64,000 nucleotides of DNA from the NCBI RefSeq assembly GCF_000737325.1, contig NZ_CP011125.1:9672001-9736000 (forward strand), read 5' to 3'. Source of the stretch: Sandaracinus amylolyticus. Lineage in GTDB: Bacteria > Myxococcota_A > Polyangia > Polyangiales > Sandaracinaceae. Both the position numbers and the translations under genes were made by a program. Positions within the stretch are counted from its first letter, which is position 1; each line of letters starts with the position of its first letter. Shown in pieces: positions 1 to 64,000 of this stretch. The notes below the pieces were generated by a model. It was not told where the DNA came from, did no database searches, and saw only the letters and a program-made list of their open reading frames with translations.

Positions 1-374
1 TAGGACGCAATCGCGTTGATCAAGCCCTCGCGCTGCAAGGCCCACGGTCGCGGGCCACCGCTGCGGCAACGATAGGATGCGAAGAGAACCTCCGGGGGCC
101 CGTCGGGTACGCAGTCTTCCCCTTCGGATGCGCCAGGATGGAGGACGAACGCAATCTGCCGAACGGGTCTGCCCGCCTCACGGCCCGCAGCGGAGGCACT
201 GGCAACGTCTGCGTTCGTCGATGTGCACGCGCTCCACCACAACGAGAACGCGGAGAAGGATGTCGCTATCCAACGGGATCGCCGAGTCATGGCGCGATGA
301 TGCGCGAAACGCGGACGCGCTCAATCCGGCGATCGATGTTCGAATGAGGACGGATGTTTGGATGACCCGACTGG
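1..374. other. No gene recognised at left edge
   Basis: The reading frames here are short, overlap each other on both strands and encode Arg/Pro/Ser-rich sequence typical of frames opened by high GC rather than real protein. No RNA gene, terminator or clear promoter was recognised. It probably holds the downstream flank of the minus-strand lipoprotein that ends at 375. Confidence 0.5.
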
Positions 375-1310
375 TCACCGACCGCGGCTAGCCGCGGTCA
401 GCGACACATCGACGCTCACGACGCGCGCCCCACCCGCGCCAAGGGCTCGTCGGACGTCGGCCGGCCACGCGCTCGCACGAGATCTCGCTTCGATGCACGT
501 CGCGATCTCCGCGCGGGGCCCAGCGAAGGAGTGCAGCTCGGCGCGCGTCAGGGCGGCGTCAGCGCCCAGCATCATCGTGAGCGACAGGCTGACGTCTTCT
601 CGCAACCCATCGAAGCAGTCGGACGCTCCCCACTCGCTCACGATCGTGTTGGGTCCGGTGCGAATCAGGTCCCAACCGATCATGTCTCGCACGGTGCGGA
701 CGAACGCGGCGAGCGAAGCGTTCGTCTCGGTGCACGCTCCGGGCGCGATCTCGAGGCGACGCGCGCGACCTTCTGCGCGGATCTCGATCGTGCGGGTCGC
801 GGAGCCCAGGTCGGCAGGGATGCGGCAGTCACTCGCGTCCGGTACTGCGCTCCAGACGTCGGCGCGATCCATCACGCAGAGCAGACGCGACAGTGCATGA
901 CGATCGAGCAACCCACGGATCTTCGCTCGCCACCAGAGCGTGCCTCCGTCGGGCGCCCAAGGGGGTCCCGCGTGCGGATGGACACTGGGATCCACTGCTG
1001 TCCAGGCACCGTCGCTTCTGATGATGATGTGAGCTCCCGATCGCGCGCGACGCGCCCCGACGACCTCTCCGATCATCAATGTGAAATCGGACGGAGGAGC
1101 CCGGGATGCGCAGTCGTCGGCCGCGCGTCCGTCGCTCGGGAAGCTCGCCGAGGAGACGTCGGTCGGAGCGACGATCGACGGCGCTTCGCCGGCTAGGGCG
1201 GGTGGGCTCGGGAGCTCCTGCGGCTCGGCGCTCCGCCCCTCGCAAGCTCCCGCGACGCCCGCAAGAGCGACGAGCGCACACAGCGATCGCGATGTCCCCA
1301 CGTCGGACAT
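375..1310 (-). CDS. Hypothetical lipoprotein, 311 aa
   Basis: The protein opens with a short signal sequence ending in a lipobox (V-A-G-A-C, Cys at about residue 23), followed by a Pro/Ala/Ser-rich linker to about residue 60, so it is probably lipid-anchored in the envelope. The rest (about 70-311) has no motif I recognise. It contains several Cys residues (for example in DDCASR, ASDCR, GACTE and SDCFD), which fits disulfide bonds in an exported protein. It is divergent from the flavoprotein gene at 1367, with only about 55 bases between the starts. Function unknown. Confidence 0.7.
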   Translation of the reverse strand: MSDVGTSRSLCALVALAGVAGACEGRSAEPQELPSPPALAGEAPSIVAPTDVSSASFPSDGRAADDCASRAPPSDFTLMIGEVVGARRARSGAHIIIRSDGAWTAVDPSVHPHAGPPWAPDGGTLWWRAKIRGLLDRHALSRLLCVMDRADVWSAVPDASDCRIPADLGSATRTIEIRAEGRARRLEIAPGACTETNASLAAFVRTVRDMIGWDLIRTGPNTIVSEWGASDCFDGLREDVSLSLTMMLGADAALTRAELHSFAGPRAEIATCIEARSRASAWPADVRRALGAGGARVVSVDVSLTAASRGR

Positions 1311-1366
1311 GTACCATGTGTGTGGGGCGGCCGTTCGCGGCTGGGATCGTCGGTTCGCGGTAGCGC

Positions 1367-3517
1367 ATGCCTGCGAGCAGTGCGCGGCAGACGTTCACGC
1401 CAATGCAGATCGGGCGCGTCGCGATCGTCGCCGGACTTCGGGCATCATCGTCCGCGATGCGTCCATCGCACTTCTCGGTCCCGCCCGAGCCGCCGACGAT
1501 GCCTGCTGCGCCCGGGCCCAGCGTGATCCGGCTCGATCGCTCGGAGCTGCGCACGTTCGAGGCGATCGCGGATGCGTTCTTTCCTTCGCTCGCCTCCGAT
1601 CGCCCCGGGGATCGTCTCTCGGCGCGCGATCTCGGGCTCGCCGCGCGACTGCCCGGGCTGCTCGCCGAGCTGCCGCACGACGCCGATCGTCTCGCGATCA
1701 AAGCGCTGCTGAGGCTCTTCGGATCACGCACCGGCGGATACGCGCTCTTCGGTCGGGCGCGCGCGTTCGACTCGCTCTCGTCGCTCGAGGGAGAAGCGGT
1801 GTTGCTCGAGATGGGGCGCTCTCCGCGTCTCTTCGTGCGACAGGCGTTCAAGACGATGCGTCAGCTCGTCTTCGCGCTGATCACGAGCTCCGAGGCCGGG
1901 CACTCGCGCGCTCCGATCTGGGACGCGATGCAGTACCCCGGGCCGCTCTCTCCGCCGCCCGACGTGCCGCGTCGTCTGTCGCCGATCTCCGTCGAGCGGC
2001 CCGCGACGTGGACGTGCGACGTCGTGATCGTCGGCTCGGGCGCGGGGGGTGGCGTCGCCGCGGGCGTGCTCGCCAAAGCAGGCCTCGACGTCGTGGTGCT
2101 CGAGAAGGGCCCGTACGTCGCCGAGCGCGACATGACCCACGATCCGCGCGAGGCCGATCGCGCGATGTACGCGACGGTGCTCAGCAGCGATCTCGGCACT
2201 GCGCTCATCAGCGGTCGTTGTCTCGGCGGCGGCACGGTCGTGAACTACTCGACGTCGCTCGCGACCCCCGCGGCCGTTCGCGCGGAGTGGGATCGTGTCG
2301 CCGGATTTCGCGACGTGTTCGAAGGCGCGGAATTCCAGCGCTCGATCGAGGCAGTCAGCGAGCGAATCGGAGTGACCACCTCCGAGTCGCGCCCTTGGGC
2401 GCGCGATCGGTTCCTCGAAGAGGCGTGCTCGCGCCTCGGATGGAGCTGCGAGCCGATGCCGCGCGACGTGCGCGGTTGCGCGCAGGACGAGCGCTGCGGG
2501 TTCTGCAACTTCGGCTGTCGGAGCGGCGCCAAACAATCGACGATGCGCACCTGGCTCGAGGACGCGTCGAGCGCGGGCGCGCGCCTCGTCACCTGCGCGG
2601 ACGCCGAGCGCATCGTGATGGAGAACGGACGCGCGGTCGGCGTGCGCGCGAAGGTGACGCGTCGCGACGGAACGCGCGTGCCGCTCACGGTGTTCGGACG
2701 CGCGGTCGTCGTCGCGTGCGGCGCGCTCTACACGCCGGTGCTGCTCCAGAAGAGCCGCATCCACGGCGACGCGATCGGACGCTATCTGCGCGTGCATCCG
2801 GTGACCGGCGCGTGGGGTCGATTCGACGAGCGCACCGATCCCTGGGGCGGCGTGATGCAGGCGCGCATCGCGACGCAGTTCGCGAACCTCGACGGACGCG
2901 GGTACGGGTTCCGCCTCGAGTCGGGCGCGCTCCATCCGCTCGAGTTCTCGCTGCTGCAGGGCTGGGCCGGCGGCGCGGACGTGAAGTCGCTCCTGCGAAG
3001 CTATCGACACTGGGCCGCGTTCGCGGTGCTGCTGCGCGACGAGGGCTGGGGCACGGTGCGCGCGCGCGCGCTCGGTCCGCCGGTGTGGGACTACGCGCCG
3101 AGCGCGAGCGATCTCGTCAACGTGCGCGAGGGCGTGCGGCGCGCGACCGAGGCGCTCGTGGCCGCAGGCGCGCGCGAGGTGCGCAGCGTGCAGCAGGTGC
3201 CGGTGTCGTGGCGCCCCGCGAGCGGCGAGCCGATCACGTCGTTCCTCTCGCGCGTCGACGAGGTCGGGTACGGGCCCTGCCAGACGACGTACGGCAGCTA
3301 CCATCAGATGGGCACCGCGCGCATGGGCGCCGATCGACATCTCTCGGCGTGCGGCGACGAGAACGAGGTGCACGGCACGCCCGGGCTCTTCGTGATGGAC
3401 GCGTCGTGCTTCCCGAACGCGTCGGGCGTGAACCCGATGCTCACGATCGAGGCGATCGCCCACCGCGGCGCGCGCGCCCTCGCGACGCGCTTCGCGAGCG
3501 CGCACCTCGCCGACTGA
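1367..3517 (+). CDS. GMC-family FAD oxidoreductase (long-chain alcohol oxidase-like)
   Basis: Predicted flavoprotein that oxidises an alcohol to the aldehyde or ketone. The FAD-binding Rossmann motif is plain (VVIVGSGAGGGVAAGVLAKAG, about residues 223-243), followed by the second GMC signature (GRCLGGGTVVNYS). The C-terminal GMC signature includes YHQMGTARMG and the closing ASGVNPMLTIEA. The first 200 residues resemble the N-terminal extension of long-chain fatty-alcohol oxidases. A Cys-rich stretch (CAQDERCGFCNFGCRSG) also occurs in that group. The start is uncertain: ATGs at 1457 and 1499 are equally possible, and the first 40 residues look unlike protein. Substrate is not visible from sequence. 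It stands alone, divergent from the lipoprotein gene on its left. Confidence 0.85.
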   Translation: MPASSARQTFTPMQIGRVAIVAGLRASSSAMRPSHFSVPPEPPTMPAAPGPSVIRLDRSELRTFEAIADAFFPSLASDRPGDRLSARDLGLAARLPGLLAELPHDADRLAIKALLRLFGSRTGGYALFGRARAFDSLSSLEGEAVLLEMGRSPRLFVRQAFKTMRQLVFALITSSEAGHSRAPIWDAMQYPGPLSPPPDVPRRLSPISVERPATWTCDVVIVGSGAGGGVAAGVLAKAGLDVVVLEKGPYVAERDMTHDPREADRAMYATVLSSDLGTALISGRCLGGGTVVNYSTSLATPAAVRAEWDRVAGFRDVFEGAEFQRSIEAVSERIGVTTSESRPWARDRFLEEACSRLGWSCEPMPRDVRGCAQDERCGFCNFGCRSGAKQSTMRTWLEDASSAGARLVTCADAERIVMENGRAVGVRAKVTRRDGTRVPLTVFGRAVVVACGALYTPVLLQKSRIHGDAIGRYLRVHPVTGAWGRFDERTDPWGGVMQARIATQFANLDGRGYGFRLESGALHPLEFSLLQGWAGGADVKSLLRSYRHWAAFAVLLRDEGWGTVRARALGPPVWDYAPSASDLVNVREGVRRATEALVAAGAREVRSVQQVPVSWRPASGEPITSFLSRVDEVGYGPCQTTYGSYHQMGTARMGADRHLSACGDENEVHGTPGLFVMDASCFPNASGVNPMLTIEAIAHRGARALATRFASAHLAD

Positions 3518-3625
3518 GAGGGAGTCGAAACATCGGCTCGCCGACTCAGGGCCCTCCCATCCACGTGCTCCGCACGCTCCCGTGCGGGCCCTGCGCCGGC
3601 GAGCACTCCAGCTGGAACCGATTCG

Positions 3626-3639
3626 TGAACGATCGTTCA
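3626..3639. promoter_or_regulatory. 14-bp perfect palindrome at transporter start
   Basis: TGAACGATCGTTCA is a perfect 14-base palindrome whose last base is the A of the ATG at 3639. The GAACG/CGTTC arms resemble TetR-family operators. Binding here would block transcription or initiation of the transporter. No TetR gene is visible in the window. The same core recurs at 45651-45670, with a weaker form at 38812-38823. Confidence 0.5.
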
Positions 3640-4511
3640 TGAACGAGCGATCGGTCGCATTCGATCTCGCGGTCGGGGCGTTCGCGATCGCGTGGGCCGC
3701 GATCTTCTTGCGGCTCGCCGGCGACGTCGATCCGCTGGTCAGCTCGGCGCTGCGGCTCGGGATCGCGGCGGTCCTGCTCGCGCCGTGGGCGGTGCGCGCC
3801 GCGCGCGCCGGGACGCTCGATCGTCAGGTGCGTCGGAGCGCGGCGATCGCGGGGCTGCTCTACGCGGTGCACTTCGGGACGTGGGTCGCGTCGCTCGCGC
3901 TCACGTCGGTCGCGGCGTCGGTCACGCTCGTCACCGCGACGCCGCTGCTGCTCGCGATCATCGGCGTGCTCCGAGGGCGCGACCGCCCGACGCGCGATCA
4001 CGGATGGGCGATCGCGATCACGACGATCGGCGTGGTGATGATCGGGGGCGCCGACGCGTCGCTCTCGCGCGATGCGTTGATCGGCGACGTGCTCGCGCTC
4101 GTCGGCGCGCTCGCGATGGCGCTCTACCTGCTCGTCGCGCGCGAGCTCGGCGAGCGCCTCGAGCCGCTCGCGTTCTCGAGCGTCGCGGCGGGCGTCGGCG
4201 CGCTGGCGCTCGGCCTCGTGTGCGCGGCGGAGACGGCGCTCGGCGTCGACGTCCTCGCGCACCTCGACGGCGCGGCGCTCGGTTGGATCGCGCTGTCCGC
4301 GCTCGTCCCGCAGGTGGTCGGGCACACGCTCCTCACGCGCGCGCTGCGCCGCGCCACGCCCACGATGGTGGGGCTCGCCACCTGCGCCGAGCCCGTGCTC
4401 TCGACGCTGCTCGCGGTGCCGATCCTCGCCGAGGTCCCGACGCCGCTGGTGATCGCGGGGTGCGTCGTGACGATCGCGGGCGTGATGGTCGGGATGCGAC
4501 GCTCGGCGTGA
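3639..4511 (+). CDS. DMT-family (EamA) transporter, about 290 aa
   Basis: Integral inner-membrane protein with about ten hydrophobic segments arranged as two EamA repeats. Repeat one spans about residues 5-140 and includes HFGTWVASLALTSVAASVTLV. Repeat two is about 145-288 and includes TPTMVGLATCAEPVLSTLLA, the typical helix before the last pair. This architecture exports or exchanges small metabolites; the substrate cannot be read from sequence. The ATG at 3639 is preferred over the in-frame start at 3582 because the extra 19 residues are basic and not conserved-looking. The upstream palindrome overlaps this start codon, suggesting repressor control. Confidence 0.85.
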   Translation: MNERSVAFDLAVGAFAIAWAAIFLRLAGDVDPLVSSALRLGIAAVLLAPWAVRAARAGTLDRQVRRSAAIAGLLYAVHFGTWVASLALTSVAASVTLVTATPLLLAIIGVLRGRDRPTRDHGWAIAITTIGVVMIGGADASLSRDALIGDVLALVGALAMALYLLVARELGERLEPLAFSSVAAGVGALALGLVCAAETALGVDVLAHLDGAALGWIALSALVPQVVGHTLLTRALRRATPTMVGLATCAEPVLSTLLAVPILAEVPTPLVIAGCVVTIAGVMVGMRRSA

Positions 4512-4629
4512 GCGTGGCGGAAGGCCGCGCTCCGCTGCGATCACGCCCCAGAGGACGCGCTCCCCGGCGCACGCTGCCTCGCGCCGGATCACGCGGAAGT
4601 CGCGAGGATTTCGCAATTCTGGCCTGGCG

Positions 4630-4645
4630 TGGCGCTCCCTTTGCT
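4630..4645 (+). promoter_or_regulatory. Possible sigma-54 (-24/-12) promoter
   Basis: TGGCGCTCCCTTTGCT matches the sigma-54 pattern TGGCAC-N5-TTGCW with one mismatch in the -24 box and the correct ten bases between GG and GC. Transcription from it would begin around 4656, only a few bases before the ATG at 4660, leaving no room for the GGAG ribosome site. It may therefore be a chance match, or the true start lies further in. Confidence 0.3.
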
Positions 4646-4659
4646 CAGGGCTCCGGAGC

Positions 4660-6327
4660 ATGGGTACGGGGTCGTTCACGCGCGTCGCGGTCGTGCTCGC
4701 CGCGGTCGGCGCGCTCGGATGTGCGAGCGGTCCACGTTCGTTCGCGACGACGACGCCGATCGTCTGGCGCGACGACGATCGACATCCATTCGGTCCACGC
4801 CCGGACGCGCGCTTCGCGCCGGAGATCTGGGACGCGGCCGACAACCTGATCGTGCGGCCGGCGGCGCGCGCGCTCGCGTTCGACACCAGCGGCGAGTCGG
4901 TGAACGTGAACGCCGTCGACGAGGTGCCCGACTCGAGCTTCTTCGAGAACCGCATCGGCATGCGCGCGATCAGCCCCGAGGCGCTCGCGGCGGGCGCGTG
5001 CGGCGAGGGGTTCGAGGAGCCGGTGCTGCCGTGGCGCGTCGTGTCGGGCAAGCGCGACGGCGCGACGAGCGGCTTCGTGATCGAAGACGCGAGCGGGCGG
5101 CGCTTCGTGCTGAAGGCCGATCGCGAGACGCAGCCCGAGCAGACGACCGCGGCGGACGCGATCGTCGCCGCGCTCTATCACGCCGCCGGCTATCACGTGC
5201 CGTGCAACCGCGTCGTGTACTTCGAGCGCGCGTCGGTCTCGCTCGATCCGCGCGCGCGCCTCGACGGCGCCGATCGCGCGATGACAGAGGAGGATCTCGC
5301 GGAGATCCTCGCCGTGTTCCAGGAGGGCGAGCACGGCCTGCGCGCGACCGCGAGCCTGATGTTCGACTCGCCGGCGCTCGGCCCGTGGGACTACCGTGGC
5401 ACGTGGGACGTCGACCTCAACGACGTCGTGCCGCACGAGGATCGTCGCGAGCTGCGCGGGATGTTCGTGATCAACGCGTGGCTCGATCACTGGGACGCGC
5501 GCCAGCACAACACGCTCGCGACGTGGGAGGAGACGGGCGACGGGCGCGGCTGGGTGCTGCACCGGCTCGTCGACTTCGGCGACACGCTCGGGTACCTGCA
5601 GGGCCCTCATCGACAGCAGGTGCGCTACGGGCACTCGCAGTGGATCGACGGGCAGCACGTCGCCGAGGATCTCCTCACGCTCGGGCTCGTACGACGGCCC
5701 TGGGACGACGCGGAGCGCGGGCCCACCTGGCCGATCCTCGGTTACTACGACGTCGAGCGGTTCGATCCCGACGCGTGGCGCCCGAACTACTGGAACGGCG
5801 CGTTCGAGCGTCGCACCGAGCGCGACTGCGCGTGGATGGCGCGGATCGTCTCGCGCTTCGACGAGGCGCACCTGCGCGCGGCGATCGCGCTCGGTCGGTT
5901 CTCCGATCCGCGCGTCGAGGAGCGCTTGCTCGAGGTGATGCTCGGACGTCGCGAGCGCGTGCTCGAGCGATGGCTCACGCGCGTGTCGGCGCTCGCGTCG
6001 CCGGAGGTGCACGAGGGCGCGCTGTGCCTCGAAGATCACGCGGTGTCGTCGGGGCTGCGCGGCGTGCGCGCGCGAGCGCATGCGGCGGCGTGGATCGACG
6101 AGGAGCAGCGCGTGATCGGCGCGCTGCCGATCCGGATGGACGGCGCGCGCGTGTGCGTCGCGATGCCGGAGCACGCGCGGAGCTACGCGATCGTGCGCGT
6201 GCGCTCGGGGACGATCGGTCGCGAGCAGACGCACCCGATCGACGTGCACCTCGCGCAGCGCGGAGAGACGTGGCGCGTGGTGGGGCTCGAGCGGCGCACG
6301 GACGGTGCGAGCGAGGTGACGCGATGA
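4660..6327 (+). CDS. Secreted lipoprotein with protein-kinase-like motifs
   Basis: A 555-aa protein with a clear lipobox (GALGC, Cys21). Its middle carries motifs in the order and spacing of a kinase-like fold. FVLKAD with Lys152 matches the ATP-binding lysine strand. DARQHN (Asp279 to Asn284) matches the Dx4N catalytic loop. VDFGDTLG (Asp305) matches the DFG metal-binding motif. No standard Gly-rich loop was recognised. HipA-, FAM20- and CotH-type kinases vary in a comparable way, but membership in any of these families is inference. It ends in an ATGA overlap with the outer-membrane barrel gene, so the two are co-translated and probably work together at the outer membrane. The start has GGAG immediately upstream. 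Confidence 0.7.
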   Translation: MGTGSFTRVAVVLAAVGALGCASGPRSFATTTPIVWRDDDRHPFGPRPDARFAPEIWDAADNLIVRPAARALAFDTSGESVNVNAVDEVPDSSFFENRIGMRAISPEALAAGACGEGFEEPVLPWRVVSGKRDGATSGFVIEDASGRRFVLKADRETQPEQTTAADAIVAALYHAAGYHVPCNRVVYFERASVSLDPRARLDGADRAMTEEDLAEILAVFQEGEHGLRATASLMFDSPALGPWDYRGTWDVDLNDVVPHEDRRELRGMFVINAWLDHWDARQHNTLATWEETGDGRGWVLHRLVDFGDTLGYLQGPHRQQVRYGHSQWIDGQHVAEDLLTLGLVRRPWDDAERGPTWPILGYYDVERFDPDAWRPNYWNGAFERRTERDCAWMARIVSRFDEAHLRAAIALGRFSDPRVEERLLEVMLGRRERVLERWLTRVSALASPEVHEGALCLEDHAVSSGLRGVRARAHAAAWIDEEQRVIGALPIRMDGARVCVAMPEHARSYAIVRVRSGTIGREQTHPIDVHLAQRGETWRVVGLERRTDGASEVTR

Positions 6328-7685
6328 CGTGGCGCGCGCTCTTCTTCGCGATCGTCACGGTGCTCGCGGTCGCGTCCTCGGCGCACGCGCAAGAGGCTCC
6401 GGACGCGCCGATCACCGCGCATCGCGCGCGCCCCGACTACGACGGTCGCGCCGAGCCGGGCCCCGACGCGGGCGAGGTGCTGCTCTGGGTCCCGCGCGTG
6501 GTCTTCTTCCCGGTCACGCTCGTGCTCGACTACGGCATCCGCCGTCCGATCGGGCTCGTCCTCGAGACCGCGGAGCGGGAGCGCTGGCCCACGCTGCTGC
6601 TCGACGCGCTCACCTGGAACGAGCGTCGCTCCGGCATCGTGCCGACGTTCTTCGTCGCGTACGGCCTCCAGCCCTCGGGCGGTCTCTTGTTCTTCTCGAA
6701 CGACGACGTCGCGCCCGGGCACTCGCTCGGCGCCTCGTTCAACTTCGGCGGCGTCGACTACCTGCAGGGCAGCGCGTCGTACGCGATCGCGACGGGCTCG
6801 GGGTTCCGCGTCGAGCTGCGCGGCGAAGGCGGACGTCGCCCCGACCGCGTGTTCTCGGGGCTCGGCTGGGACGCGCGCGCGGTGCAGTACCGCTTCCGCG
6901 AGGCGTGGTACGAGGCGCAGCTCGGCGTGCGCGCCGATCGCTTCTGGCGCGAGAGCCGCATCGAGGTGATCACCGGCGTCGACGGACACGAATTCGATCC
7001 GCGCGGTTACGCGGCGCTGTCCAACAACTCTCCGTCGATGGCGGAGGGCATCGCGCAGGGCGAGATCCAAGCGCCGCCCGGGCTCGATCGCCCGTACGCA
7101 GTGTCGCGATCGCGCGCGTCGTTCGCGCTCGACACCCGCGAGCCCGAGCCCGCGCCGGGCCACGGCGTGCGCGTGGAAGCGCACGGCGAGCTCGTGTTCG
7201 ATCTCGACGATCCGATGCGCCGCCGGTGGGCGCGCTGGGGCGGCGGCGTCGGCACGTTCCTCGACCTCGGCGCGCATCGCGTGCTCGGCCTCTGGGGCAT
7301 CGCGCGCTTCGCGGACCCGCTGGGCGACGAGGAGATCCCGTTCACCGATCTGATCGCGCTCGGTGAAGAGGAGCTCTTGATGCAGGGCTTCCTGCGCGGT
7401 CAGCTCCGCGGACGCAGCGCGGTCGCGACGACGCTCGAGTATCGCTATCCGATCTGGACGCGGCTCGACGGACGGCTCCACGTGTCGGTGGGCAATGCGT
7501 TCGGGGCGCACCTCGAGGACTTCGCGCTCGAGCGGCTGCGTCTCTCGTTCGGCATGGGCATCGCGACCGCGGGCGAGCCCGACGGCGCGGTCGAGATCGC
7601 CGTCGCGGCGGGCACTGCGCCGTTCGTCGACGGCGCGGGCATCGACTCGGTGCAGCTCGTCTTCGGCAGTCGTCAGGGGTTCTGA
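6324..7685 (+). CDS. Outer-membrane beta-barrel, Omp85/D15-like
   Basis: A 453-aa protein with a cleavable signal peptide (hydrophobic core then AHAQ at about 21-24). The remainder alternates hydrophobic and polar residues as in a 16-strand barrel. The C-terminal third resembles the bacterial surface antigen (D15) domain: LMQGFLRGQLRGRSAVATTL, then EYRYPIW and a glycine-rich ending GSRQGF with terminal Phe, the classic BAM recognition residue. No POTRA domains are present; the N-terminal 100 residues are instead a short periplasmic segment. It overlaps the kinase-like lipoprotein stop by ATGA. Role could be surface export or anchoring of that partner (inference). Confidence 0.7.
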   Translation: MTWRALFFAIVTVLAVASSAHAQEAPDAPITAHRARPDYDGRAEPGPDAGEVLLWVPRVVFFPVTLVLDYGIRRPIGLVLETAERERWPTLLLDALTWNERRSGIVPTFFVAYGLQPSGGLLFFSNDDVAPGHSLGASFNFGGVDYLQGSASYAIATGSGFRVELRGEGGRRPDRVFSGLGWDARAVQYRFREAWYEAQLGVRADRFWRESRIEVITGVDGHEFDPRGYAALSNNSPSMAEGIAQGEIQAPPGLDRPYAVSRSRASFALDTREPEPAPGHGVRVEAHGELVFDLDDPMRRRWARWGGGVGTFLDLGAHRVLGLWGIARFADPLGDEEIPFTDLIALGEEELLMQGFLRGQLRGRSAVATTLEYRYPIWTRLDGRLHVSVGNAFGAHLEDFALERLRLSFGMGIATAGEPDGAVEIAVAAGTAPFVDGAGIDSVQLVFGSRQGF

Positions 7686-7689
7686 TCCC

Positions 7690-7704
7690 GTGGCGACGCG
7701 CCAC
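7690..7704 (+). terminator. Gene-end hairpin, no U-tract
   Basis: GTGGCG-ACG-CGCCAC starts five bases after the barrel stop codon. A very similar sequence (TGATCC followed by a GTGGCGC/GCGCCAC hairpin) sits after the gene ending at 53668. The stem is short and lacks a T-run, so it is at best a weak or factor-assisted terminator. Confidence 0.35.
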
Positions 7705-7768
7705 GCTCACAGCGCGGCAAACATCCCCACTTTACGTCGGTGCCGAGAGCACGACGTTCTCGCGTCGC

Positions 7769-9001
7769 ATGACTCGCATTCCGGTCGGTTCCTCCTTCCT
7801 CGTGCTGCTCGTGCTCGCGGGCTGCGCCAACGACATGAACGGCATCCTCGCGTCACCGACGACCGGGGATCTGCTCGATCCGCCGGCGCAGCGCGTCGAC
7901 GTGTTCGCGGAGATCCGCGCGCAGTGCGGCGAGTGGGCGGAGCCGGGCGGCGACGTGAAGCGCTGGGCGTACGTGCAGTCGGTCTCGCACGACTCGGCGC
8001 GCGTGGTGTGGACGACCAGCGCCGAGCACGCGGAGCTGCTCGAGCTGTGGCAGCAGGAGGGCGACGAGCCGACCGTCGCGGAGCCCGCGCTCGACGAGAC
8101 GCGCTACCTGCGCGACGCGCGCCAGATGAGCGTGCCGCTGCTCGGCCTCGAGCCCGATCGCATCTACTGCTATCGCCTGCGCACGCGCGACGGCGACGTG
8201 GTGTACGGACCGACCGGGTTCCGCACCGCGCCGCGCACCGGTGAGGGCACCGCGCGCATCGTGGTGTTCGGCGACTCGGGCGGCGCGAACGCCGATCAGG
8301 TCGCGGTCGGCGAGCAGCTCGGCACCGTCGCGATGGACGCGGTGCTGCACACCGGCGATCTCGCGTACGAAGACGGCACGCTCGGGCAGCTCGAGGCGAA
8401 GCACTTCGCGATGTACGGGCAGCTCATGGCCTCGGTCCCGTTCTTCCCGTCGATCGGCGATCACGATCACGCGACGGGCTCGGCCGGGCCGTACCTCGAG
8501 GCGTTCGCGCTGCCGGATCGCGCGAGCGGCAGTGAGCGCTTCTACTCGTTCGACTGGGGCCCGGTGCACGTCGTCGTGCTCGACTCGAACGTCGATCTGC
8601 GCCCGCAGCGCACGTTCCTGCAGCGCGACCTCGCCGAGCACGCGGGCTCGCCGTGGACGATCGCGGTGATCTCGACGCCGCTCTACTCGAGCGGCTTCCA
8701 CGGCGGTGATCGCAGCCTGCGCGACGCGTTCCAGCGGCTCTTCATCGACGGCGGTGTCGACCTCGTCGTGAGCGGCGACGATCACGACTACGAGCGCACC
8801 AACCCGATCGAGGGCGTGACCTACGTCGTGACCGGCGGCGGAGGACGCAGCGTGCGCAGCGTGGGCAAGTCGTGGTTCACCGCGTTCTCGACGACCGCGT
8901 TCCACTTCGTGTCGATCGAGGCCGATCGCGAGCGGCTGCGCCTCCACGCGATCGACGGCACGGGTCGCGAGTTCGACGGAGTCGAGCTCACGAAGCGCTG
9001 A
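7769..9001 (+). CDS. Purple acid phosphatase-like lipoprotein with altered metal ligands
   Basis: A 410-aa lipoprotein (VLAGC, Cys19). Residues about 60-155 look like the fibronectin-III-like N-domain of purple acid phosphatases, followed by a metallophosphoesterase domain to about 390. Motif 1 GDSG (Asp169) and motif 2 GDLAY (Asp197, Tyr200) are intact. The expected GNHE/D is GDHD (Asn to Asp231). The VxxH strand reads VIST (His to Thr303). The GHxH motif reads GDDH (first His to Asp337, His339 kept). Three ligands of the dinuclear centre are therefore changed, so metal choice or activity may differ. Its last codons overlap the convergent GTPase gene by 14 bases. Confidence 0.8.
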   Translation: MTRIPVGSSFLVLLVLAGCANDMNGILASPTTGDLLDPPAQRVDVFAEIRAQCGEWAEPGGDVKRWAYVQSVSHDSARVVWTTSAEHAELLELWQQEGDEPTVAEPALDETRYLRDARQMSVPLLGLEPDRIYCYRLRTRDGDVVYGPTGFRTAPRTGEGTARIVVFGDSGGANADQVAVGEQLGTVAMDAVLHTGDLAYEDGTLGQLEAKHFAMYGQLMASVPFFPSIGDHDHATGSAGPYLEAFALPDRASGSERFYSFDWGPVHVVVLDSNVDLRPQRTFLQRDLAEHAGSPWTIAVISTPLYSSGFHGGDRSLRDAFQRLFIDGGVDLVVSGDDHDYERTNPIEGVTYVVTGGGGRSVRSVGKSWFTAFSTTAFHFVSIEADRERLRLHAIDGTGREFDGVELTKR

Positions 9002-9713
9002 GCTCGTCGTCCTCGATCGCGCGCAGCACGCGATCGATCGCGCCGCCGACGCGCCCCTCGAGCTCGCCGGCGGTGCGCTCGGGATCGGAGCCCTCGTGCA
9101 CCGGCACCGCGTCTGCCTCGAGCGAGGGACGCGCCGCGTCGCGGGCGATCGCGAGCGCCGCGAAGAACGTCTCGCGCACACCCTCCCCGCGCACCGCGAT
9201 CGCGTCGATCACGCGGCGCGCGGGGATGTCGAGCGCGGCGGCGAGCGCCTCGCCCGAGAGCGCGCCCGCGACGTCCTGCTTGTTGGCCTGGAGCACGAGC
9301 GGCACGTCCTCGAGCAGCCCGCTCGCGCGGAACGCGCGCAGCGCCTCGAGCGACACGCGGTTCCGGCGGTGCGCGCCCGGCGTCGCGTCGAGCACGAGCA
9401 CCGCGACGTCGGCCGCCGACAGCAGCGCGACGCGCTGCGACGCGAGCGAGAGCTGCCCCGGCACGCTGAACACCTCGCAGCGCGCGGGATGCTCGCCGCG
9501 CGCCGAGTCGACGCGACCGACGTCGACGTCGAGCAGGTCGTAGCGCAGCGTCGATCCGCCCGGCGTCTCCGCCGGCGTCCGCACCGTCGAGCGGCGCGAG
9601 ACGGGCAGCAGCGACGCGAGCGTGCGGACGTTCGTCGTCTTGCCGGCGCGCGACGGGCCGTCGTAGACGACCCGCAGCACCAGCTGCCCCGTCTCGCGAT
9701 CGAAGCGCGCCAC
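8988..9713 (-). CDS. MglA-like small GTPase
   Basis: A Ras-like GTPase of 241 aa. The P-loop GPSRAGKTT is at residues 19-27, the switch II region reads SVPGQ in place of the usual DTAGQ (as MglA has VPGQ), and NKQD is the guanine-specificity motif. The C-terminal 60 residues are acidic and not part of the G domain. MglA-type GTPases control cell polarity and motility in myxobacteria and are turned off by Roadblock-domain partners. The gene immediately upstream encodes such a Roadblock protein, so this is the output enzyme of a three-gene cassette (9.0-11.3 kb). Gap to the upstream gene is nine bases. Confidence 0.85.
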   Translation of the reverse strand: MARFDRETGQLVLRVVYDGPSRAGKTTNVRTLASLLPVSRRSTVRTPAETPGGSTLRYDLLDVDVGRVDSARGEHPARCEVFSVPGQLSLASQRVALLSAADVAVLVLDATPGAHRRNRVSLEALRAFRASGLLEDVPLVLQANKQDVAGALSGEALAAALDIPARRVIDAIAVRGEGVRETFFAALAIARDAARPSLEADAVPVHEGSDPERTAGELEGRVGGAIDRVLRAIEDDELSAS

Positions 9714-9722
9714 GACGATCGC

Positions 9723-10088
9723 TCAGCGACGGTCGATCTGGAGCGCCTTCTCGATCGACTCGAGCTCGCGGCGCGCGAGGCCGAGGTTCGATCGGCTGCG
9801 ATCGAGCACGACGTAGAAGAAGAGGCTCGTCCCGACCATGCGGATCAGGTGGTACTGGCCCGAGAGCGAGATGAGGATGTCCTCGATCTGCATCTGCACG
9901 CCGAGCTTGTCGCGGATCTTCTTCTTGGCGCGCACGACCTCGGTGTTGCCCGCCGCGGCGAGCTCGAGATCGAAGCCCGGTGCGCCCGCGGTGCCGAGCG
10001 TCATGCCCGACTGGAAGTCGACGAGCGCGGCGCCGGTGGCGCCGTCGATCTGCAGGATCTGCGCGAGCGATGTCTTGATGTCGGCCAT
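9723..10088 (-). CDS. Roadblock/LC7-domain protein (MglB-like)
   Basis: A single 121-aa Roadblock/LC7 fold. It has an N-terminal helix, the strand pair around GATGAALVDFQSGMTLG, and the central helix and strands with HLIRMVGTSLFFYVVLDRS. It ends in a C-terminal helix rich in charged residues. Roadblock proteins dimerise and regulate small GTPases, often as GTPase-activating proteins. It sits nine bases before the GTPase gene, on the same strand, which supports partnership. No catalytic residues can be read because Roadblock GAPs act by reshaping the GTPase. Confidence 0.85.
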   Translation of the reverse strand: MADIKTSLAQILQIDGATGAALVDFQSGMTLGTAGAPGFDLELAAAGNTEVVRAKKKIRDKLGVQMQIEDILISLSGQYHLIRMVGTSLFFYVVLDRSRSNLGLARRELESIEKALQIDRR

Positions 10089-10103
10089 GTCTCTCCTCGA
10101 GGC

Positions 10104-11252
10104 TCACGCTCCGTGCGTGGCGGAAGGGGTCGATGCGAGCGCGGCGGCGAGCTCGTGCCGCGCGAGCGCGAGGTTCACCGCGGGGTCGTCGTAGGCGACG
10201 TACACCACGAAGCGATCGGAGCCGGGCAGTGCGCGCGCGACGTGCGCGCGCTCGCCGCCGAGCATCACGTCGGAGCGCGCCGCGCCGTCGAGCGTGATCA
10301 GGCGCGCGAGGCCCCACGCGATCGCGGTGTCGAGGTCGTCGCCGTCGTCGAGCACCGCGACGCCGGTCGCGCAGTCGAGGATCGCGACCGAGCACGCACC
10401 GTTCCCGCGGAGCGCCGCGACGAGGCCGACCCAGGCCTCGCGCCCGACCGTCTCGACCGTGCCCGACGCGCGCGTCGTGAGCGGCGGCGGCTGGGTGGGG
10501 CGCGCGACCTCGCGACGCTCGAACGAGAGCTGCGCGTGATAGGCGAGCGTGCCGGGCGCGAAGAGCGCGACCGCGCCGTCGGCGTCGAGCGTCGGGCCCA
10601 GCCGCGCTTCCACGAAGCGGCGCACGCCCTCGCGCACCTCCGCGGCATCGAGGCGCCCGCGATCGACGAGCACGTCGGCGAAGTGCCGTCGCGTCTCGCG
10701 CGCAGTGCGCGTCAGCTCCGCGGCCTCGCGACGATCGAGCGCGGGGAACACGTCGCTGAGCCCCGTGGGCTCGCCCGCGCGGTGCACCCAGACGATGCGG
10801 CCCTCGTGCACGTGGATGCGCGTGGTCTCGTCACCGACGCGCACCACCACCTCGCCTCCGCGCGGATGCGCCAGCGCCTCCGCGAGCGCGGCGCGCGGCG
10901 TCGCGCCCCGAGGACGGCTCACGTGGCGCAGCGCGAACGCGATGCGCGCGCGCGCCTCCTCGGCGGTGAACGGCTGCAGCAGCACGTCGTCGGCACCCTG
11001 GTCGAGCGCGTCGGAGAGCGCGCTGCTCGCCGCGACGGCGAGCACCCACGTGCGCCCGCTGGGTGGCGGGATGGAGCGTCCGTCGAACGGCGCGACGACG
11101 ATCTCCGCGTCACCCGACGTCACGAGGTCGACGTCGTCGCGCTCGGAGAGCACCCTCTCGAGCCGCTTGCGCGACTGCGCGTCGAGGTCGATCACACACA
11201 CGCGCACACGCGCGTGTGCAACTTCGATCGGAACCTTCGCGTGGCTCGCCAT
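10104..11252 (-). CDS. Degenerate receiver + DUF4388 + Roadblock-like protein
   Basis: A 382-aa three-part protein. Residues about 15-110 fold like a response-regulator receiver (VCVIDLD at the first strand, ADDVLLQPF at the last) but the usual phosphoacceptor strand reads DAEIVVAPFD, so phosphorylation is doubtful. About 115-235 resembles DUF4388 (PatA-type N-domain), including the FADVLVDRGRL helix. About 275-380 resembles a Roadblock domain (GACSVAILDCATGVAVLDDG). It is the first gene of the cassette with the Roadblock protein and the GTPase and probably couples an input to the GTPase switch (inference). Confidence 0.7.
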   Translation of the reverse strand: MASHAKVPIEVAHARVRVCVIDLDAQSRKRLERVLSERDDVDLVTSGDAEIVVAPFDGRSIPPPSGRTWVLAVAASSALSDALDQGADDVLLQPFTAEEARARIAFALRHVSRPRGATPRAALAEALAHPRGGEVVVRVGDETTRIHVHEGRIVWVHRAGEPTGLSDVFPALDRREAAELTRTARETRRHFADVLVDRGRLDAAEVREGVRRFVEARLGPTLDADGAVALFAPGTLAYHAQLSFERREVARPTQPPPLTTRASGTVETVGREAWVGLVAALRGNGACSVAILDCATGVAVLDDGDDLDTAIAWGLARLITLDGAARSDVMLGGERAHVARALPGSDRFVVYVAYDDPAVNLALARHELAAALASTPSATHGA

Positions 11253-11461
11253 GTCCGGGCCGTTGCCTCGACGGGGCGAGGCCGGCTACAAGGTCACAAG
11301 ACTCTTCCTGCACAGTCGTAGAGCCACCGCTCTGCGAACGGGAGTCGGAAAAGCCGGCGATCAGGGTCGGGACCGCGCCCGACGACGTAAGGGATGCCCC
11401 GACGTTGCTGCGCGGTCTGCCGCACCTCAGGTTCGATGATCCGCGCGGTACGTCCGCGCGT

Positions 11462-12124
11462 ATGGTCGCTGCAGTGGGATCATCCCCCGACGAATCACGC
11501 CCCCACCGGCTGCTGCTGGTCGACGATCATCCGATCATCCGGGCGGCGCTGCGGGCACAGCTGAACGGCGTGCCCGGCGAGTTCCTCGTCGTGGGAGAGG
11601 CATCGAACGCGCGCGCCGCGCTCAAGCTCGCGGAGGCGCACGGTGTCGACGTGGTGCTGATCGATCTCGAGCTCGATCGCGACTGGGGCATGGACCTGCT
11701 GCTCGTGCTGAAGAGCCGGTTCCCCGAGCTGCGCGTGCTGGTGTTCACCGCGCACGACGATCCGATGCTGGCGCAGCGCGCGATCGATCTCGGCGCGCTC
11801 GGCTACGTCGCGAAGACCGACGACATCGCGCTGGTCGACGCGCTGCGCGCGGTGGCGCGCGGCGAGGTGTTCCTCGGCCCGTCGATCGCGACCCACCTCG
11901 TGCGGCGCTGGCGCACTCGCTCGGGACAGCTCCTCAGCGATCGCGAGGTCGAGATCTTCCGGCTGATCGGGCGCGGCCACGAGACGAAGGACATCGCGTC
12001 GGCGCTCGGCGTCAGCGTGAAGACCGTCGAGACGCACCGCGCGCGCATCCGCAACAAGCTCGGCATCCGCGGCGTCGGCGAGCTCATCGTGCGCGCCGCG
12101 CTCTTCGCGCGCGGTCAGGAGTGA
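11462..12124 (+). CDS. NarL/FixJ-type response regulator, orphan
   Basis: A 220-aa regulator. The receiver has the acidic pair DD in LLLVDDHP, the phosphoacceptor Asp in VVLIDLEL, the Thr in VFTAHDD and the Lys in YVAKTDD. The C-terminal LuxR-type HTH contains LSDREVEIFRLIGRG and VSVKTVETHRARIRNKLGI. It would activate or repress genes once phosphorylated by a histidine kinase, but no kinase is encoded nearby. The ATG at 11462 is chosen because the frame upstream is low-quality sequence. It is divergent from the GTPase cassette across a 209-base gap in which I see no clear operator. Confidence 0.9.
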   Translation: MVAAVGSSPDESRPHRLLLVDDHPIIRAALRAQLNGVPGEFLVVGEASNARAALKLAEAHGVDVVLIDLELDRDWGMDLLLVLKSRFPELRVLVFTAHDDPMLAQRAIDLGALGYVAKTDDIALVDALRAVARGEVFLGPSIATHLVRRWRTRSGQLLSDREVEIFRLIGRGHETKDIASALGVSVKTVETHRARIRNKLGIRGVGELIVRAALFARGQE

Positions 12125-12152
12125 TCGCCGCGAGGGCTGATAAGCTCGCGCC

Positions 12153-12983
12153 GTGCGCTCCATCCTCGTCTCGCTCGCGCTGCTGATCGCGCTCCCGTCC
12201 ACCACGCTCGCCCAGGGCACCGCGACGGTGTCGGTCGCCGATCTGACGGTGGCCGATCAACGTCCGCCGGATCGCTATCGCGATCTGCTCGCGACGGGCC
12301 TTCGCCCGACGCTCGGGCCGGTGCTCGAGTGCTATCGCGAGCGGCTCGCGCGCACGCCCGCGCTGCAGGGCACGCTGCGGCTGCGCCTCTGGGTCTCGGC
12401 GCGTCAGGTGATCCGCGCGACCGAAGAAGCGTCGACGCTCGGCGACGACACGTTCGACGAGTGCGCGCGCGCGCGGGTGCGCGAGTTCCGCCTGCCCGAC
12501 GCCGCGCCCGACGGCGGCGCGATGGTGCGGTTCACGCTCTACTTCACGCGCACCGGGGTCACCGGCGGCGCGCTCGCGATCCCCGGCGACGTGTTCGCGA
12601 CGCTCGACGGCACCGTGCCTCCGCCGAGCGCCGCGCCGGTCACCCCGCCCACACCGCCGGTGACGACGACCACGCCGACCACGCCGCCTCCGGCGACCTC
12701 GCGCGCGACGGTGCGCGTCGACACCGCGCGCGGCGCGCTCACGACCGATCAGATCGCGGGCGCGATCCCCGCGACGACGTTCGATGGGTGCACCGCCGCG
12801 AGCGGTGAGCTCCCGATCAACCTGTTCATCGCGCGCGATGGTCGTCCGAGCGCCACGCGCGGCCGCGGCACGCTGCGCGACGGAGCGACCATCCAGTGCG
12901 TGATGCGCGCGCTGCGCGCGGTGCGGTTCCCCACCGCACGCCGCAGCACGCGCGCGACGCTGACGATCACGATCGCGCAGTAG
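12153..12983 (+). CDS. AgmX/PglI C-terminal domain-like secreted protein
   Basis: A 276-aa protein with a signal peptide (ending TTLAQ, about residue 21). It has two copies of a small domain with the pattern C...G.L...v...G...a......C....r...FP. The first is about 55-135 (VLECYRERLA to REFRLPDA) and the second about 215-276 (FDGCTAASGELPINLF to VRFPTARR). A Thr/Pro-rich linker (165-185) separates them. This domain type occurs in myxobacterial gliding-associated and other envelope proteins, but its biochemical role is unsettled. GTG start. It converges on the depolymerase gene with three bases between stops. Confidence 0.6.
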   Translation: MRSILVSLALLIALPSTTLAQGTATVSVADLTVADQRPPDRYRDLLATGLRPTLGPVLECYRERLARTPALQGTLRLRLWVSARQVIRATEEASTLGDDTFDECARARVREFRLPDAAPDGGAMVRFTLYFTRTGVTGGALAIPGDVFATLDGTVPPPSAAPVTPPTPPVTTTTPTTPPPATSRATVRVDTARGALTTDQIAGAIPATTFDGCTAASGELPINLFIARDGRPSATRGRGTLRDGATIQCVMRALRAVRFPTARRSTRATLTITIAQ

Positions 12984-12986
12984 CAG

Positions 12987-14225
12987 TCACGGACACGCGC
13001 CGATCTCGAAGTACCCGGCGGGCCGCTCGCGCAGCGTCGTCGACTGATAGACGTTCCAGAAGCCCATCTGCTGTCCGGAGCCCACCGCGCACACGTAGCT
13101 GCCGTAGGCTCCGCAGCGCGTCGCGCGACCGGCGCGCTCGTGCGCGTAGTTCGACGACGTGTGCTGGGCGCACGTGCTCGCGCCCGCATCGTTCGCGCCC
13201 GCATCGTTCGCGCCCGCATCGACGCTCGATCCCGCGTCGATCGCGACGCCGGCGTCGATCTCGGGCAGCGGCTCGATCAGCCCGAAGAACCGCGCCTGCT
13301 CGCGCGCCGCGCAGAGCTCGCTGCTCGCGGTGTACGAGCCGGTCGCGCCGCAGCCGCTCGACGGATGGATCGCGACCGCGTGGCCCATGCCCGGCACGAT
13401 CACCTGCTCGACCGCGACGCGTCCCGCCGCGACGTGCCGCGTGCGCTGCAGCGTGCCGATCGTCTCGCTGCTCTCGGGCGCCGTGTCGAGCCCCTGGATC
13501 GCGGTCCACTGCTCGACGAGCTCGGTCGCGTTCACCGGCCGCACCGTGGAGTCCGACGTGCCCTGCCAGATCGCGATGCGCGGCCACGGTCCGCTCCATC
13601 CCGACGGCGCGGCCGCGCGCACCCGCGCCGCCCACTCCGCGGGCGAACGATCGACGCCGCCGTTCTGACAGCCGAACGCCTCGCTCACGCCGCTCGCGCA
13701 GCCGAACGGAAGGCCGGCGTTCGCTGCGCCCGCCGCGAACACGTCGGGGTACGTCGCGAGCAACGCCGGCGCGAGACCGCCGCCCGCCGAGAAGCCCGAC
13801 ACGTAGACGCGCGACGCGTCGGCACCGCGCGTCGCGACCACGTGACGGACCATCGAGACCACCGACGCGACCTCGCCCGCGTCGCGCCGCACCTGCGCCG
13901 GCTCGAACCAGCGGAAGCACGTCGCGCCGTTGTTCGACGAGGTCTGCTGCGGGTACACGACGTGGAAGCCGTACGTGTCGGCGAGCGTGCTCCAGCCGGT
14001 GCGCTCCGCGTCCGACGCGGCCTGCAGACACCCGTGCAGCACGACGACGATCGGCGCGCCCGCGCGCGCGCTCGACGGCGTGTAGAGCATCATGCGGAGC
14101 GCGCCTGGGTTCGCGCCGAAGCTGCTCACCTCGCTCAGCGCGCCGGCCGTGCTGCCCACGTCCTCGCCGGCCTCGCACCCCACGAGCCACGCGCTCACGC
14201 AGAGCGCCGCGACGAGCTTCTTCAT
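12987..14225 (-). CDS. Secreted PHB-depolymerase-family esterase
   Basis: A 412-aa exported alpha/beta hydrolase of the PHB depolymerase/LpqC esterase group. It has a lipobox-like end to the signal sequence (WLVGC, Cys17), the oxyanion region VVVLHGCLQ, and the nucleophile motif GFSAGGGLA with Ser. The catalytic Asp is probably in WQGTSDSTV and the His in PGMGHAVAI. After a DAG-repeat linker (about 330-355) a Cys-flanked C-terminal domain (NYAHERAGRA, GSGQQMGFWNVY) resembles the terminal domain of secreted PHB depolymerases and may bind polymer. It would break down extracellular polyester. A PhaR-like palindrome lies 15 bases upstream. Confidence 0.8.
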   Translation of the reverse strand: MKKLVAALCVSAWLVGCEAGEDVGSTAGALSEVSSFGANPGALRMMLYTPSSARAGAPIVVVLHGCLQAASDAERTGWSTLADTYGFHVVYPQQTSSNNGATCFRWFEPAQVRRDAGEVASVVSMVRHVVATRGADASRVYVSGFSAGGGLAPALLATYPDVFAAGAANAGLPFGCASGVSEAFGCQNGGVDRSPAEWAARVRAAAPSGWSGPWPRIAIWQGTSDSTVRPVNATELVEQWTAIQGLDTAPESSETIGTLQRTRHVAAGRVAVEQVIVPGMGHAVAIHPSSGCGATGSYTASSELCAAREQARFFGLIEPLPEIDAGVAIDAGSSVDAGANDAGANDAGASTCAQHTSSNYAHERAGRATRCGAYGSYVCAVGSGQQMGFWNVYQSTTLRERPAGYFEIGACP

Positions 14226-14239
14226 GTCCCCTCCCCGGT

Positions 14240-14254
14240 TGTTGCGTCGCACCA
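14240..14254 (-). promoter_or_regulatory. PhaR-like operator A
   Basis: TGTTGCGTCGCACCA is a 15-base palindrome centred on 14247 with one mismatched pair. It lies just upstream of the secreted depolymerase start. It matches the consensus seen at the other sites in the PHA locus. Confidence 0.55.
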
Positions 14255-14319
14255 CTCGGCGGCGACGCGCGTGCTCTACACCATACGATCGACGTCGAGA
14301 GCGCGATGGTGCGCCGCAG

Positions 14320-15108
14320 CTACTGAGCGACCCATCCGCCGTCGACGTTCCACGCGACGCCGCGCACCTCGCGCGCCGCGTCGCTGCACAGGAAGAGCGC
14401 GAGCTCCGCGAGCGACGACGGCGACACGAAGGCGCCCGACGGCTGCTTCTCACCGACGAGCGCCTCGCGCGCCGCGCTCGGATCACGTCCTTCGCGCTCC
14501 GCGCGCGCCTGCACCTGCGCCTCGACGAGCGGCGTCTGGACCCACCCCGGGCAGATCGCGTTGCACGTCACGTTGGTGCGCGCGGTCTCGAGCGCGACGA
14601 CCTTCGTGAGCCCGACGAGCCCGTGCTTCGACGCGACGTACGCCGACTTCTCCGCCGACGCGACGAGGCCGTGCACCGACGCGACGTTCACGATGCGGCC
14701 CCAGTCCCGCGCGCGCATGCCCGGAAGCACGAGGCGCGTCGTGTGGTACGCGGCGGTGAGGTTCACCGCGAGCACCGCGTCCCAGCGCTCCGGCGGGAAG
14801 TCCTCGACCTTCGCCACGTGCTGGATCCCGGCGTTGTTCACGAGGACGTCGACTCCGCCGAGCGCCTCGCTCGCCGCGCGATGCATGGCCTCGACCTCGT
14901 CGACGTTCGCGAGGTTCGCGCCGTGGTGCTCGACGCGCGCGCCGTGCACCGCGCCCGCGGCGCGCACCGTCGCGCGCGCGCGCTCGACGTCGCCGAAGCC
15001 GTTCATCATCACGTTCGCGCCCGCGGCCGCGAGGGCCTCGGCGATCGCGAGGCCGATGCCGCTCGTCGAGCCCGTGACGAGCGCGCTCTTGCCGCGGAGC
15101 GACGTCAT
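14320..15108 (-). CDS. bdhA: 3-Hydroxybutyrate dehydrogenase (SDR family)
   Basis: A 262-aa classical short-chain dehydrogenase that oxidises (R)-3-hydroxybutyrate to acetoacetate with NAD, the step after PHB hydrolysis. It has the nucleotide-binding TGSTSGIG, NNAG, the catalytic Ser in VASVHG and the YxxxK motif in SAYVASKHG. The start KSALVTGSTSGIGLAIAEAL and NGFGD resemble bacterial 3-hydroxybutyrate dehydrogenases. Length is typical. Its ATG overlaps the PhaZ stop (ATGA at 15105-15108), so depolymerase and dehydrogenase are translationally coupled, supporting the assignment over a generic SDR. Confidence 0.85.
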   Translation of the reverse strand: MTSLRGKSALVTGSTSGIGLAIAEALAAAGANVMMNGFGDVERARATVRAAGAVHGARVEHHGANLANVDEVEAMHRAASEALGGVDVLVNNAGIQHVAKVEDFPPERWDAVLAVNLTAAYHTTRLVLPGMRARDWGRIVNVASVHGLVASAEKSAYVASKHGLVGLTKVVALETARTNVTCNAICPGWVQTPLVEAQVQARAEREGRDPSAAREALVGEKQPSGAFVSPSSLAELALFLCSDAAREVRGVAWNVDGGWVAQ

Positions 15109-16331
15109 CGGTGATGGCGCGCGATCAGCTCGCGCAGCTCGGGGAAGATCGACTCGCGGAAGCGTCGGCCCGAGAAGATCCCGTAGTGGCCGCAGCCCGC
15201 GGCGGTGAGCGCGCGCTTGTTCGCCGCGGGCACGCCGGTGCAGAGCTCGAGCGCGGCGTGGGTCTGGCCCGCGCCGGTGATGTCGTCCTCCGCGCCCTCG
15301 ACGGTGAGGATCGCGGTGTCGCGGATCGCGCCGGGAACGACCTTCTTTCCGCGCACCGACCACGCACCGCGCGCGAGCGCGAACTCCTGGAACACGACGC
15401 GGACGGTCTCGAGGTAGTAGTCCGCGTCCATGTCGAGCACGGCGTTGTACTCGTCGTAGAAGCGCTCGTGCGCGGCCGCGCTCTCGCGCTCGCCCGAGAT
15501 GCGATCGAGCCAGTACGAGCGGTACGACTTCCAGTGTCGGTCGGGGTTCATCGACACGAACGCGGTGAGCTGGAGGAAGCCCGGATAGACGCGCCGTCCG
15601 ACGCCCGGATGGCCGTGCGGCACCGGGTACACGAGGTTGTCCTCGAACCACGAGAGCGGGTGCTCGGTCGCGAGGCGGTTGACGTCGGTCGGCGATCGAC
15701 GTCCGTCGATCGGCCCGCCCATCAGCACCAGCGTGCGCGGCGTGGGCTCGCCCGCCGACGCGAGGAGCGACACCGCGCCGAGCGCGGGCACCGCGGGCTG
15801 ACACACCGCGATCACGTGGAGCGCGCCGCTGCCGAGGTGGCGCATGAACGCGAGCAGGTGATCGACGTAGTCGTCGAGCCCGAAGCGCCCGGCGTCGACC
15901 GGGATCTGCTTCGCGTCGATCCAGTCGGTCACGTACACGTCGTGCTCGGGCGCGAGCGCGCGGACCATGTCGCGCAGCAGCGTCGCGTGATGCCCGGAGA
16001 GCGGCGCGCAGAGGAGCACCTTCGGCTGCGCGTCGAGCGTCGCCTGCGTCGCCTCGGGCGCGCGGCGCGCGAATCGCACGAGGCGACAGAACGGCGTCGC
16101 GACGACGACCTCTTCGCGCAGCTGGATCGACTCGCCGTCGAGCGACACCGACGCGAGGTCGAACGACGGGCGCGGGTACTCCTTGGTCAGCCGGTGCAGC
16201 AGCTCCCAGCCCGCGGCGGCGAACGGTGCGCCGAGGAACGGCGACTTGCGCAGCAGATAGGCCGAAGCACGCGCCGTCGTCGCGACCGGAGCGAGCGCGC
16301 GACGAGAGAGATCGTGCAGCACGTACAGCAT
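15105..16331 (-). CDS. phaZ: Intracellular PHB depolymerase PhaZ
   Basis: A 408-aa cytoplasmic depolymerase acting on native granules. It begins MLYVLHDLSRRALAP, close to the family start (MLYQxxE...xAP), which decides this start over the one 33 bases upstream. The nucleophile is Cys177 in AVCQPAVPAL, as in the Ralstonia PhaZa1 type. The acid is probably in VEGAEDDITG and the His in GCGHYGIFSGRRF near the C-terminus. No signal peptide is present. It is the first gene of a two-gene unit with the dehydrogenase, and a palindrome (operator B) sits 26 bases upstream of its start. Confidence 0.9.
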   Translation of the reverse strand: MLYVLHDLSRRALAPVATTARASAYLLRKSPFLGAPFAAAGWELLHRLTKEYPRPSFDLASVSLDGESIQLREEVVVATPFCRLVRFARRAPEATQATLDAQPKVLLCAPLSGHHATLLRDMVRALAPEHDVYVTDWIDAKQIPVDAGRFGLDDYVDHLLAFMRHLGSGALHVIAVCQPAVPALGAVSLLASAGEPTPRTLVLMGGPIDGRRSPTDVNRLATEHPLSWFEDNLVYPVPHGHPGVGRRVYPGFLQLTAFVSMNPDRHWKSYRSYWLDRISGERESAAAHERFYDEYNAVLDMDADYYLETVRVVFQEFALARGAWSVRGKKVVPGAIRDTAILTVEGAEDDITGAGQTHAALELCTGVPAANKRALTAAGCGHYGIFSGRRFRESIFPELRELIARHHR

Positions 16332-16356
16332 TCGATCGGCACGATGCCACGTGCTG

Positions 16357-16371
16357 TGTTGCACCGCAACA
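16357..16371 (-). promoter_or_regulatory. PhaR-like operator B, upstream of phaZ
   Basis: TGTTGC-ACC-GCAACA: two perfect 6-base arms around a three-base centre. It is in the 72-base gap between phaC and phaZ. It abuts a second palindrome, CAACGATCGTTG (16370-16381), itself flanked by CACCGCA and TGCGGTG, so the gap holds two nested operators. Confidence 0.6.
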
Positions 16372-16403
16372 ACGATCGTTGTGCGGTGAGAATTGATGAT
16401 TCG

Positions 16404-17486
16404 TCAGCGCGACGCGACGGCCATATCGCGCTGCAGCATGAGCTCGCCGCGCAGCCGCGTGGCCTCGTCGCGCGTCGCCCAGAACGTGCGCAGCGCGGGC
16501 CACAGCTTCTTCGACGCCGATTTCGACACCATCGCGCCGACGTGACCGCCGGGGACGTGCAGGTGCTCCTTGTCGGTGCTCGCGACGCGCTCGACCACCG
16601 CCGATGCGCTGCGGTGCGGGACGATCTCGTCGTGCTCGAAGGTCACGCAGAGCAGCGGACAGCGCAGCGACGAGAGCTCGACCGTGCGCCCGCCGAGCCG
16701 CAGCGAGCCGGTCATCAGCGCGTTCTTCCGATAGAGCTCGTCGATGTACGTGCGCCAGCACTCGCCGGGGAAGCTGACGTTGTCGTTGCCCCACGTCTCG
16801 ATCGCGAAGAAGCCGTCGAGGAAGGGCTCGTCCCACGCCTTCTCGGCGAGCGTCACCGCCTTCACCAGGGGCAGCGTCGGGCGCAGCAGATGAAACGCGC
16901 CCTGCATCAGCGGCCACGGCACGTTGCCCGCGCCGTCGACGACCGCGGTCGTGTCGAGGGTGCGGGTGCGCGTCCACTTCGAGAGCAGGCCGTCGTCGTG
17001 GAAGTCGACCGGCGCCGCGACGAGCATCAGCGTGCGAACGCGCTCGGGCGCGAGCGCGGCGTGGATCACCGCGAGCGTCCCCCCGAGGCAGTAGCCGAGC
17101 ACGTGCGCCGACTCCGCCTTCGCGGTGCGCGTCGTGACGCGGAGCGCGCGACCGATCGCCGAGACGACGACGTCTTCGAACGTGACGAAGCGATCCTCGG
17201 CCTCGGGGGTGCCCCAGTCGATCACGTAGACGTCGTGGCCGTGCGCGACGAGGTGCTCGGCGAAGCTCTTGCCCGACATCAGGTCGAGCACGTAGTGGCG
17301 GTTGATCAGCGACGGGATCAGCAGCACGGGCGTGCGGAACGCGACGCCCTCGGGGCGCGGTACGTAGCGGAGGAGGCGCCACTTGTTCTCCTCGTGCACC
17401 ACGTCGGCAGGCGTCTGCCCGACGCGCGGCGCGGGACGACCGAACATCGCGGCGAGCCCGCGGATCACGTCGAGCGGCTCGATCAT
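16404..17486 (-). CDS. phaC: Class III poly(3-hydroxyalkanoate) synthase PhaC
   Basis: A 360-aa PHA synthase that polymerises (R)-3-hydroxyacyl-CoA into polyester granules. The catalytic triad is visible: Cys133 in GYCLGGT, Asp286 in HDEIVPH and His315 in GGHVG. The GYCLGGT box has Cys where lipases have Ser. Length and triad spacing match class III (short PhaC that needs PhaE), not the ~590-aa class I enzymes. WGNDNVSFPG and the IPSLINRHY opening are also family-typical. Its ATG overlaps the acyl-CoA ligase stop (17483-17486), so it is translated with that gene, and the small PhaE/phasin-like gene lies two genes upstream. Confidence 0.92.
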   Translation of the reverse strand: MIEPLDVIRGLAAMFGRPAPRVGQTPADVVHEENKWRLLRYVPRPEGVAFRTPVLLIPSLINRHYVLDLMSGKSFAEHLVAHGHDVYVIDWGTPEAEDRFVTFEDVVVSAIGRALRVTTRTAKAESAHVLGYCLGGTLAVIHAALAPERVRTLMLVAAPVDFHDDGLLSKWTRTRTLDTTAVVDGAGNVPWPLMQGAFHLLRPTLPLVKAVTLAEKAWDEPFLDGFFAIETWGNDNVSFPGECWRTYIDELYRKNALMTGSLRLGGRTVELSSLRCPLLCVTFEHDEIVPHRSASAVVERVASTDKEHLHVPGGHVGAMVSKSASKKLWPALRTFWATRDEATRLRGELMLQRDMAVASR

Positions 17487-19141
17487 CGCGTGCTCCGCTC
17501 GTAGAGCGCGTCGAGCTGCGCGCCGAACGTCGCGTACACCGCCTTGCGCTTCACCTTGAGCGTGGGCGTGAGGTGTCCGCTCGCGACGGAGAGCGCGGGC
17601 TCGAGGATCACGAAGCGCTTGATCGACTCGTACCTCGCGAGCTGCGCGTTCACCGCGGCGATCCTCGACTCGACGAGCGCGTGCAGCGCCGCGCCGTCGA
17701 GCCCCGGCTCGACCGCGAGCGGGTTCAGCCACACGCCGGCGACGAGGTACTTCTTGCCGTCGCCGTAGACGACGACGTGCTGGAAGAGCGGGTCGTCGGC
17801 GAAGCGCTGCTCGATGTTCGCGGGCGGGACGTTCTTGCCGCCCGAGGTCACGAGGATGTCCTTCTTGCGATCGACGATGCGCAGGAAGCCGTCCTCGGTG
17901 AAGACGCCGACGTCGCCGGTCTTGAGCCAGCCGTCCTCGGTGAACGCCTCGCGCGTCGCCGCGGGATCCTTGTGATAGCCGGCGAAGATGCTCTCGCCCT
18001 TGGCGAGGATCTCGCCGTCGTCCGCGAGACGGAGCTCGACGTTCGGGAACGGCTTGCCCACCGAGTCGAAGCGGAACGCGTCGGGGCGGTTCATCGTGAG
18101 CGTCGGCGAGGCCTCGGTCAGCCCGTAGCCTTCGATCAAGAGCGCGCCCATCTCGAGGAAGAGCTCCTTCACCTCGCGCTTGAGGCCCGCACCGCCCGAG
18201 AGACAGAAGCGCAGGTTCCCGCCGGTCGCCGCGTCGAAGCGCCGCTTGCGCTCCGCGGGATCGTCGCTGTGCATCGCGGCCTGCGCGAGCTTCTCCCAGA
18301 CGACCGGCACGCTCATGAACGCCGAGGGCTTCACCTCGGGCAGGCGCGCGACGACGCTCGCGGGATCGGCGAGATAGCTCGTCCAGCCGAGCGTGTTGCC
18401 GATGCACGCCTCGCCGAAGCCGAACACGTGGCTCATCGGGAGCCACAGCAGATCGGTCATGCCCTCGTCGACGAGCGGCCCGAGCACCTCGAGCCAGTCG
18501 CGGCCGTTCACGCCGACGTTGCGGTGCGTGAGCGGCACGCCCTTGGGCGGGCCGCTGGTGCCGCTCGTGTAGAGCATGATCGCGGGCGAATCGAGCGAGA
18601 TCGCGTCGAGCATCCGCGCGAGCGCGCTCGGATCGGCGTTGGCGATTGCGCGGCCTCGGGCCCGGGCCGCGGACCAGGTGATCACCTTCTCGCGCACGTC
18701 GCCCGGGATCGACTCGTCGCGATCGTCGAGCAGCACGATGCGCGCGAGCGCGGGCAGCGACGGCAGCGCGCGCAGCACGCTGCGCACGAGCTCCTCGCCC
18801 GCGACGAACACGACGCGCGCGTCGGAGTGCCCGAGCACGTACGCGACCTGCTCGGTGGTGCTCGACGGATAGACCGGGACCATCGTGCCGCCCGCGCTCT
18901 GGATCGCGAGCGCCGCGCTCATCCACTCCACGCGGTTCTGCGCGAAGATCGCGCCGCGATCGGTCGGGCGGTGCCCGTCGTGCGCGAGGAAGAGCGCGAC
19001 GTCCTCGATCTCCCGCGCGACCTCGCCGAACGTGATCGCGCGGTCGCCGACGACGAAGCGTGTGAGGTCGCGCCGCGCGGGGAGCGCATCGAAGATCGCG
19101 CGCGGAGCAGGTCGGATCTCGAGGTACTTCGACGCGTCCAT
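17483..19141 (-). CDS. AMP-forming acyl-CoA synthetase
   Basis: A 552-aa ANL-superfamily ligase that activates a carboxylic acid to its CoA thioester via an acyl-AMP. It shows the P-loop-like YTSGTSGPPKGVPLTH, the YGLTE motif (A5), TGDVG (A7) and DRKKDILVTSGGKNV (A8/A10 hinge). It resembles long-chain fatty acid ligases (FAA1/FadD15 type, AMP_dep domain). Lying directly upstream of and overlapping phaC, it probably supplies acyl- or hydroxyacyl-CoA for polymer synthesis, or recaptures released acids (inference). The ATG at 19141 follows an AGGAGAGA ribosome site. The gap to the PhaE-like gene is 17 bases. Confidence 0.9.
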   Translation of the reverse strand: MDASKYLEIRPAPRAIFDALPARRDLTRFVVGDRAITFGEVAREIEDVALFLAHDGHRPTDRGAIFAQNRVEWMSAALAIQSAGGTMVPVYPSSTTEQVAYVLGHSDARVVFVAGEELVRSVLRALPSLPALARIVLLDDRDESIPGDVREKVITWSAARARGRAIANADPSALARMLDAISLDSPAIMLYTSGTSGPPKGVPLTHRNVGVNGRDWLEVLGPLVDEGMTDLLWLPMSHVFGFGEACIGNTLGWTSYLADPASVVARLPEVKPSAFMSVPVVWEKLAQAAMHSDDPAERKRRFDAATGGNLRFCLSGGAGLKREVKELFLEMGALLIEGYGLTEASPTLTMNRPDAFRFDSVGKPFPNVELRLADDGEILAKGESIFAGYHKDPAATREAFTEDGWLKTGDVGVFTEDGFLRIVDRKKDILVTSGGKNVPPANIEQRFADDPLFQHVVVYGDGKKYLVAGVWLNPLAVEPGLDGAALHALVESRIAAVNAQLARYESIKRFVILEPALSVASGHLTPTLKVKRKAVYATFGAQLDALYERSTR

Positions 19142-19158
19142 GGTGCTCTCTCCTGCGC

Positions 19159-19473
19159 TCAGCGCGTCTCGCCGCGCGCGCGGCGCAGCTCCTCGTGGGC
19201 GTCCTCGAGCTTCTCCTCGAGATCGATCACCCGCCGCTCGAGCACCGTCAGCATCCGCAGCGTGCGCTCCTGATCGCGGCGGTTGGGCAGCCCGACCGCG
19301 CTCCACACGTCGCCGAGCACGCGATCGGTGCGCGCCTTGGTGCGCATCGCCGCGGTGAGCAGCGCGCCGGTGGGCTCGAGCACGAGCGGGCTGCCGAGCA
19401 CCTTCTTCGAGAGATCGGCGGCGCGGACCTCCCACGCGTCGAACTCCTTCTTCCACTTCTCGAAGAGCGTCAT
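19159..19473 (-). CDS. Small PhaE/phasin-like granule protein
   Basis: A 104-aa helical protein: FEKWKKEFDAWE at the start, then GLPNRRDQERTLRMLTVLE and a heptad-like coiled coil (ERRVIDLEEKLEDAHEELRRA) to the end. The GLP-RRD-LE pattern is the C-terminal signature of PhaE, the second subunit of class III synthases, and of related granule-associated proteins. It is much shorter than full PhaE (about 350 aa), so it may be a minimal PhaE or a phasin. First gene of the ligase-phaC operon. Palindrome C lies 62 bases upstream. Confidence 0.6.
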   Translation of the reverse strand: MTLFEKWKKEFDAWEVRAADLSKKVLGSPLVLEPTGALLTAAMRTKARTDRVLGDVWSAVGLPNRRDQERTLRMLTVLERRVIDLEEKLEDAHEELRRARGETR

Positions 19474-19534
19474 CCCGTGCTCCTACGTCTTCGGAGGGGT
19501 CGCGCACGTCCCGTCCCCACGGCAGCGCGCGCTC

Positions 19535-19549
19535 TGGTGCGGCGCACCA
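19535..19549. promoter_or_regulatory. PhaR-like operator C, phaE-like/phaR intergenic
   Basis: TGGTGCGGCGCACCA, a perfect 15-base palindrome with one central base. It lies between the divergent synthesis operon (start 19473) and phaR (start 19676), so it could control both. Confidence 0.6.
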
Positions 19550-19597
19550 AAGCACTTCGGCTCTACAGCGGCGCAAAACCGGCGTCAATCTTCATCG

Positions 19598-19645
19598 TGT
19601 TGCGACGCACAAAACACGCGCGCGGCTCGCGAATGTTGCGTCGCG
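19598..19645. promoter_or_regulatory. PhaR-like half-sites D and E upstream of phaR
   Basis: TGTTGCGACGCACAA (19598-19612) keeps a perfect TTGCGACGCA core with decayed outer arms. TGTTGCGTCGCGG (19634-19646) carries one good arm. Both lie within 80 bases of the phaR start and suggest autoregulation by weaker sites. Confidence 0.45.
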
Positions 19646-19675
19646 GGCGGAGGCCGCGCAGTCTGCGCGTTGCGT

Positions 19676-20260
19676 ATGCGCCTCCGCAGCAGCAGCGAGC
19701 CGATCCTGATCAAGAAGTACGGGAACCGGCGTCTCTACGACACCAGGGCGAGCTCGTACATCACGCTCGATCAGCTCGAGGCGATCGTCCGTCGCGGCGA
19801 CGACGTGCGCGTCATCGACGCGAAGACGTCGGAGGATCTCACGCAAGCGACGCTCACCCAGATCATCCTGGAGAGCGGTCGCGCGGCGCGCCTGCTGCCC
19901 GTGACATTGCTGCAGCAGCTGATCCGCATGGACGACGAGTCGCTCGCGGAGTTCATGGGGCGTTATCTCTCCGCGACGCTCGAGATGTACCTCGAGGCCA
20001 AGCGGGGAGCGCAGACGGTCTCGCCGTTCCTGCCGATGGCGACGATGCCGTTCCAAGCCGCGAACGCGATCGCGCGGATGTGGCTCGGCGCAGGTCAAGC
20101 GCTCGCGCCCGAGGCCCAGTACACGCCGCCCGCGACGACGACGCCCGCCGCGCCGCCGCCTGCGCCTCCGCCCGACACCACCGCGGTCGAGGTCGCCGCG
20201 CTGCGTCGCGAGCTCGACGAGCTCAAGACACTGCTGCGCGGCAACAAGCGCAAGACCTAG
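19676..20260 (+). CDS. phaR: PHA synthesis regulator PhaR
   Basis: A 194-aa regulator. The N-terminal PHB/PHA accumulation regulator DNA-binding domain is unmistakable: IKKYGNRRLYDT (residues 12-23), SYITLDQL, then VIDAKTSEDLTQATLTQII to about residue 65. A second PHB_acc region (LLQQLIRMDDESLAEFMGRYL) follows, then a Pro/Ala-rich linker and a C-terminal coiled-coil helix (VAALRRELDELKTLL). PhaR proteins bind both DNA and polymer granules, repressing phasin and synthase genes until polymer appears. The promoter gaps around it carry repeated TGC-N3-GCA palindromes, the known style of PhaR operators. Its stop overlaps the stop of the convergent gene by two bases. Confidence 0.93.
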   Translation: MRLRSSSEPILIKKYGNRRLYDTRASSYITLDQLEAIVRRGDDVRVIDAKTSEDLTQATLTQIILESGRAARLLPVTLLQQLIRMDDESLAEFMGRYLSATLEMYLEAKRGAQTVSPFLPMATMPFQAANAIARMWLGAGQALAPEAQYTPPATTTPAAPPPAPPPDTTAVEVAALRRELDELKTLLRGNKRKT

Positions 20261-21288
20261 CGCGCTCCCGCGAGCGCGGAGGTGACGCGCAGGGCGACGC
20301 CGGCCTGGTTGTAGCCGACGCCCGATCCGACGAGCACGACGTGGTCGCCGACGGCGACGTGCCCGGTGCCCACCGCGTCGTGCAGCGCCATCGGGATGCA
20401 CGCCGAGCCGGTGTAGCCCCAGCGGTCCATGATGCGCGGCGCCTTCTCGATCGGCGCGCCGAGCTCGCGCATCACGTGCTCGATCGTGCCGCGGCGCACC
20501 TGCGTGAACACGAAGCAGTCGACGTCGGCGATCGCGAGCGACGCGCGCGCGGTCACGTCGCGCACGATCGCGGGCCATCCCTCGTCGTTCACGGCGCGCG
20601 GATAGGGCTCGTGCAGGCGCACCTGGGTGCGTCCCTCGCGGACCGACTGCTCGCTCGCGGGCTCGGCGGTGCCGCCGCTCGCGATCATCCACGAGCGCGC
20701 GTAGCGGCCGTCGGCGCGGAACGCCGACGCGAGGAACCCGGGCTCGTCGCTGCGCACGAGCACCGCGGCGCCCGCGCCGTCGCCGTAGAAGAACGAGATC
20801 GGATCGCGCGGATCGGCGAGCCGGCGCATCAGGTACGCGCCGATCACGAGCACGCGCTCGATGCCGGGCGAGCTCGCGATCATCCCCGCGGCGGCGGCGA
20901 TCGCGGTGGGGAACGACGCGCACGCGCAGCCGACGTCGAACGTGCCGGCGCGATGCGCGCCGAGTTTGTGCTGCACGATCACCGACGTCGCGGGCGTGAC
21001 GTAGTCGGGGCTGTCGGTGCCGACGAGGATCAGATCGAGATCGCTCGGTGCGAGGCCCGCGCGCTCGAGCGCATCACGCCCGGCGGCGACCGCGAGATCC
21101 GACGTGGCCCAGTCGTCGGGCGCGACGAAGCGTCGAGTGATGCCCGAGCCGTGCTCGAGCTTCTCGATCGTCTCGCGATGCGCGTCGCCGAGCTGCGCGA
21201 TCAGCGCGTCGTTCGAGCGCTCGATCTCGGGAACGTACACGCCGGTCGAGGCCAGCGCGGCATGGTGGAACGTGCGCATGTCGATCAC
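20257..21288 (-). CDS. Beta-ketoacyl synthase III-like protein, non-canonical active site
   Basis: A 343-aa thiolase-fold protein of the FabH/KAS III group. The nucleophile Cys123 (VGCACASF) and the glycine-rich YGDGAGAAV are present. The canonical HQAN His aligns with Thr262 (FTQVR). The active-site Asn of GNTSAAS aligns with Tyr292 (GYTGSA). Both decarboxylation residues therefore appear lost, which suggests an acyl-transfer or condensation reaction other than FabH's. Start is GTG 21288 or ATG 21279; neither has a strong ribosome site. It converges on phaR; a direct link to PHA monomer supply is inference. Confidence 0.75.
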   Translation of the reverse strand: MIDMRTFHHAALASTGVYVPEIERSNDALIAQLGDAHRETIEKLEHGSGITRRFVAPDDWATSDLAVAAGRDALERAGLAPSDLDLILVGTDSPDYVTPATSVIVQHKLGAHRAGTFDVGCACASFPTAIAAAAGMIASSPGIERVLVIGAYLMRRLADPRDPISFFYGDGAGAAVLVRSDEPGFLASAFRADGRYARSWMIASGGTAEPASEQSVREGRTQVRLHEPYPRAVNDEGWPAIVRDVTARASLAIADVDCFVFTQVRRGTIEHVMRELGAPIEKAPRIMDRWGYTGSACIPMALHDAVGTGHVAVGDHVVLVGSGVGYNQAGVALRVTSALAGAR

Positions 21289-21352
21289 GCGGTGCCGGTG
21301 GAGAGCAAGCGGGGCCGGAGCCCCGCGCGCAGCGTTTGGGGAGGTGGCCCCC

Positions 21353-22849
21353 TCAGATCAACAGCCGCATCGAGACGATGAAGCTGTCGGTGGCGTTCAC
21401 GCGCGGCGCCATCGGCGTCGCTTCGGCCATCGAGCGCGACCAGCGCGCGCCGATCGAGACGTAGGGCTCCATGAGCCACAGCGTCGCCGCCACGTTGATG
21501 TAGTGGTTCGTCAGCGACGACATGTCGGTGATCGACGACGTGAGGAAGTAGTACTGCGCGCCGACGCTCAGCATCTCCCACGTGAAGTCGACGCCGCCCG
21601 CGCCGACGAAGCCCTCGTAGTCGCGCTGCGAGCGTATCGTCACGTCGGGGATCTCGACCTGCTCGTTGCGGCGGTACGCGAACGTCCCGTTGAGCCGCAG
21701 CATGTCGCCGAGGATCTTCACCTGCGCGGTCGCGCGCAGGTTGTATCCGAAGAGCGAAGCGTCGGCGTCGGTCGTGACGTCGATGTCGACGAAGTAGAGC
21801 TGCGCCGCGAGCCGCAGGTCGACGATCTCGTGCGAGAACGTGAACGACGGCGTGATCGTGTTGAGGTGGATGTCCGATCCCGGGATGCCGTTCGCGAGCG
21901 CGCGCAGCGGCGCCGTGAAGAGCGTGCCGAGCGAGCTCACGTCGCCGCCGAAGCCGAACGCGAGGCTCGTCGTGAGCGGATTGCCGCCGGTGTACGAGAG
22001 GCCGAAGTCGAGCCACTCCCACCCGTAGCGCAGCATCACGCCCTGCCCCTGCGCGAAGCCGCTGACGAGCAGCGGGTCGCGCACGTAGGGGTCCATGCCG
22101 AAGCCGTCGAGCACGTTGCTCGAGATGAAGTCGAGGCTCGCGGGATCCGGGAAGATGCCGCCGGTGAGCGAGAGGCCCCACTGCGAGAGGCGCAGGTAGT
22201 TCTCGCGCGCCTGCAGCGACGCGGTGCCCTCCCACACGCTCGTGCCCACCGGACCGTTGCGCGCGAGGCTGAAGCCGAAGTTGCGCTCGAACACGCTGCG
22301 GAACGTGACGAACCCGAAGAGCTGACCCTCGAGGCCGAAGCGCGCGAGCGCGAGCGTGCTGACGCGCGCCGCGAGACCCTCGGTCGTGTCGCTGTGCGGC
22401 AGGTACGCGACGAGCATCGCGGAGAGCTGGATGACGGGCTTGATGAAGTCGTCGCCGTCGCGCCAGAACGTGAAGGCGGGGCGCGCGGGGAGCATCGTCG
22501 TGCTCAGCGTGCGCGTCGCCGCTTCGGCCTGATCGGGCGGCTCATCGGGCAGCGGCGCGTCGCCTTCTCGCTGCTCTTCGCTCGCGTCGACGGGCTCGCG
22601 CGGTGCGTCGTCGGTCGTCGCGTCGGGCGTGGGCGCTTCGAGCGGCGCTGCATTCTCGGGCGGCGCTGCCTCGTCGGGCGGCGCTGCGTCGTCGGGCGGC
22701 GCTGCCTCGTCGCGTGGCGCGGCCTCCACGGCGCGCTCGTCGCTCGGCGCCGGCGCGTCGGTCTGCGCGCGCGCTGCGCTCACCCAGGTGCTCGTCGCGA
22801 GGGCCGCGATCACCGCGAGCCCACCCATGTTGCGAAGCCCGTACATCAT
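21353..22849 (-). CDS. Outer-membrane beta-barrel with disordered N-terminal linker
   Basis: A 498-aa protein with a signal peptide (about 1-28, ending ARAQ), then an Ala/Pro/Glu/Asp-rich stretch to about 110 containing tandem APPDD/APPDE/APPEN repeats. From about 125 on, alternating strands form a porin-like barrel ([47 protein letters not shown]). It resembles phosphate-selective or general porins, but no family signature is definite. The last residues (VSMRLLI) lack the usual terminal Phe. It lies 98 bases downstream of the lipase-like gene on the same strand and may be co-transcribed. Function unknown. Confidence 0.65.
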
Positions 22850-22947
22850 CCCATCCCCTTCGAGCAGTTCACTCCGCAGCACGAACGCGCGAGAGCGCGG
22901 CGCTCGCCGTGTCGCCACGACGGCCACCGCGCTCTCCGGTCCCTCGA

Positions 22948-24342
22948 TCAGTCCGCGAGCTTCTCGAGGATCAGATCGATCCCGGCGTCCGAGCGCGCGC
23001 TCCCGAAGTGGTTCGCGAAGAACCCGGGCGCGCCCGTGAAGAAGTACCCGCTCGTGTCGTAGTCGGAAAGCGTGATCAGCACGTTGTCGACGCACGGCTC
23101 GAGGTCGAGCTGCGACGACGCCTCCGAGACGAACTCGTCCTGCAGCTCGCCGCTCGGGATGTCCTCCATCGTCACCGTCGTGTACTCGACGACGTTGTCC
23201 TCGCACTGGTTGCGCTCGCCGTACGCGTAGCTGCCGTCGGCGCAGGGCGCGGCGAAGAGGTCGTTCGGACCGTTGAGCGGGCGCGTGAAGTACGTCGGCA
23301 CGAACGTGCCGCGGTCGCCCATCTCGCAGCCGACGGTGCCGCGCATGTGATCGAAGCTGTCGCAGAGCGTCTGGCCCGCGCTGACGCCGTGGTTCGAGCC
23401 CGAGAGCAGGATCACGTCCTGGATCCGCGCGAACGGGTTCACCGCGCCCGCCTCGCCCGCGCGGTGCTCGAGGTAGAGCCGGCGCAGCGCATCGCGGATC
23501 ACGCTCACGCCGAGCGAGTGGCCGATCAGCGAGACGCGACGCGTCGGGTTCTCGGTGAGCACCGCGCGCACGAGCGACTGGAGCATCGGCACCGCCCAGC
23601 CGTGGTCGATGTTGCGGAACGCGTTGCCGGTCGCGCTCGTCATGTCGTAGTCGGCGAGCGTGTTGACGAGGTCGGTGCGCGCGTCGAACGCGATCACGCG
23701 GTAGCCCGCGCCGACGAGGCGCGTCGCGAGCTGCTCGCGCGTCTCGGTGTCGACGACGATCTCGAAGCCCGCGACGTTCGTGATCGTGTCGCCCGCGACG
23801 CCGTCGTTCGCGTACTCCTCGAACGTCGTGACGCTCGACGAGTTGCCGTGCACGAGGATCACGATCGGCTTCGTCGTGTCCTCGGCCGGCTGCGCGTACT
23901 CCTTCGCCGCGCACGCATAGCCGTCGATCGACGCGGGCGCGCCCGCCGCGACCTCGGCCTGGTTGTCCGTCACGAGGAACTCGACGTTGTTGCCGTACGC
24001 CGCGCGCGCGACGCAGCCCGGGTGCGTCGCGAGGTCGTCGCGATAGCGTCCGGCGTAGTCGGCCTCGCGGGCCTGGTCGCCGCCGGTGCGCACCATCTCG
24101 GTCGCGTCCTCGATCGACCAGGGGAGCATCGCCGCGACCTGCGCCTCGCGCGCGGCGATCGCCTCGCGGCAGGCCATCACGCGCGGGTCCGTCTGACCTC
24201 CGTCGGACGGTGGCCCGGCGTCACCACCGCTCGCGTCGACCACGCCGCTGTCGATCGGATCCGAGCCGTCGTCGTCGCCGCAGCCCACCGCCCCGAGCGC
24301 TGCCATCAAGAGGAGCGCGCGCCCCGTACCCCGTCGCATCAT
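22948..24342 (-). CDS. Lipase-like alpha/beta hydrolase lipoprotein
   Basis: A 464-aa exported hydrolase. The lipobox is GAVGC (Cys21), followed by a [14 protein letters not shown] linker. The alpha/beta hydrolase core has the oxyanion strand [11 protein letters not shown], the nucleophile in [11 protein letters not shown] and NHG after it, which resembles lipase class 2 and the PhaZ7 type of extracellular PHB depolymerase. Many paired Cys residues suggest disulfides. Substrate (lipid or polyester) is not decided by sequence. Three PhaR-like palindromes fill the gap upstream, which favours a role in polymer use. Two adjacent ATGs (24342 and 24339) are possible starts. Confidence 0.7.
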
Positions 24343-24384
24343 GACTACCTCGTTCGTCCGCGCTGCGTGTCGCGCGTGTTTCTG

Positions 24385-24399
24385 TTGTGCATCGCACAA
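24385..24399. promoter_or_regulatory. PhaR-like operator F
   Basis: TTGTGC-ATC-GCACAA has two perfect 6-base arms and a 3-base centre. It is 43 bases upstream of the lipase-like gene start (24342, minus strand), a promoter-proximal position. Confidence 0.5.
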
Positions 24400-24493
24400 T
24401 ACAGCGACTGCTCGCGCGTTTCCAGTCAGCAGCCGAGATTTCTGGGCGCCTGCGATGTACCGCCTTCTCGCACGAGGGCCGGAAGTGCGACCA

Positions 24494-24512
24494 CCTGCTG
24501 CGTCGCAGCAGG
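24494..24512. promoter_or_regulatory. PhaR-like operator H, 19-bp perfect palindrome
   Basis: CCTGCTGCGTCGCAGCAGG is a perfect palindrome around T24503, the longest of the series. It lies mid-way in the 402-base gap between the divergent lipase-like and transhydrogenase genes. The rest of the gap shows no gene. Confidence 0.5.
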
Positions 24513-24593
24513 ACGAGCGAGCCCGGGTCGGCGCCGTCCGGGGCGAGGATCGTCCGCTGCATCGGCGGCAGCTTGGATCGGAAATCCGACGGC

Positions 24594-24608
24594 TGTTGCG
24601 ACGCAACA
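24594..24608. promoter_or_regulatory. PhaR-like operator G
   Basis: TGTTGCGACGCAACA, perfect 15-base palindrome around A24601. It is 137 bases upstream of the transhydrogenase start and is the best match to the consensus of the PHA-locus sites. Confidence 0.6.
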
Positions 24609-24744
24609 TCCAGGACGTGAGGGATCTCCGCGGGATTCGGCGCGCGTGGGGTGCGGCGGCGCGCTGCAGCGCGTGAGGATCAACGTTCTCGCATTCGCGG
24701 TCTCGAGGCCCTACAACTCGCCGCGACTGGAGGACCATCGAGCA

Positions 24745-26151
24745 GTGCCGTGGGACAAAGAGCACGACGTCGTGGTGATCGGCAGCGGACCGGCCGGCGA
24801 GGGCGCGACGATGCGCGCCGCGAAGTCCGGCGCGAGCGTGGTGATGGTCGAGCGCTACCGCGACGTCGGCGGCGGCTGCACGCACTGGGCGACGATCCCC
24901 AGCAAGGCGCTGCGCCACGCGATCAACGAGACGCTGCGCTTCCGCCGCAACCCGATCTTCGCGTCGGCGGCGATGAACGTCGAGCTCACGTTCCCGAAGC
25001 TGCTGCGACAGGCCGAGGGCGTGATCGGCAAGCAGGTCGAGATGCGCCGCGGCTTCTACGTGCGGAACCACGTCACCGTGGTCCACGGCCATGCGTCGTT
25101 CGTCGATCCGCACACCGTCGAGGTCGACACCGACGAGGTCGGCGCCGCGAAGCGCCGCCTGCGCGCCAAGCAGTTCATCGTCTCGACCGGCTCGCGTCCC
25201 TATCGCCCCGCGGACGTCGACTTCTCGCACCCGCGCATCCGCGACAGCGACACGATCCTGCGGCTCGATCACACGCCCGACTCGATCACGATCTACGGCG
25301 CGGGCGTCGTCGGCTGCGAGTACGCGTCGATGTTCCGCAACCTCGGCGTGAAGGTGAACCTCGTCAACTCGCGCGAGAAGCTCCTCGCGTTCCTCGACGA
25401 CGAGATCATCGACGCGCTCGCCTACCACCTGCGCGATCAAGGCGTGCTCATCCGCCACGGCGAGGAGTACGAGAAGGTCGAGCCGGTCGACGACGGAGTC
25501 GTCGTCCACCTCAAGAGCGGCAAGAAGATCAAGAGCGACGTGCTGCTCTGGGCGCAGGGCCGCACCGGGAACACGCACGATCTCGGGCTCGAGAACGTCG
25601 GGCTCGCCGCGGACTCGCGCGGTCAGCTCAAGGTCGACGCGCTCTACCGCACCGAGCAGCCGCACATCTACGCGGTCGGCGACGTGGTCGGGTACCCGAG
25701 CCTGGCGAGCGCGAGCTACGACCAGGGCCGCTTCGCCGCGGGCCACGCGGTGCTCGGGGTGACGGACGAGAAGCTCGTGCAGGACATCCCGACGGGCATC
25801 TACACGTCACCGGAGATCAGCAGCCTCGGGCGCAACGAGCGCGAGCTGACCGCGGAGGGCGTGCCCTACGAGGTCGGTCACTCGCTGTTCCGCTCGCTCG
25901 CGCGCGCGCAGATCACCGGGCAGACGGTGGGCATGCTGAAGCTGCTCTTCCACCGCGAGACGCTGCAGATCCTGGGCATCCACTGCTTCGGCGATCAGGC
26001 CGCGGAGATCGTGCACATCGGGCAGGCGATCATGTCGCAGAAGGGCGAGGCGAACACGCTGCGCTACTTCGTGAACACGACGTTCAACTACCCGACGATG
26101 GCCGAGGCGTATCGCGTCGCCGCGCTGAACGGGCTCAATCGTCTCTGTTGA
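24745..26151 (+). CDS. sthA: Soluble pyridine nucleotide transhydrogenase
   Basis: A 468-aa cytoplasmic flavoprotein that transfers hydride between NADPH and NAD, setting the NADPH/NADH ratio. It has the FAD motif [13 protein letters not shown], then [17 protein letters not shown]. There the second Cys of the disulfide reductases is replaced by Thr, as expected for SthA and against a lipoamide dehydrogenase. The NAD(P) motif [13 protein letters not shown] and the C-terminal dimerisation domain ([17 protein letters not shown]) are intact. GTG 24745 is chosen because GGAGG precedes it by 11 bases. PHA synthesis consumes NADPH, so sharing a PhaR-site gap with a polymer gene makes sense. Confidence 0.92.
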
Positions 26152-26203
26152 GCCTGGGAATCGCGGCGTGCGCGCGCGCGGTTCGTGCGCGCGGAGGACG
26201 TCG

Positions 26204-28384
26204 ATGAGGGTGCGCTGGCTCGCGTGGGGTTGTGTGCTCGCGCTGCTCGCCGGGTGCGAGTGTGGCGGCCGGTCGAGCGAGAGCGCACCCCCTCCATCGA
26301 CGAGCCCGGTCGATCCACCGAGCGCGCCGACGAGCGACGGCGTCGCGATCTCGTCGGTGCCCGAGCAGCGCACCGAGGAGAACCGCGCGGCGATGCGCAC
26401 GAAGCGACGCGCGTTCACCCGTGCGCTGCGCGAGGCGAGGCGCGCCGCGCGCGAGGGCGACCACGCGACGGCGCTCGCGCGCATGGACGAGGCGCTCGCC
26501 GCGCTGCCCGAGCCGCGGGCGCGCTGCGAGGCGGGCTACATCGCGTTCCGCGCCGGCGACCATGCCCGCGCACGCTCGATGATCGAGACCGCGCTGCGCG
26601 AGCTGCCGCGCGATGCCGACGTGCCCGAGCGCCTGCGCGCGCCGCTCGCGATGTGCCTCTACAACGCGGGGCTGGTGCGCCGTGAGCTCGGTGACGCGAC
26701 GGGCGCGCGCGATGCGTTCACGCGCTCGCTCGCGCTGCGCGCGCACCCGAGCGTCGAGCGTGCGCTCGCCGAGCTCGGCGAGGCCCCTGCCGACGCGCCC
26801 GCGCCCGCGGTGCCGAGCGCGCCCACGAGCCCGATCGCCGACGACGCGCTCGAGTCGCTCGTCGACGAGGAGCACGCCGTCTTCCGCGCGACGCTGCGCG
26901 AGCGCGCGTGCGAGGACCTCGAAGAGCTCCCCGCCGCGCTGGTGCACGGCGACGTGCGCGCGATGTTGATCGAGCCGTGCCGCGAGCCCGAGGGATCGGG
27001 CGAGCTCTGGGTCGCGCACGACGGGCGCGTGGACGTCGTCCCGCTCTACGAGATCGAGCGTCCGAGCGCGGAGGTCGGCGCGTCGCGCTCCGGCACCGCG
27101 CGCGCGCAGTGGCTCGACGTGATCGCGGGCGGGCGCGCGGAGCTCGTCGTGGGCTTCGAGCAGCACGGCGAGCTCTACGTGCCGTTCGACGAGGGCGAGG
27201 AGTCGAGCACCTCGATCACCGCGACGACGATGGTGTGCGCGATCGAGCCCGCGCTGCGCTGCGCCGCGTGGCGCACGTTCGAGAGCGAGCGCTCGCTCTC
27301 GCTCGGCGCGGAGGACGACGACGGCGGCCCGGTCGCGGGCGAGGCGCGCGACGAGATCGTCGCGGGCTCGTTCGTGCTCGACGCGTCGGGCTCGCTCGAG
27401 GTCGGCGCGCCGCTGTGTGCACGAGCGCGCGAAGAGGGCCAGTTCGAGGACGCGTACGACTACGGCGCGTCGGGCTCGGAAGGAGATCGCTGCGAGCCCG
27501 ACGCGTCGGCGCTTCGGCCCGGCGTCTACGCCGTCGCGCAGCTGCTCGGCGATCCGCGGGTGTGCCGCGTCGGATGCGCGGGCGGCGCGCGCGCGACCGC
27601 GTCGACGGTGACGACGACGCCGACCTGCCGTCGCGTTCCCGACGCAGCGGGCGTGCCCGCGGGGCGCGTGCTGCCCGATCGCGAGTGGTTCGCCGGCACG
27701 ATGTGCGGCCCCGACGCGATCTGCGACGCGCTGATCTACGAGCGCGGTGATGGCCACTGGCTCGTCGAGCCGTTCGAGATCGAGCGCGACGACGACGTCG
27801 AGACGTGGCTCGCGCTCTGCTCGCTGGGATCGACGCTCGGGCCCGAGCCGTTCCCCCAGATCGACTCGTGGTCGCTGAGAGAGGCCGCGCGCGTGCAGCC
27901 CGACGGGCGCGCGCCGATCGTCGCGCGGTGGCTCGATGCGGAGCTCGAGCCGATCGATCTCTACGCGCAGCAGGCGCTCCGCACGCGCATGCTGATCGTC
28001 GTCGACGTCGCGCGCGGCACGCTCGAGCGCGTCCTCGCGGAGCACGAGGACGCTGGGCCGTACTGCTGGCGAGGCATGTGCCCCGAGCAGCCGGCGCACC
28101 TCACCCGGCTCGCGCTCGACCGCATCGCGGAAGAGGAGCAGCAGGCCGAGGCCGATGACGTCGCGTTCGACGATCGCGGCACGGGATCGCGCTCGTACGT
28201 CGCTCGACGGACCGTCGAGGCGAGCGCCGATCCGCGCGAGGGCACGCTGAAGGTGCGGATCGGGCCGTGGAGCACGGCGCGCGAGACGTCGGTCGAGGGC
28301 GCGGAGGAGCGCTCCACCACGCTGGACCTCGCGCCGCTGCGCGAGTTGGCCGAGCCTGGCCCGGGCGAGCGCACGCATCGCTGA
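26204..28384 (+). CDS. Large lipoprotein with TPR-like N-terminal region
   Basis: A 726-aa lipoprotein (LLAGC, Cys18) with a Ser/Pro linker to about 45. Helical repeats about 65-195 look like two or three TPR units (AREGDHATALARMDEALAAL, FRAGDHARARSMIETALREL, GDATGARDAFTRSLAL). The remaining 500 residues are acidic, contain paired Cys (CEPD, CRVGC, CGPDAICD, YCWRGMCPEQ) and show no known domain. GGAGGA lies eight bases upstream of the ATG. It begins 52 bases after sthA on the same strand and may be transcribed with it. Function unknown. Confidence 0.7.
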   Translation: MRVRWLAWGCVLALLAGCECGGRSSESAPPPSTSPVDPPSAPTSDGVAISSVPEQRTEENRAAMRTKRRAFTRALREARRAAREGDHATALARMDEALAALPEPRARCEAGYIAFRAGDHARARSMIETALRELPRDADVPERLRAPLAMCLYNAGLVRRELGDATGARDAFTRSLALRAHPSVERALAELGEAPADAPAPAVPSAPTSPIADDALESLVDEEHAVFRATLRERACEDLEELPAALVHGDVRAMLIEPCREPEGSGELWVAHDGRVDVVPLYEIERPSAEVGASRSGTARAQWLDVIAGGRAELVVGFEQHGELYVPFDEGEESSTSITATTMVCAIEPALRCAAWRTFESERSLSLGAEDDDGGPVAGEARDEIVAGSFVLDASGSLEVGAPLCARAREEGQFEDAYDYGASGSEGDRCEPDASALRPGVYAVAQLLGDPRVCRVGCAGGARATASTVTTTPTCRRVPDAAGVPAGRVLPDREWFAGTMCGPDAICDALIYERGDGHWLVEPFEIERDDDVETWLALCSLGSTLGPEPFPQIDSWSLREAARVQPDGRAPIVARWLDAELEPIDLYAQQALRTRMLIVVDVARGTLERVLAEHEDAGPYCWRGMCPEQPAHLTRLALDRIAEEEQQAEADDVAFDDRGTGSRSYVARRTVEASADPREGTLKVRIGPWSTARETSVEGAEERSTTLDLAPLRELAEPGPGERTHR

Positions 28385-28416
28385 GCCGCGGACGCCCCCG
28401 ACCATTTCGGGCCACG

Positions 28417-28560
28417 TTGGTCCGCGCCCGCGGTGAAGAGCGGCGGCAGACCGCGAATTGGACCATGCTACCGCGCAACATTGGTCCATCCTGGCACTGC
28501 ACGATCACCTAGGTCGTGCCGTTGCGGTCCTCGAGAATGCGGGGGATTACCTGGACCAAT
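28417..28560 (+). promoter_or_regulatory. MocR operator region with four TTGGTCC sites
   Basis: Four copies of one motif precede the MocR gene: TTGGTCC at 28417-28423, its inverse TTGGACCA at 28458-28465, ATTGGTCCA at 28480-28488 and the inverse TGGACCAAT at 28552-28560. Copies two and three form an inverted pair 14 bases apart. Repeated TGGACC/GGTCCA boxes are typical of MocR autoregulatory sites, and the last lies 33 bases before the GTG. Confidence 0.6.
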
Positions 28561-28593
28561 CGTGGCGGACGCGGCCACGAAAAGGGGGTCCAG

Positions 28594-30141
28594 GTGGAAC
28601 GCAGCCTCGGATTGGTCCTCGACCACGCGCTCGATGTACCGCTGTACCAACAGCTCTTCGATCGCATCGCGGAGCGGATCCGCAGCGGCGCGTTCCCCGC
28701 AGGCTTTCGCCTGCCGCCATCGCGAAAGCTCGCGGACGAGCTCGGCACGCACCGCAACACGGTGGTGCGCGCCTACACCGAGCTCGAGCGCAGCGGCTTC
28801 CTGAGCTCGACCGTCGGGCGCGGCACGTTCGTGCGCGCGCAGCCCGCGGCGGTCGCGCTCCCGGTCGGACGTGCGCCGGTGTCGAGCGCGGAGCGCGCGC
28901 CGATCCCGTGGAGCTCGATGATCAGCGAGCGCGCGCGGACCGAGGGCTTCGCGCGTGTGGCGCGGGTGCAGCGCATCGCGCGTGTCGGTCGCGGCGAGCT
29001 CGTGAACCTGACGAAGATGGAGCCGGGGCCCGACCTGCTGCCCGACGAGCTCTTCCGCCGCTGCCTCGAGCACGTGATGCGCACGACCGGCACGCGCGCG
29101 CTCGGGTACGCGCCGCACGAAGGTGTGCCGCGTCTGCGCGAGCGCATCGCCGCGGACCTCGTGCGGCAGGGCGTTCCGGCGCGCGCCGACGACGTGCTCG
29201 TGACGTCGGGCAGCCAGCAGGGCCTCGACGTGGTCGCGCGCGCGCTGGTCGATCCCGGCGACGTCGTGATCTCGCAGGCCGCGACGTACACCGGCGCGAT
29301 CCAGATCTTCGGCGCGAACGGCGCGCGGCTGATGGGCGTGCCCGCCGACGCGGAAGGGCCCGACATGGCGTGGCTGCGCCACGCGGGGCGCGCGAAGGCG
29401 CTCTACCTGATGCCGAACTCGTGCAACCCGACGGGCGAGTGCATCTCGGGCCCGCGGCGCGAGGCGCTGATCGCGTGGGCGCGCGAGACCGGCACCGCGG
29501 TGATCGAGGACGACTTCGTGGCGGACCTCGAGCTCGACGGAGCAGCGCCGCCGCCCGCGATGCGCGCGCTCGACGGCGACGTGATCTACCTGAGCACGTT
29601 CAGCAAGAAGCTGATCCCGGCGCTGCGCATCGGGTTCCTGCTGTGCCCGCCCTCGCTCGCGCCGCAGCTCGTCGCGCTGAAGCACGCGACCGATCTCGGC
29701 ACGTCGGGGTTGCTGCAGCACGCGCTCGCGGAGTTCCTGGAGCGCGGCTATCTCGCGGCGCACCTCAATCGGATCCGCGGGCAGTACCGCGAGCGTCGCG
29801 ACGCGCTGTGTGTCGCGCTGAAGAAGTACCTGCCGCCGAGCGTGCGGTTCCGTGCGCCGACGCGCGGGACGACGATGTGGATCGAGCTGCCGGACGATCT
29901 CGATCCCGAGGCGGTCTTCGAGGAGGCGCGCCGCCGGGGCGTGCTGGTCTCGCCGGGGACGCTGTATCGCGTGGATCGCGCGGTGGGCGGTCCGTCGGGG
30001 CTGCGTCTCGTGTTCGGCGGCGAGTCGCCGGCGCGCTTGGTCGAAGGCGCGAAGCGGCTCGGCGCGGCGATGGACGCGGTGTCGGTGGGGCGGCGCGCGG
30101 TGGTGAAGCGGACGGGGACGGATCCGCTGGGCGTCGTGTGA
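28594..30141 (+). CDS. MocR-type regulator (GntR HTH fused to aminotransferase domain)
   Basis: A 515-aa PLP-binding transcription factor. The N-terminal GntR winged helix is about residues 12-80 (VPLYQQLFDRIAERIRSGAF, LPPSRKLADELG, RNTVVRAYTELE). A linker leads to a fold-type I aminotransferase domain from about 120. It has NPTGE, the DDF of IEDDFVADL and the PLP lysine in TFSKKLIPALRIGF (Lys338). Members such as GabR and PdxR sense an amine or vitamin B6 and usually regulate an adjacent gene. Here no obvious target enzyme adjoins it, so autoregulation through the four upstream sites is the main visible link. GTG start, ribosome site AAAGGGGG. Confidence 0.9.
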   Translation: MERSLGLVLDHALDVPLYQQLFDRIAERIRSGAFPAGFRLPPSRKLADELGTHRNTVVRAYTELERSGFLSSTVGRGTFVRAQPAAVALPVGRAPVSSAERAPIPWSSMISERARTEGFARVARVQRIARVGRGELVNLTKMEPGPDLLPDELFRRCLEHVMRTTGTRALGYAPHEGVPRLRERIAADLVRQGVPARADDVLVTSGSQQGLDVVARALVDPGDVVISQAATYTGAIQIFGANGARLMGVPADAEGPDMAWLRHAGRAKALYLMPNSCNPTGECISGPRREALIAWARETGTAVIEDDFVADLELDGAAPPPAMRALDGDVIYLSTFSKKLIPALRIGFLLCPPSLAPQLVALKHATDLGTSGLLQHALAEFLERGYLAAHLNRIRGQYRERRDALCVALKKYLPPSVRFRAPTRGTTMWIELPDDLDPEAVFEEARRRGVLVSPGTLYRVDRAVGGPSGLRLVFGGESPARLVEGAKRLGAAMDAVSVGRRAVVKRTGTDPLGVV

Positions 30142-30180
30142 GCGCGGCCGCGCGGGGTCGCGCGGGGTGAGGCTTCGGCG

Positions 30181-30369
30181 AGGGGCGCGGGGAGGGGGTC
30201 TCGTGCTCGGACAGTCCTCGCGATTGCCACCTGCTGCGCTGTGAGAAGGCGTGTGAGCGAGTCTCGGCCCCGCGGGCGCGTTGCGCCTCGCGGGGCCTCG
30301 CATTCGCGGGAGTAGCGGAGGCTGGTGGGCGCTGCGGAACTGCGCGCGAGACCCCCTCCCCGCGCCCCT
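30181..30369. repeat. 189-bp segment bounded by 26-bp inverted repeats
   Basis: The segment opens with AGGGGCGCGGGGAGGGGGTC followed by TCGTGC (30181-30206). The reverse complement, with one mismatch, closes it at 30344-30369. The repeats stop abruptly at both outer and inner edges. It could be a miniature inverted-repeat element or one arm of a long hairpin. No target duplication was recognised. Confidence 0.45.
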
Positions 30370-30437
30370 GGGTCGATGGCGCTTCGGCCGCGCGAGGGGG
30401 CTGGAAGGGCTCGCCCATCTTTGGATTGTGGTGAAGA

Positions 30438-30478
30438 GCGAAACGCGAAATCCCGCTCTGCGGGATTTCGTGTTTCGC
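30438..30478. terminator. Strong hairpin, probable bidirectional terminator
   Basis: Two 19-base arms (30438-30456 and 30460-30478) pair with a single mismatch around the loop TCT. The core is AAATCCCGC-TCT-GCGGGATTT, so either strand has A/T bases flanking a GC stem. Sitting between convergent genes, it can end transcription from both sides. Confidence 0.6.
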
Positions 30479-30864
30479 GGACCGGCTCGCGCTTCGCGCA
30501 TCGCGGCGGAATTCGACGGGCTCGCGCTCCGCGCCTCGCCTTGCTCCGTCACTCTCGTCGGGCGCGAGATCGATCGCAGCGACGCGCTGCGGGATTCGAC
30601 TCGCGCGGCCGAGGTGTGTCGTGCTCATCGGCGCTCGCGCGATCTGACTCGCTCAGCAGTCGTTCTCGCACTCGCGCTGGCAACCTCACGCGCACCGGAC
30701 CTGATCGTTCCCCACTCGCTTCGCTCGGCACTCGCTCCGCTCCCCACTCGCACGCGAGTCGATCGCTCCGCACTCGCTCTCACTCGCACTCGTCGCGCTC
30801 GCCGTCGTCGTCGCACCCGTACGCGCCGTCGTCATCGCACCCGCCGTCGCACCCGCACTAGCCG

Positions 30865-33063
30865 TCAGAACCCCGCCTCCAACCGCGCCAGCAGCCCTCT
30901 TCCCGGCCCGTTGATGCTCGATCCGTGCACTCGATACGCGCTGTCGAGCACGTTCTCGAGCACCACCGACACCGCGAGGTGCGGATCGAATCGCCACGCT
31001 GCGCGCAGATCGACGACGGCGTATCCCGGCGTGCCGCCCGCGAGGATGCGCGCGTCGCTCGCGTCCGCGGGCGCGAGGCGATCCTGATCGAGCGCCCACC
31101 GCATCGTCGCGCCGAGCGCCAAGCCGCGCGGCGCGGGCTGCCAGCGCAGGTCGAGCGCGCCGCCGAACGGCGGGACGCGCGAGAGCGGCACCCGCACGTT
31201 CGCGTCGGTCGGGCTCGGGCCCTCGCCCCACGCGATCGAGAGCGTGCTCCGTGCCACCAAGCCGATGTCGCGCAGGTCCAGCGTGAGCGCGAGCTCGGTG
31301 CCGACGATCAGCGACTCGCCCTCGGCGTTGACGAGCTGATATCGCGACCACGACCCGCGACACTGCGGCGTCGCGGGCGGGCACGCCGACGCCTCGCGCG
31401 GGACGCGCGTCATCGCGCCGTCGAGCAGCATCGCGTACGCCCACGCGTCGAGGCGCAGCGCGTCCCAGGCCTCGATGCGCGCGCCGATCTCGAAGGTGGT
31501 CGAGCGCTCCTCGCGCAGATCGGGGTTCTCGAACTGGAAGCCCGGGCCCGCCTGCTGGCGGGACGTGAGATCGTCGAGGTTCGGCGGGCGGACGCCCTGA
31601 TCGACGTTCACGTGCAGCGTGAGCTCGGGGACGATGCGCGCCTCGATCCCGGCGCGCGCCGCGACGCCCGCGACGTCGAGGTCGACGCGCGCGGTGCCCG
31701 ACGACGGATCTGCGCTCGCGCGCGCGCCGGCGTAGAGCACGCGCGCACCACCCCGCGCGATCAGCCCGGTCGTGATCGCCGCCTGCACCTCGCTCCACGC
31801 CGAGAGCTGCGCGAAGCGCGCGCCGTCGACGTACTGGCCGCGCGGCTCGCGCACCGTGAGGCCGACGTCGGTGAACGCGGTGCTCGCCTCGGATCGCACG
31901 ACGTCGGAGTACGCCTCCGCGCCGAAGTGCACCGCGATCGCGAGCTCGGGCGCGAGCACGAACGCGCGCGTGCGGCCGCGCACCGTGAGGCCGTAGGTGT
32001 CGATCGTGTCGAGGAATCGGTTCTCCACGAACGCCGTCGGACGATCGCGCAGCCGATGCTCGTGGGTGCGCTGCCAGCTCAGCGCGATGCGCATCTCGGC
32101 GAGCTCGGACTCGCGCGGGCGCACGTCGATCGCGAGCAGACCGAGCGCGCGCGTCTGCTGCAGGTACGTGAGGCAGTCGTTGCCCGGCGCGAACGGCGCC
32201 GGACACTGATCGGTGCGCGGGCTGTCGAATTGGTGCCAGCCGTAGCCCGCGAGCGTCACACGCAGCTCGTCGGACGCGCGCCACACGAGGCGCTCGTCCC
32301 AGCTCAGCACGCGGAAGCCGGTGCCGCGCTGGGTGCGCCCGTCGTCCTCGACGAACGGGATCATCGGCACGTTGCGACGCATCGCGGGATCACGCGCCGG
32401 CACACACGGCACGACCGTCGAGAGCGGGCACACGATGCCCGCGCCCTGGAGCGGACCCGCGTCGCGATAGCGCACGCCGCCGAGGAACCCGAGCGATCGC
32501 CCGAGCTGCAGATCGATCTCGGCGCGCGCGCCCGCGTCCGTGTCCTGCATTCCGTAACGACCGATCAAGCGCGGATGCACGATCAACCCGTCGCGCCGCG
32601 GATCGATCGTGGGCTCGCGCGGGAGCGCGAGGATCGCGCCGCCCAGCGCGTCGGCGCCGAGGCGCGTCGTGGCGCTGCCGCGCACGACGTGGATCGTGGC
32701 GAGGCTCTCGACGTCGACCGTGAAGAAGTACTGGTTGGGCCCTTGTCGGAAGATGCCGTTGTTGAGCCGCACTCCGTCGAAGAGCAGCAGCACTTGCTGG
32801 CCGGTGACGCCGCGCACGTAGGGGCTCGCCTGGCCGTGCGCGGTCTGCTGGATCGACACGCCGGGCATCAGGCGCAGCGCGTCGGGCGCGGATCGCACGA
32901 CGCGCTCTTCGATCTCTTCTTCGGCGACCGAGTCGGTCGCGCGACCGCGCACGTCGTCGGGCGCCGCACGCGCGCGCGCCCGGAACGTGCTCTCGTCGTC
33001 CTGTGCGCGCGCGGGGATCGCGACGATCGCGATCGTCACGATCACCGCGAGCCGTCCGATCAC
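30865..33063 (-). CDS. TonB-dependent outer-membrane receptor
   Basis: A 732-aa receptor with a signal peptide (ending PARAQ, about 23). The plug domain is about 50-170 (DALRLMPGVSIQQTA, SPYVRGVTGQQVLLLFDGVRLN, VVRGSATTRLGADALGGAI). A 22-strand barrel follows and ends ARLEAGF with terminal Phe. It takes up a scarce ligand (siderophore, cobalamin, haem or other) using TonB energy; the substrate is not readable. No clear TonB box was found. The GTG start at 33063 overlaps the stop of the upstream lipoprotein gene as GTGA, so the two are translationally coupled and probably act on the same ligand. Confidence 0.9.
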   Translation of the reverse strand: MIGRLAVIVTIAIVAIPARAQDDESTFRARARAAPDDVRGRATDSVAEEEIEERVVRSAPDALRLMPGVSIQQTAHGQASPYVRGVTGQQVLLLFDGVRLNNGIFRQGPNQYFFTVDVESLATIHVVRGSATTRLGADALGGAILALPREPTIDPRRDGLIVHPRLIGRYGMQDTDAGARAEIDLQLGRSLGFLGGVRYRDAGPLQGAGIVCPLSTVVPCVPARDPAMRRNVPMIPFVEDDGRTQRGTGFRVLSWDERLVWRASDELRVTLAGYGWHQFDSPRTDQCPAPFAPGNDCLTYLQQTRALGLLAIDVRPRESELAEMRIALSWQRTHEHRLRDRPTAFVENRFLDTIDTYGLTVRGRTRAFVLAPELAIAVHFGAEAYSDVVRSEASTAFTDVGLTVREPRGQYVDGARFAQLSAWSEVQAAITTGLIARGGARVLYAGARASADPSSGTARVDLDVAGVAARAGIEARIVPELTLHVNVDQGVRPPNLDDLTSRQQAGPGFQFENPDLREERSTTFEIGARIEAWDALRLDAWAYAMLLDGAMTRVPREASACPPATPQCRGSWSRYQLVNAEGESLIVGTELALTLDLRDIGLVARSTLSIAWGEGPSPTDANVRVPLSRVPPFGGALDLRWQPAPRGLALGATMRWALDQDRLAPADASDARILAGGTPGYAVVDLRAAWRFDPHLAVSVVLENVLDSAYRVHGSSINGPGRGLLARLEAGF

Positions 33064-34292
33064 GCGCACGGGAACGCGGACTCGAGCAGCTCCACGATCG
33101 CGTCGACGTCGACGTCGGCGGGCGCGCTCGCTCCGTCGATCTCGCTCGCGACGAGATCCGCGAGCTCGGTGCTGCGCGCGCGCAGCATGCGATCGGCGAG
33201 CGACTCGCGCGCCGGCACCACGATGTCGCTGCCGCCGGGATCGGGGCTCGGGATCGTGCGCTGCGCGATCGATCCGAGGATCACGCGCCCCCACGCGAAG
33301 TGCGCGAGCTGCTCGTCACCGCTGCTCGCCTCCATGCGCCGGAGGCGATCCGCGATCAGCAGCGCCATGCCGCGATCCATCGCGCGATCGAGCTGCGTGC
33401 GCGCGCGATCACGCAGGTCGAGGCGCTCGCTCGACACCGGCTCGGGATCGAGATCACGCCAGCAGCGCACCGCGAGCAGCGCGTCCCAGATGCGATCGTG
33501 CGTCTCGACGTCGAGCTCGCGGACCAGGCGCGCCATCCCGAGCCCGCCGCTGCGCGCCTCGACGCCGCCCGTGTAGTACGCCCACGCGGAGTCGCAGTCG
33601 CGCGCGGTGCTCGTGCACGTGAGGCTCTCCTTGTAGGGCGAGATGTAGAGGAACCACGTGAGCGCAGCATCGATGCGCGCGGCGTGCACGCGCAGCGGCT
33701 CGCCCGCGCCGCCCGTCATGCCGGCCGCGAACCCTTCGCGCACGATCGGCGCGAGCTGCGTCGGGCCGACGCAGTACTCGGGCGCCGCTTCGATCACCGA
33801 GCCCATGCGGCAGTCGTTGGGATCGGGCGCGGTGACGTGCTCGTCGGTGCGGCGGATGACGCGCGAGCCGAGCCCCTCGCTCGTCTCGTAGACGGTGCGC
33901 GCGTCGGTGAACGCGGTCGCGCTCGGCTCGCCCACGAGCAGACCGCCGGGCGCGAAGATGGTGTCGTATGCCTCGACGCGCGCGATGGTCGAGATCGTCG
34001 GCTCGATGCGCGCGTAGGTGCCGACGTCGGACACGCAGGGCGGCCACTCGTCGGTCGACGACATGTCGACGCGCGGCGTGTAGTCGCCGGGGAACGGCGC
34101 GCACGTCTCGCCGCCGGCGTCGGCCATCGGAGCGTCGCTCGGCGCGTCGACGGGCGCGGTCCACGCGTCGATCGGAGCCGATGCGTCGACCTCGGTGGCA
34201 CCGTCGTCGTCACCGCATCCGAGGAGCGAGAGCGCTCCGCCGAGGGCCGCGATCCCGAACGTCGTCCGTGTCTTGAAGCGCGAGGACTGCAT
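33060..34292 (-). CDS. Lipoprotein partner of TonB receptor
   Basis: A 410-aa lipoprotein: lipobox LLGC (Cys26), Asp/Ala/Pro-rich linker to about 65, then a mostly helical domain with several Cys (CAPF, PPCVS, DCRMG, EYCVG, LTCTSTARDCD, RCWRD). It does not show the GxHxxE motif of imelysins, although the helical content and context are similar to such periplasmic metal-uptake partners. Coupling to the TonB receptor by GTGA suggests ligand capture at the surface or in the periplasm (inference). Upstream is a short divergent gap to the gene at 34375. Confidence 0.6.
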   Translation of the reverse strand: MQSSRFKTRTTFGIAALGGALSLLGCGDDDGATEVDASAPIDAWTAPVDAPSDAPMADAGGETCAPFPGDYTPRVDMSSTDEWPPCVSDVGTYARIEPTISTIARVEAYDTIFAPGGLLVGEPSATAFTDARTVYETSEGLGSRVIRRTDEHVTAPDPNDCRMGSVIEAAPEYCVGPTQLAPIVREGFAAGMTGGAGEPLRVHAARIDAALTWFLYISPYKESLTCTSTARDCDSAWAYYTGGVEARSGGLGMARLVRELDVETHDRIWDALLAVRCWRDLDPEPVSSERLDLRDRARTQLDRAMDRGMALLIADRLRRMEASSGDEQLAHFAWGRVILGSIAQRTIPSPDPGGSDIVVPARESLADRMLRARSTELADLVASEIDGASAPADVDVDAIVELLESAFPCA

Positions 34293-34374
34293 GGCCGCGA
34301 CTATACGGGGATCCCTCGACGAAAAGCGCGCGCCTCGTCACTGCGAGCGCGCGCGTTCTGGTACCGTTTTCCGC

Positions 34375-36354
34375 ATGCATCGCGCTCTCGTGCTCCGTGC
34401 GCTCGCAAGCATCTCGCTCTTGTCCTCGCTGGTCGCGGGGTGCGATTGCGGCGGCGATCCGCCGGGCGACGCGTGCGAGAGCTCGACGGACTGCCGCAGC
34501 ACGCAGGAGTGCATCGACGGGACGTGCGTCGCGCGCACCGACGGCGCGCGGCCCGGGCTCGACGCGTCGGGCGACTCGGGCGGCGCATGCGTCGACTTCG
34601 ACGGCGACGGGCGCTGCTCCGACGTCGACTGCGACGACATGGACGAGACGCGCGGCGGGCCCGAGCGCTGCGACGGAGTCGACAACGACTGCGACACCCG
34701 CACCGACGAAGGGCTCGTCGAGATCTGCGGCGGCTCGTGCAGTCCCTCGTGCGACGTCGAGACGATCCCCGGGGCCGGTGGATGGATGCCCGACGGGACG
34801 AACTCGGAGGGCGTGATCGTCGATCCGTCGGGCGCGCTCACGCTCGGCCGCACCGAGGCGACGTCGTTCTCGGTGTGGGTCGCCAACATGGACGACGGCA
34901 CCGTGAGCAAGATGGACTCGCGCACCAACCGCGAGCTCGCGCGGTACCCCACGGTCGGCGCGACTGCGCCCGCGGGATCGCGGCCGTGGAACGAGATGTG
35001 CGCGTGGACGCGCACCGGTGGCAACTGTCCTTCGCGCACCGCGGTCGATCAGAACTTCGACGCGTACGTCGCGAACCGTGCGTTCTACGCGCAGGGCACG
35101 GTCACGAAGGTCGCGAACCGCGAAGAGGATTGCGTCGATCGCAACGCGAACGGGGTGATCGACACCTCGCGCGATCTGAACGGCGACGGGACGATCGACA
35201 TCGCGACGGCGGAGTTCGTCGGCGTCGAGGACGAGTGCATCCTGTGGACCACGGCGGTGGGTGCCGACAACGCGTGGCCGCGCGCGCTCGCGATCGGCGT
35301 CGCGCCGCCCGACGCGCTGGTCGGTGACGTGTGGGTCGGCACGTTCGAGGGGCGTCAGGCGTGTCGGCTGAGCCCGGTCGACGGCAGCACGATCAACTGC
35401 GTCGCGATCAACAACCTGCAGCCCTACGGCGCGGTGTCGGACTCGATGGGCCGCATCTGGTTCGTCGATCGCAGCGGCGCGCGGCGCGACATCCTCGGCT
35501 ACGTCGACGCGGGCGGCACGACGTTCACGCCCGCCGCGCCGGTGCCCGACGCGGGGTTCCCGCCGAACCTGCAGGCGTATGGGATCACCGTCGACGCCGA
35601 CGGTCGCATCTACATCGCGAGCAGCGCGAGCGATCCGCCGATCCTCCGCTACGACCCGGCGACGATGACGTGGGAGAGCGCGACGCTGCCGCTCGGCGGA
35701 ACGCCGCGCGGTGTCGCGGCCGACGAGATGTATCTCTGGGTCGGCATCAGCCACGAGTCGCAGGCCTTCACCGGTGCGCTCAGCGATCGCGTGGAGCAGC
35801 TGCGCCTCAGCGACCTCTCGCACGTCGCGACGCACCGCATCCCGACCGGACGCCAGCCGGTGGGCGTCGGCGTGTCGTTCGACGGATCGGTGTGGGCGAT
35901 CTGCCAGGGGACGAACTCGGCGTCGCGCCTCGATCCGATGACCGGCGCCTGGATCGAGCACGGCGTCGGGCTCCATCCCTACACGTACAGCGACTTCATC
36001 GGGTTCGGGCTCAACGTCTTCGCCGAGCCGCGCGGGCGTTATCGCTTCCGCCAGACCGGGTGCGAGGCGGGCGAGTTCGGATCGCAGCGCTGGCTCGGCG
36101 CGCGCGTCAACGCGGAGATCCCGGCGAGCACCGAGGTCACGCTCTGGGTGCGCGTCGGCAACACGCCCGAGGAGGTCGAGGCCGCGACGTTCATCGGGCC
36201 CTTCCCCGCGCCGATCGCGAATTTCGCGGGCCCGCCCGGCCCGATCCCGCAGGGACGCATCATCGAGGTCGAGATCCGGCTCGTGACGATGGACCGCCGC
36301 GTCGCGCCGCGCGTGATGTCGATCGAGCTCGCCGGCGAGTGCACCGGATCGTGA
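34375..36354 (+). CDS. MopE-motif lipoprotein with beta-propeller
   Basis: A 659-aa lipoprotein (LVAGC, Cys23). Residues about 25-125 are Cys-rich and contain a calcium-like acidic motif (DFDGDGRCSDVDCDD) and the MopE-type CDGVDNDCD signature common in myxobacterial surface proteins. From about 150 to 540, repeated blades (SVWVANMDDGTVSKMD, GDVWVGTFEGRQACRL, GRIYIASSASDPPILRYD, YLWVGISHES, SVWAICQGTNSASRLD) indicate an NHL/Vgb-like propeller. A C-terminal beta domain follows. Probably surface exposed; ligand unknown. The stop overlaps the GTG of the thioesterase gene (GTGA). Confidence 0.75.
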   Translation: MHRALVLRALASISLLSSLVAGCDCGGDPPGDACESSTDCRSTQECIDGTCVARTDGARPGLDASGDSGGACVDFDGDGRCSDVDCDDMDETRGGPERCDGVDNDCDTRTDEGLVEICGGSCSPSCDVETIPGAGGWMPDGTNSEGVIVDPSGALTLGRTEATSFSVWVANMDDGTVSKMDSRTNRELARYPTVGATAPAGSRPWNEMCAWTRTGGNCPSRTAVDQNFDAYVANRAFYAQGTVTKVANREEDCVDRNANGVIDTSRDLNGDGTIDIATAEFVGVEDECILWTTAVGADNAWPRALAIGVAPPDALVGDVWVGTFEGRQACRLSPVDGSTINCVAINNLQPYGAVSDSMGRIWFVDRSGARRDILGYVDAGGTTFTPAAPVPDAGFPPNLQAYGITVDADGRIYIASSASDPPILRYDPATMTWESATLPLGGTPRGVAADEMYLWVGISHESQAFTGALSDRVEQLRLSDLSHVATHRIPTGRQPVGVGVSFDGSVWAICQGTNSASRLDPMTGAWIEHGVGLHPYTYSDFIGFGLNVFAEPRGRYRFRQTGCEAGEFGSQRWLGARVNAEIPASTEVTLWVRVGNTPEEVEAATFIGPFPAPIANFAGPPGPIPQGRIIEVEIRLVTMDRRVAPRVMSIELAGECTGS

Positions 36355-36779
36355 GCGAGCACGAGGAGCGACGGCCGCGCATCGAGGCCGCGGAGTTCGA
36401 GGCGCTGATTCACCAGACGATCCCGCTGACGCGCATCCTGCCGTTCCGGGTGCAGGAGCTGGACTGGGGAAGCGCAACCATCCGGTTGCTGTTCTCCGAT
36501 CAGCAGCTGCGCGCGGGCGGGACGATCAACGGGCCCACGATGATGACGCTGGCCGACACCGCGCTCTACGCCGCGGTGCTGACGCGCATCGGGATGGAGC
36601 CGCTCGCGGTGACGAGCGATCTCACCATCCACTTCCTCCGCAAGCCCGAGCCGCGGGATCTGATCGGGCGCGCGACGGTGCTGCGCGCAGGACGGCGCAT
36701 CGCGGTCGGCACGATCGAGATCTCGAGCGTCGATGGACCGCTCGTCGCGCACGCGACGGGCAGCTACGCACTGCCGTGA
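36351..36779 (+). CDS. PaaI-type hotdog-fold thioesterase
   Basis: A 142-aa hotdog protein. NGPTMMTLADTALYAAVL is the PaaI/4HBT helix with the catalytic-type acidic residue, followed by TSDLTIHFLRKPEPRDLIGRATVLRAGRRIAVGTIEI. Such enzymes hydrolyse acyl-CoA thioesters. Typical length is 130-150 aa. GTG start overlaps the preceding stop, and its own stop overlaps the next GTG, so three genes form a tightly coupled unit. Substrate unknown. Confidence 0.85.
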   Translation: MSEHEERRPRIEAAEFEALIHQTIPLTRILPFRVQELDWGSATIRLLFSDQQLRAGGTINGPTMMTLADTALYAAVLTRIGMEPLAVTSDLTIHFLRKPEPRDLIGRATVLRAGRRIAVGTIEISSVDGPLVAHATGSYALP

Positions 36780-37345
36780 GCGACACGAAGCCCGCGCGCA
36801 CCAAGTGGCTGCGCATCGGCGCGCTGATCGCGCTCACGGTCGCGCTGATCGCGATCGGTCACGCGACCGGCGTGACCGAGCACCTCACGCGCGAGCGCAT
36901 CCAGGCGACGATGCTCGAGCTCGGCGCGCTCGGGTTCCTCGCGTACCTCGCGATGTTCTCGGTCGGCGAGCTGGTGCACGTGCCGGGCATGGTGTTCGTC
37001 GCCGCGGCGATCCTCGCGTACGGGCCGGTGATGGGCTTCGCCGCGGGGATGGTGGGCGCGCTCGTGTCGCTGACGATCTCGTTCTACGTGGTGCGCACGG
37101 TCGGAGGTCAGCCGCTCGGCGACGTCCAGCGACCGATGCTGAAGCGCATGCTCGCGCACCTCGACGAGCGACCGATCGTGACGATCGCGGTGCTGCGCCT
37201 GCTCGTGCAGATGCTGCCCGCGCTCAACTACGCGCTCGCCATGAGCAAGGTGCGCTTCCGCGACTACCTCGTGGGCTCGATGCTCGGGCTCGTGCCGGTG
37301 ATCGCGATCGCGGCGTTCGCGTTCGACTGGCTCTTCGCGCGCTGA
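36776..37345 (+). CDS. VTT-domain (TVP38/TMEM64/DedA-like) membrane protein
   Basis: A 189-aa inner-membrane protein with about five hydrophobic segments. The VTT (SNARE-associated) core is seen in VHVPGMVFVAAAILAYGPVMGF and the closing helices RLLVQMLPALNYALAMSKVRFRDYLVGSMLG. Proteins of this group are lipid scramblases or small-ion/lipid transporters. GTG start overlapping the thioesterase stop. Its stop is directly adjacent to the stop of the convergent nhaA gene. Confidence 0.85.
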   Translation: MSDTKPARTKWLRIGALIALTVALIAIGHATGVTEHLTRERIQATMLELGALGFLAYLAMFSVGELVHVPGMVFVAAAILAYGPVMGFAAGMVGALVSLTISFYVVRTVGGQPLGDVQRPMLKRMLAHLDERPIVTIAVLRLLVQMLPALNYALAMSKVRFRDYLVGSMLGLVPVIAIAAFAFDWLFAR

Positions 37346-38722
37346 TCAGTGCGTCGTCGACGCTTCGGCCTCCGACTCGGTCGCGGCCTGGTCGACGTCG
37401 CGGATGCGCGTGAGCGCGACGCGCCCGAACACGAGGCCGAGCACCGCCGCGGAGATCGAGCCGACGAGGATCGCGAGCTTCGCGGCCTCGAGCAGCGCGC
37501 CTTCGAACGCGAGCTCCGCGACGAAGAGGCTCATCGTGAACCCGATGCCGCCGACCAGCGCGACCGTCACCACGCCGCGCCAGGTCACGCCGCGCGGCAA
37601 CGTCGCGAGCCCGAGCCGCACCGCGAGCCAGCTCCCGCCCGCGATGCCGATCGTCTTGCCCGCGACGAGCCCGAGCGCGATGCCCCACGACATCCACACC
37701 GCGTCGGCCGCGATCTCGGTCGCGCCGATGCTCACGCCGGCGTTCGCGAACGCGAAGAGCGGCATCACGACGAACGCGACCCAGCGGTGGCACGCGTGCT
37801 GGAGCGCGTCGACGGGCGCGACCGACTCGCGCCGCGCGTGATCGAGCGCGTCGAGGTGATCGTGGCCGAGCGACGCGGCTGCGCGCTCCGCGGCAGCGAC
37901 GAGCTCCGCGCTGCCGTACCACGCGCGCGTGGGCGTCATCAGCCCGACGATCACCCCGGCGAGCGTCGCGTGCACCCCCGCCGCGTGCAGCCCCTGCCAC
38001 ACCGCCGCGCCGGGGATCACGTAGGCGAGCGCGCGTCGCGCGCCCGCGGCCTGCAGCAGCAGGATCCCCACGACGCCGAGCGCGGCGAGCGCGAGCCCGG
38101 TCGCGTCGAACCCCGACGAGTAGAAGACGCCGATCACCAGGATCGCGCCCACGTCGTCGATCACCGCGAGCGCGAGCAGGAGGATGCGCAGCCCGGGGCT
38201 CACGCGATCGCGCAGCAACGTGAGCACGCCGACCGCGAACGCGATGTCGGTCGCCATCGGCACGCCCCAGCCCGACGAGGTCGTGCGCCCCGCGTTGAGC
38301 GCGAGGTACACGGCCGCCGGCACGAGCATGCCGCCGAGCGCCGCCGCGAGCGGCAGCGCCGCGCGTCTCGGCTCGCTCAGCTCGCCGCGCGCGATCTCGC
38401 GACGGATCTCGAGGCCGACGACGAAGAAGAAGAACGTCATCAGCACCTCGTTCACGACGAAGTGCAGCGACGCGGCGAACGTGGTGCCGCCGAGGTGCAC
38501 GCCGATCGGCGTCGCCCAGAGCGCGTGATAGCGCGCGGCCCACGGCGAGTTCGCCCAGACGAGCGCGGCGGTGGTCGCGACGAGCAGGATCGCGCCGCTC
38601 GCGACCTCGGTCGCGAGGAACGCCTCGACCGGGCGCGTCACGGTGCGCACCGCGCGGCGGATCGGCTGCCACGCCTCGGGAGGCGCGGACGATGGGGTGC
38701 GCTGATGGATCGATCGAGACAT
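37346..38722 (-). CDS. nhaA: Na+/H+ antiporter NhaA
   Basis: A 458-aa membrane antiporter exchanging Na+ or Li+ for protons. It has the conserved FFFFVVGLEIRRE, the pore motif MATDIAFAVGVL and the ion-binding Asp pair in LAVIDDVGAILVI. Late helices include FVVMPLFAFANAGV and VALVGGIGFTMSLF with the Lys-containing GLVAGKTIGI. Length is longer than E. coli NhaA (388) because of an N-terminal cytoplasmic tail of about 25 residues and a hydrophilic loop (about 255-290) rich in Ala/His/Asp. It regulates internal sodium and pH. Confidence 0.93.
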   Translation of the reverse strand: MSRSIHQRTPSSAPPEAWQPIRRAVRTVTRPVEAFLATEVASGAILLVATTAALVWANSPWAARYHALWATPIGVHLGGTTFAASLHFVVNEVLMTFFFFVVGLEIRREIARGELSEPRRAALPLAAALGGMLVPAAVYLALNAGRTTSSGWGVPMATDIAFAVGVLTLLRDRVSPGLRILLLALAVIDDVGAILVIGVFYSSGFDATGLALAALGVVGILLLQAAGARRALAYVIPGAAVWQGLHAAGVHATLAGVIVGLMTPTRAWYGSAELVAAAERAAASLGHDHLDALDHARRESVAPVDALQHACHRWVAFVVMPLFAFANAGVSIGATEIAADAVWMSWGIALGLVAGKTIGIAGGSWLAVRLGLATLPRGVTWRGVVTVALVGGIGFTMSLFVAELAFEGALLEAAKLAILVGSISAAVLGLVFGRVALTRIRDVDQAATESEAEASTTH

Positions 38723-38811
38723 GCCGCTCCGCGAGCACGAGGCTCGGAGCGGCTGGCGGCCCGACCAGCCGGGGTGACCTGCGGCGACGACACCGCACCC
38801 GACGAGTTGTG

Positions 38812-38823
38812 GAACGAGCGTTC
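38812..38823. promoter_or_regulatory. GAACG-AG-CGTTC inverted repeat
   Basis: Five-base perfect arms around AG, in the 136-base gap between nhaA and the MFS gene. It shares its arms with the palindromes at 3626 and 45651 and may belong to the same TetR-type regulon, but at this length a chance match is possible. Confidence 0.3.
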
Positions 38824-38858
38824 ACGAGTAGCGGACGCGCCGACGAGGCGCAAGCTCG

Positions 38859-40070
38859 TCAGCCCACTTCGGGCGTCGCTTCTTCGCGATGACGGCGCGC
38901 GATCGCGCGCATCTGCGGGCTCGCCGCGACGAAGAGCAGCGCGATGCCGATCAGTGCCGCGCCGGTGCCGTAGGGCAGCTCCTGGTGCAGCTCGTAGAGC
39001 GCGGTGCCGACCAGCGGGCCGAAGAGGCGACCGAGGCCCTGCGCGCTGTTGTTGAGCCCCGCGACCTGGCCCTGCTCGTCGTCGTGCACCGCGAGCGACA
39101 TCGCGCTCGTCACGCCGGGCAGTGCGAGCCCCTGACCGAAGCCCTGCAGGCCCATGCCGAGCACGATCCATCCGTACTCGCGCGCGAGCATCAGCGTGAG
39201 GAGCCCCGCGATCGTGATCGGCAGCCCCGCGATCACCAACGTCGTCGGCGCGACGCGCATCCGCCGCGCGAGCCCGCCCTGCACCGCGACCGCGACCACG
39301 CCGTAGACGAAGAGCGCGCCGCCCATCCAGAGCGGCGTGTCCTCGCGCGTCAGGTGCAGCCGATCCTCGACGAGGAACGCGACGGTCTGCTCCATCAGCA
39401 CGGTCGCGCCGGTCGTCACGGCGGCGACGAGCAGGAGCGGCCACGCGCGGCGCGCGACGTCGCCGAGGCGCGCGGGCGGACGCTCGCTGGGCTCGCGACG
39501 AGGCGGCTCGGGCAGGCGCGCCCACACGAGGATCGCGTTGAGCGCGCCGAACGCGGTCGAGAGCCAGATCGGCGCGGTGAGCCCGAAGAAGTGCGCGACG
39601 GTGCCGCCGATCACCGGGCCGAAGATGATCGCGAGGCCGAACGCGGCGCCGATCACCGCCATGCCCGACGTGCGGTTCTCGCGCGTCGTGAGATCCGCGG
39701 CGTACGCCTGCGCCGTGGGCAACATCGCGCTCGCGAACGCGCCGCCGATCACGCGCGCGCCGAGCATCAGCGCGAAGAGCGCGAGCGGCGGCACGACCTG
39801 CATGCGGCCGACCTCGGCGGCCGCGCCGAGCAGCCCGAACGCGAGCGCGAACCCGCACACGCCGACGAGGAGGATCTTCTTGCGCCCCGCGGTCTCGCTG
39901 CGCTTGCCCCACCACGGCGAGAGCAGGAGCTGCATCAGCGCGTAGCTCGTCGAGAGCGCGCCGATCTGGGTGTCGGAGAGGCCGAGATCGCGACCGAGCG
40001 GGCCGATCACCGGGAACAGCACCGAGAGCCCGAGGATGCTGTTGAAGATGGTGACGAAGAGGAGGCCCAT
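38859..40070 (-). CDS. MFS transporter (drug-efflux-like)
   Basis: A 403-aa major-facilitator protein with 12 hydrophobic segments and a central cytoplasmic loop (about 185-205). Motif A appears after helix 2 (SPWWGKRSETAGRKKIL) and the ARVIGGAFASAMLPTAQAYAADLT stretch matches the helix 4-5 region of TetA-like proton antiporters. It likely exports a small toxic or natural product. Substrate unknown. It is divergent from plsX with a 59-base gap. Confidence 0.88.
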   Translation of the reverse strand: MGLLFVTIFNSILGLSVLFPVIGPLGRDLGLSDTQIGALSTSYALMQLLLSPWWGKRSETAGRKKILLVGVCGFALAFGLLGAAAEVGRMQVVPPLALFALMLGARVIGGAFASAMLPTAQAYAADLTTRENRTSGMAVIGAAFGLAIIFGPVIGGTVAHFFGLTAPIWLSTAFGALNAILVWARLPEPPRREPSERPPARLGDVARRAWPLLLVAAVTTGATVLMEQTVAFLVEDRLHLTREDTPLWMGGALFVYGVVAVAVQGGLARRMRVAPTTLVIAGLPITIAGLLTLMLAREYGWIVLGMGLQGFGQGLALPGVTSAMSLAVHDDEQGQVAGLNNSAQGLGRLFGPLVGTALYELHQELPYGTGAALIGIALLFVAASPQMRAIARRHREEATPEVG

Positions 40071-40129
40071 TCGGAGGGCGACATCCTACGTGGAGCACGA
40101 TTCGTGTCGAGGCGTGTACGCTGCGCGTC

Positions 40130-41149
40130 GTGATCCGCGTGGCGCTCGACGTGATGGGCTCCGATCACGGGCCCGAGGCGACGGTCGGTGGGGCGGCGAC
40201 GATCAGCACGTCGCCGAGCGCGCCGCAGCTGGTGCTCGTGGGCGACGAAGGCGCGATCCGCGCCCAGCTCGCGAAGCGCGAGCACGACCCGTCGAAGATC
40301 CGCGTCGCGCACGCGGGCCAGGTGTGCGGCATGGACGACAAGCCGAAGGAGACGCTCGACGCGCGGCCGGACGCGTCGGTGCTCGTCGCGGCGCGCCTCG
40401 TGAAGAGCGGCGAGGCGGACGTGCTCGTGAGCGCGGGCAACACCGGCGCGGTGACGCTCGCGTGCGCGCGCACGTTCGAGCGACTGCCGGGCGTGGGGCG
40501 TGCCGCGCTCGGCGCGGTGGTGCCGACCGAGCGACGTCGCGGCGAGAAGCGCGATCCCTTCTCGCTGCTGCTCGACGCGGGGCTGACGCTCGAGGTGAGC
40601 GCGGACGATCTGGTCGCGTTCGCGCTGATGGGCTCGGCGTACGCGCAGCGCATCTCGAAGAACCCGCGGCCGCGCGTGGCGCTGCTCTCGATCGGCAGCG
40701 AGGCGAGCAAGGGCACCGCGGCGATCGTCGAGGCGCACGCGCGCTTGTCGCGCAGCACGCAGATCGACTTCATCGGGAACATCGAGGGGATGGACATCCC
40801 GCGCGGCACCGCGGACGTGGTGGTCACGGGCGGGTTCACCGGGAACATCGTGCTCAAGATGCTCGAGGGCATCAGCGAGACGGTGATGCGCCTGGCGCGC
40901 GCGGCGGGGGAGGCGAGCGTTCGCTACAAGGCCGGTCTCGCGCTGCTCGCGCCCGCGATCCAGAAGGTGCGCGAGGTGACGGACTGGGAGCAGTACGGCG
41001 GGGTGCCGATCCTCGGGTTCGATCGGCTGTGCATCAAGGCGCACGGGCGCAGCACCGAGCGCGCGATCGCGAACGCGCTGAAGGTCGCGACGATCACCGC
41101 GCGCACCGACCTCGTGAGCGCGATGCGCACCGCGCTCGCCAACGCCTGA
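40130..41149 (+). CDS. plsX: Phosphate acyltransferase PlsX
   Basis: A 339-aa enzyme that makes acyl-phosphate from acyl-ACP for membrane phospholipid synthesis (with PlsY). Start MIRVALDVMGSDHGPEATVGGA is diagnostic. Also present are VLVSAGNTGA, LSIGSEASKGT, FIGNIEGMDIPRGTADVVVTGGFTGN and GVPILGFDRLCIKAHGRS. GTG start. PlsX usually sits beside rpmF and fabH; here it is detached from both, and the KAS III-like gene at 20.3 kb is not its neighbour. Followed three bases later by the SnoaL-like gene, so probably co-transcribed. Confidence 0.95.
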   Translation: MIRVALDVMGSDHGPEATVGGAATISTSPSAPQLVLVGDEGAIRAQLAKREHDPSKIRVAHAGQVCGMDDKPKETLDARPDASVLVAARLVKSGEADVLVSAGNTGAVTLACARTFERLPGVGRAALGAVVPTERRRGEKRDPFSLLLDAGLTLEVSADDLVAFALMGSAYAQRISKNPRPRVALLSIGSEASKGTAAIVEAHARLSRSTQIDFIGNIEGMDIPRGTADVVVTGGFTGNIVLKMLEGISETVMRLARAAGEASVRYKAGLALLAPAIQKVREVTDWEQYGGVPILGFDRLCIKAHGRSTERAIANALKVATITARTDLVSAMRTALANA

Positions 41150-41152
41150 GCC

Positions 41153-41653
41153 ATGCGCGCGGCGCATCGCTCCGATGCGCGCGATGCGTTCGACGCATCG
41201 CTCGTCGGGATCCACGACGAGCACATGGCCCCGAACGAGATCGTCGACTGGTTCACGCGGATCTGGGCGGATCCGCCGGCACACGGGTTCCGCTTCCTCG
41301 AGCCCTTCTCGCCGGACGTCGAGCTGATCGCGCCGCTCGCCGGGCGTACGCGAGGACGCGAAGCGGGGTACGCCGCGTTCCGGCGCACGTTCGCGCTCTT
41401 TCCCGATCTGCGCGCCGAGGTGCACGCGTGGGGCGCGAGCGAGGACCACGTCTGGATCTCGATGACGTTCCACACGCGCGACCTCTCGTGGCCCTCGGTC
41501 GACGTGCTGATGCTCACCGACGGCGTCGTGACCGCGCGTCGCGCGTACTTCGATCCGCTGCGGGTGGTCGCGTACGTGCTGCGCCGTCCGGCGCTCGCGT
41601 GGCGTTGGGTGCGCATCCGCCGTGCGCGCGGCGCGCCGCCGTGGCCGGGGTGA
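41153..41653 (+). CDS. SnoaL/NTF2-like protein
   Basis: A 166-aa protein of the NTF2-like fold (IVDWFTRIWADPP, FSPDVELIAPLAG, GREAGYAAFRRTFALFPDL, VDVLMLTDGVVTARRAYFDPL). The pattern of small polyketide-cyclase-like enzymes is clear but no catalytic residues can be fixed. The first 24 residues are not typical, and the ATG at 41225 (MAPNEIVDWF) may be the true start. It follows plsX closely. Confidence 0.7.
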   Translation: MRAAHRSDARDAFDASLVGIHDEHMAPNEIVDWFTRIWADPPAHGFRFLEPFSPDVELIAPLAGRTRGREAGYAAFRRTFALFPDLRAEVHAWGASEDHVWISMTFHTRDLSWPSVDVLMLTDGVVTARRAYFDPLRVVAYVLRRPALAWRWVRIRRARGAPPWPG

Positions 41654-41736
41654 TCGACGATCCGGGATCTCGGGTGTACATCGGGCGCGAGCGGTCCACG
41701 GACTGCGAAGGATCCCGGGAGCAAGGTGAGGTCCAC

Positions 41737-42579
41737 GTGAAGCCGGTGATGAAGCCCGCCGAGGCGCTGCCCTTCTTCTTCGATCGCGACGCGCTGCTCG
41801 AGGTCGCGCGCGAGCGCGCGACAGTCCACCAGGAGAACGCGCCGTTCCCTCACACCGTCATCGACGGGCTCTTCCCGACCGAGCTGCTCGAGCGCGTGCT
41901 CTCGGAGTTCCCGTCGCCGCGCACCGAGGGCTGGGAGCGCTACGACGATCCGCTGCAGAAGAAGCTCGGATCGCGCGACGAGGAGCGGCTCGGACCGACG
42001 ACGCGTCTCTTCCTGCACGAGCTCAACTCGGCGCCGTTCATCCAGTTCCTCGAAGAGCTCACGGGCATCCGCGGGCTCGTGCCGGACCCGTGGTACGAGG
42101 GCGGCGGCCTGCACCAGATCGAGCGCGGCGGGATGCTCAAGGTCCACGTCGACTTCAACAAGCACACGCTCTTGAAGCTCGATCGCCGCATCAACGTGCT
42201 CGTCTATCTCAACAAGGACTGGGACGAGGCGTGGGGCGGGCACCTGGAGCTCTGGGACACCGAGATGAAGAAGGCGGAGCACAAGATCGCGCCGCTCTTC
42301 AACCGCATGGTCGTGTTCAACACGACCGACTTCGCGAACCACGGTCACCCCGATCCGCTGCAGTGCCCGGCCGAGCGCCAGCGTCGCTCGCTCGCGCTCT
42401 ACTACTACTCGAACGGGCGCCCGGCGTCGGAGGTCGCGGCGTCGCACACGACGATCTTCAAGCGACGACCCGGTGAGTCGATCCCGCTGACGTTGAGCGA
42501 GGTCGGCGAGAACCTGCTCCCGCCGATCCTGCTGGACGCGATTCGGCGCGCGGGGTTCGTTCGGTCTCGCAAGGGATAG
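41737..42579 (+). CDS. 2-Oxoglutarate/Fe(II)-dependent oxygenase
   Basis: A 280-aa prolyl-4-hydroxylase-type oxygenase. The iron triad is visible: His137 and Asp139 in KVHVDFN, and the distal His in FANHGHPDP (His202). A 2-oxoglutarate-binding Arg lies in RQRRSLALYYY (Arg216 or 217). The double-stranded beta-helix core spans about 115-230. This subgroup (NHGHPDP then SLALYYY) often occurs near glycan or cell-surface genes and may hydroxylate a protein or sugar; no target is visible here. GTG 41737 has AAGGTGAG upstream; ATG 41749 is possible. Confidence 0.85.
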   Translation: MKPVMKPAEALPFFFDRDALLEVARERATVHQENAPFPHTVIDGLFPTELLERVLSEFPSPRTEGWERYDDPLQKKLGSRDEERLGPTTRLFLHELNSAPFIQFLEELTGIRGLVPDPWYEGGGLHQIERGGMLKVHVDFNKHTLLKLDRRINVLVYLNKDWDEAWGGHLELWDTEMKKAEHKIAPLFNRMVVFNTTDFANHGHPDPLQCPAERQRRSLALYYYSNGRPASEVAASHTTIFKRRPGESIPLTLSEVGENLLPPILLDAIRRAGFVRSRKG

Positions 42580-42681
42580 GCCCCGGCGTGCGGCGGGTGG
42601 GGCCCCGAGACGACCGTACGCGCTCTCGTTCTCGTCCGACGTGCTCGATCGTGCTCGAGCACGCGACCGAGCGCGGCGCGA

Positions 42682-42936
42682 TCAGCCTTCGTCGGGCGTC
42701 GCGGTCGTCGCCTGCTCGGTCGACGGCTGGGCTGCGTCACCCGGCTCGGCGGCCGCGCGCTCGTCGTCGACGTGCAGGTTCACGTCCATCGTCACCTGCA
42801 CCGGCGCGACGGAGATCGGCTCGACACGCACCGCGTGCGAGAAGCACCCGGACGTGACGACCGGGAGCGAGACGAGCCCGAGCGCGACCAGCGCGCGGCG
42901 AGCGTTGCGAACGAACGACATCGACGACGTCTTCAT
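42682..42936 (-). CDS. ynbE: YnbE-like small lipoprotein
   Basis: An 84-aa lipoprotein: signal sequence with a loose lipobox (VTSGC, Cys31), then a short beta segment VRVEPISVAPVQVTMDVNLHV and an acidic, Ala/Thr-rich tail. YnbE of enterobacteria has the same layout (lipidated Cys then a strand ending in IxLNVxI) and stacks into fibrils that join the C-terminus of YdbH to the outer membrane. The ATG overlaps the YdbH stop (ATGA), the same order as E. coli ydbH-ynbE. The -3 residue of the lipobox is Thr, not the usual Leu. Confidence 0.65.
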   Translation of the reverse strand: MKTSSMSFVRNARRALVALGLVSLPVVTSGCFSHAVRVEPISVAPVQVTMDVNLHVDDERAAAEPGDAAQPSTEQATTATPDEG

Positions 42937-45467
42937 GAAGGCTCCTGCGAGGGCCGGCTGCCGAGGAGCACGAGGCTCCGATCGAGCACCGGCTGCAGTC
43001 CGTTGACCTGGAGAGTGAGATCGAGCTCCTGCGGCGTGCGCGCGCCGCGACCCTGGACGCGCGCGCGCAGGCGCGTCGTCCCCTCTTCGCCCTGGAGCTC
43101 GAACGCCAGGCGCGAGTACTCGAAGTCGGCGAGCGCGGCGAGGACGCGCTGCTCGATCCACTCGCCGTCGCGGAGCTGATCGAGGCCGCGCGCGGGCGTC
43201 GCCGACGCCGGCAATTCACGGATGCGCACGCGGCCGGGACCGCGCGCCGAGAGGCGACCACGACCGAGCACGATGCGCGGCGTCGCCGAGACGAGATCGA
43301 CGCGCAGCGACATGCTTCCGTCGAGCCGACCGGTGCCGCTCGCGCGACCGCTCGAGACCGCCGTCGCGAGGCGCTGCAGCTCGATGCCGCGCAGCGTGAG
43401 ATCGAGCGCGAGGCTCGGCGCCTCGGGATCGACGCGGAACGGCGCGACCTCGACGCGACCACCGCCGACCGCGGCCTCGGCGCCCGCGATCACGATCTCG
43501 CGACGCACCGTGCCCGACGCGGTGCGGCCGGCGTGCGGCGGGCGCGCGAAGTGGATGCGCGCGCTGCCCTCGCGCAGCGAGATCGTGCCGCCGAGCGTCA
43601 GCGCGTCCCAGCGAACGCGATCGGCGCCCGCGCTCACCGGCGGATCGAGGTGCGCGAGCTCGAGCGTGCCGTTCACGCCGGTCGCCTGGAGCTGGCCCGA
43701 CTCGTTCTCGAGCGCGACGTCCTCGAACGTCACGCGGCCCTCGCCCGCGCCGGCGCGGGGACCGAGCAGCGCGTGCAGCGACACGCCTGCGCGCCCCACG
43801 ATGCGCGCGCCGCAGTGCTCCACGAACACGCGATGCAGGGCGTCGTTCGCGTCGATCGGCTCGGTCGGCACCTCGACGTCGACGTGACCGCGGCCGCTCT
43901 CCATGCCGAGCGCGACGTCGACGTGGTACGGAGCGCGCGCGCTCGCGCGACCATCGAGCGTCAGCGCGAGCCGATCGCCTTCGAGCGCGAGCGTTCCCTC
44001 GCTCGCGCCGAGCGCCACGCCGGCCCACGCGGTGTGGCGCGCGCGGCCGCGACCCCGCGCGCGGATCGAGCGCTGCTCGTCGAGATCGATCGGGAGCTCG
44101 AGCCGCACGTCGCGCATCGCGAGCTCGGCATCGGGCTGCGCGAGGCGCGCGACGCGGATCGCGAGCGGCGCGGCGAGCGAAGGCCGATCACCGAGCACCA
44201 CGTCGACGTCGCCCTCGGCGCCGACGTCCGACGCGCGCAGCACTCCGTCGCCGCGCGGCGAGCGCGCGCGCGCATGCAGCGTGATCTGCACCTCGCCGGC
44301 GCTCGTGCGCGCGATCATCGGACGATCGCCGCGCGGCGAGAGCGCGAGCGCGACGTCGTGGAGGCGCAGCTCGGAGCCCTCGCTGCCCAGCGCGAACGCG
44401 CCGAGCTTCACGCCGACGTCGGTGCGGGCGTGGGCGACGATCGATCCGTCGATCGCGCGCTCCACGTCGAGGCGCGGCGCGAGCACCGCGCGCTCGAGCC
44501 GGACGTCCTCGATGCGCGCGCTCGCGAGGTGGAGGTGCGATCGCACGTCGAGCGCGAGGCCGGGCGCGAGCTCGCCCGTCGCGTCGAGCACCACGTGCGC
44601 GTCCTGCACCTCGGCGATCTCGTGCGCGGCGCGCGCGACGTGCACGTCGAGGTGCCCGTCGTCGAGCGTCCACGTCGTGCCGCGCGCGGTGCCACGCGCG
44701 CGCAGCGAGGGCGGCGCCGAGAGCTCGATCGCCGGCGCGAGGCGGGTCGCGATCGCGCGCGGGAGCGTGCCGTCGAGCGACCACGCGACCGCGTCGTCGC
44801 GCTGGACGATCTCGAGGTCGAGCGTCTCGCCGGACGCAGCGCGCGCTTCGATCTGCAGCGTGTGCGCGCGCGGGTGCATCGAGATCGCCCAGACGCCGAG
44901 CGCCTCGGTCTCGAGCACGATGGCGCCGCGGGTGTCGCCGGGCGCGAGCTCGCCCTCGATCGCGACGTCGATCGGCGCGCCGTCGGCGCGCGCGAGCACG
45001 ACGTGGGAGCGCTCGATGCGCACGTGATCGATCGCGGGGCCGCCGCCGCCCGCGTCGCGCGGCGGCTCGGCGCGCGCGAGCAGCCGCGCGGGCGTGCTCT
45101 CACGAAGCGCGTCCTCGTCGAGCGCGGTCGACCAGCGCGCGCCTTCGATCGTCATCGAGATGCCGCGATCACCGAACGGATCGAACGCGACGTCGATCGA
45201 CTCGGCCTCGAGGTCCGGCGCGAGGCGCACGTCCGCGAAGCGCACGCCGTCGAGCCCGACGTGCTCGACCCGCAGCTGCGCGTCCTCGAGCCCGAGCTCC
45301 GCGAGCTCGCCGCGCACCTGCGACGCGACGAGCGCCGGAACCTCGACCTCGAGCGCGCGCCAGACCAGCGCGGACAGCGCGACGAGCGCGAGAGAGATCC
45401 CACCGATGCGCGCGCCCTTGCGACGAGGCGGCGGCTCCGCGGTGCTGCTGCGAAGCGACTTACGCAT
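42933..45467 (-). CDS. ydbH: YdbH-like intermembrane AsmA-family protein
   Basis: An 844-aa protein anchored by one N-terminal helix (GISLALVALSALVWRAL, about 20-36), then a very long beta-rich periplasmic region of repeated strands typical of the AsmA/YdbH bridge proteins that carry phospholipid between membranes. The C-terminal end (LADFEYSRLAFELQGEEGTTRLRARVQGRG then LDLTLQVNGLQPVL) matches the DUF/dicarboxylate-transport C-terminal signature of YdbH. It is coupled to the YnbE-like lipoprotein. ATG 45467 is preferred since upstream frame extensions lack protein character. No YdbL homologue follows, unlike in enterobacteria. Confidence 0.7.
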   Translation of the reverse strand: MRKSLRSSTAEPPPRRKGARIGGISLALVALSALVWRALEVEVPALVASQVRGELAELGLEDAQLRVEHVGLDGVRFADVRLAPDLEAESIDVAFDPFGDRGISMTIEGARWSTALDEDALRESTPARLLARAEPPRDAGGGGPAIDHVRIERSHVVLARADGAPIDVAIEGELAPGDTRGAIVLETEALGVWAISMHPRAHTLQIEARAASGETLDLEIVQRDDAVAWSLDGTLPRAIATRLAPAIELSAPPSLRARGTARGTTWTLDDGHLDVHVARAAHEIAEVQDAHVVLDATGELAPGLALDVRSHLHLASARIEDVRLERAVLAPRLDVERAIDGSIVAHARTDVGVKLGAFALGSEGSELRLHDVALALSPRGDRPMIARTSAGEVQITLHARARSPRGDGVLRASDVGAEGDVDVVLGDRPSLAAPLAIRVARLAQPDAELAMRDVRLELPIDLDEQRSIRARGRGRARHTAWAGVALGASEGTLALEGDRLALTLDGRASARAPYHVDVALGMESGRGHVDVEVPTEPIDANDALHRVFVEHCGARIVGRAGVSLHALLGPRAGAGEGRVTFEDVALENESGQLQATGVNGTLELAHLDPPVSAGADRVRWDALTLGGTISLREGSARIHFARPPHAGRTASGTVRREIVIAGAEAAVGGGRVEVAPFRVDPEAPSLALDLTLRGIELQRLATAVSSGRASGTGRLDGSMSLRVDLVSATPRIVLGRGRLSARGPGRVRIRELPASATPARGLDQLRDGEWIEQRVLAALADFEYSRLAFELQGEEGTTRLRARVQGRGARTPQELDLTLQVNGLQPVLDRSLVLLGSRPSQEPS

Positions 45468-45650
45468 CTGGGCGCCTCGGTGTACGGACGCGAGGTGCTG
45501 ATCGCAATGCACGAGCGACGCTCTCGCAGGGCCGCCCCGTCCGTTCGGATCGGTGCGCACCGGAGCGCCCCACCCGATCGGCCGGTGTGCGCGGCCGCTG
45601 GGCACCGGCTCGAGCGTGCGAACCGCGCTGCGCGGTGGGTGACGCGCAGT

Positions 45651-45670
45651 TCTTGAACGATCGTTCAAGA
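45651..45670. promoter_or_regulatory. 20-bp perfect palindrome upstream of ydbH-like gene
   Basis: TCTTGAACGATCGTTCAAGA is a perfect 20-base palindrome. It spans the stop of the AraC-type gene and lies about 185 bases upstream of the YdbH-like start on the same strand. It shares the 14-base core with the site at 3626 apart from one flanking base on each side. It lacks a T-run, so an operator is more likely than a terminator. Confidence 0.5.
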
Positions 45671-46696
45671 GCGGCGAGCGCGCCACGTCGCGGGGGTCTC
45701 CCCGGTCCAGCGGCGGAACGCGCGGTGGAACGCGCTCGGCTCGGAGTAGCCGAGCATCCACGCGACCTCCGCGATCGACACGCCCGCCTCGACCAGCGCG
45801 AGCGCGCGCGAGCGGCGCACCGCGTCGAGCAGCGCGCCGAAGGTCGTGCGCTCGTCGTCGAGGCGGCGCTGCAGCGTGCGCGGGCTCGCGTGCATCCGGC
45901 GGGCGAGCGCGGCGAGCGTGGGCTCTCCGCGCGGCAGAAGCTCCTCGATCGCGCGCTCGGCGCGCGCGGTCCACGAGGGCGCGGGCAGCTTCGCGAGGCG
46001 CGCGTCGAGGTAGCGCGCGAAGAAGCGCGCGAGCACCGCGTCGGCGCGCGGGATCGCGACGTCGAGCGCGTCCTTCGGGAGCACGACCTCGTCGACCGGC
46101 GCGTCGAGCTCGGCACGGACGCCGAGCAGCGCCTCCCAGCGCGCGGGATCCGAGGGCGTCGACCGCCGCAGCCGCACCTGCACCCCGGGGATCGGCGCGC
46201 CGGTGACCATCGCGACGTTCACCGCGAGATCGCGCGCGAAGACGTCGGCCATCGCGACGTGGGCCGGGCGCGGCGGGCCCCACGGCACGTAGCGCACGTG
46301 CACCGCGCGCTCGGTGGTGATCGCGTCGTAGCGCTCGCCCTCCGCGAAGACGCGCTGGTACTCGAGCGTGCGCTCGAGGGCGACGCCGAACGTCGGGCTC
46401 GACATCACGAGCAGGCCCAGCGCGTCGAACGCCTCGACGTCGAGCTGCTGCGCGAGCCGGAGGTGGGCGTGCGGATCGCCGGTGTCGTCGATCACACGCT
46501 CGACGAGATCGTAGAGCGCGGTGAGCGGCACGCGCCCGTCGGGATCGCGCAGCACGGTCTCGTCGACGCCGAGAGCGCGCCGGAGCGCGTCGGGGTCGAG
46601 CCCGAGCGCGCGCGAACGATCGAGCATCGCCGCGAGGGTGCGACCCCACGTGGTGGGCTGGCGCGGAAGGTCAGGCGTGCTGGCGTCGTCGGTCAC
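45665..46696 (-). CDS. AraC-family transcription regulator
   Basis: A 343-aa regulator. The N-terminal ligand-sensing domain resembles the arabinose-binding-like domain PF12625 (LALRRALGVDETVL region through VMSSPTFGVALERTLEYQRVF). The C-terminal AraC HTH (about 240-340) has TLAALARRMHASPRTLQRRLDDE and SIAEVAWMLGYSEPSAFHRAFRRWTGETPATWR. The OruR/ORF type usually activates a catabolic gene next door. It is divergent from the Rieske oxygenase gene with 36 bases between starts, making that gene its likely target. GTG start at 46696. Confidence 0.88.
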   Translation of the reverse strand: MTDDASTPDLPRQPTTWGRTLAAMLDRSRALGLDPDALRRALGVDETVLRDPDGRVPLTALYDLVERVIDDTGDPHAHLRLAQQLDVEAFDALGLLVMSSPTFGVALERTLEYQRVFAEGERYDAITTERAVHVRYVPWGPPRPAHVAMADVFARDLAVNVAMVTGAPIPGVQVRLRRSTPSDPARWEALLGVRAELDAPVDEVVLPKDALDVAIPRADAVLARFFARYLDARLAKLPAPSWTARAERAIEELLPRGEPTLAALARRMHASPRTLQRRLDDERTTFGALLDAVRRSRALALVEAGVSIAEVAWMLGYSEPSAFHRAFRRWTGETPATWRARRS

Positions 46697-46732
46697 GGCG
46701 GCTCGGTCGATCGCAGCGCAGCGTAGCAACGC

Positions 46733-47692
46733 ATGGACGAGATCGAGGGCTGGTGGGTGATCGCGGAGTCGCGCGACGTGGGGCGCGCGCCGCGCTCGGT
46801 GACGCGGCTCGGTGAGCGCATCGTGCTGTGGCGCGACGAGCGGGGCGTGCTGCACGCACACGACGCACGGTGTCCGCATCGCGGCGTCGATCTCGGCGAG
46901 GGGCGCGTGGTGCGTGGCGAGCTCGAGTGCGCATACCACGGGCTGCGCTTCGACACGTCGGGCCGATGCGTCGCGATGCCGTGCGAGGGCGCGGACGCGC
47001 GGGTGCCGCCGCGCATGCAGATCGCGCCGCGCGTGGTGCGCGAGGAGCGTGGCCTGGTGTGGATGTGGCGCGGTCCGACGCGCGACGCGCCGCTCCCGTG
47101 GCCCGATGCGATGCCGTCGCACGATCGGCGCGCGTGGACGCGCACGATGACGTGGGACGTGCCGCTCTCGCGCGTGATGGAGGCGATGCTCGACGTGCAT
47201 CACTTCCCGTTCGCACATCGACGCTTCTCGAGCGGCGTGGGCCCGCGGCTCGATCCGTGGCGGGTGCGCGAGGAAGACGGTGTGGTGCGCGCCGAGGGCA
47301 CGATGCGCGAGGAGCGCGCGAGCCGCGGATGGGACGTCGCGCTGGAGGCGCGATTGCCCGGGATCGTGTTCCTCTCGTTCGCGCCGTGGCTCGGCGGCTT
47401 CGTCGCGTGCACGCCGATCGACGCGGCGCGCACCTGGATCGTGGTGCGCTTCTTCGTCGACGTGCCGCTGATCGGCGCGCTGCTCGCGCGCTTCGCGCTC
47501 TGGACGGAGCTCACGCTCGTGCAGCCCGACGACGAGCGAATGCAGCTGCGCACGCTGCGCGCGCGGAACGACCTCTCGGAGTGCACGCTGGTGCGCGCCG
47601 ATGCGGCGATCGTCGCGTGGGATCGCCTCGCCGCGAAGGCGCGTCAGCGAGCGACGAGCGCGCGCTCGAGCAGCTCCGCGACGCGCGCGTGA
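46733..47692 (+). CDS. Rieske non-heme iron oxygenase
   Basis: A 319-aa aromatic-ring-hydroxylating-type oxygenase. The Rieske [2Fe-2S] ligands are Cys47 and His49 (CPHRG) with Cys66 and His69 (CAYHG). The mononuclear iron site is LDVHHFPFAH (Asp154, His156 or 157, His162). This short form resembles the single-component VanA/KshA-like demethylases and hydroxylases, which also need an electron-donating reductase not seen here. Substrate unknown. Its last 49 bases overlap the convergent SGNH-hydrolase gene. Divergent from the AraC-type regulator. Confidence 0.88.
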   Translation: MDEIEGWWVIAESRDVGRAPRSVTRLGERIVLWRDERGVLHAHDARCPHRGVDLGEGRVVRGELECAYHGLRFDTSGRCVAMPCEGADARVPPRMQIAPRVVREERGLVWMWRGPTRDAPLPWPDAMPSHDRRAWTRTMTWDVPLSRVMEAMLDVHHFPFAHRRFSSGVGPRLDPWRVREEDGVVRAEGTMREERASRGWDVALEARLPGIVFLSFAPWLGGFVACTPIDAARTWIVVRFFVDVPLIGALLARFALWTELTLVQPDDERMQLRTLRARNDLSECTLVRADAAIVAWDRLAAKARQRATSARSSSSATRA

Positions 47693-48807
47693 CCTTCGTC
47701 GGTCATGTGTACGTGATCGTTCAGCGCCCAGCCCATGGCGACCCAGCGCGCGATCGCGCCCGGCCCGCCTTGCAGCGCGAGCAGATCGAAGAAGCCGCAG
47801 CCCTCCGCGAGCGCGGTGCGGCGATAGAGATCGCGGACCTCGGTGGTGCGCGCCCGCGGACCGAGCGCGCCCGCGCGCGTCTGCATCCAGTCCGAGGGGC
47901 CGATGACGAGGCACGCGCTCTCCGGCGCGACGCGGTGCCATCGCGCGATCACCTCGCGCAGATCGCGCTCGAGCGCGGCCATCGGCGTGCGATCGCCGGT
48001 CTCGTTGGTGCCGTACGCGAGCGCGACGAGATCGGGAGGACGCCGCGCGATCTGCGCGCGCAGCTCGGCCTCGTCCCACGGCAGCTGATCGCGCGCTCGC
48101 GCGCCGGGCACGCCGAACGACTCGACGATCACGCCGGGACGGCCGGTCTCGAGCAGGACGCCGAAGACGCGCACCGGTCCGTCACCGCGCGCCCGCGCCT
48201 CGACGACGTGCGATCCGCGCGGCACGTCGGCCTCGAGGAACGTCGTGCGCTGCGCGAGCGGCACGTTCGCGACGATCGCGTCGTCGACGCGGAGCTCGAC
48301 CGTGCCCGCGCCCGACGCCCAGAGCTCGGCGTGCGCGACGGTCGACGCGCGCACCCGGGCCCACGACGCGCTCGTCGTCTCGACCGCGAACCCCGCGCGC
48401 CCGTAGCGATCGCGCGCGCGCTCGGCGCCGCGCACCCGCACTCCGCGCCACCCCGCGCTCTCGTGGATCGTCACGTCGCGCCGCTCGTAGAGCGCGAACG
48501 GCACCGCCGGCATCACCAGCCCCGCGCCCGCGTCGCCGAAGCGCCGCTGCAGACGCTCGCGCAGGAACCCGGTGTACTGATCCGACGCGGTGTGCGACGC
48601 GCCCCAGAACGAGAGGCGCGCGACGCCTTCGCCACGTCGCGCGCGATCGAGCGCGGCACGCACGCGCGGGAGCACGCGATGCTGAGGATCTTCGATGGCG
48701 ACCGCGACCCCGAGCGGCGCGTCCTGCGAGCGCACCGGCATCGCGCAGAAGGCGACGAGGGAGATCGCGCAGAGCGCGACGAGCAGGATCGCGAGCGCGT
48801 GCCTCAT
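47644..48807 (-). CDS. Exported SGNH/GDSL hydrolase
   Basis: A 387-aa exported esterase-like protein (signal peptide about 1-28). The nucleophile block is SFWGASHTASDQYTG (Ser in GASHT). The Asn block is AYGTNETGD. The terminal D-H pair is NDHVHMTDEGH. A jelly-roll-like insert (about 110-215) resembles the carbohydrate-binding domain of the O-acetylesterase group (peptidoglycan or polysaccharide deacetylation). Start overlaps the glycosidase stop (ATGA, 48804-48807), completing a four-gene operon with the two-component system. Overlaps the Rieske gene tail by 49 bases. Confidence 0.8.
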   Translation of the reverse strand: MRHALAILLVALCAISLVAFCAMPVRSQDAPLGVAVAIEDPQHRVLPRVRAALDRARRGEGVARLSFWGASHTASDQYTGFLRERLQRRFGDAGAGLVMPAVPFALYERRDVTIHESAGWRGVRVRGAERARDRYGRAGFAVETTSASWARVRASTVAHAELWASGAGTVELRVDDAIVANVPLAQRTTFLEADVPRGSHVVEARARGDGPVRVFGVLLETGRPGVIVESFGVPGARARDQLPWDEAELRAQIARRPPDLVALAYGTNETGDRTPMAALERDLREVIARWHRVAPESACLVIGPSDWMQTRAGALGPRARTTEVRDLYRRTALAEGCGFFDLLALQGGPGAIARWVAMGWALNDHVHMTDEGHARVAELLERALVAR

Positions 48808-49610
48808 CGCGCCTCGACGCCCACGACGTTCGGCAGATCCCAGAATTCACGGACGTCGTCGGCCTCGTGGAATCCGTCCTCCCAGCTGCCCATCTCGCGC
48901 ACCTGGGTGCGTCCCGCGTCGATCACCAGCGACGCCTCGGGGCCGCCCTCCATGTACACGAGACCGCGCAGCCCGAGCGCGTCGGCGGCGAGCATCTCGG
49001 CGAGCACCTGCATGCGATACGGGGTGCGCACGTGGACCATCACCGCGCGGCCCTCGCGGTCCGCGCCCAGCAGCGCCGCGCTGTAGCGGCGGGTACGCCA
49101 CGTGCGCTGCGGTCGTCCCTCGCAGTCGACCATCATGCGCACGCCCTGGAGCACGCTGTCGTAGCGCTCCGTCATTCCGTCGAGATCGAAGCCGCATCCC
49201 GTGCCTCCGATCGCGAAGGGCGCACGCTCGGCGCGGGGATCGAAGCCGATCACCGCGTCGAAGCGCGCGGGACGGCGATCGCTGCGCACCTCGCCGCGCG
49301 CGCGCAGATAGCCGCAGCTGCGCCCGCTCGGCAGGAACATGCCCGCGTTGATCGCGCCCACGAGGCGGTGATCGCGCACCCACGCGGGCGCAGGGCGCCG
49401 CGGTCCTTCGTGGCTCTCGGTGAGGAAGCGCAGCGCGTAGCGCCGCAGATCGAAGCGCACGATCGTCGCGATGCGATCGCCGACGTCCACCTCGGGCGCG
49501 CGCGGCAACCGCACGCGCTCCACGACCAGCGCCTCGTCCTGTGCGCTCGATGTCGGAATCCCGATCGCGATCAGGATCACGATCGCGGCAGCTCGACCCG
49601 CAGCTCGCAT
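48804..49610 (-). CDS. Phosphodiester glycosidase-family protein (NAGPA/DUF2233)
   Basis: A 268-aa exported protein with a signal peptide (about 1-23). It has the DUF2233 core: VGAINAGMFLPSGRSCGYL, then GGTGCGFDL, the RRYSAALLGADREGRAVMVHVR strand and ALNLDGGPEASL-type motif here as GLVYMEGGPEASLVI. The domain occurs in the enzyme that uncovers mannose-6-phosphate and in bacterial exopolysaccharide proteins. It overlaps the histidine kinase end by 34 bases, so its expression is coupled to the sensor. Probably acts on a phosphodiester-linked glycan (inference). Confidence 0.8.
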   Translation of the reverse strand: MRAAGRAAAIVILIAIGIPTSSAQDEALVVERVRLPRAPEVDVGDRIATIVRFDLRRYALRFLTESHEGPRRPAPAWVRDHRLVGAINAGMFLPSGRSCGYLRARGEVRSDRRPARFDAVIGFDPRAERAPFAIGGTGCGFDLDGMTERYDSVLQGVRMMVDCEGRPQRTWRTRRYSAALLGADREGRAVMVHVRTPYRMQVLAEMLAADALGLRGLVYMEGGPEASLVIDAGRTQVREMGSWEDGFHEADDVREFWDLPNVVGVEAR

Positions 49611-51448
49611 CCTCCGCCCTCCCGCTCGTGTGCGCTCGCCTCGCCGCCGTGCGCGCGCGCCAGATCGCGCACCAGCGAGAGCCCGATGCCGGTGCCCGGC
49701 TTGTGCGCGGTCTCCGCGCGCTCGACGCGATGGAAGCGCTCGAAGACGCGCGATCGTTCGGCCTCCGGGATCCCCGGACCGCGATCACGCACCGCGATCA
49801 CGACGCGCTCGCCGGCGCCGCGCACCTCGACGTCGATCTCGCCGGGCGCGTACTTCACGGCGTTGTCGATCAGGTTCACCACGATCTGCTCGATCGCCTG
49901 CGCGTCGAACGAGAGCTCGATCGGCTCGCCGGTGATCGCGCGGAGCACGCAGCCCTTCGCCGACGCGAACGGGATCTGCGCGGACACCACGTCGCGCACC
50001 TGCGCCGTGAGATCGCCGCGCGTCTTGCGCAGCGCGCGCCGTCCTTCCTCGAGCCGCGAGATCTCGAGCACGTTCTCGACCAGGCGCGTCAGCCGCACGC
50101 TCTCGGTCGCGATCTCCCGATACACACGAGGCCGGCGCGCGTCGTCGACGAGATCGTCCTCGAGCATCTCGGCGTGCATGCGGATCGTGGTGAGCGGCGT
50201 GCGCAGCTCGTGGCTGACCGCGCTCACGAACGCGCTGCGCTGCATCGCGAGCTCCTCGGCGCGCCGCGAGGCACGCGCGATCGCCAGCGCCGCCGCCGCG
50301 ACCGCGAGCACGAGCCCGATCAGCGCGCCGACCTGCCACCGCATCTCGCCGTCGAGCGCGGCGATCGACGCCGCGATCGATGTGTGCTCGAAGCACAGAT
50401 CGAGGCCGTGCAGCGTCTCGCTCGCGGGGCGCCGCAGCGCGCACGTCGCGTCGCGGTCGGCCTCGATCACGCGCGGCGCCGGTCCGCCCGCCGAGACCCG
50501 CGCGATCACCTCGGGCACCCAGCGCGACGCGATCGCCGCGCGATCGAGCACCACGCCCTGCAGCACCGCCGCGCCCTCGTGCGAGACGACGCGCGTGAGC
50601 ACGACCGCGTCGTCGTCGGCGCGCCACTGCATCGGCGTGTAGTCGACCTCGATCGACGTGGGCACGAGCGGCGGTCCGTCGGGGACGGGAGCCGGCACGG
50701 GCTGCTGCGGCGGAGGACGCGCGGCGCCGCGCGACTGCTGGAGCTCGTCGAGCGCGACGCTGCGGCGCGTGGTCACCGGCGCCTGCCGGCCGCGCCGCGA
50801 GATGCGCTCGAACGCGCCCACGTCGCCTGCCTGGGCCTGCTGGATCTCGTTCGCGAGCGACACCGCGTCCGCGTTGAGCGCGACCGTCACCGGCGCGTTC
50901 GCATCGCTCTGCAGCGCGCGCCACGCGTCCGCGAGGAGCACCGGCTCGGCGACGCTCGGCCGCGCGCGCGCGACGAGCTGACCCGCATCGCGACCGCGCA
51001 CCAGCGCGCGCAGATCGGCGAGCGCATCGCTGCGCGCGAGCGCGCGCACCCGCGCGGCCTCGGGCGGGCCCTCTTCGTCGGGCGTCGCGGTCCACGGCGT
51101 GCGCACCGTCCCATCGGGATCGACCTGGAACCAGCCGATCACCCGCTCGTCGCGAGGCCCGGCGGCGAGCGGCGAGACCGCGACGGGATCGCTGATCGCG
51201 AGCACGTCGGGCGGGCTGTAGTAGTGGTTGTAGAGATAAAAAGGACGCTCGTCCTCGCGACGTCGCAGCTCCTCGAGCCCTTCGTCGACCGCGCCGCGCA
51301 CCGCCGCGGCGACACCCTCGAGCCGTCCTTCGATCTCGCGCACCCGCGACGCGCGCTCGCGCGCCGACGCCGCGAGCCACCCGACGCCGAGCAGCACCGT
51401 CGGCAGCGCGACGCCGAGCGCGAGCCAGCGCGCGCGCGACCTGCTCAT
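49577..51448 (-). CDS. Sensor histidine kinase with large extracytoplasmic domain
   Basis: A 623-aa sensor. TM1 is about 10-28, TM2 about 370-393. The roughly 340-residue domain between them is unlike common CACHE or PAS domains and has a Pro-rich stretch (about 245-260), so its ligand is unknown. The kinase core has the H-box SAVSHELRTPLT (His near residue 415), N-box LIDNAVKYAP, G1 DRGPGIP, F-box FERF and G2 GTGIGLSLV. It phosphorylates the response regulator whose stop overlaps its start by ATGA (51445-51448). Confidence 0.9.
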   Translation of the reverse strand: MSRSRARWLALGVALPTVLLGVGWLAASARERASRVREIEGRLEGVAAAVRGAVDEGLEELRRREDERPFYLYNHYYSPPDVLAISDPVAVSPLAAGPRDERVIGWFQVDPDGTVRTPWTATPDEEGPPEAARVRALARSDALADLRALVRGRDAGQLVARARPSVAEPVLLADAWRALQSDANAPVTVALNADAVSLANEIQQAQAGDVGAFERISRRGRQAPVTTRRSVALDELQQSRGAARPPPQQPVPAPVPDGPPLVPTSIEVDYTPMQWRADDDAVVLTRVVSHEGAAVLQGVVLDRAAIASRWVPEVIARVSAGGPAPRVIEADRDATCALRRPASETLHGLDLCFEHTSIAASIAALDGEMRWQVGALIGLVLAVAAAALAIARASRRAEELAMQRSAFVSAVSHELRTPLTTIRMHAEMLEDDLVDDARRPRVYREIATESVRLTRLVENVLEISRLEEGRRALRKTRGDLTAQVRDVVSAQIPFASAKGCVLRAITGEPIELSFDAQAIEQIVVNLIDNAVKYAPGEIDVEVRGAGERVVIAVRDRGPGIPEAERSRVFERFHRVERAETAHKPGTGIGLSLVRDLARAHGGEASAHEREGGGCELRVELPRS

Positions 51449-52170
51449 TCGTCGAGCTCTCCTCCGAGCGCGAGGCGATAGCCGCGCCCGCGCACGGTCG
51501 CGATCCACGCCTCGCCGCCCGGCACCGCGCGCAGCTTCGTGCGCAGCTGCTGCACGTGCACGTCGACCGTCCGGGTGCGCACCGTTCCGTCGCGATAGCC
51601 CCACACGTCGACGAGCAGCTCCTCGCGCGTCACCGCGCGATGCGCGCGCGCCGCGAGGTACTCGAGGAGCGATCCCTCGCGCGCGGTCAGGCGCATCGTC
51701 GCAGGAGAATCGGCGCTCGCGTCCCATCGGACCTCGAGCGCGTCGAGATCGATCGTCGCGCCCGCGATCGCGATGCGCCGCGGCGCGCCGCTCGTCGTGC
51801 GCGGCCTGCGCAGCAGACCCTTCGCGCGCGCGACGAGCTCGCGGATCCCGAACGGCTTGGTCACGTAGTCGTCGGCGCCGTGCTCGATGCCCGCGACGAC
51901 GTCCTCCTCGGCGCCCTTCGCGGTGAGCACCAGCACCGGCGTGTCGTCGCCCCGCGCCCGCACCCGCCGCAGCACCTCGAGCCCGGGCACGCCGGGGATC
52001 ATCAGATCGAGCACCACCAGATCGACGCGCGAGGCCGCGAGCGACTCGAGCGCGCTCGCGCCGTCGGCCACGCCCGACGCGTCCCAGCCCTGCGCGCGAA
52101 AGAGCGCGAGCAGCCCGTCGAGGATCGGCGCCTCGTCCTCCACCACCAGCACGCGCGGAGTCGTCGTCAT
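51445..52170 (-). CDS. OmpR-type response regulator
   Basis: A 241-aa regulator. The receiver has VVEDEAP, the phosphoacceptor Asp in VVLDLMIPGVPG, Thr in VLTAKG and Lys in YVTKPFG. The C-terminal winged helix contains LTAREGSLLEYLAARAHRAVTREELL, VWGYRDGTVRTRTVDVHVQQLR and the closing RGRGYRL. The ATG at 52170 is used; an in-frame ATG lies 15 bases upstream. First gene of the operon with its kinase, glycosidase and SGNH hydrolase. The divergent gap to 52304 holds an inverted CCGTAAG repeat, a likely binding site. Confidence 0.92.
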   Translation of the reverse strand: MTTTPRVLVVEDEAPILDGLLALFRAQGWDASGVADGASALESLAASRVDLVVLDLMIPGVPGLEVLRRVRARGDDTPVLVLTAKGAEEDVVAGIEHGADDYVTKPFGIRELVARAKGLLRRPRTTSGAPRRIAIAGATIDLDALEVRWDASADSPATMRLTAREGSLLEYLAARAHRAVTREELLVDVWGYRDGTVRTRTVDVHVQQLRTKLRAVPGGEAWIATVRGRGYRLALGGELDE

Positions 52171-52216
52171 CGCTGCGCCGATCATCCACGTTCTACGCGC
52201 ACCGCGCGCGCCCGAT

Positions 52217-52248
52217 CCGTAAGTCTTCGGTAAAGGCCGTTCTTACGG
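52217..52248. promoter_or_regulatory. CCGTAAG inverted repeat in divergent promoter
   Basis: CCGTAAG (52217-52223) and its reverse complement CTTACGG (52242-52248) are separated by 18 bases, with GGTAAAGG in between. The gap is AT-richer than its surroundings and separates the regulator operon from the gene at 52304. Candidate operator of the OmpR-type regulator. Confidence 0.5.
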
Positions 52249-52303
52249 AACCCTGACGAGCGCGCGCCGCGCGCGATCCCAGGCTCGGAGCGAGGAGGCC
52301 TCG

Positions 52304-53668
52304 ATGACCCATCGCATCCGATCGCTCGCGCTCCCGCTCGTGCTGCTCGCGCTCGCCACGACGTCGGCCGTCACGTCACTCGCGCTCGCCGAGCGCGAGC
52401 GTCACCACGCCGACGATCCCGACTCGCTCGCGCGGCGCGCGGTCGATCCCGATCCCGACGTCGCAGAGCCCGCGATCGCGTCGCTGCGCGCGCTCGGTCC
52501 CGCGGGGCACGCCGCGCTGCTGCGCGTCCACGCCGCGGCGATCACCACGCTGCGCGACGCACCGCCGCTCGCGCCCGACGACGCGACCGAGCGGCTGCGT
52601 CGCGCGATCGACGTGGTGAGCGCGCAGCGCGACGGCCACGCGAGCGGCCTCTACTGGCACACCGACCTCGACACCGCGCGCGCCGAGGCGCGCCGCACCG
52701 GGCGTCCCATTCTCTCGCTGCGGCTCCTCGGTCGTCTCGACGAGGAGCTCTCGTGCGCGAACAGCCGCTTCTTCCGCACCGTGCTCTATCCGAATGCGGC
52801 CGTCGCGCGCGTGCTCTCGGAGCGCTTCGTGCTGCACTGGTCGAGCGAGCGCCCCGCGCCGGTCATCACGATCGACATGGGCGACGGCCGTCGCATCGAG
52901 CGCACCGTCACCGGCAACAGCGTCCACTACGTGCTCGACGCCGATGGCCGCCCGATCGACGCGATCCCCGGGCTCTACGCGCCCGCGCAATTCACCGCCG
53001 CGCTCGAGCGCGGGCACGCCCTCGCGACGCGCTGCGCTCCGCTCGCGCGCGACGCGTTCGACACCTGCCTGCGCGACGGGCACGACGCCGAGCTCGCCGA
53101 GCTCGAGCGCAGCTGGGAAGAGCGCCGCGCGAGCGCGCCCGAGCTCCCGCTCTACGCCGCGCTCCAGCTCTCCGATCCCGGCGCCATCGACCAGGCGCGC
53201 GTCGCGGCGCCGAGCGCGCTCGTCGCGATGCCGATCACCGTGGGCAAGGCCGCGATCGAGACCCCGATGATGCGGCTCATGGCGCGCGACGTCGCGCGCG
53301 TCACCACGCCGCCGCCCATTCGCTGGGAGCTCGCCGCGACCGCCGACGTGCTCGACGCGCGCCCCGACGCGCGCACGCTCGCGCTGCTGCGCCTCAAGAC
53401 GGGGCGTCGCGACGTCGACGCGCTCGCCGCGCGCCTGGCCTCGGTCGCCGCGATCGACGGCGCGCGCAACGAGGTGACGCTGCATCGTCGCGCGCGCGGC
53501 CTGCTGCGCACCGCGCCCGGGCTCACCGTGCTCAACGAGCGCGTCTACGCCGAGCTCTTCCTCACGCCCGCGAGCGATCCCTGGCTCGGGCTGCGCGCCG
53601 ACGACCTCTGGGACGCCCTCGAAGTGCCGGCTGGCGCGCGGGCCGAGCGCCGCGAAGAGACGCGTTGA
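52304..53668 (+). CDS. Exported thioredoxin-fold protein
   Basis: A 454-aa protein with a signal peptide (to about 29). A helical HEAT-like segment (about 40-85) precedes a thioredoxin-like domain (about 115-235). The domain contains ARAEARRTGRPILSLRLLGRLDEELSC, then NAAVARVLSERFVLHW and YVLDADGRPIDAIPGLYAPAQFTAAL. The usual CxxC is replaced by ELSCAN, with one Cys, as in the non-redox or DUF255-like members. The C-terminal 200 residues are helical. Probably a target of the divergent two-component system. Function unknown. Confidence 0.65.
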   Translation: MTHRIRSLALPLVLLALATTSAVTSLALAERERHHADDPDSLARRAVDPDPDVAEPAIASLRALGPAGHAALLRVHAAAITTLRDAPPLAPDDATERLRRAIDVVSAQRDGHASGLYWHTDLDTARAEARRTGRPILSLRLLGRLDEELSCANSRFFRTVLYPNAAVARVLSERFVLHWSSERPAPVITIDMGDGRRIERTVTGNSVHYVLDADGRPIDAIPGLYAPAQFTAALERGHALATRCAPLARDAFDTCLRDGHDAELAELERSWEERRASAPELPLYAALQLSDPGAIDQARVAAPSALVAMPITVGKAAIETPMMRLMARDVARVTTPPPIRWELAATADVLDARPDARTLALLRLKTGRRDVDALAARLASVAAIDGARNEVTLHRRARGLLRTAPGLTVLNERVYAELFLTPASDPWLGLRADDLWDALEVPAGARAERREETR

Positions 53669-53671
53669 TCC

Positions 53672-53690
53672 GCGTGGCGCAGCGCCACGC
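53672..53690 (+). terminator. Gene-end hairpin
   Basis: A perfect 19-base palindrome GCGTGGCGCAGCGCCACGC starts four bases after the stop at 53668 and is preceded by TGATCC, as at 7684-7704. No T-run follows, so termination strength is uncertain. Confidence 0.4.
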
Positions 53691-53734
53691 CGCCCGCGTG
53701 ACGCCCGCGAAGTCGGGCGCTATGGTCCCCGACT

Positions 53735-54175
53735 ATGTCCGACCGCGATGCGCGCGAAGAGCTCAACGACCTGCTGAACGGCGCGGTCGAGGTGGCCGCC
53801 GAGATGCTCGAGCAAGAAGGCGAGTTCGAGCCGTTCGCGCTCGCGCTCCGCAAGGACGGCGAGATCATGCACCTCTCACCCGACGAGGAGGGAGAGGACG
53901 AGCGCGAGCCCGAGCAGGTCGTCGAGAGCCTGCGCAAGACGCTGCGCGAGTCGCGCGAGGACTATCGCGCCGTCGCGGTCGTCGCCGACGTCACGCTCGA
54001 GGACGAGAACGACCAGGCGATGACGGCCGCGATCCAGGTCGCGATGGAGCACGCGGCGGAGGAGCCCGTGAACTGCTACGTGCCGTACGAGTTCAAGGGC
54101 GAGGCGCTCGAGCTCGCGGAGCTCGTCGGCGAGCCGGGCGAGCGCGTCGTGTTCGCGGGGGATCGCCCGAACTGA
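53735..54175 (+). CDS. Small acidic hypothetical protein, 146 aa
   Basis: Very acidic protein (many Glu/Asp, for example DEEGEDEREPEQVVES). A helix comes first (ELNDLLNGAVEVAAEMLEQEG), then a strand-helix-strand pattern (FEPFALALRKDGEIMHL, YRAVAVVADVTL, AAIQVAMEHAAEE, VNCYVPYEFKG). The pattern resembles a small family of bacterial proteins of unknown function. No signal peptide or membrane segment; probably cytoplasmic. Function not recognised. Confidence 0.65.
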   Translation: MSDRDAREELNDLLNGAVEVAAEMLEQEGEFEPFALALRKDGEIMHLSPDEEGEDEREPEQVVESLRKTLRESREDYRAVAVVADVTLEDENDQAMTAAIQVAMEHAAEEPVNCYVPYEFKGEALELAELVGEPGERVVFAGDRPN

Positions 54176-54206
54176 TCGGCGCGAGCGTGGGGGGCACGCG
54201 AGAGCC

Positions 54207-55079
54207 GTGGAGCGAGGACGAGCAGTGAAGTCGAAGTCCGGATTCGACGCGGGTGGGGCAGTGGCGGCCGTGCGACGAGAGACCTCTCCTTCGAGTGAGC
54301 GACGCGCGCTGCGCGACGTGCGAGAGCCGGGGCCGCTCGAGGTGGCGCCCGAAGTGCGCGCCGCGCTCGCGCGGCTGCTCGCGCTCGAGGGACGGGTCGC
54401 GACGCTCGAAGGGCGCGAGGCGAAGCCGATCGATCCGCGCCCGACGCTCTCGCTCGAGGCGGTCGACACGCTCGAGGACTTCCTGCGCGCGCGCATCGCC
54501 GACGACGCGCTCGCGCTGTTCGCGGCGCGCGCCGCCACGTTCGATCAGTTCTCGCTCGCGCACGTGGGCTCGCGCTCCGAGCGCGCCTGGGACATGGGCC
54601 TCGGCAAGGGGCGCATCGTGCTCGGCGTGCACGGCAAGCACCTCGTGTGCATCGCGCGCCGACCCGATCCCGGCTTCGCGCTGCGGGTCACGCTCTTCGA
54701 TCCCGAGGACCGCACCGAGTCGGACGGCGGCTCGCTCGCGTCGTGGCTCGAGCGCGTCGTCGACGGCGTGATGGGCGAGATCCTCTCGGCCGGCGCGAGC
54801 GACGACGACGACGGCGCGGACGTCGACGTGACCGCGGTCGATCTCGATCTCGACCTCGCGCTCGACGAAGGACCGCGCGACTGGCAGCCGCACCTCGAGC
54901 GCACGCTCGTGCTGCCCGACAAGACGCGCGAGACGTCGGGACGTCGCGTGCACCACCCGCGCTTCGGCATCGGGGTCGTGCTGCGCTCGCTGCCCGAGAG
55001 CGACAAGCTCGAGATCGACTTCGGCGGCGAGCACGGCGTGAAGGTGCTGGTGTCGAAGTACGTGCAAGAAGTGGAATGA
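54207..55079 (+). CDS. Hypothetical protein with PcrA-like C-terminal Tudor domain
   Basis: A 290-aa protein. The C-terminal 45 residues (RRVHHPRFGIGVVLRSL, DKLEIDFGGEHGVKVLVSKYV) match the small SH3/Tudor-like module at the C-terminus of PcrA/UvrD helicases, which binds RNA polymerase. The first 60 residues include a coiled coil (EVRAALARLLALEGRVATLEG). The middle (85-215) is unassigned and contains an acidic Asp run (DDDDGADVDV). It may act on transcription or DNA, by inference only. GTG at 54225 (VKSKSG) is an alternative start; ten bases separate it from XdhC, so the two are probably one transcript. Confidence 0.6.
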   Translation: MERGRAVKSKSGFDAGGAVAAVRRETSPSSERRALRDVREPGPLEVAPEVRAALARLLALEGRVATLEGREAKPIDPRPTLSLEAVDTLEDFLRARIADDALALFAARAATFDQFSLAHVGSRSERAWDMGLGKGRIVLGVHGKHLVCIARRPDPGFALRVTLFDPEDRTESDGGSLASWLERVVDGVMGEILSAGASDDDDGADVDVTAVDLDLDLALDEGPRDWQPHLERTLVLPDKTRETSGRRVHHPRFGIGVVLRSLPESDKLEIDFGGEHGVKVLVSKYVQEVE

Positions 55080-55089
55080 TCTCGATCGG

Positions 55090-55935
55090 ATGATCGAGGT
55101 CACCGAAGCACTGCTCGCGCTGCTGCGCGGCGGAGGTCGCGGCGCGCTCGCGACGGTGACGCGCGCATCGGGCTCGACCCCGCAGCAGCCCGGCGCGCGC
55201 CTCTTGTTGCGCCCCGACGGGACGCTGGTCGGCACCGTGGGCGGCGGCGCGATCGAGCAGGCGGTGATCGAAGCGCTGCGCGAGTGCGTGCGCGACGGAA
55301 CGCCGAGGGTGCTCGCGCGCGAGCTCGGGCGCGATCTCGGCATGTGCTGCGGCGGGCGGATGGAGGTGTTCGTGGAGCCGATCGAAGGCGCGCCGCGCCT
55401 CGTCATCTTCGGCGCGGGCCACGTCGCGAAGGCGACCGCGGCGATCGCGCGCACCGTCGGGTTCGCGATCACGATCGTCGATGATCGCGAGGAGCTGAAC
55501 GACGAGGCGCGCTTTCCCGGATGCACCCGCGTGCTCGCGGAGCCGCGCGACGCGCGCGATCGCGTCGCGCCCACCGCGCACGACTGGCTGCTCGTCGTCA
55601 CCCACGACCATCGTCTCGACGAAGAGGCCCTCGATCTCTACGCGACGCTGCCCCACGCGTACCTCGGCGTGATCGGCAGCCGCCGCAAGATCGTGCGCAT
55701 CCTGCGGCGCATCCGCGCGCGGCGTGGCGCGCTCCCGCCGCTCGATCGCGTGTACGCGCCGGTCGGGCTGCGCATCGGCGCGGTGTCGCCCGAGGAGATC
55801 GCGGTGAGCATCGTGGGCGAGCTCGTCGCGCTGCGGCACGGAGAAGGAGCGGGCTCGCACATGCGCGCGCTCGAGGACGCCGCGATCCGACGCGCGCTCG
55901 ACTCCGACGAGCCGCTCTCGGACGACGAGCGCTGA
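55090..55935 (+). CDS. xdhC: XdhC-family molybdenum cofactor chaperone
   Basis: A 281-aa protein. The XdhC_CoxI domain is at the N-terminus (GGGRGALATVTRASGSTPQQPGARLLL, TVGGGAIEQ, LGMCCGGRMEVFVEP). The Rossmann XdhC_C domain follows (RLVIFGAGHVAKATAAIARTVGF, VVTHDH, LGVIGSRRKI, GLRIGAVSPEEIAVSIVGELV). XdhC binds and sulfurates the molybdopterin cofactor and inserts it into xanthine dehydrogenase. The molybdenum subunit XdhB begins at the right edge of this window, on the opposite strand and about 6.6 kb away. Confidence 0.9.
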   Translation: MIEVTEALLALLRGGGRGALATVTRASGSTPQQPGARLLLRPDGTLVGTVGGGAIEQAVIEALRECVRDGTPRVLARELGRDLGMCCGGRMEVFVEPIEGAPRLVIFGAGHVAKATAAIARTVGFAITIVDDREELNDEARFPGCTRVLAEPRDARDRVAPTAHDWLLVVTHDHRLDEEALDLYATLPHAYLGVIGSRRKIVRILRRIRARRGALPPLDRVYAPVGLRIGAVSPEEIAVSIVGELVALRHGEGAGSHMRALEDAAIRRALDSDEPLSDDER

Positions 55936-55949
55936 ATCCGCGCGCGCCC

Positions 55950-57863
55950 ATGCCCGTCGTTCGCAGCACCGTGCGTCTCTCGATCTTCCTCGCGCTCCTG
56001 CTCGCCGCGTGCGGCGCCTCGGCCGCTCACCCGAGCCGCCCGAGCGCGATTGCTCCAGGCCCAGCGCCCGCGACCGCGCCGCGCTTCGCGCCGCGCCTCT
56101 TGCGCCAGGCGCCCGCGAGCCAGTTCGTCTACTCGCGCATCGAGGTCGCGGGTGTGGGGCGGCGCGAGGTCTCGGCGATCGACGACGAGGTGCGGGTGTT
56201 CGATCCCGACACCGGGATCACGTGGGCGAGCGAGCGCTTGGGCTCGGTGTCGAACATCGAGCTCGATCCCAGCTTCTGGCGCGCGTGCGTGATCCTCGAT
56301 CGCGCGCGGGTCGGTGCGTTCGATCTCCGGACGCGCGAGTGGCTCTGGACGCGCGAGCTGCCGTACGCGGTGCGCGTCGCCGCGACCTCCGAGCTCTGCG
56401 TGATGCAGACCAACGAGGGGATGCGTGTGTTCGATCTCGCGTCGGGCGAGCCGCGGGCGCTCGACGTGCCGCCCTGGGACCTGTCGGTGCAAGGCCACGC
56501 GCACGTGCTCTGGTCGCGCGATCTCACGCGGCGCTACGACCGAGCGCTCGCGTTCTCCGCGACCGGACCGGCGTGGCTCGACACGCTGCGCGACGGCGCG
56601 ACGCTCGCGACGCGCGAGACGTTCTGGAGCAACTGCATCGACGCGTCGGGCGCGATCGATCGCATCGGTCTGCACGCGACCGAGAGCGAGGCGCGCCGCG
56701 CGCACCTCGCGCGCGCCCTCGAGGCGGACTGGATCGAGTGCGCGCCGCCGACCGGGCTCGATGGCATCCGAGAGGTCGAGGCGGAGCTGCCCGCGCCGTG
56801 GATCCCGCTGCCCGACGGACGGCTCGTGCATCACGGCGCGCACGGGCTCTTCCTGTTCGACTGGGCCGCGCGCACGTCGCCGGTGCGCTTGAGCGACGCG
56901 CCGGTGGAGCGTTATCGCGACGTGAACGGTCGCTCGCGCGCGATCGAGCCGGTGATCGGCGACGGATGGATCGGCGCGGTCGACGCGCAGGGCGTGCTCG
57001 CGCGCTTCGATCAGTCGGGCGCACCGCTGGCCCCGATCACGCTGCCGAGCGGGCCCAACGGCGAGTATCCACCGGGCTGGCAGGTGTTCGCCGCGCCGGG
57101 CGATCGACTGCTCGTGATCCGCGACGTGAACGGGCGGCGCGCCGCGTTCGTCTCGAGCACGCGCGGCTGGACGCGATCGCGCGCGCGGACGTTCACGGGG
57201 ATCTGGCAGTACGCGGAGTGGCGCGGTGATCACTGGCTGCTGTCCGATCCCCACGACGGCATCCAGCTCGTCGAGCCCGAGCGCGGCGCGGTGATCGCGG
57301 ACTTCACGCCGCCCGACGCGTACAGCCGCATCTCGCGCGCGACTCCGTCGCCCGACGGAGCGCGCCTCGCGGTGATCGTCGGGCCGTGGAACGACGACTG
57401 GGAAGGCGTGTACGTGCTCGACGCGCGCACGCTCGCGGTGCTCGCGCTTCATCCGAGCGAGCGAAGCCTCGCGGAGACCCAGGACGCGCTCGGGTGGGAC
57501 GCGCGCGGCATCGTGGTCGCGACCCGCGTCGCGGGGATCGTCGTCGGCCCGCGCTGGGTGCTCGTCGATCCCGAGACGGGCGCGCGGCGCGAGCTCGGCG
57601 TGGGATCTCCGCGCGCGTCGTTCGGACACCGCCGCAGCGACGCCGTGCACGTGTCGCGCACGCCGGAGGGCGACGCCCTGGTCGCGCCGCGCGCGATCGA
57701 CGAGGAGGTCGCGATCGTGTCGATCGGCGCCGACGGGAGCGGCGCGGTCGAGACCCCCGACGGCCGCGTGTGGTGCGAAGGTGCGTGCCCGCACTACCGC
57801 TGCATCGTCGACGTCGATCGGACCGCGCCGTTCGGTGATCCGGCGTGTGCGCCTGCGGAGTGA
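55950..57863 (+). CDS. Lipoprotein with beta-propeller-like repeats
   Basis: A 637-aa lipoprotein (LLLAACG, Cys21) with a Pro/Ala linker (25-50). The rest has repeated strands of the kind DDEVRVFDPDTGITWASERL, GAFDLRTREWLWTRELP and VYVLDARTLAVLALHPSE, suggesting a seven- or eight-bladed propeller. A C-terminal Cys-rich end (VWCEGACPHYRCIVDV) is likely disulfide-bonded. Begins 14 bases after XdhC. Function unknown. Confidence 0.65.
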   Translation: MPVVRSTVRLSIFLALLLAACGASAAHPSRPSAIAPGPAPATAPRFAPRLLRQAPASQFVYSRIEVAGVGRREVSAIDDEVRVFDPDTGITWASERLGSVSNIELDPSFWRACVILDRARVGAFDLRTREWLWTRELPYAVRVAATSELCVMQTNEGMRVFDLASGEPRALDVPPWDLSVQGHAHVLWSRDLTRRYDRALAFSATGPAWLDTLRDGATLATRETFWSNCIDASGAIDRIGLHATESEARRAHLARALEADWIECAPPTGLDGIREVEAELPAPWIPLPDGRLVHHGAHGLFLFDWAARTSPVRLSDAPVERYRDVNGRSRAIEPVIGDGWIGAVDAQGVLARFDQSGAPLAPITLPSGPNGEYPPGWQVFAAPGDRLLVIRDVNGRRAAFVSSTRGWTRSRARTFTGIWQYAEWRGDHWLLSDPHDGIQLVEPERGAVIADFTPPDAYSRISRATPSPDGARLAVIVGPWNDDWEGVYVLDARTLAVLALHPSERSLAETQDALGWDARGIVVATRVAGIVVGPRWVLVDPETGARRELGVGSPRASFGHRRSDAVHVSRTPEGDALVAPRAIDEEVAIVSIGADGSGAVETPDGRVWCEGACPHYRCIVDVDRTAPFGDPACAPAE

Positions 57864-57908
57864 TCTTCCAGCGCAACGCGATTCGGGCGAGAATGGGCCC
57901 GAGCTCGG

Positions 57909-58415
57909 ATGTACGACTGGATCCAGGGTCGACCCCCCGTGGTGCTGCGCGAATCGGACGTGGATCGCTGGCCCGGAGGCGACGTCGCGACGCAGCGGAT
58001 GCCGCAGTTCGCAGCGATCGGTGAGTTCGCGGGCAGCCAGGTGATCGTGCTGCGCGATCCCGAGCTCACGACGGTCGTCCCGCTCGAGCTCGGCGGCGTG
58101 CTGCTCGTCACCGCGGTCTACTGCGAGGGTGATCGCTCGCTCGACGGACACCTCGAGATGCTGCCCGTCAGCGGGTGGCACGTGCTGCCGCGGAAGTTCC
58201 GCGCGACCGGCGGCAACTACACGCTCTTCGATGGATCGCTGAGCGGCAAGGCGCTGAAGGACCCCGCGCTCCAGCCGAAGATCCTCGAGGAGCACGGCGG
58301 CGTGATCCAGTTCGCGCTCGCCGAGGGCACGTACGACGTCGAGTGCTTCGGGCCCTGGGATCCCGACGCGCAGACGTCGCTCTGGCTCACGCGCGTCGTG
58401 CGCAGCGCCGTGTGA
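57909..58415 (+). CDS. Hypothetical protein, 168 aa
   Basis: Predicted beta-rich cytoplasmic protein. It begins MYDWIQGRPPVVLRESDVDRW and later has VTAVYCEGDRS and VIQFALAEGTYDVECFGPWD. The start is faintly like immunity protein family 21, but the conserved residues of that family were not found, so that is not claimed. It starts 45 bases after the propeller gene and converges on the DUF1254 gene (stops eight bases apart). No function assigned. Confidence 0.55.
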   Translation: MYDWIQGRPPVVLRESDVDRWPGGDVATQRMPQFAAIGEFAGSQVIVLRDPELTTVVPLELGGVLLVTAVYCEGDRSLDGHLEMLPVSGWHVLPRKFRATGGNYTLFDGSLSGKALKDPALQPKILEEHGGVIQFALAEGTYDVECFGPWDPDAQTSLWLTRVVRSAV

Positions 58416-58422
58416 TCCGCGC

Positions 58423-61400
58423 TCACGCGCTGACGCGCGGCGTGGTGTGCCGGATCTCGCCGGGGCGCCACGTCTTGTCGAAGAACGCGCGCAGCGGGCT
58501 GTAGAGCCGGAGCAGCACGAACCAGCCCTTGCCCGGCACGGTCTGGATCCAGTTGCCCTCGGGCACGCCGTGCGGTCGCTCGGGCGCGAAGAAGACGGTG
58601 ATCGATCCGTCCTCGCGCGCGACCGCGGCGGGCGTCGGATACGCCTGACTCCCGGCGCGCGGGAATCGCTGCGGCGTCTGCAGCATCGAGCGCGTCTGGT
58701 TGTCGTAGAGCGTGAGCGACCAGAAGAGCCCGGCGGGGATCCCGGGCGGCAGCGTGAGCTCGTACGTGCTCGCGCCGTCGAACGGGTCACCGTCGGCGTC
58801 GTAGAACGCGCCGAGGTACTGCGAGCCGACGTTCTCGAGCCGCATGCACATCGCCGGCGTGATGCCGGTCGCGAGATAGAACATCTGCGTGCGCGAGGCG
58901 AGCGCGCGCGCGCCGGAGCTCGGGAGCTGCTCGACTCCGTCGCTCGTGATGCGCGGCGGCGGGCGGAGGAACTCGTATCCACCGACGAAGAGCGGATTCG
59001 ACCACGCGGAGCCCTCGCCGTAGTACCCGAATCCCTCGCTGGCGCGCGGCCGCACCGCGATGGTGCGCGCGGTCGCGTTCGCGATGACGATCGCCTCGCT
59101 CAGGATGCGCTGCAGTCGCTTGTCGGGACGGAACCGGCGGCCCTTCACGATCCCGATCGCCGCCGCGTGGCCGGCGATCTCGGGATCGAGCGCCTCCGCG
59201 GGCTCGAGCTGCACGACGGCATCGAGCATCTCGAAGAACGACTCGTCGTTGGGCGGGATCGTGCTCATCACGAGCCCCGTGCCCTCGACGAAGCGCGTCG
59301 GACGCGCGGGCGCGGCGAGCGCGCCGAGCGGTCCCTCGCTGCGCAGGTACGCGCCGATGCTGCTGCCGATCGTGCCGGCGACGTAGGGCTGGATCTTCAG
59401 ATCGCGCCGGATGCGCGCCGCTGCGGGCGCGGGATCGTCGTCCTCGAGGAACGCGCGGCCGAGCAAGAGCAGATGATCGGTCTTCGAGCGGAGCACGTAG
59501 AAGCCGCCCTCGGGCAGCGGGCCCGCGTAGCGCTCGGGCACGATCAGATATCGCCCGCCTTCGCCGCGATCGGGCCCCGACGTGCCGACGTCGCCGACCC
59601 AGCGGAACCACATGTCGTCGATCACGCCGAGCGTCCGCGCCGGGAGCTCGAGGACGAGCGGCCCCGCGCTCACGTCGAGCATCGAGATGAAATAGACGGT
59701 GTCGCAATTCGCGGTGAGGAAGAGCGACTGCGAATCCATCAGTCGCGAGAAGACGAGGACGTCGTTGTCGCGCACGCCGACGTCGAAGAGGCCCTGTCGG
59801 ATTGCGTACGTCGAGACCGCCTGGAGGCCATTCAGATAGGCATTCTGAGCATGCACGGAGTCGAGATGATCGTAGAGACGCGCGGCCGTCTCGGTCCTCG
59901 GGATTCCGTCGTGGAAGCGGAGCGTGCCGATCGCGCTCTCGATGGAGTCGGGCGTCGAGATCGAGCGCAGCGTCGCAGGCGAGATCGTGCGCGCGCGCGC
60001 CGGGGCGCGATCGATGCGCGTCGGATCGCCCGGCTTCCACGAGCCGTCGAACGCGGCGGGCTCGGGGCCGTAGATGCGCATGTAGAGGAAGAAGCCGGTG
60101 TCCGGCGTGGTCTGGATCCACGCGCGCTCACCGCCGGGCGGTGCGGTCGGACCGAAGTGGAGGCGTGCGAAGCCGTCGGGCCCGGGCTCGAACGTCCGTT
60201 GGAGCGAGCTCAGCACTGCTCGATCCTGCGGCGCGCGGACCTGCGAGCGTGTCTTCGAGTCGTACGCGGTGACCGACCAGAAGAGCTGCGCCGGCACCGG
60301 CAGCGGCACGCGCAGCTCGTAGGTGTGGCCGCCGTCGAGGTACTCGCCCGAGTCGTCGCGCGCGCCGAGGAAGTAGATCGATCCGCCGCCCGGCGCGCGC
60401 CGGAACATCGCGGGCGAGGCGCCGATCGCCTGCACGAACCAGCGATCGCGCGCCTGCAGATCGAGGTGGCTGCCCGACTCGAAGTCGGGATCCGCGGTCA
60501 GGCCGATCCACTCCCAGCGGCGATCGGGCCACACGAGGAGATCGGGGCGCCCCGCCGCGAATCCCTCGACGCGCATCTGATCGAGCCCGACCTCGGTCGC
60601 GAGCTCGAGGATGCGCTTCATGCGTCGATCGGGCGCGAACGGTCGCCCGCGCTCGATGCCGAGCGCGGCGAGCAGCCCGTACATCGGTCGGAACTCTTCG
60701 CGCGGCGGCTCCTGCTCGAGCACCGCGTGCAGCCTCCGCCAGTACTCGAGCTCGTTCTCCCAGCGCAGCGGAGACGTGTCGATGTCGCGATCCGACACGT
60801 CGATCACGCCGAGCGGTGCGTCGGGCCGCGCGTACGGATGGATCTTCACGCGGCGGAGCGCTTCCATCGCGCCCTCGGTCCCGCTCTCGCCGGGGATCGC
60901 GCGGAGCCCGAGGAGCGCTCTGCGCGTGGGTGATCGCGCGACGAGGTGATCGCGGGGGATCTCACCTGCGTAGTCGAGCGGGAGCAGGAGATAGCGACCT
61001 CCTTCGCCGCGATCGGGCCCGGGAATGCCGATGTCGCCGATCCAGCGGTGATCGTGATCGTCGACCATTCCGACGTAGGGCCCGGGCGGGAGGTCGATGA
61101 CGGTGGGCCCCATCGACTGGAGATCGAGCACACAAGCCGCGTACGGAGTGTCGGAGTTGACGGTGAACCCGACGTGCCGAGGGCCCGCGGCGAGCATCAT
61201 GATCGCCTTGCCGTCCTCCACGCCGGCCTGGCGATTTCCGTGGAAAATCGCCTCCATCGAGACGGTCGGATAGAAGAAGCGATAGGCCTGCACCGCACGC
61301 TGCAGATCCTGATCGTCGTAGACGCTCCGTGCGCCGTCGGACGTCGGATACTCGTGCTCGAGCTCGGGTCGCGCGGTGTGCGGATCCATGCGCGCCTGAC

Positions 61401-61425
61401 GAGCAAACCGCACGCCCAGGCGCAA
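58423..61425 (-). CDS. Tandem-duplicated DUF1254/DUF1214 protein
   Basis: A 1000-aa protein made of two similar halves. Each has the DUF1254 part with a conserved NSDTPY or NCDTVY (first half SDTPYAACVLDLQSMGPTVIDLPPGPYVGMVDDHDHRWIGDIGIPGPDRGEGGRYL). Each also has the DUF1214 part (LFWSVTAYDSKTRSQVRAPQ in one, LFWSLTLYDNQTRSMLQTPQ in the other, then AWIQTTPDTGFFLYMRIYGP or NWIQTVPGKGWFVLLRLYSP). The halves are about 12-475 and 480-985. Single-copy forms are about 470 aa. No signal peptide is obvious. The ATG at 61389 (MDPHTARPE) is an alternative start. Biochemical role of this family is unknown. Confidence 0.85.
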   Translation of the reverse strand: MRLGVRFARQARMDPHTARPELEHEYPTSDGARSVYDDQDLQRAVQAYRFFYPTVSMEAIFHGNRQAGVEDGKAIMMLAAGPRHVGFTVNSDTPYAACVLDLQSMGPTVIDLPPGPYVGMVDDHDHRWIGDIGIPGPDRGEGGRYLLLPLDYAGEIPRDHLVARSPTRRALLGLRAIPGESGTEGAMEALRRVKIHPYARPDAPLGVIDVSDRDIDTSPLRWENELEYWRRLHAVLEQEPPREEFRPMYGLLAALGIERGRPFAPDRRMKRILELATEVGLDQMRVEGFAAGRPDLLVWPDRRWEWIGLTADPDFESGSHLDLQARDRWFVQAIGASPAMFRRAPGGGSIYFLGARDDSGEYLDGGHTYELRVPLPVPAQLFWSVTAYDSKTRSQVRAPQDRAVLSSLQRTFEPGPDGFARLHFGPTAPPGGERAWIQTTPDTGFFLYMRIYGPEPAAFDGSWKPGDPTRIDRAPARARTISPATLRSISTPDSIESAIGTLRFHDGIPRTETAARLYDHLDSVHAQNAYLNGLQAVSTYAIRQGLFDVGVRDNDVLVFSRLMDSQSLFLTANCDTVYFISMLDVSAGPLVLELPARTLGVIDDMWFRWVGDVGTSGPDRGEGGRYLIVPERYAGPLPEGGFYVLRSKTDHLLLLGRAFLEDDDPAPAAARIRRDLKIQPYVAGTIGSSIGAYLRSEGPLGALAAPARPTRFVEGTGLVMSTIPPNDESFFEMLDAVVQLEPAEALDPEIAGHAAAIGIVKGRRFRPDKRLQRILSEAIVIANATARTIAVRPRASEGFGYYGEGSAWSNPLFVGGYEFLRPPPRITSDGVEQLPSSGARALASRTQMFYLATGITPAMCMRLENVGSQYLGAFYDADGDPFDGASTYELTLPPGIPAGLFWSLTLYDNQTRSMLQTPQRFPRAGSQAYPTPAAVAREDGSITVFFAPERPHGVPEGNWIQTVPGKGWFVLLRLYSPLRAFFDKTWRPGEIRHTTPRVSA

Positions 61426-61520
61426 CGCGCGCCGATCGAGAGCGGCACGTCGAAGCCCGAGGGCGCACCGCCACGCGATCGAGGTGACGACGCGCCGCAG
61501 CGCTCAGCGACGGAGCTCGG

Positions 61521-62513
61521 CTACTTCGCGAGCTCTCGAACGCGCGCGACGGCGTCGGGGTGCGCGTCGGCGAGCGAGCGCAGCAGCTCGAGCGTCGCGT
61601 CGACGACCGGTCGTCTCGCACGCGGATCGACGAGCTCGTCGCGCATCGGCGCGCCGTAGGCCGGATCGGCCGACGAAACATGCACGACCGCGTGGGCGAA
61701 GCGCTCGGGCTCGCTCGCCTCCGCGAAGAACATCCGCAACGCGGACCAGAACGCGACGAGATGCACGCCGCCGTCGCGCGTCTCCATCGTGTTCACGAAC
61801 GTGCGCACGCTGCCCCAGGGCCGGTCGTGGAGCACGACCGCGAGCTCGACGCCGATGTCGCCGATCGTCGCGCGATGCAGCACCGGTGCGTGCAGCCCAC
61901 GTGGATCACGGAGCAGCGCGGCGATGCCGACGGGAGGGCGCATCCGACGCTCCGCGATCACGAGCTCGATCGAGAGCCGTTCGAGGAACGCGCCGAGCTC
62001 GTCGATGCGCGACTGCGCGCGCGTCAGATCGACGCGTGTCCAGCTGAAGATCTCGGGATCCGGCCGGAACGAGATGCGCGTGCCGCGCATGTCGGACGCG
62101 CCGTCGTCGTGCATCGGCTCGACGCACACGCCACGCGCGAAGCGCGCGCGGTGGATGCGCCCTCCGCGCCGGCTTTCGATGACGAGTGATTCGCTCAGCG
62201 CGTTCACCACCACGAGCCCGACGCCGTGCAGCCCGATGTGCACGTGCGGGTGATGTCCGTCGAGCGTGTTCGTGTCGTGCAGCTCGGTCAGCGCGCGTAT
62301 CGCGACGTCGGGCGCGATGCCGCGCCCGTCGTCCTCCACCACGAACGAGTCGTCGCTCTCGATCGTCACCCGCACGCGCGAGGCGTGTCCCGCGAGGTGC
62401 TCGTCGATCGCGTTCGCGACGACCTCCCACAGCACCTGCAAGAGCCCGGACCCGTCGTGCACGTCGCCGACGTACATCCCCGGCCGCTTCCGAATCGCCT
62501 CGATCGCGCTCAC
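61521..62513 (-). CDS. Truncated GyrB-like GHKL ATPase without TOPRIM domain
   Basis: A 330-aa protein matching only the ATPase and transducer domains of GyrB/ParE. It has IRKRPGMYVGD, the N-box with Glu30 and Asn34 (EVVANAIDE), DDGRGIAPD and GLHGVGLVVVNALS. The transducer stretch TFVNTMETRDGGVHLVAFWSAL is like GyrB's SFVNN-GGTHE-F region. The EGDSA TOPRIM motif and the whole DNA-binding half are absent. The position equivalent to the GyrB QTK lysine reads GAPMRDEL, so that lysine is missing. This is therefore not a gyrase subunit; it could be an ATP-driven clamp or switch. GyrB is normally about 800 aa. It lies 12 bases downstream of xdhB on the same strand. Confidence 0.8.
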   Translation of the reverse strand: MSAIEAIRKRPGMYVGDVHDGSGLLQVLWEVVANAIDEHLAGHASRVRVTIESDDSFVVEDDGRGIAPDVAIRALTELHDTNTLDGHHPHVHIGLHGVGLVVVNALSESLVIESRRGGRIHRARFARGVCVEPMHDDGASDMRGTRISFRPDPEIFSWTRVDLTRAQSRIDELGAFLERLSIELVIAERRMRPPVGIAALLRDPRGLHAPVLHRATIGDIGVELAVVLHDRPWGSVRTFVNTMETRDGGVHLVAFWSALRMFFAEASEPERFAHAVVHVSSADPAYGAPMRDELVDPRARRPVVDATLELLRSLADAHPDAVARVRELAK

Positions 62514-62525
62514 CAGTCGACCGGC

Positions 62526-64000
62526 TCAGCTGCGCACGCCGACGATCGGCTCGGGCATCGTCGCCCGGCCCTCTTCGCGCAGCGTCTGGATCGCCCAGAA
62601 CACCTGCTCCGCCGTCGCCGGCGACGCGAGCGCGACCGCGCCGCGGCGACCCGTCGCCGCGCACGCCGCGACGGCGTCGCGCAGCGCTTCACGCACGCTG
62701 ATCGCGAGCATCAGCGGCGGCTCGCCGACTGCCTTGCTCCCGCCGACCACGCCCTCCTGGCGCGCGCGCTCGAGCAGCTTCGTGCGGAACACCGGCGGAC
62801 ACTCGCCGAGGCTCGGCAGCTTGTACGTGCTCGCGTTCGGCGTCCTCAGCGCGCCCTTGTCGTCCCACACCAGCTCTTCCTGGGTGAGCCACCCCGCGCC
62901 CTGCGCGAACCCGCCCTCGACCTGGCCGACGTCGATCATCGGAGAGAGCGAGTCGCCCACGTCGTGCAGGATGTCGACGCGGCGAATCGCGTACATCCCG
63001 GTGAACGCGTCGACCTCGACCTCGGTGATCGCCGCGCCGTACGCGAAATAATAGAACGGTCGGCCGCGGCCCTTCTCGCGATCCCAGTGGATCTCCGGCG
63101 TCTTGTAGAAGCCCGTCGCGCTCAGCTGCACGCGCTCGTGATAGGCGCGGTCGATCACCTCGGCCCACGGCAGCTCACGCCCGTCGCCGCGCACCACGCC
63201 GCCCTCGATCGTCACCGCGTCGCTGGTGCATCCGAGCATCGACGCCGCGACCTCGCACACCCGCGCGCGCAGCACGTCGCACGCGTTCTTCACCGCTGCG
63301 CCGTTGAGATCACTGCCGCTCGACGCCGCGGTCGCGCTGGTGTTCGGCACCTTGTCGGTGCGCGTCGGCATGATGCGGATGCACGCGATCGGGAGGCCCA
63401 GCGCGTCCGCCGCGACCTGCAGCATCTTCGTGTGCAGGCCCTGGCCCATCTCGGTGCCGCCGTGGTTGATCTGGACGCTGCCGTCCTTGTAGACGTGCAC
63501 CAGCGCGCCGGCCTGGTTGTACCACTTGGCGGTGAACGAGATTCCGAACTTCACCGGCGTGATCGCCAGTCCGCGTTTGACGCTCTGACTCGATGCGTTG
63601 AATGCATCGATCTCACGACGTCGCGAGTCCCACTGCGCATCCGACTTCAGCTCGCCCCAGATGCGTGCCAGTCGGTCCGCGTCCTCGACGCGCTGTCCGT
63701 AGTGCGTCTCGTGCCCCTCGCGATAGAGGTTCTTCTCGCGCACCACGTCGGCGGGAAGGCCCACCGCGCGCGCCACGCGGTCGAGCACTTCCTCGATCAT
63801 CACCATGCCCTGCGGGCCGCCGAACCCGCGGAACGCCGTGTTCGACGCCTTGTGCGTCTTGCAGACGCGTCCCGTCACCGCCATCGCCGGCACGTAGTAC
63901 GCGTTGTCCGAGTGGAAGAGCGCGCGACCGAGCACCGGGAAGCTCAGATCGAGCGACCACCCACCGTCGCTCCAGAGCGCGAGTCGCAGCGCGCGCAGCG
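62526..64000 (-). CDS. xdhB: Xanthine dehydrogenase molybdopterin subunit XdhB (5' end missing)
   Basis: Partial gene: the frame stays open through the right edge and continues upstream (WSLDLSFPVLGRALFHSDNAYYVP), so the true start is beyond 64000. About 490 C-terminal residues are present, with KTHKASNTAFRGFGGPQGM, the molybdopterin-binding VNHGGTEMGQGLHTKM, SGSDLNG and the substrate-pocket GEPPLMLAISVREAL. It oxidises hypoxanthine and xanthine to urate with XdhA, which should lie further right. The cofactor chaperone XdhC is separately encoded at 55090. Confidence 0.93.
   Translation of the reverse strand, partial: LRALRLALWSDGGWSLDLSFPVLGRALFHSDNAYYVPAMAVTGRVCKTHKASNTAFRGFGGPQGMVMIEEVLDRVARAVGLPADVVREKNLYREGHETHYGQRVEDADRLARIWGELKSDAQWDSRRREIDAFNASSQSVKRGLAITPVKFGISFTAKWYNQAGALVHVYKDGSVQINHGGTEMGQGLHTKMLQVAADALGLPIACIRIMPTRTDKVPNTSATAASSGSDLNGAAVKNACDVLRARVCEVAASMLGCTSDAVTIEGGVVRGDGRELPWAEVIDRAYHERVQLSATGFYKTPEIHWDREKGRGRPFYYFAYGAAITEVEVDAFTGMYAIRRVDILHDVGDSLSPMIDVGQVEGGFAQGAGWLTQEELVWDDKGALRTPNASTYKLPSLGECPPVFRTKLLERARQEGVVGGSKAVGEPPLMLAISVREALRDAVAACAATGRRGAVALASPATAEQVFWAIQTLREEGRATMPEPIVGVRS

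Follow-up and report, generated by a model that had tools for sequence, protein, structure and literature searches.

Kinases that act outside the cytoplasm are established in animals, where Fam20C and the other Fam20 enzymes of the secretory pathway have a kinase-like fold and where a pseudokinase relative, Fam20A, also exists (PMC7948968). In bacteria the kinase folds that turn out to be most relevant here are those of CtkA, HipT and HipA, of which HipA is cytoplasmic and paired with HipB. Phosphorylation in the bacterial periplasm has a described representative in LpxT, of the PAP2 family, but it uses C55-PP and not ATP, and its authors state outright that ATP is not available there (PMC2229476). 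In the outer membrane, Omp85 superfamily members translocate proteins, those such as BamA, TamA and TpsB carrying N-terminal POTRA domains, though noNterm-Omp85 proteins, whose barrel lacks them, have been described (PMC4104836). Lastly, nucleotide transporters of the NTT family import ATP in intracellular bacteria, whereas those of free-living bacteria, which include HEAT-fused forms and forms with cNBD companions, are uncharacterised and were left without an assigned function in a 2017 survey (PMC5381601). How does a gene pair from Sandaracinus amylolyticus, in a 64,000-nucleotide stretch (the window) of contig NZ_CP011125.1, compare with these?

The pair consists of K, a putative lipoprotein, and B, a putative outer-membrane barrel (Table 1). 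A first-pass annotation, made from sequence alone, had proposed that K has a lysine, a D-x4-N motif and a DFG-type aspartate in the order and spacing of a kinase core, that its lipobox sends it outside the inner membrane where ATP is scarce, and that the next gene, overlapping it as ATGA, encodes a barrel with a D15-like domain but no POTRA. That observation is confirmed: both reading frames are present, the ATG of B overlaps the TGA of K, and neither of the two results set beforehand as fatal to it, a predicted structure without a kinase lobe and motifs not conserved among homologues, was obtained. In an alignment of 76 homologues, down to about 30% identity, K152, D279 and N284 are invariant, and D305 and the lipobox cysteine C21 are each at least 90% conserved. 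The ATGA coupling, however, does not generalise, as relatives have gaps of up to about 500 bp or the reverse gene order.

Table 1. Coordinates of the features of the K-B locus and its downstream neighbours, in positions of the window
Position	Strand	Feature	Residues	Remarks
4660-6327	+	K, putative secreted lipoprotein with predicted protein-kinase-like fold	555 aa	
4660-4722	+	signal peptide and lipobox (A-L-G-C)	lipid-bearing Cys21 (codon 4720-4722)	Ala at +2
5008-5985	+	predicted kinase-like domain	about 117-442	range aligned to kinases
5113-5115	+	Lys152	152	end of strand beta3; predicted ATP-phosphate contact
5494-5511	+	Asp279-x4-Asn284	279-284	predicted catalytic loop
5572-5574	+	Asp305	305	DFG-type, predicted metal-binding
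5986-6294	+	predicted C-terminal beta-sandwich domain (Ig/CopC-like)	about 443-545	
6324-7685	+	B, predicted outer-membrane 16-strand Omp85-type barrel without POTRA	453 aa	signal peptide about residues 1-23
6468-6578	+	conserved N-terminal helix of B, in place of POTRA domains	49-85	candidate docking element; conserved W55, P57, R58, P63, E69, R73, P75, E84
7769-9001	+	next gene, secreted calcineurin/purple-acid-phosphatase-like lipoprotein		PF00149 8.5e-11, PF16656 6.2e-5; membership in the system uncertain
8988-10088		genes resembling a small Ras-like GTPase and a roadblock-type partner		identified by eye only

The AlphaFold model of K, made with that alignment, has a pLDDT of 93.8 and a pTM of 0.93, and in it the helix 161-176 follows the strand that K152 ends, D279-N284 lie between a helix and a strand, and D305 follows a strand pair, all as in a kinase core. 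When the model was compared with the PDB, the best 26 entries by Z (15.0 to 10.1), at the top of the VIA list, were all kinase-fold proteins. Among the matches, Helicobacter pylori CtkA led (Z 15.0 over 238 residues, 3.8 A), followed by Fam20 (Z 12-13, best 13.3), PI4KII-alpha (13.1), HipT-type kinases (11-12) and HipA (9-11), while the four Foldseek hits with E under 0.001 were all Golgi casein kinase. The kinship to known kinases nevertheless rests on predicted fold, for Pfam, NCBIfam and PDB sequence searches with K alone or as a profile gave nothing significant. The best Pfam HipA match was HipA_2 at E 0.18 in one of 29 members, and direct profile comparison (hhalign) with E. coli HipA, whose sequence has the same D-x4-N then Asp order, was not significant, so that K is not called a HipA. 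For Fam20, the similar fold was accompanied by no PDB sequence match and no Fam20 Pfam hit. On present evidence K is a new family of the protein-kinase-like superfamily. Two conserved cysteine pairs, C114/C182 and C456/C499, would fit disulfides outside the cytoplasm, though that pairing is inferred.

B, too, has no significant Pfam or PDB sequence match on its own, but eight of 20 homologues hit the Pfam Omp85 model PF01103 (best 9e-8), and its predicted structure (pLDDT 88.8) shows a signal peptide, a linker, one helix and 16 strands, matching BamA and TamA at Z 20-22. No POTRA was seen in the model, nor was there a POTRA Pfam hit. Judged by itself, and not against the published noNterm-Omp85 set, B resembles those proteins in being an Omp85 barrel without POTRA, but about 75 residues, including the conserved 37-residue helix, precede its barrel, and it has a dedicated kinase-fold lipoprotein partner, of which we found no mention in that account as far as it was consulted. 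The N-terminal region holds many of the near-invariant residues of B and is for that reason a candidate contact site for K. Does B translocate K to the cell surface in a two-partner-like way, with the kinase then acting on outside targets and the link to NTT genes described below being secondary? Such a role is in keeping with what Omp85 superfamily members do, but B lacks the POTRA domains used for substrate recognition in TpsB and BamA, and K, with its lipobox and predicted kinase fold, gave no TPS domain hit. We regard this reading as unlikely.

The pairing extends well beyond the window. The genome has four K and four B genes, all adjacent, two in each order, and in 57 genomes searched 34 of 41 K genes have B close by on the same strand, 12 as K-B and 22 as B-K. 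A first scan of named genomes' contigs with K alone found no relatives, but an alignment query found 237, and of the 80 of these loci that were fetched (L numbers below denote fetched loci), from Myxococcota, Acidobacteriota, Latescibacterota and Fodinibius, 61 have B, several of the rest sitting at contig ends; in Sorangium B is on the opposite strand. In the phylum of the window K is in 42 of 237 good genomes, and it is absent from the plasmid collection searched. Across 74 pairs the K and B distance matrices agree (Mantel r 0.85, the largest of 2000 shuffles giving 0.25), though shared ancestry contributes to this. A natural fusion was considered, as locus L088 (670-3603) reads B and K in one frame, but the last barrel strand and the stop of B are missing in what is a MAG contig, and a deletion or an assembly error is more probable.

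The first-pass annotation suggested a two-part surface system, in which the barrel could export or display the kinase-like protein or be its substrate, and this is only partly supported, as the kinase core and the pairing are borne out well beyond what could then be seen but the neighbourhoods point to more than two parts, and the two mechanisms remain proposals. NTT nucleotide exchangers and PAP2 phosphatases recur in these neighbourhoods, and this offers an answer to the puzzle of ATP scarcity which that annotation had raised. Neighbours of other K-B pairs include members of the NTT/TLC ATP/ADP translocase family, some of them HEAT-fused: PF03219, with a cut-off of 21 bits, is exceeded by the neighbours at L137 (28.9), L141 (51.8) and L132 (55.1), while that at L139 is below it (14.4). 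In the 18 relatives with K, 18 of 62 NTT genes lie within 8 kb of a K, against 0.27 expected from genome size, a ratio above 60, though the window genome and its near sister G002, and a few duplicated loci, are not independent in the counts, which somewhat overstate independence. Among the 80 named loci 34 have an NTT. In Fodinibius (L132) the order is NTT, B, K on one strand, in Latescibacterota (L128) K is followed by two NTTs, and in a Polyangia MAG (L059, 3247-11371) two complete K-B pairs flank one NTT gene in 8 kb. Could the linkage be merely incidental, with K, B and NTT being co-inherited envelope genes without functional contact? Many loci do lack one or another of the genes, and NTT copies lie away from K too, but the occurrence of both gene orders, the spread over several phyla, the placement of NTT up- or downstream and on either strand, and the excess over expectation make this very unlikely. 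The same enrichment is not explained by the display reading above.

Gene clustering of the flanks shows K, B and NTT as the three dominant families, after which come a family that looks by eye like Ser/Thr kinases, and then PAP2 phosphatases and cNMP-binding proteins. PAP2 genes are near K in 10 of 75 cases against 0.35 expected. At L098 (5719-7977) PAP2 and the Omp85 barrel are read in one open frame, but a signal-peptide-like stretch lies between them and so fusion is unproven. The window's own pair has no NTT in its neighbourhood, the nearest on the chromosome being about 190 kb away, and it sits instead directly beside the phosphatase-like lipoprotein gene of Table 1, which is also beside the pair in the sister genome G002 (L140).

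A clade of K provides a natural control. Of 13 members (L142 and L165-L176) none keeps K131, K152, R281, N284 or D305, and only 2-3 keep G134, G138 or D279, while D252, D255, R262, R263, R266, H301, W392 and others stay invariant. These predicted pseudokinases keep B (11 of 13) but have no NTT within 8 kb (0 of 13). With at least 4 kb of flank on both sides, intact K have an NTT in 32 of 50 cases and degenerate K in 0 of 9 (Fisher p 4e-4), although 49 of 94 intact K loci show none in the sequence available. Eight intact loci retrieved for comparison (L177-L184) all had an NTT, but four duplicate named loci, so that the counts are slightly inflated. Treating the contrast as many independent losses was rejected, as the tree makes the degenerate set one clade, and a test of independent pairs had one pair and no power; it is a single event, suggestive and not decisive. 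It fits the idea that NTT serves the ATP site and that the K-B link has a part which does not need catalysis. Phosphorylating B cannot then be the only reason for the pairing, and that pairing holds even for degenerate K, with congruent divergence, is what would be expected if the job of B is to handle K. The D252-D255-H259-R262-R263-R266 set that persists in the degenerate members points to a second functional or structural site, and kinase-fold proteins with other chemistry exist, SelO and SidJ among them, so that K may use the fold for AMPylation, glutamylation or as a regulator, with ATP supply mattering all the same. As the order and conservation of the K/D/N/D residues match phosphotransferring kinases, this is considered unlikely.

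The reading we favour, though with a probability of only about one half, is that K and B are an envelope module in which K would be a lipid-anchored kinase acting outside the cytoplasm, B its outer-membrane partner, and ATP would reach K by exchange across the inner membrane through NTT-family carriers often encoded in the same cluster, with a PAP2 or similar extracytoplasmic phosphatase perhaps reversing or balancing the phosphorylation. What the analysis itself establishes are the signal and lipobox, the predicted fold with its conserved ATP-site and catalytic residues, the conserved adjacency and co-divergence of K and B, and the genomic association with NTT; ATP-dependent phosphotransfer, the topology of K, its physical complex with B (perhaps through the N-terminal helix of B), the ATP-out/ADP-in direction and use of that ATP by K, and the role of the phosphatase are inferred, the last from proximity, and the substrate would most likely be an envelope lipid, glycan or protein. 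No biochemical evidence stands behind the model, sequence does not reveal the substrate or direction of an NTT, and for the window's own pair supply would have to be in trans. A converse reading is nucleotide capture, with K an ATP-binding lipoprotein, B an outer-membrane entry channel and NTT an inner-membrane importer, the cluster scavenging ATP, and phosphate through the phosphatases, from lysed prey or the environment. The import of ATP by NTT proteins of intracellular bacteria (PMC5381601) and the recurring phosphatase genes are in its favour, and it too predicts that loss of the ATP site goes with absence of NTT. However, mere binding does not need the catalytic D279 that is invariant in intact K, and Omp85 barrels are assembly and translocation proteins and not known nutrient channels, so this also is unlikely.

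Each part belongs to a known superfamily, but no described system that combines them was found: literature searches, limited to an open-access library where absence is not proof of novelty, found no described kinase-Omp85 pair and no NTT-fed periplasmic phosphorylation. In concept the Fam20 kinases are closest, though K is a bacterial lipoprotein paired with an outer-membrane barrel. In contrast to LpxT, K looks ATP-dependent. More tentatively still, and rather less likely than not, diderm bacteria of several phyla may run ATP-dependent phosphorylation in the periplasm or outer membrane, using a lipid-anchored kinase fed by dedicated ATP/ADP exchangers and coupled to a POTRA-less Omp85 barrel, with a sister pseudokinase branch that lacks the ATP supply. 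A secreted kinase family genetically tied to nucleotide exchangers would overturn, for these bacteria, the assumption that the periplasm lacks ATP, would give NTT proteins of free-living bacteria a function, and would add a kinase-linked branch to the Omp85 superfamily. An acidobacterial locus (L130, 2458-5019) has two tandem B genes before K, both without the N-terminal DYDGR/helix region.

Follow-up and report, generated by a model that had tools for sequence, protein, structure and literature searches.

Organization of the locus

Three consecutive genes on the minus strand occupy positions 8988-11252 of the window, by which we mean the whole 64,000-nucleotide stretch of the Sandaracinus amylolyticus genome that was analysed. 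They encode an MglA-like small GTPase, a stand-alone Roadblock protein and a fusion of a receiver relic, a DUF4388/PATAN-like domain and a Roadblock domain (Table 1). All three score as coding. Compared with the sister genome (G024), dN/dS was 0.039/0.154 for the GTPase, 0.007/0.108 for the Roadblock protein and 0.033/0.212 for the fusion, and purifying selection acts on all three genes.

Table 1. Features of the three-gene locus (window coordinates)
Feature	Position	Strand	Details and evidence
MglA-like small GTPase	8988..9713	-	241 aa, GTG start; ORF, match to T. thermophilus MglA (3t12), motifs, tree
Four-residue insert SARG, interswitch loop	9495..9506	-	Alignment with single-domain relatives
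Ser54 codon TCG, at the expected place of the MglA intrinsic Arg (GRT of switch I)	9552..9554	-	Motif alignment and codon
Roadblock protein (type RBa)	9723..10088	-	121 aa; predicted fold and PDB matches
Fusion: receiver relic, DUF4388/PATAN, Roadblock	10104..11252	-	382 aa; ORF, Pfam, profile, model, homologues
C-terminal Roadblock domain, shortened alpha-2, no AGN motif	10134..10442	-	About residues 271-373; profile, model, PDB
DUF4388/PATAN-like domain	10491..10865	-	About residues 130-254; Pfam, orthologue, model
Receiver relic without the phospho-acceptor Asp block	10884..11210	-	About residues 15-123; NCBIfam, homologues

The initial annotation had proposed three genes in one direction, separated by 9 and 15 bases, that are distinct from the classical mglBA pair and might recur in relatives, and each of these points held. 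The open reading frame coordinates give exactly those intergenic gaps. A survey of 115 genomes of the order found the exact trio in four, and the same arrangement is kept in the sister genome and in two further genomes, G033 and G052. Identity of the trio with mglBA itself was rejected, as the classical pair lies elsewhere in the same genome (G000:C1:5711540-5712543). The trio is absent from the published work that we found on DUF4388, PATAN or receivers combined with Roadblock domains, the PATAN papers that were listed being unrelated by title, and no publication was found on DUF4388 together with Roadblock.

The GTPase and its switch residues

The GTPase matches Thermus thermophilus MglA (3t12) with an E value of 3.2e-23 and carries a P-loop (GPSRAGKTT), a G3 motif (FSVPGQ) and a G4 motif (QANKQD). 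The earlier description of an MglA-like enzyme with a VPGQ switch therefore stands, yet it was silent on the intrinsic arginine, which is replaced here by Ser54. This arginine, next to the switch-I threonine, is kept in 32 of the 34 full GTPases of the family and also in G033 and G052; the window and the sister genome have serine. A sequencing error was rejected as the source of the loss, since the codon is TCG in both species and is at least two changes away from any arginine codon. Three residues after the usual place the window has Arg57 (GSTLRYD versus GRTLFFD), and the motif table lists an arginine at that place only in these same two genomes. The SARG insert is likewise confined to them among seven aligned single-domain relatives. 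When the two regulators were compared by eye between two genomes, a comparison that has no power, no arginine peculiar to this genome was found in either. In a tree from which MglA Groups 2-5 were left out, the GTPase stands apart from the remaining four MglA-like GTPases encoded in this genome (branch support 100/100).

Two unlike Roadblock domains

The middle gene product has no Pfam match up to an E value of 1; in the whole genome Pfam Robl_LC7 is found at one place only, the classical mglB, and neither Roadblock of the trio is matched. Its family profile aligned with the MglB of the same genome over just 36 columns (E 0.019, probability 2.4). A profile search of PDB sequences gave nothing significant, with MglC best (E 0.061), followed by two other Roadblock proteins and then ribosomal L7/L12. 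There is no direct sequence link to MglB, and it is the predicted fold that identifies the family as Roadblock. The model (pLDDT 85.1, pTM 0.79) has the alpha-beta-beta-alpha-beta-beta-beta-alpha arrangement of the Roadblock fold, and Roadblock/LC7, MglB and Ragulator structures are among its top PDB matches, with E values of about 1e-6. By this modelled structure, the middle gene encodes a Roadblock protein. It differs at 1 of 121 residues between the two sister species and shares an AGN motif in alpha-2 with MglB, but it lacks the long C-terminal tail of MglB, and an alignment read by eye shows neither of the MglB GAP residues, Asn37 and Arg98, to be conserved. In its closest clade, four of eight Roadblock proteins (those of G035, G306, G053 near 376064, and G140) have no full family GTPase in the stretch examined, so this type of Roadblock can occur without one.

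The C-terminus of the fusion matched the Roadblock family in a profile-profile comparison (probability 97.6, E 4.2e-12), in which unrelated control profiles gave E values of 0.36 and 0.72. Modelling of the complete fusion gave a low mean pLDDT of 53.9, a poor result with unusable receiver and PATAN parts, and the other rows of its alignment were Roadblock proteins, which favours the C-terminus. Within that model, residues 271-373 form the same succession of strands and helices as the stand-alone protein, with block pLDDT means mostly of 61-86 and one of 53, and the top PDB matches of this region are MglB. Profile and fold together indicate that the fusion C-terminus is homologous to the stand-alone Roadblock protein. 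About ten residues of alpha-2, including the AGN motif, are missing from it relative to the latter, and the two Roadblock subunits are for this reason not equivalent. The Roadblock tree, with few columns and long branches, did not place the domain of the fusion. The suspicion that these Roadblock calls are wishful was rejected on the fold and profile tests with unrelated controls.

A receiver relic and a PATAN-like domain

The DUF4388 domain of the fusion scores 19.1 bits, under the Pfam cut-off of 25 bits, while the G033 orthologue scores 25.4 bits. Taken alone, the receiver is weak both in its response regulator match in NCBIfam (residues 80-123, E 1.7e-4) and in profile-profile comparison (E 0.0085, probability 4.7; control against Roadblock E 0.53). 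Its identity is established by the distant homologues L167_04 and L195_02, which carry full receivers and keep the phospho-acceptor Asp. The fusion of the window lacks the Asp block of beta-3, its KPF motif with the beta-5 Lys reads QPF, and the receiver is non-phosphorylatable. In G033 and G052, too, the receivers are degenerate or missing. The domain analysis thus bears out the initial annotation on the regulators: a single Roadblock protein between GTPase and fusion, and a second, different Roadblock domain that folds as such and closes the fusion behind a dead receiver. Loss of the receiver site could mean decay; yet selection on the fusion resembles that on its neighbours.

Recurrence in the class

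At least two Roadblock genes lie within 6 kb of 27 of the 34 full family GTPases, at loci mostly chosen for containing a Roadblock. Judging from these sequences, the class repeatedly combines an MglA-like GTPase with a pair of dissimilar Roadblocks, which are often fused to receiver-PATAN. Of 35 receiver-PATAN-Roadblock proteins, 31 keep the phospho-acceptor Asp, 23 of them judged by a pattern and 8 by eye, which indicates that putatively phosphorylatable versions are common. The trio of the window is a stripped-down version of this recurring type. One further protein, L177_07 (G288), seems by eye to end in a Roadblock, had no HMM match and was left out of the count.

A putative switch with two Roadblock subunits

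We propose, with a probability of roughly 0.55, that the trio works as a GTPase switch in its own right, run by a Roadblock heterodimer platform with a non-phosphorylation input. The opposing or hetero-oligomeric control suggested in the initial annotation is likewise a hypothesis. The Roadblock protein and the Roadblock domain of the fusion would together make up a platform of two subunits, to which the GTPase binds and which determines its GTP turnover, so that the two unequal jobs of the MglB homodimer on MglA would be split between different subunits. One study of Myxococcus xanthus MglB describes different roles for its protomers on MglA and analyses Asn-37 and Arg-98 (PMC11016934). The PATAN domain may connect this platform with a partner, for which a component of the type IV pilus or of polarity is the most plausible candidate; in cyanobacteria, a further report links PATAN regulators with the type IV pilus apparatus (PMC7690835). 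The receiver would formerly have let a histidine kinase set the state of the platform. With its site lost, it may be at most a binding surface, and the state of the switch may depend on the binding of a partner or on how much protein is present. Without the intrinsic Arg the GTPase would hydrolyse GTP slowly, unless Arg57 or a partner supplies the charge. Most likely, a putative Roadblock heterodimer takes the place of the homodimer of MglB, and an input other than phosphorylation has assumed control.

The Roadblock fold and the homology of the fusion, the kept gene order, the 27 of 34 count, the non-equivalent subunits and the Asp of the homologues all speak for such a heterodimeric switch. 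Against it count the missing Asn37, Arg98 and MglB tail, the clade members without a GTPase, and another Roadblock pair, M. xanthus MglB and MglC, which associate as homodimers (2:4) and not as a heterodimer (PMC7949163). This stoichiometry could point to two homodimers here as well, in which the Roadblock protein is a GAP homodimer that a fusion homodimer captures or sequesters as MglC does MglB. The MglC match of the Roadblock profile fits such an arrangement, although it is not significant; mglC is not known to be part of the mglBA operon, whereas relatives of the trio hold both Roadblock kinds close together in one GTPase cluster, and we regard two homodimers as rather improbable.

The loss of both the Arg and the receiver site, and the patchy occurrence in the order, could also reflect an orphaned module that is drifting and disappearing from the genus. 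We consider this quite unlikely: dN/dS is well below 1 in all three genes, with the single residue change in the Roadblock protein, the remaining GTPase motifs are intact, and G033 and G052 retain the Arg even though their receivers are degenerate or missing. It is unlikely, too, that the arginine has moved rather than been lost, with Arg57 doing the same job after a movement of beta-2 and the enzyme working like an ordinary MglA. The restriction of Arg57 to the two genomes without the intrinsic Arg would suit such a shift, but in a beta strand a side chain displaced by three residues points to the opposite face.

Relation to known systems

Like the MglA/MglB(/RomR/MglC) polarity module of M. 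xanthus, the trio combines an MglA-like GTPase, an adjoining Roadblock-fold gene, a receiver-containing partner and two kinds of Roadblock. It differs in joining its second Roadblock with the receiver and PATAN on a single chain, in the Ser at the intrinsic Arg, in the absence of Asn37, Arg98 and the long tail, and in coexisting with a separate classical mglBA.

Systems with one GTPase and two Roadblocks have already been described in Group 3 and in some of Group 1 (Wuichet and Sogaard-Andersen 2014, PMC4316618). They share with the trio the one GTPase, the two Roadblocks and a receiver-like protein, and the second Roadblock of two gammaproteobacterial one-MglA/two-MglB loci is 56-57% identical to that of the window. 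All Group 1 members are stated to have the intrinsic Arg beside the G2 Thr, and the G3 motif of the group is TVPGQ (PMC4316618); the window keeps V, P, G and Q in SVPGQ, with Ser for Thr, and both it and the sister genome have Ser at the Arg. In Groups 2-5 a Thr is reported instead of the Arg, and G3 reads GTPGQ (PMC4316618), where the window has Ser and SVPGQ. Group 3 GTPases come with a receiver/winged-helix protein (PMC4316618), in whose place the trio has the PATAN-Roadblock fusion. Five Response_reg-MglB fusions have been reported (PMC4316618), which likewise join a receiver to an MglB-like C-terminus; that of the window has PATAN between the two, and its receiver is dead. More tentatively, and with the odds against it, these features may mark a class-wide family of GTPase switches with heterodimeric Roadblock regulators fused to receiver-PATAN, phosphorylation acting directly on the regulator. 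The window would be a derived form with the phosphorylation input cut and the intrinsic Arg mechanism replaced, outside the described prokaryotic MglA-type catalytic classes.

There are few worked examples of bacteria handing over a two-component signal to a Ras-like GTPase (RomR/MglA, conservons), and with a receiver, PATAN and Roadblock united in a single protein next to the GTPase this hand-over would take just one step. The form in the window, with its dead receiver and without the Arg, would be a natural comparison for the roles of phosphorylation and of the Arg, and with two unequal Roadblocks, tests of the asymmetric roles in the MglB homodimer could use wild-type proteins and do without linked constructs. 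The actinobacterial conservons (CvnA-D) also have a Roadblock and an MglA-type GTPase in one operon, but the trio has no histidine kinase, no CvnC-like match was found among its three proteins, and the sole kinase-like gene scored within the window is at 49577. Finally, in Ragulator (MP1-p14 and related heterodimers) two different Roadblocks serve small GTPases, and structural matches were obtained; the Rag GTPases have a built-in Roadblock domain and work in pairs, and the likeness is one of analogy only.

Organization of the locus

The three genes, encoding an MglA-like GTPase, a stand-alone Roadblock protein and a fusion of a receiver relic, a DUF4388/PATAN-like domain and Roadblock, are separated by 15 bases (fusion/Roadblock gene) and 9 bases (Roadblock gene/GTPase), and GAGGAGA, which resembles a ribosome-binding site, stands ahead of the Roadblock gene. 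The genome is a single contig of 10,327,335 bases. The convergent downstream gene shares 14 bases (8988-9001) with the GTPase gene, and the same overlap is found in the sister species (G024). Upstream lies a divergent receiver/helix-turn-helix regulator; its counterpart in the sister species is 96% identical and occupies the same place, and the G033 and G052 stretches showed no such regulator.

Features of the locus (positions in the window)
Feature	Position	Strand	Product
Convergent gene	7769-9001		
GTPase	8988-9713	minus	241 aa, GTG start
Roadblock gene	9723-10088	minus	121 aa
Fusion	10104-11252	minus	382 aa
Receiver/helix-turn-helix regulator	11474-12124	plus	

A GTPase with serine at the intrinsic arginine position

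The only Pfam match of the GTPase is Arf (E 3.5e-5). A phmmer search of the PDB retrieved the MglA proteins of T. thermophilus (E 3.2e-23) and M. xanthus. Its P-loop (GPSRAGKTT), G3 (FSVPGQ) and G4 (QANKQD) motifs are complete. According to PMC4316618, the arginine beside the switch-I threonine is essential and carried by all Group 1 MglA proteins; Ser54 takes its place here, encoded by TCG in both the window and the sister species. Among the 34 locus GTPases whose family-HMM score reaches 150 bits, this position is Arg in 32, Ser in one (L074_12, from the sister species) and His in one (L080_06), and all four other MglA-like GTPases of the window's genome have Arg. Both Ser GTPases carry an Arg three residues further on (GSTLRYD versus GRTLFFD), followed by a four-residue insert in the interswitch loop, the region where the C-terminal helix of MglB acts on MglA (PMC11016934). 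Replacement of this arginine in a VPGQ GTPase was not found in the literature searched. Elsewhere in the family (L083, L086, L176, L186, L187, L191, L192), VPGQ reads VPGH in one clade, with loss of the catalytic Gln, and many members bear C-terminal extensions of ~250-800 aa; Pfam gave nothing for the extensions of L083, L086 and L079.

Two dissimilar Roadblock domains

Although Pfam and NCBIfam searches gave no match for the Roadblock protein, its AlphaFold model, built from a four-sequence input (mean pLDDT 85.1), shows the element order of a Roadblock, and Foldseek against the PDB aligned it with Roadblock/LC7, MglB and Ragulator chains (E ~1e-6, TM ~0.8). Alignments read by eye show an AGN motif common to its family and MglB, and absence from that family of Asn37 and Arg98, given in PMC11016934 as the GAP residues of MglB.

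In a profile comparison, the last 110 residues of the fusion matched the Roadblock family (E 4.2e-12, probability 97.6; unrelated controls, E 0.36 and 0.72). When modelled, this C-terminal part shows its elements in Roadblock order, and MglB leads its PDB matches; its alpha-2 is some ten residues shorter and lacks AGN. The middle is DUF4388/PATAN-like at 19.1 bits, under the cut-off (25.4 bits in the G033 orthologue). Two homologues, L167_04 (G272) and L195_02 (G219), have a stretch bearing the phospho-acceptor Asp that is absent from the receiver relic, which comprises the first 120 residues and has QPF where KPF is expected.

Distribution and history

With an E-value limit of 1e-3, the Roadblock protein was found in 19 of the order's 115 genomes; a limit of 1e-10 gave 57 of 317 class genomes and 22 of 377 in the phylum sample, the three samples overlapping. 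The order GTPase-Roadblock-fusion occurs in four of the 115 (G000, the window's own, with G024, G033 and G052). We read 96 loci, 20 picked from GTPase, Roadblock or fusion matches and 76 around further Roadblock matches in class and phylum; genes were called with a home-made program and scored with HMMs that derive from the same loci, so that members match partly by construction. Within 6 kb of the 34 GTPases there are two or more Roadblock genes in 27 cases, one in seven and none in zero, a zero biased by most loci having been picked for a Roadblock. In a less biased set of 29 GTPase-picked loci with 1.5 kb flanks (L003-L031), a Roadblock flanks nine of the 13 GTPases scoring at least 200 bits. 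The remainder are L007 and L010, for which wider stretches (L093, L086) show one, L013, and L015, which belongs to the window's own family. Orphan Roadblocks (L082, L133, L134, L135) are the nearest relatives of the window's Roadblock beyond the trio, with no full family GTPase in the stretch read.

Receiver, PATAN and Roadblock are joined in 35 proteins of the loci read, and 31 keep the phospho-acceptor Asp and the Lys, 23 by pattern and eight upon re-reading the 12 exceptions as sequence. In a 39-row tree, the 34 locus GTPases and the window's split from the genome's four other MglA-like GTPases on a 100/100 branch. The window protein clusters with single-domain GTPases of G024, G033, G052, G063, G272 and G288 (85/90, under the tool's star). 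All six clusters hold this Roadblock type, free or fused, and a PATAN gene. A second Roadblock is HMM-scored in the first four, follows from the fusion's phmmer alignment in G272 and may also be present in G288. Because the fused receivers of G272 and G063 are canonical, a phosphorylatable receiver-PATAN-Roadblock partner likely lost its phosphorylation site toward the window's genome, the second Roadblock being free-standing. The Roadblock tree rested on too few columns for the fusion's Roadblock domain to be placed.

Possible mechanism and related architectures

In M. xanthus, MglB binds MglA as an asymmetrically seated homodimer in which one protomer acts at switch I as GAP and the C-terminal helix of the other promotes exchange (PMC11016934). 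The two unequal Roadblocks beside the one GTPase may each have one of these jobs. Alternatively, the Roadblocks may form homodimers that bind one another, as described for MglB and MglC (PMC7949163). A pilus or polarity output would be a fair guess, since cyanobacterial PATAN regulators are linked with the type IV pilus apparatus (PMC7690835) and two PATAN proteins are among the candidates of an M. xanthus pilus study (PMC11580455).

Systems that pair one MglA with two MglB proteins already appear in PMC4316618, as do PATAN genes in the neighbourhood of MglA and fusions of a receiver to MglB, and heteromeric Roadblock complexes are a theme in PMC9481161; the receiver-PATAN-Roadblock architecture and its spread in the class were not found in the literature searched. 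The gammaproteobacterial loci L032 and L033 resemble the described Group 3 kind in gene content, with a GVPGQ GTPase, two Roadblocks, the second 56-57% identical to the window's, and an upstream protein of ~296 aa. In nine loci (L080, L081, L137, L139, L141, L142, L143, L148, L165), the full GTPase or the Roadblocks adjoin another GTPase-like gene whose motifs are broken; several of these loci, with a GTPase pair and a Roadblock pair, are alike in make-up to Rag/Ragulator. Gene 6 of L171 (G275) fuses a GTPase-like and a Roadblock domain in a single chain of 388 aa.
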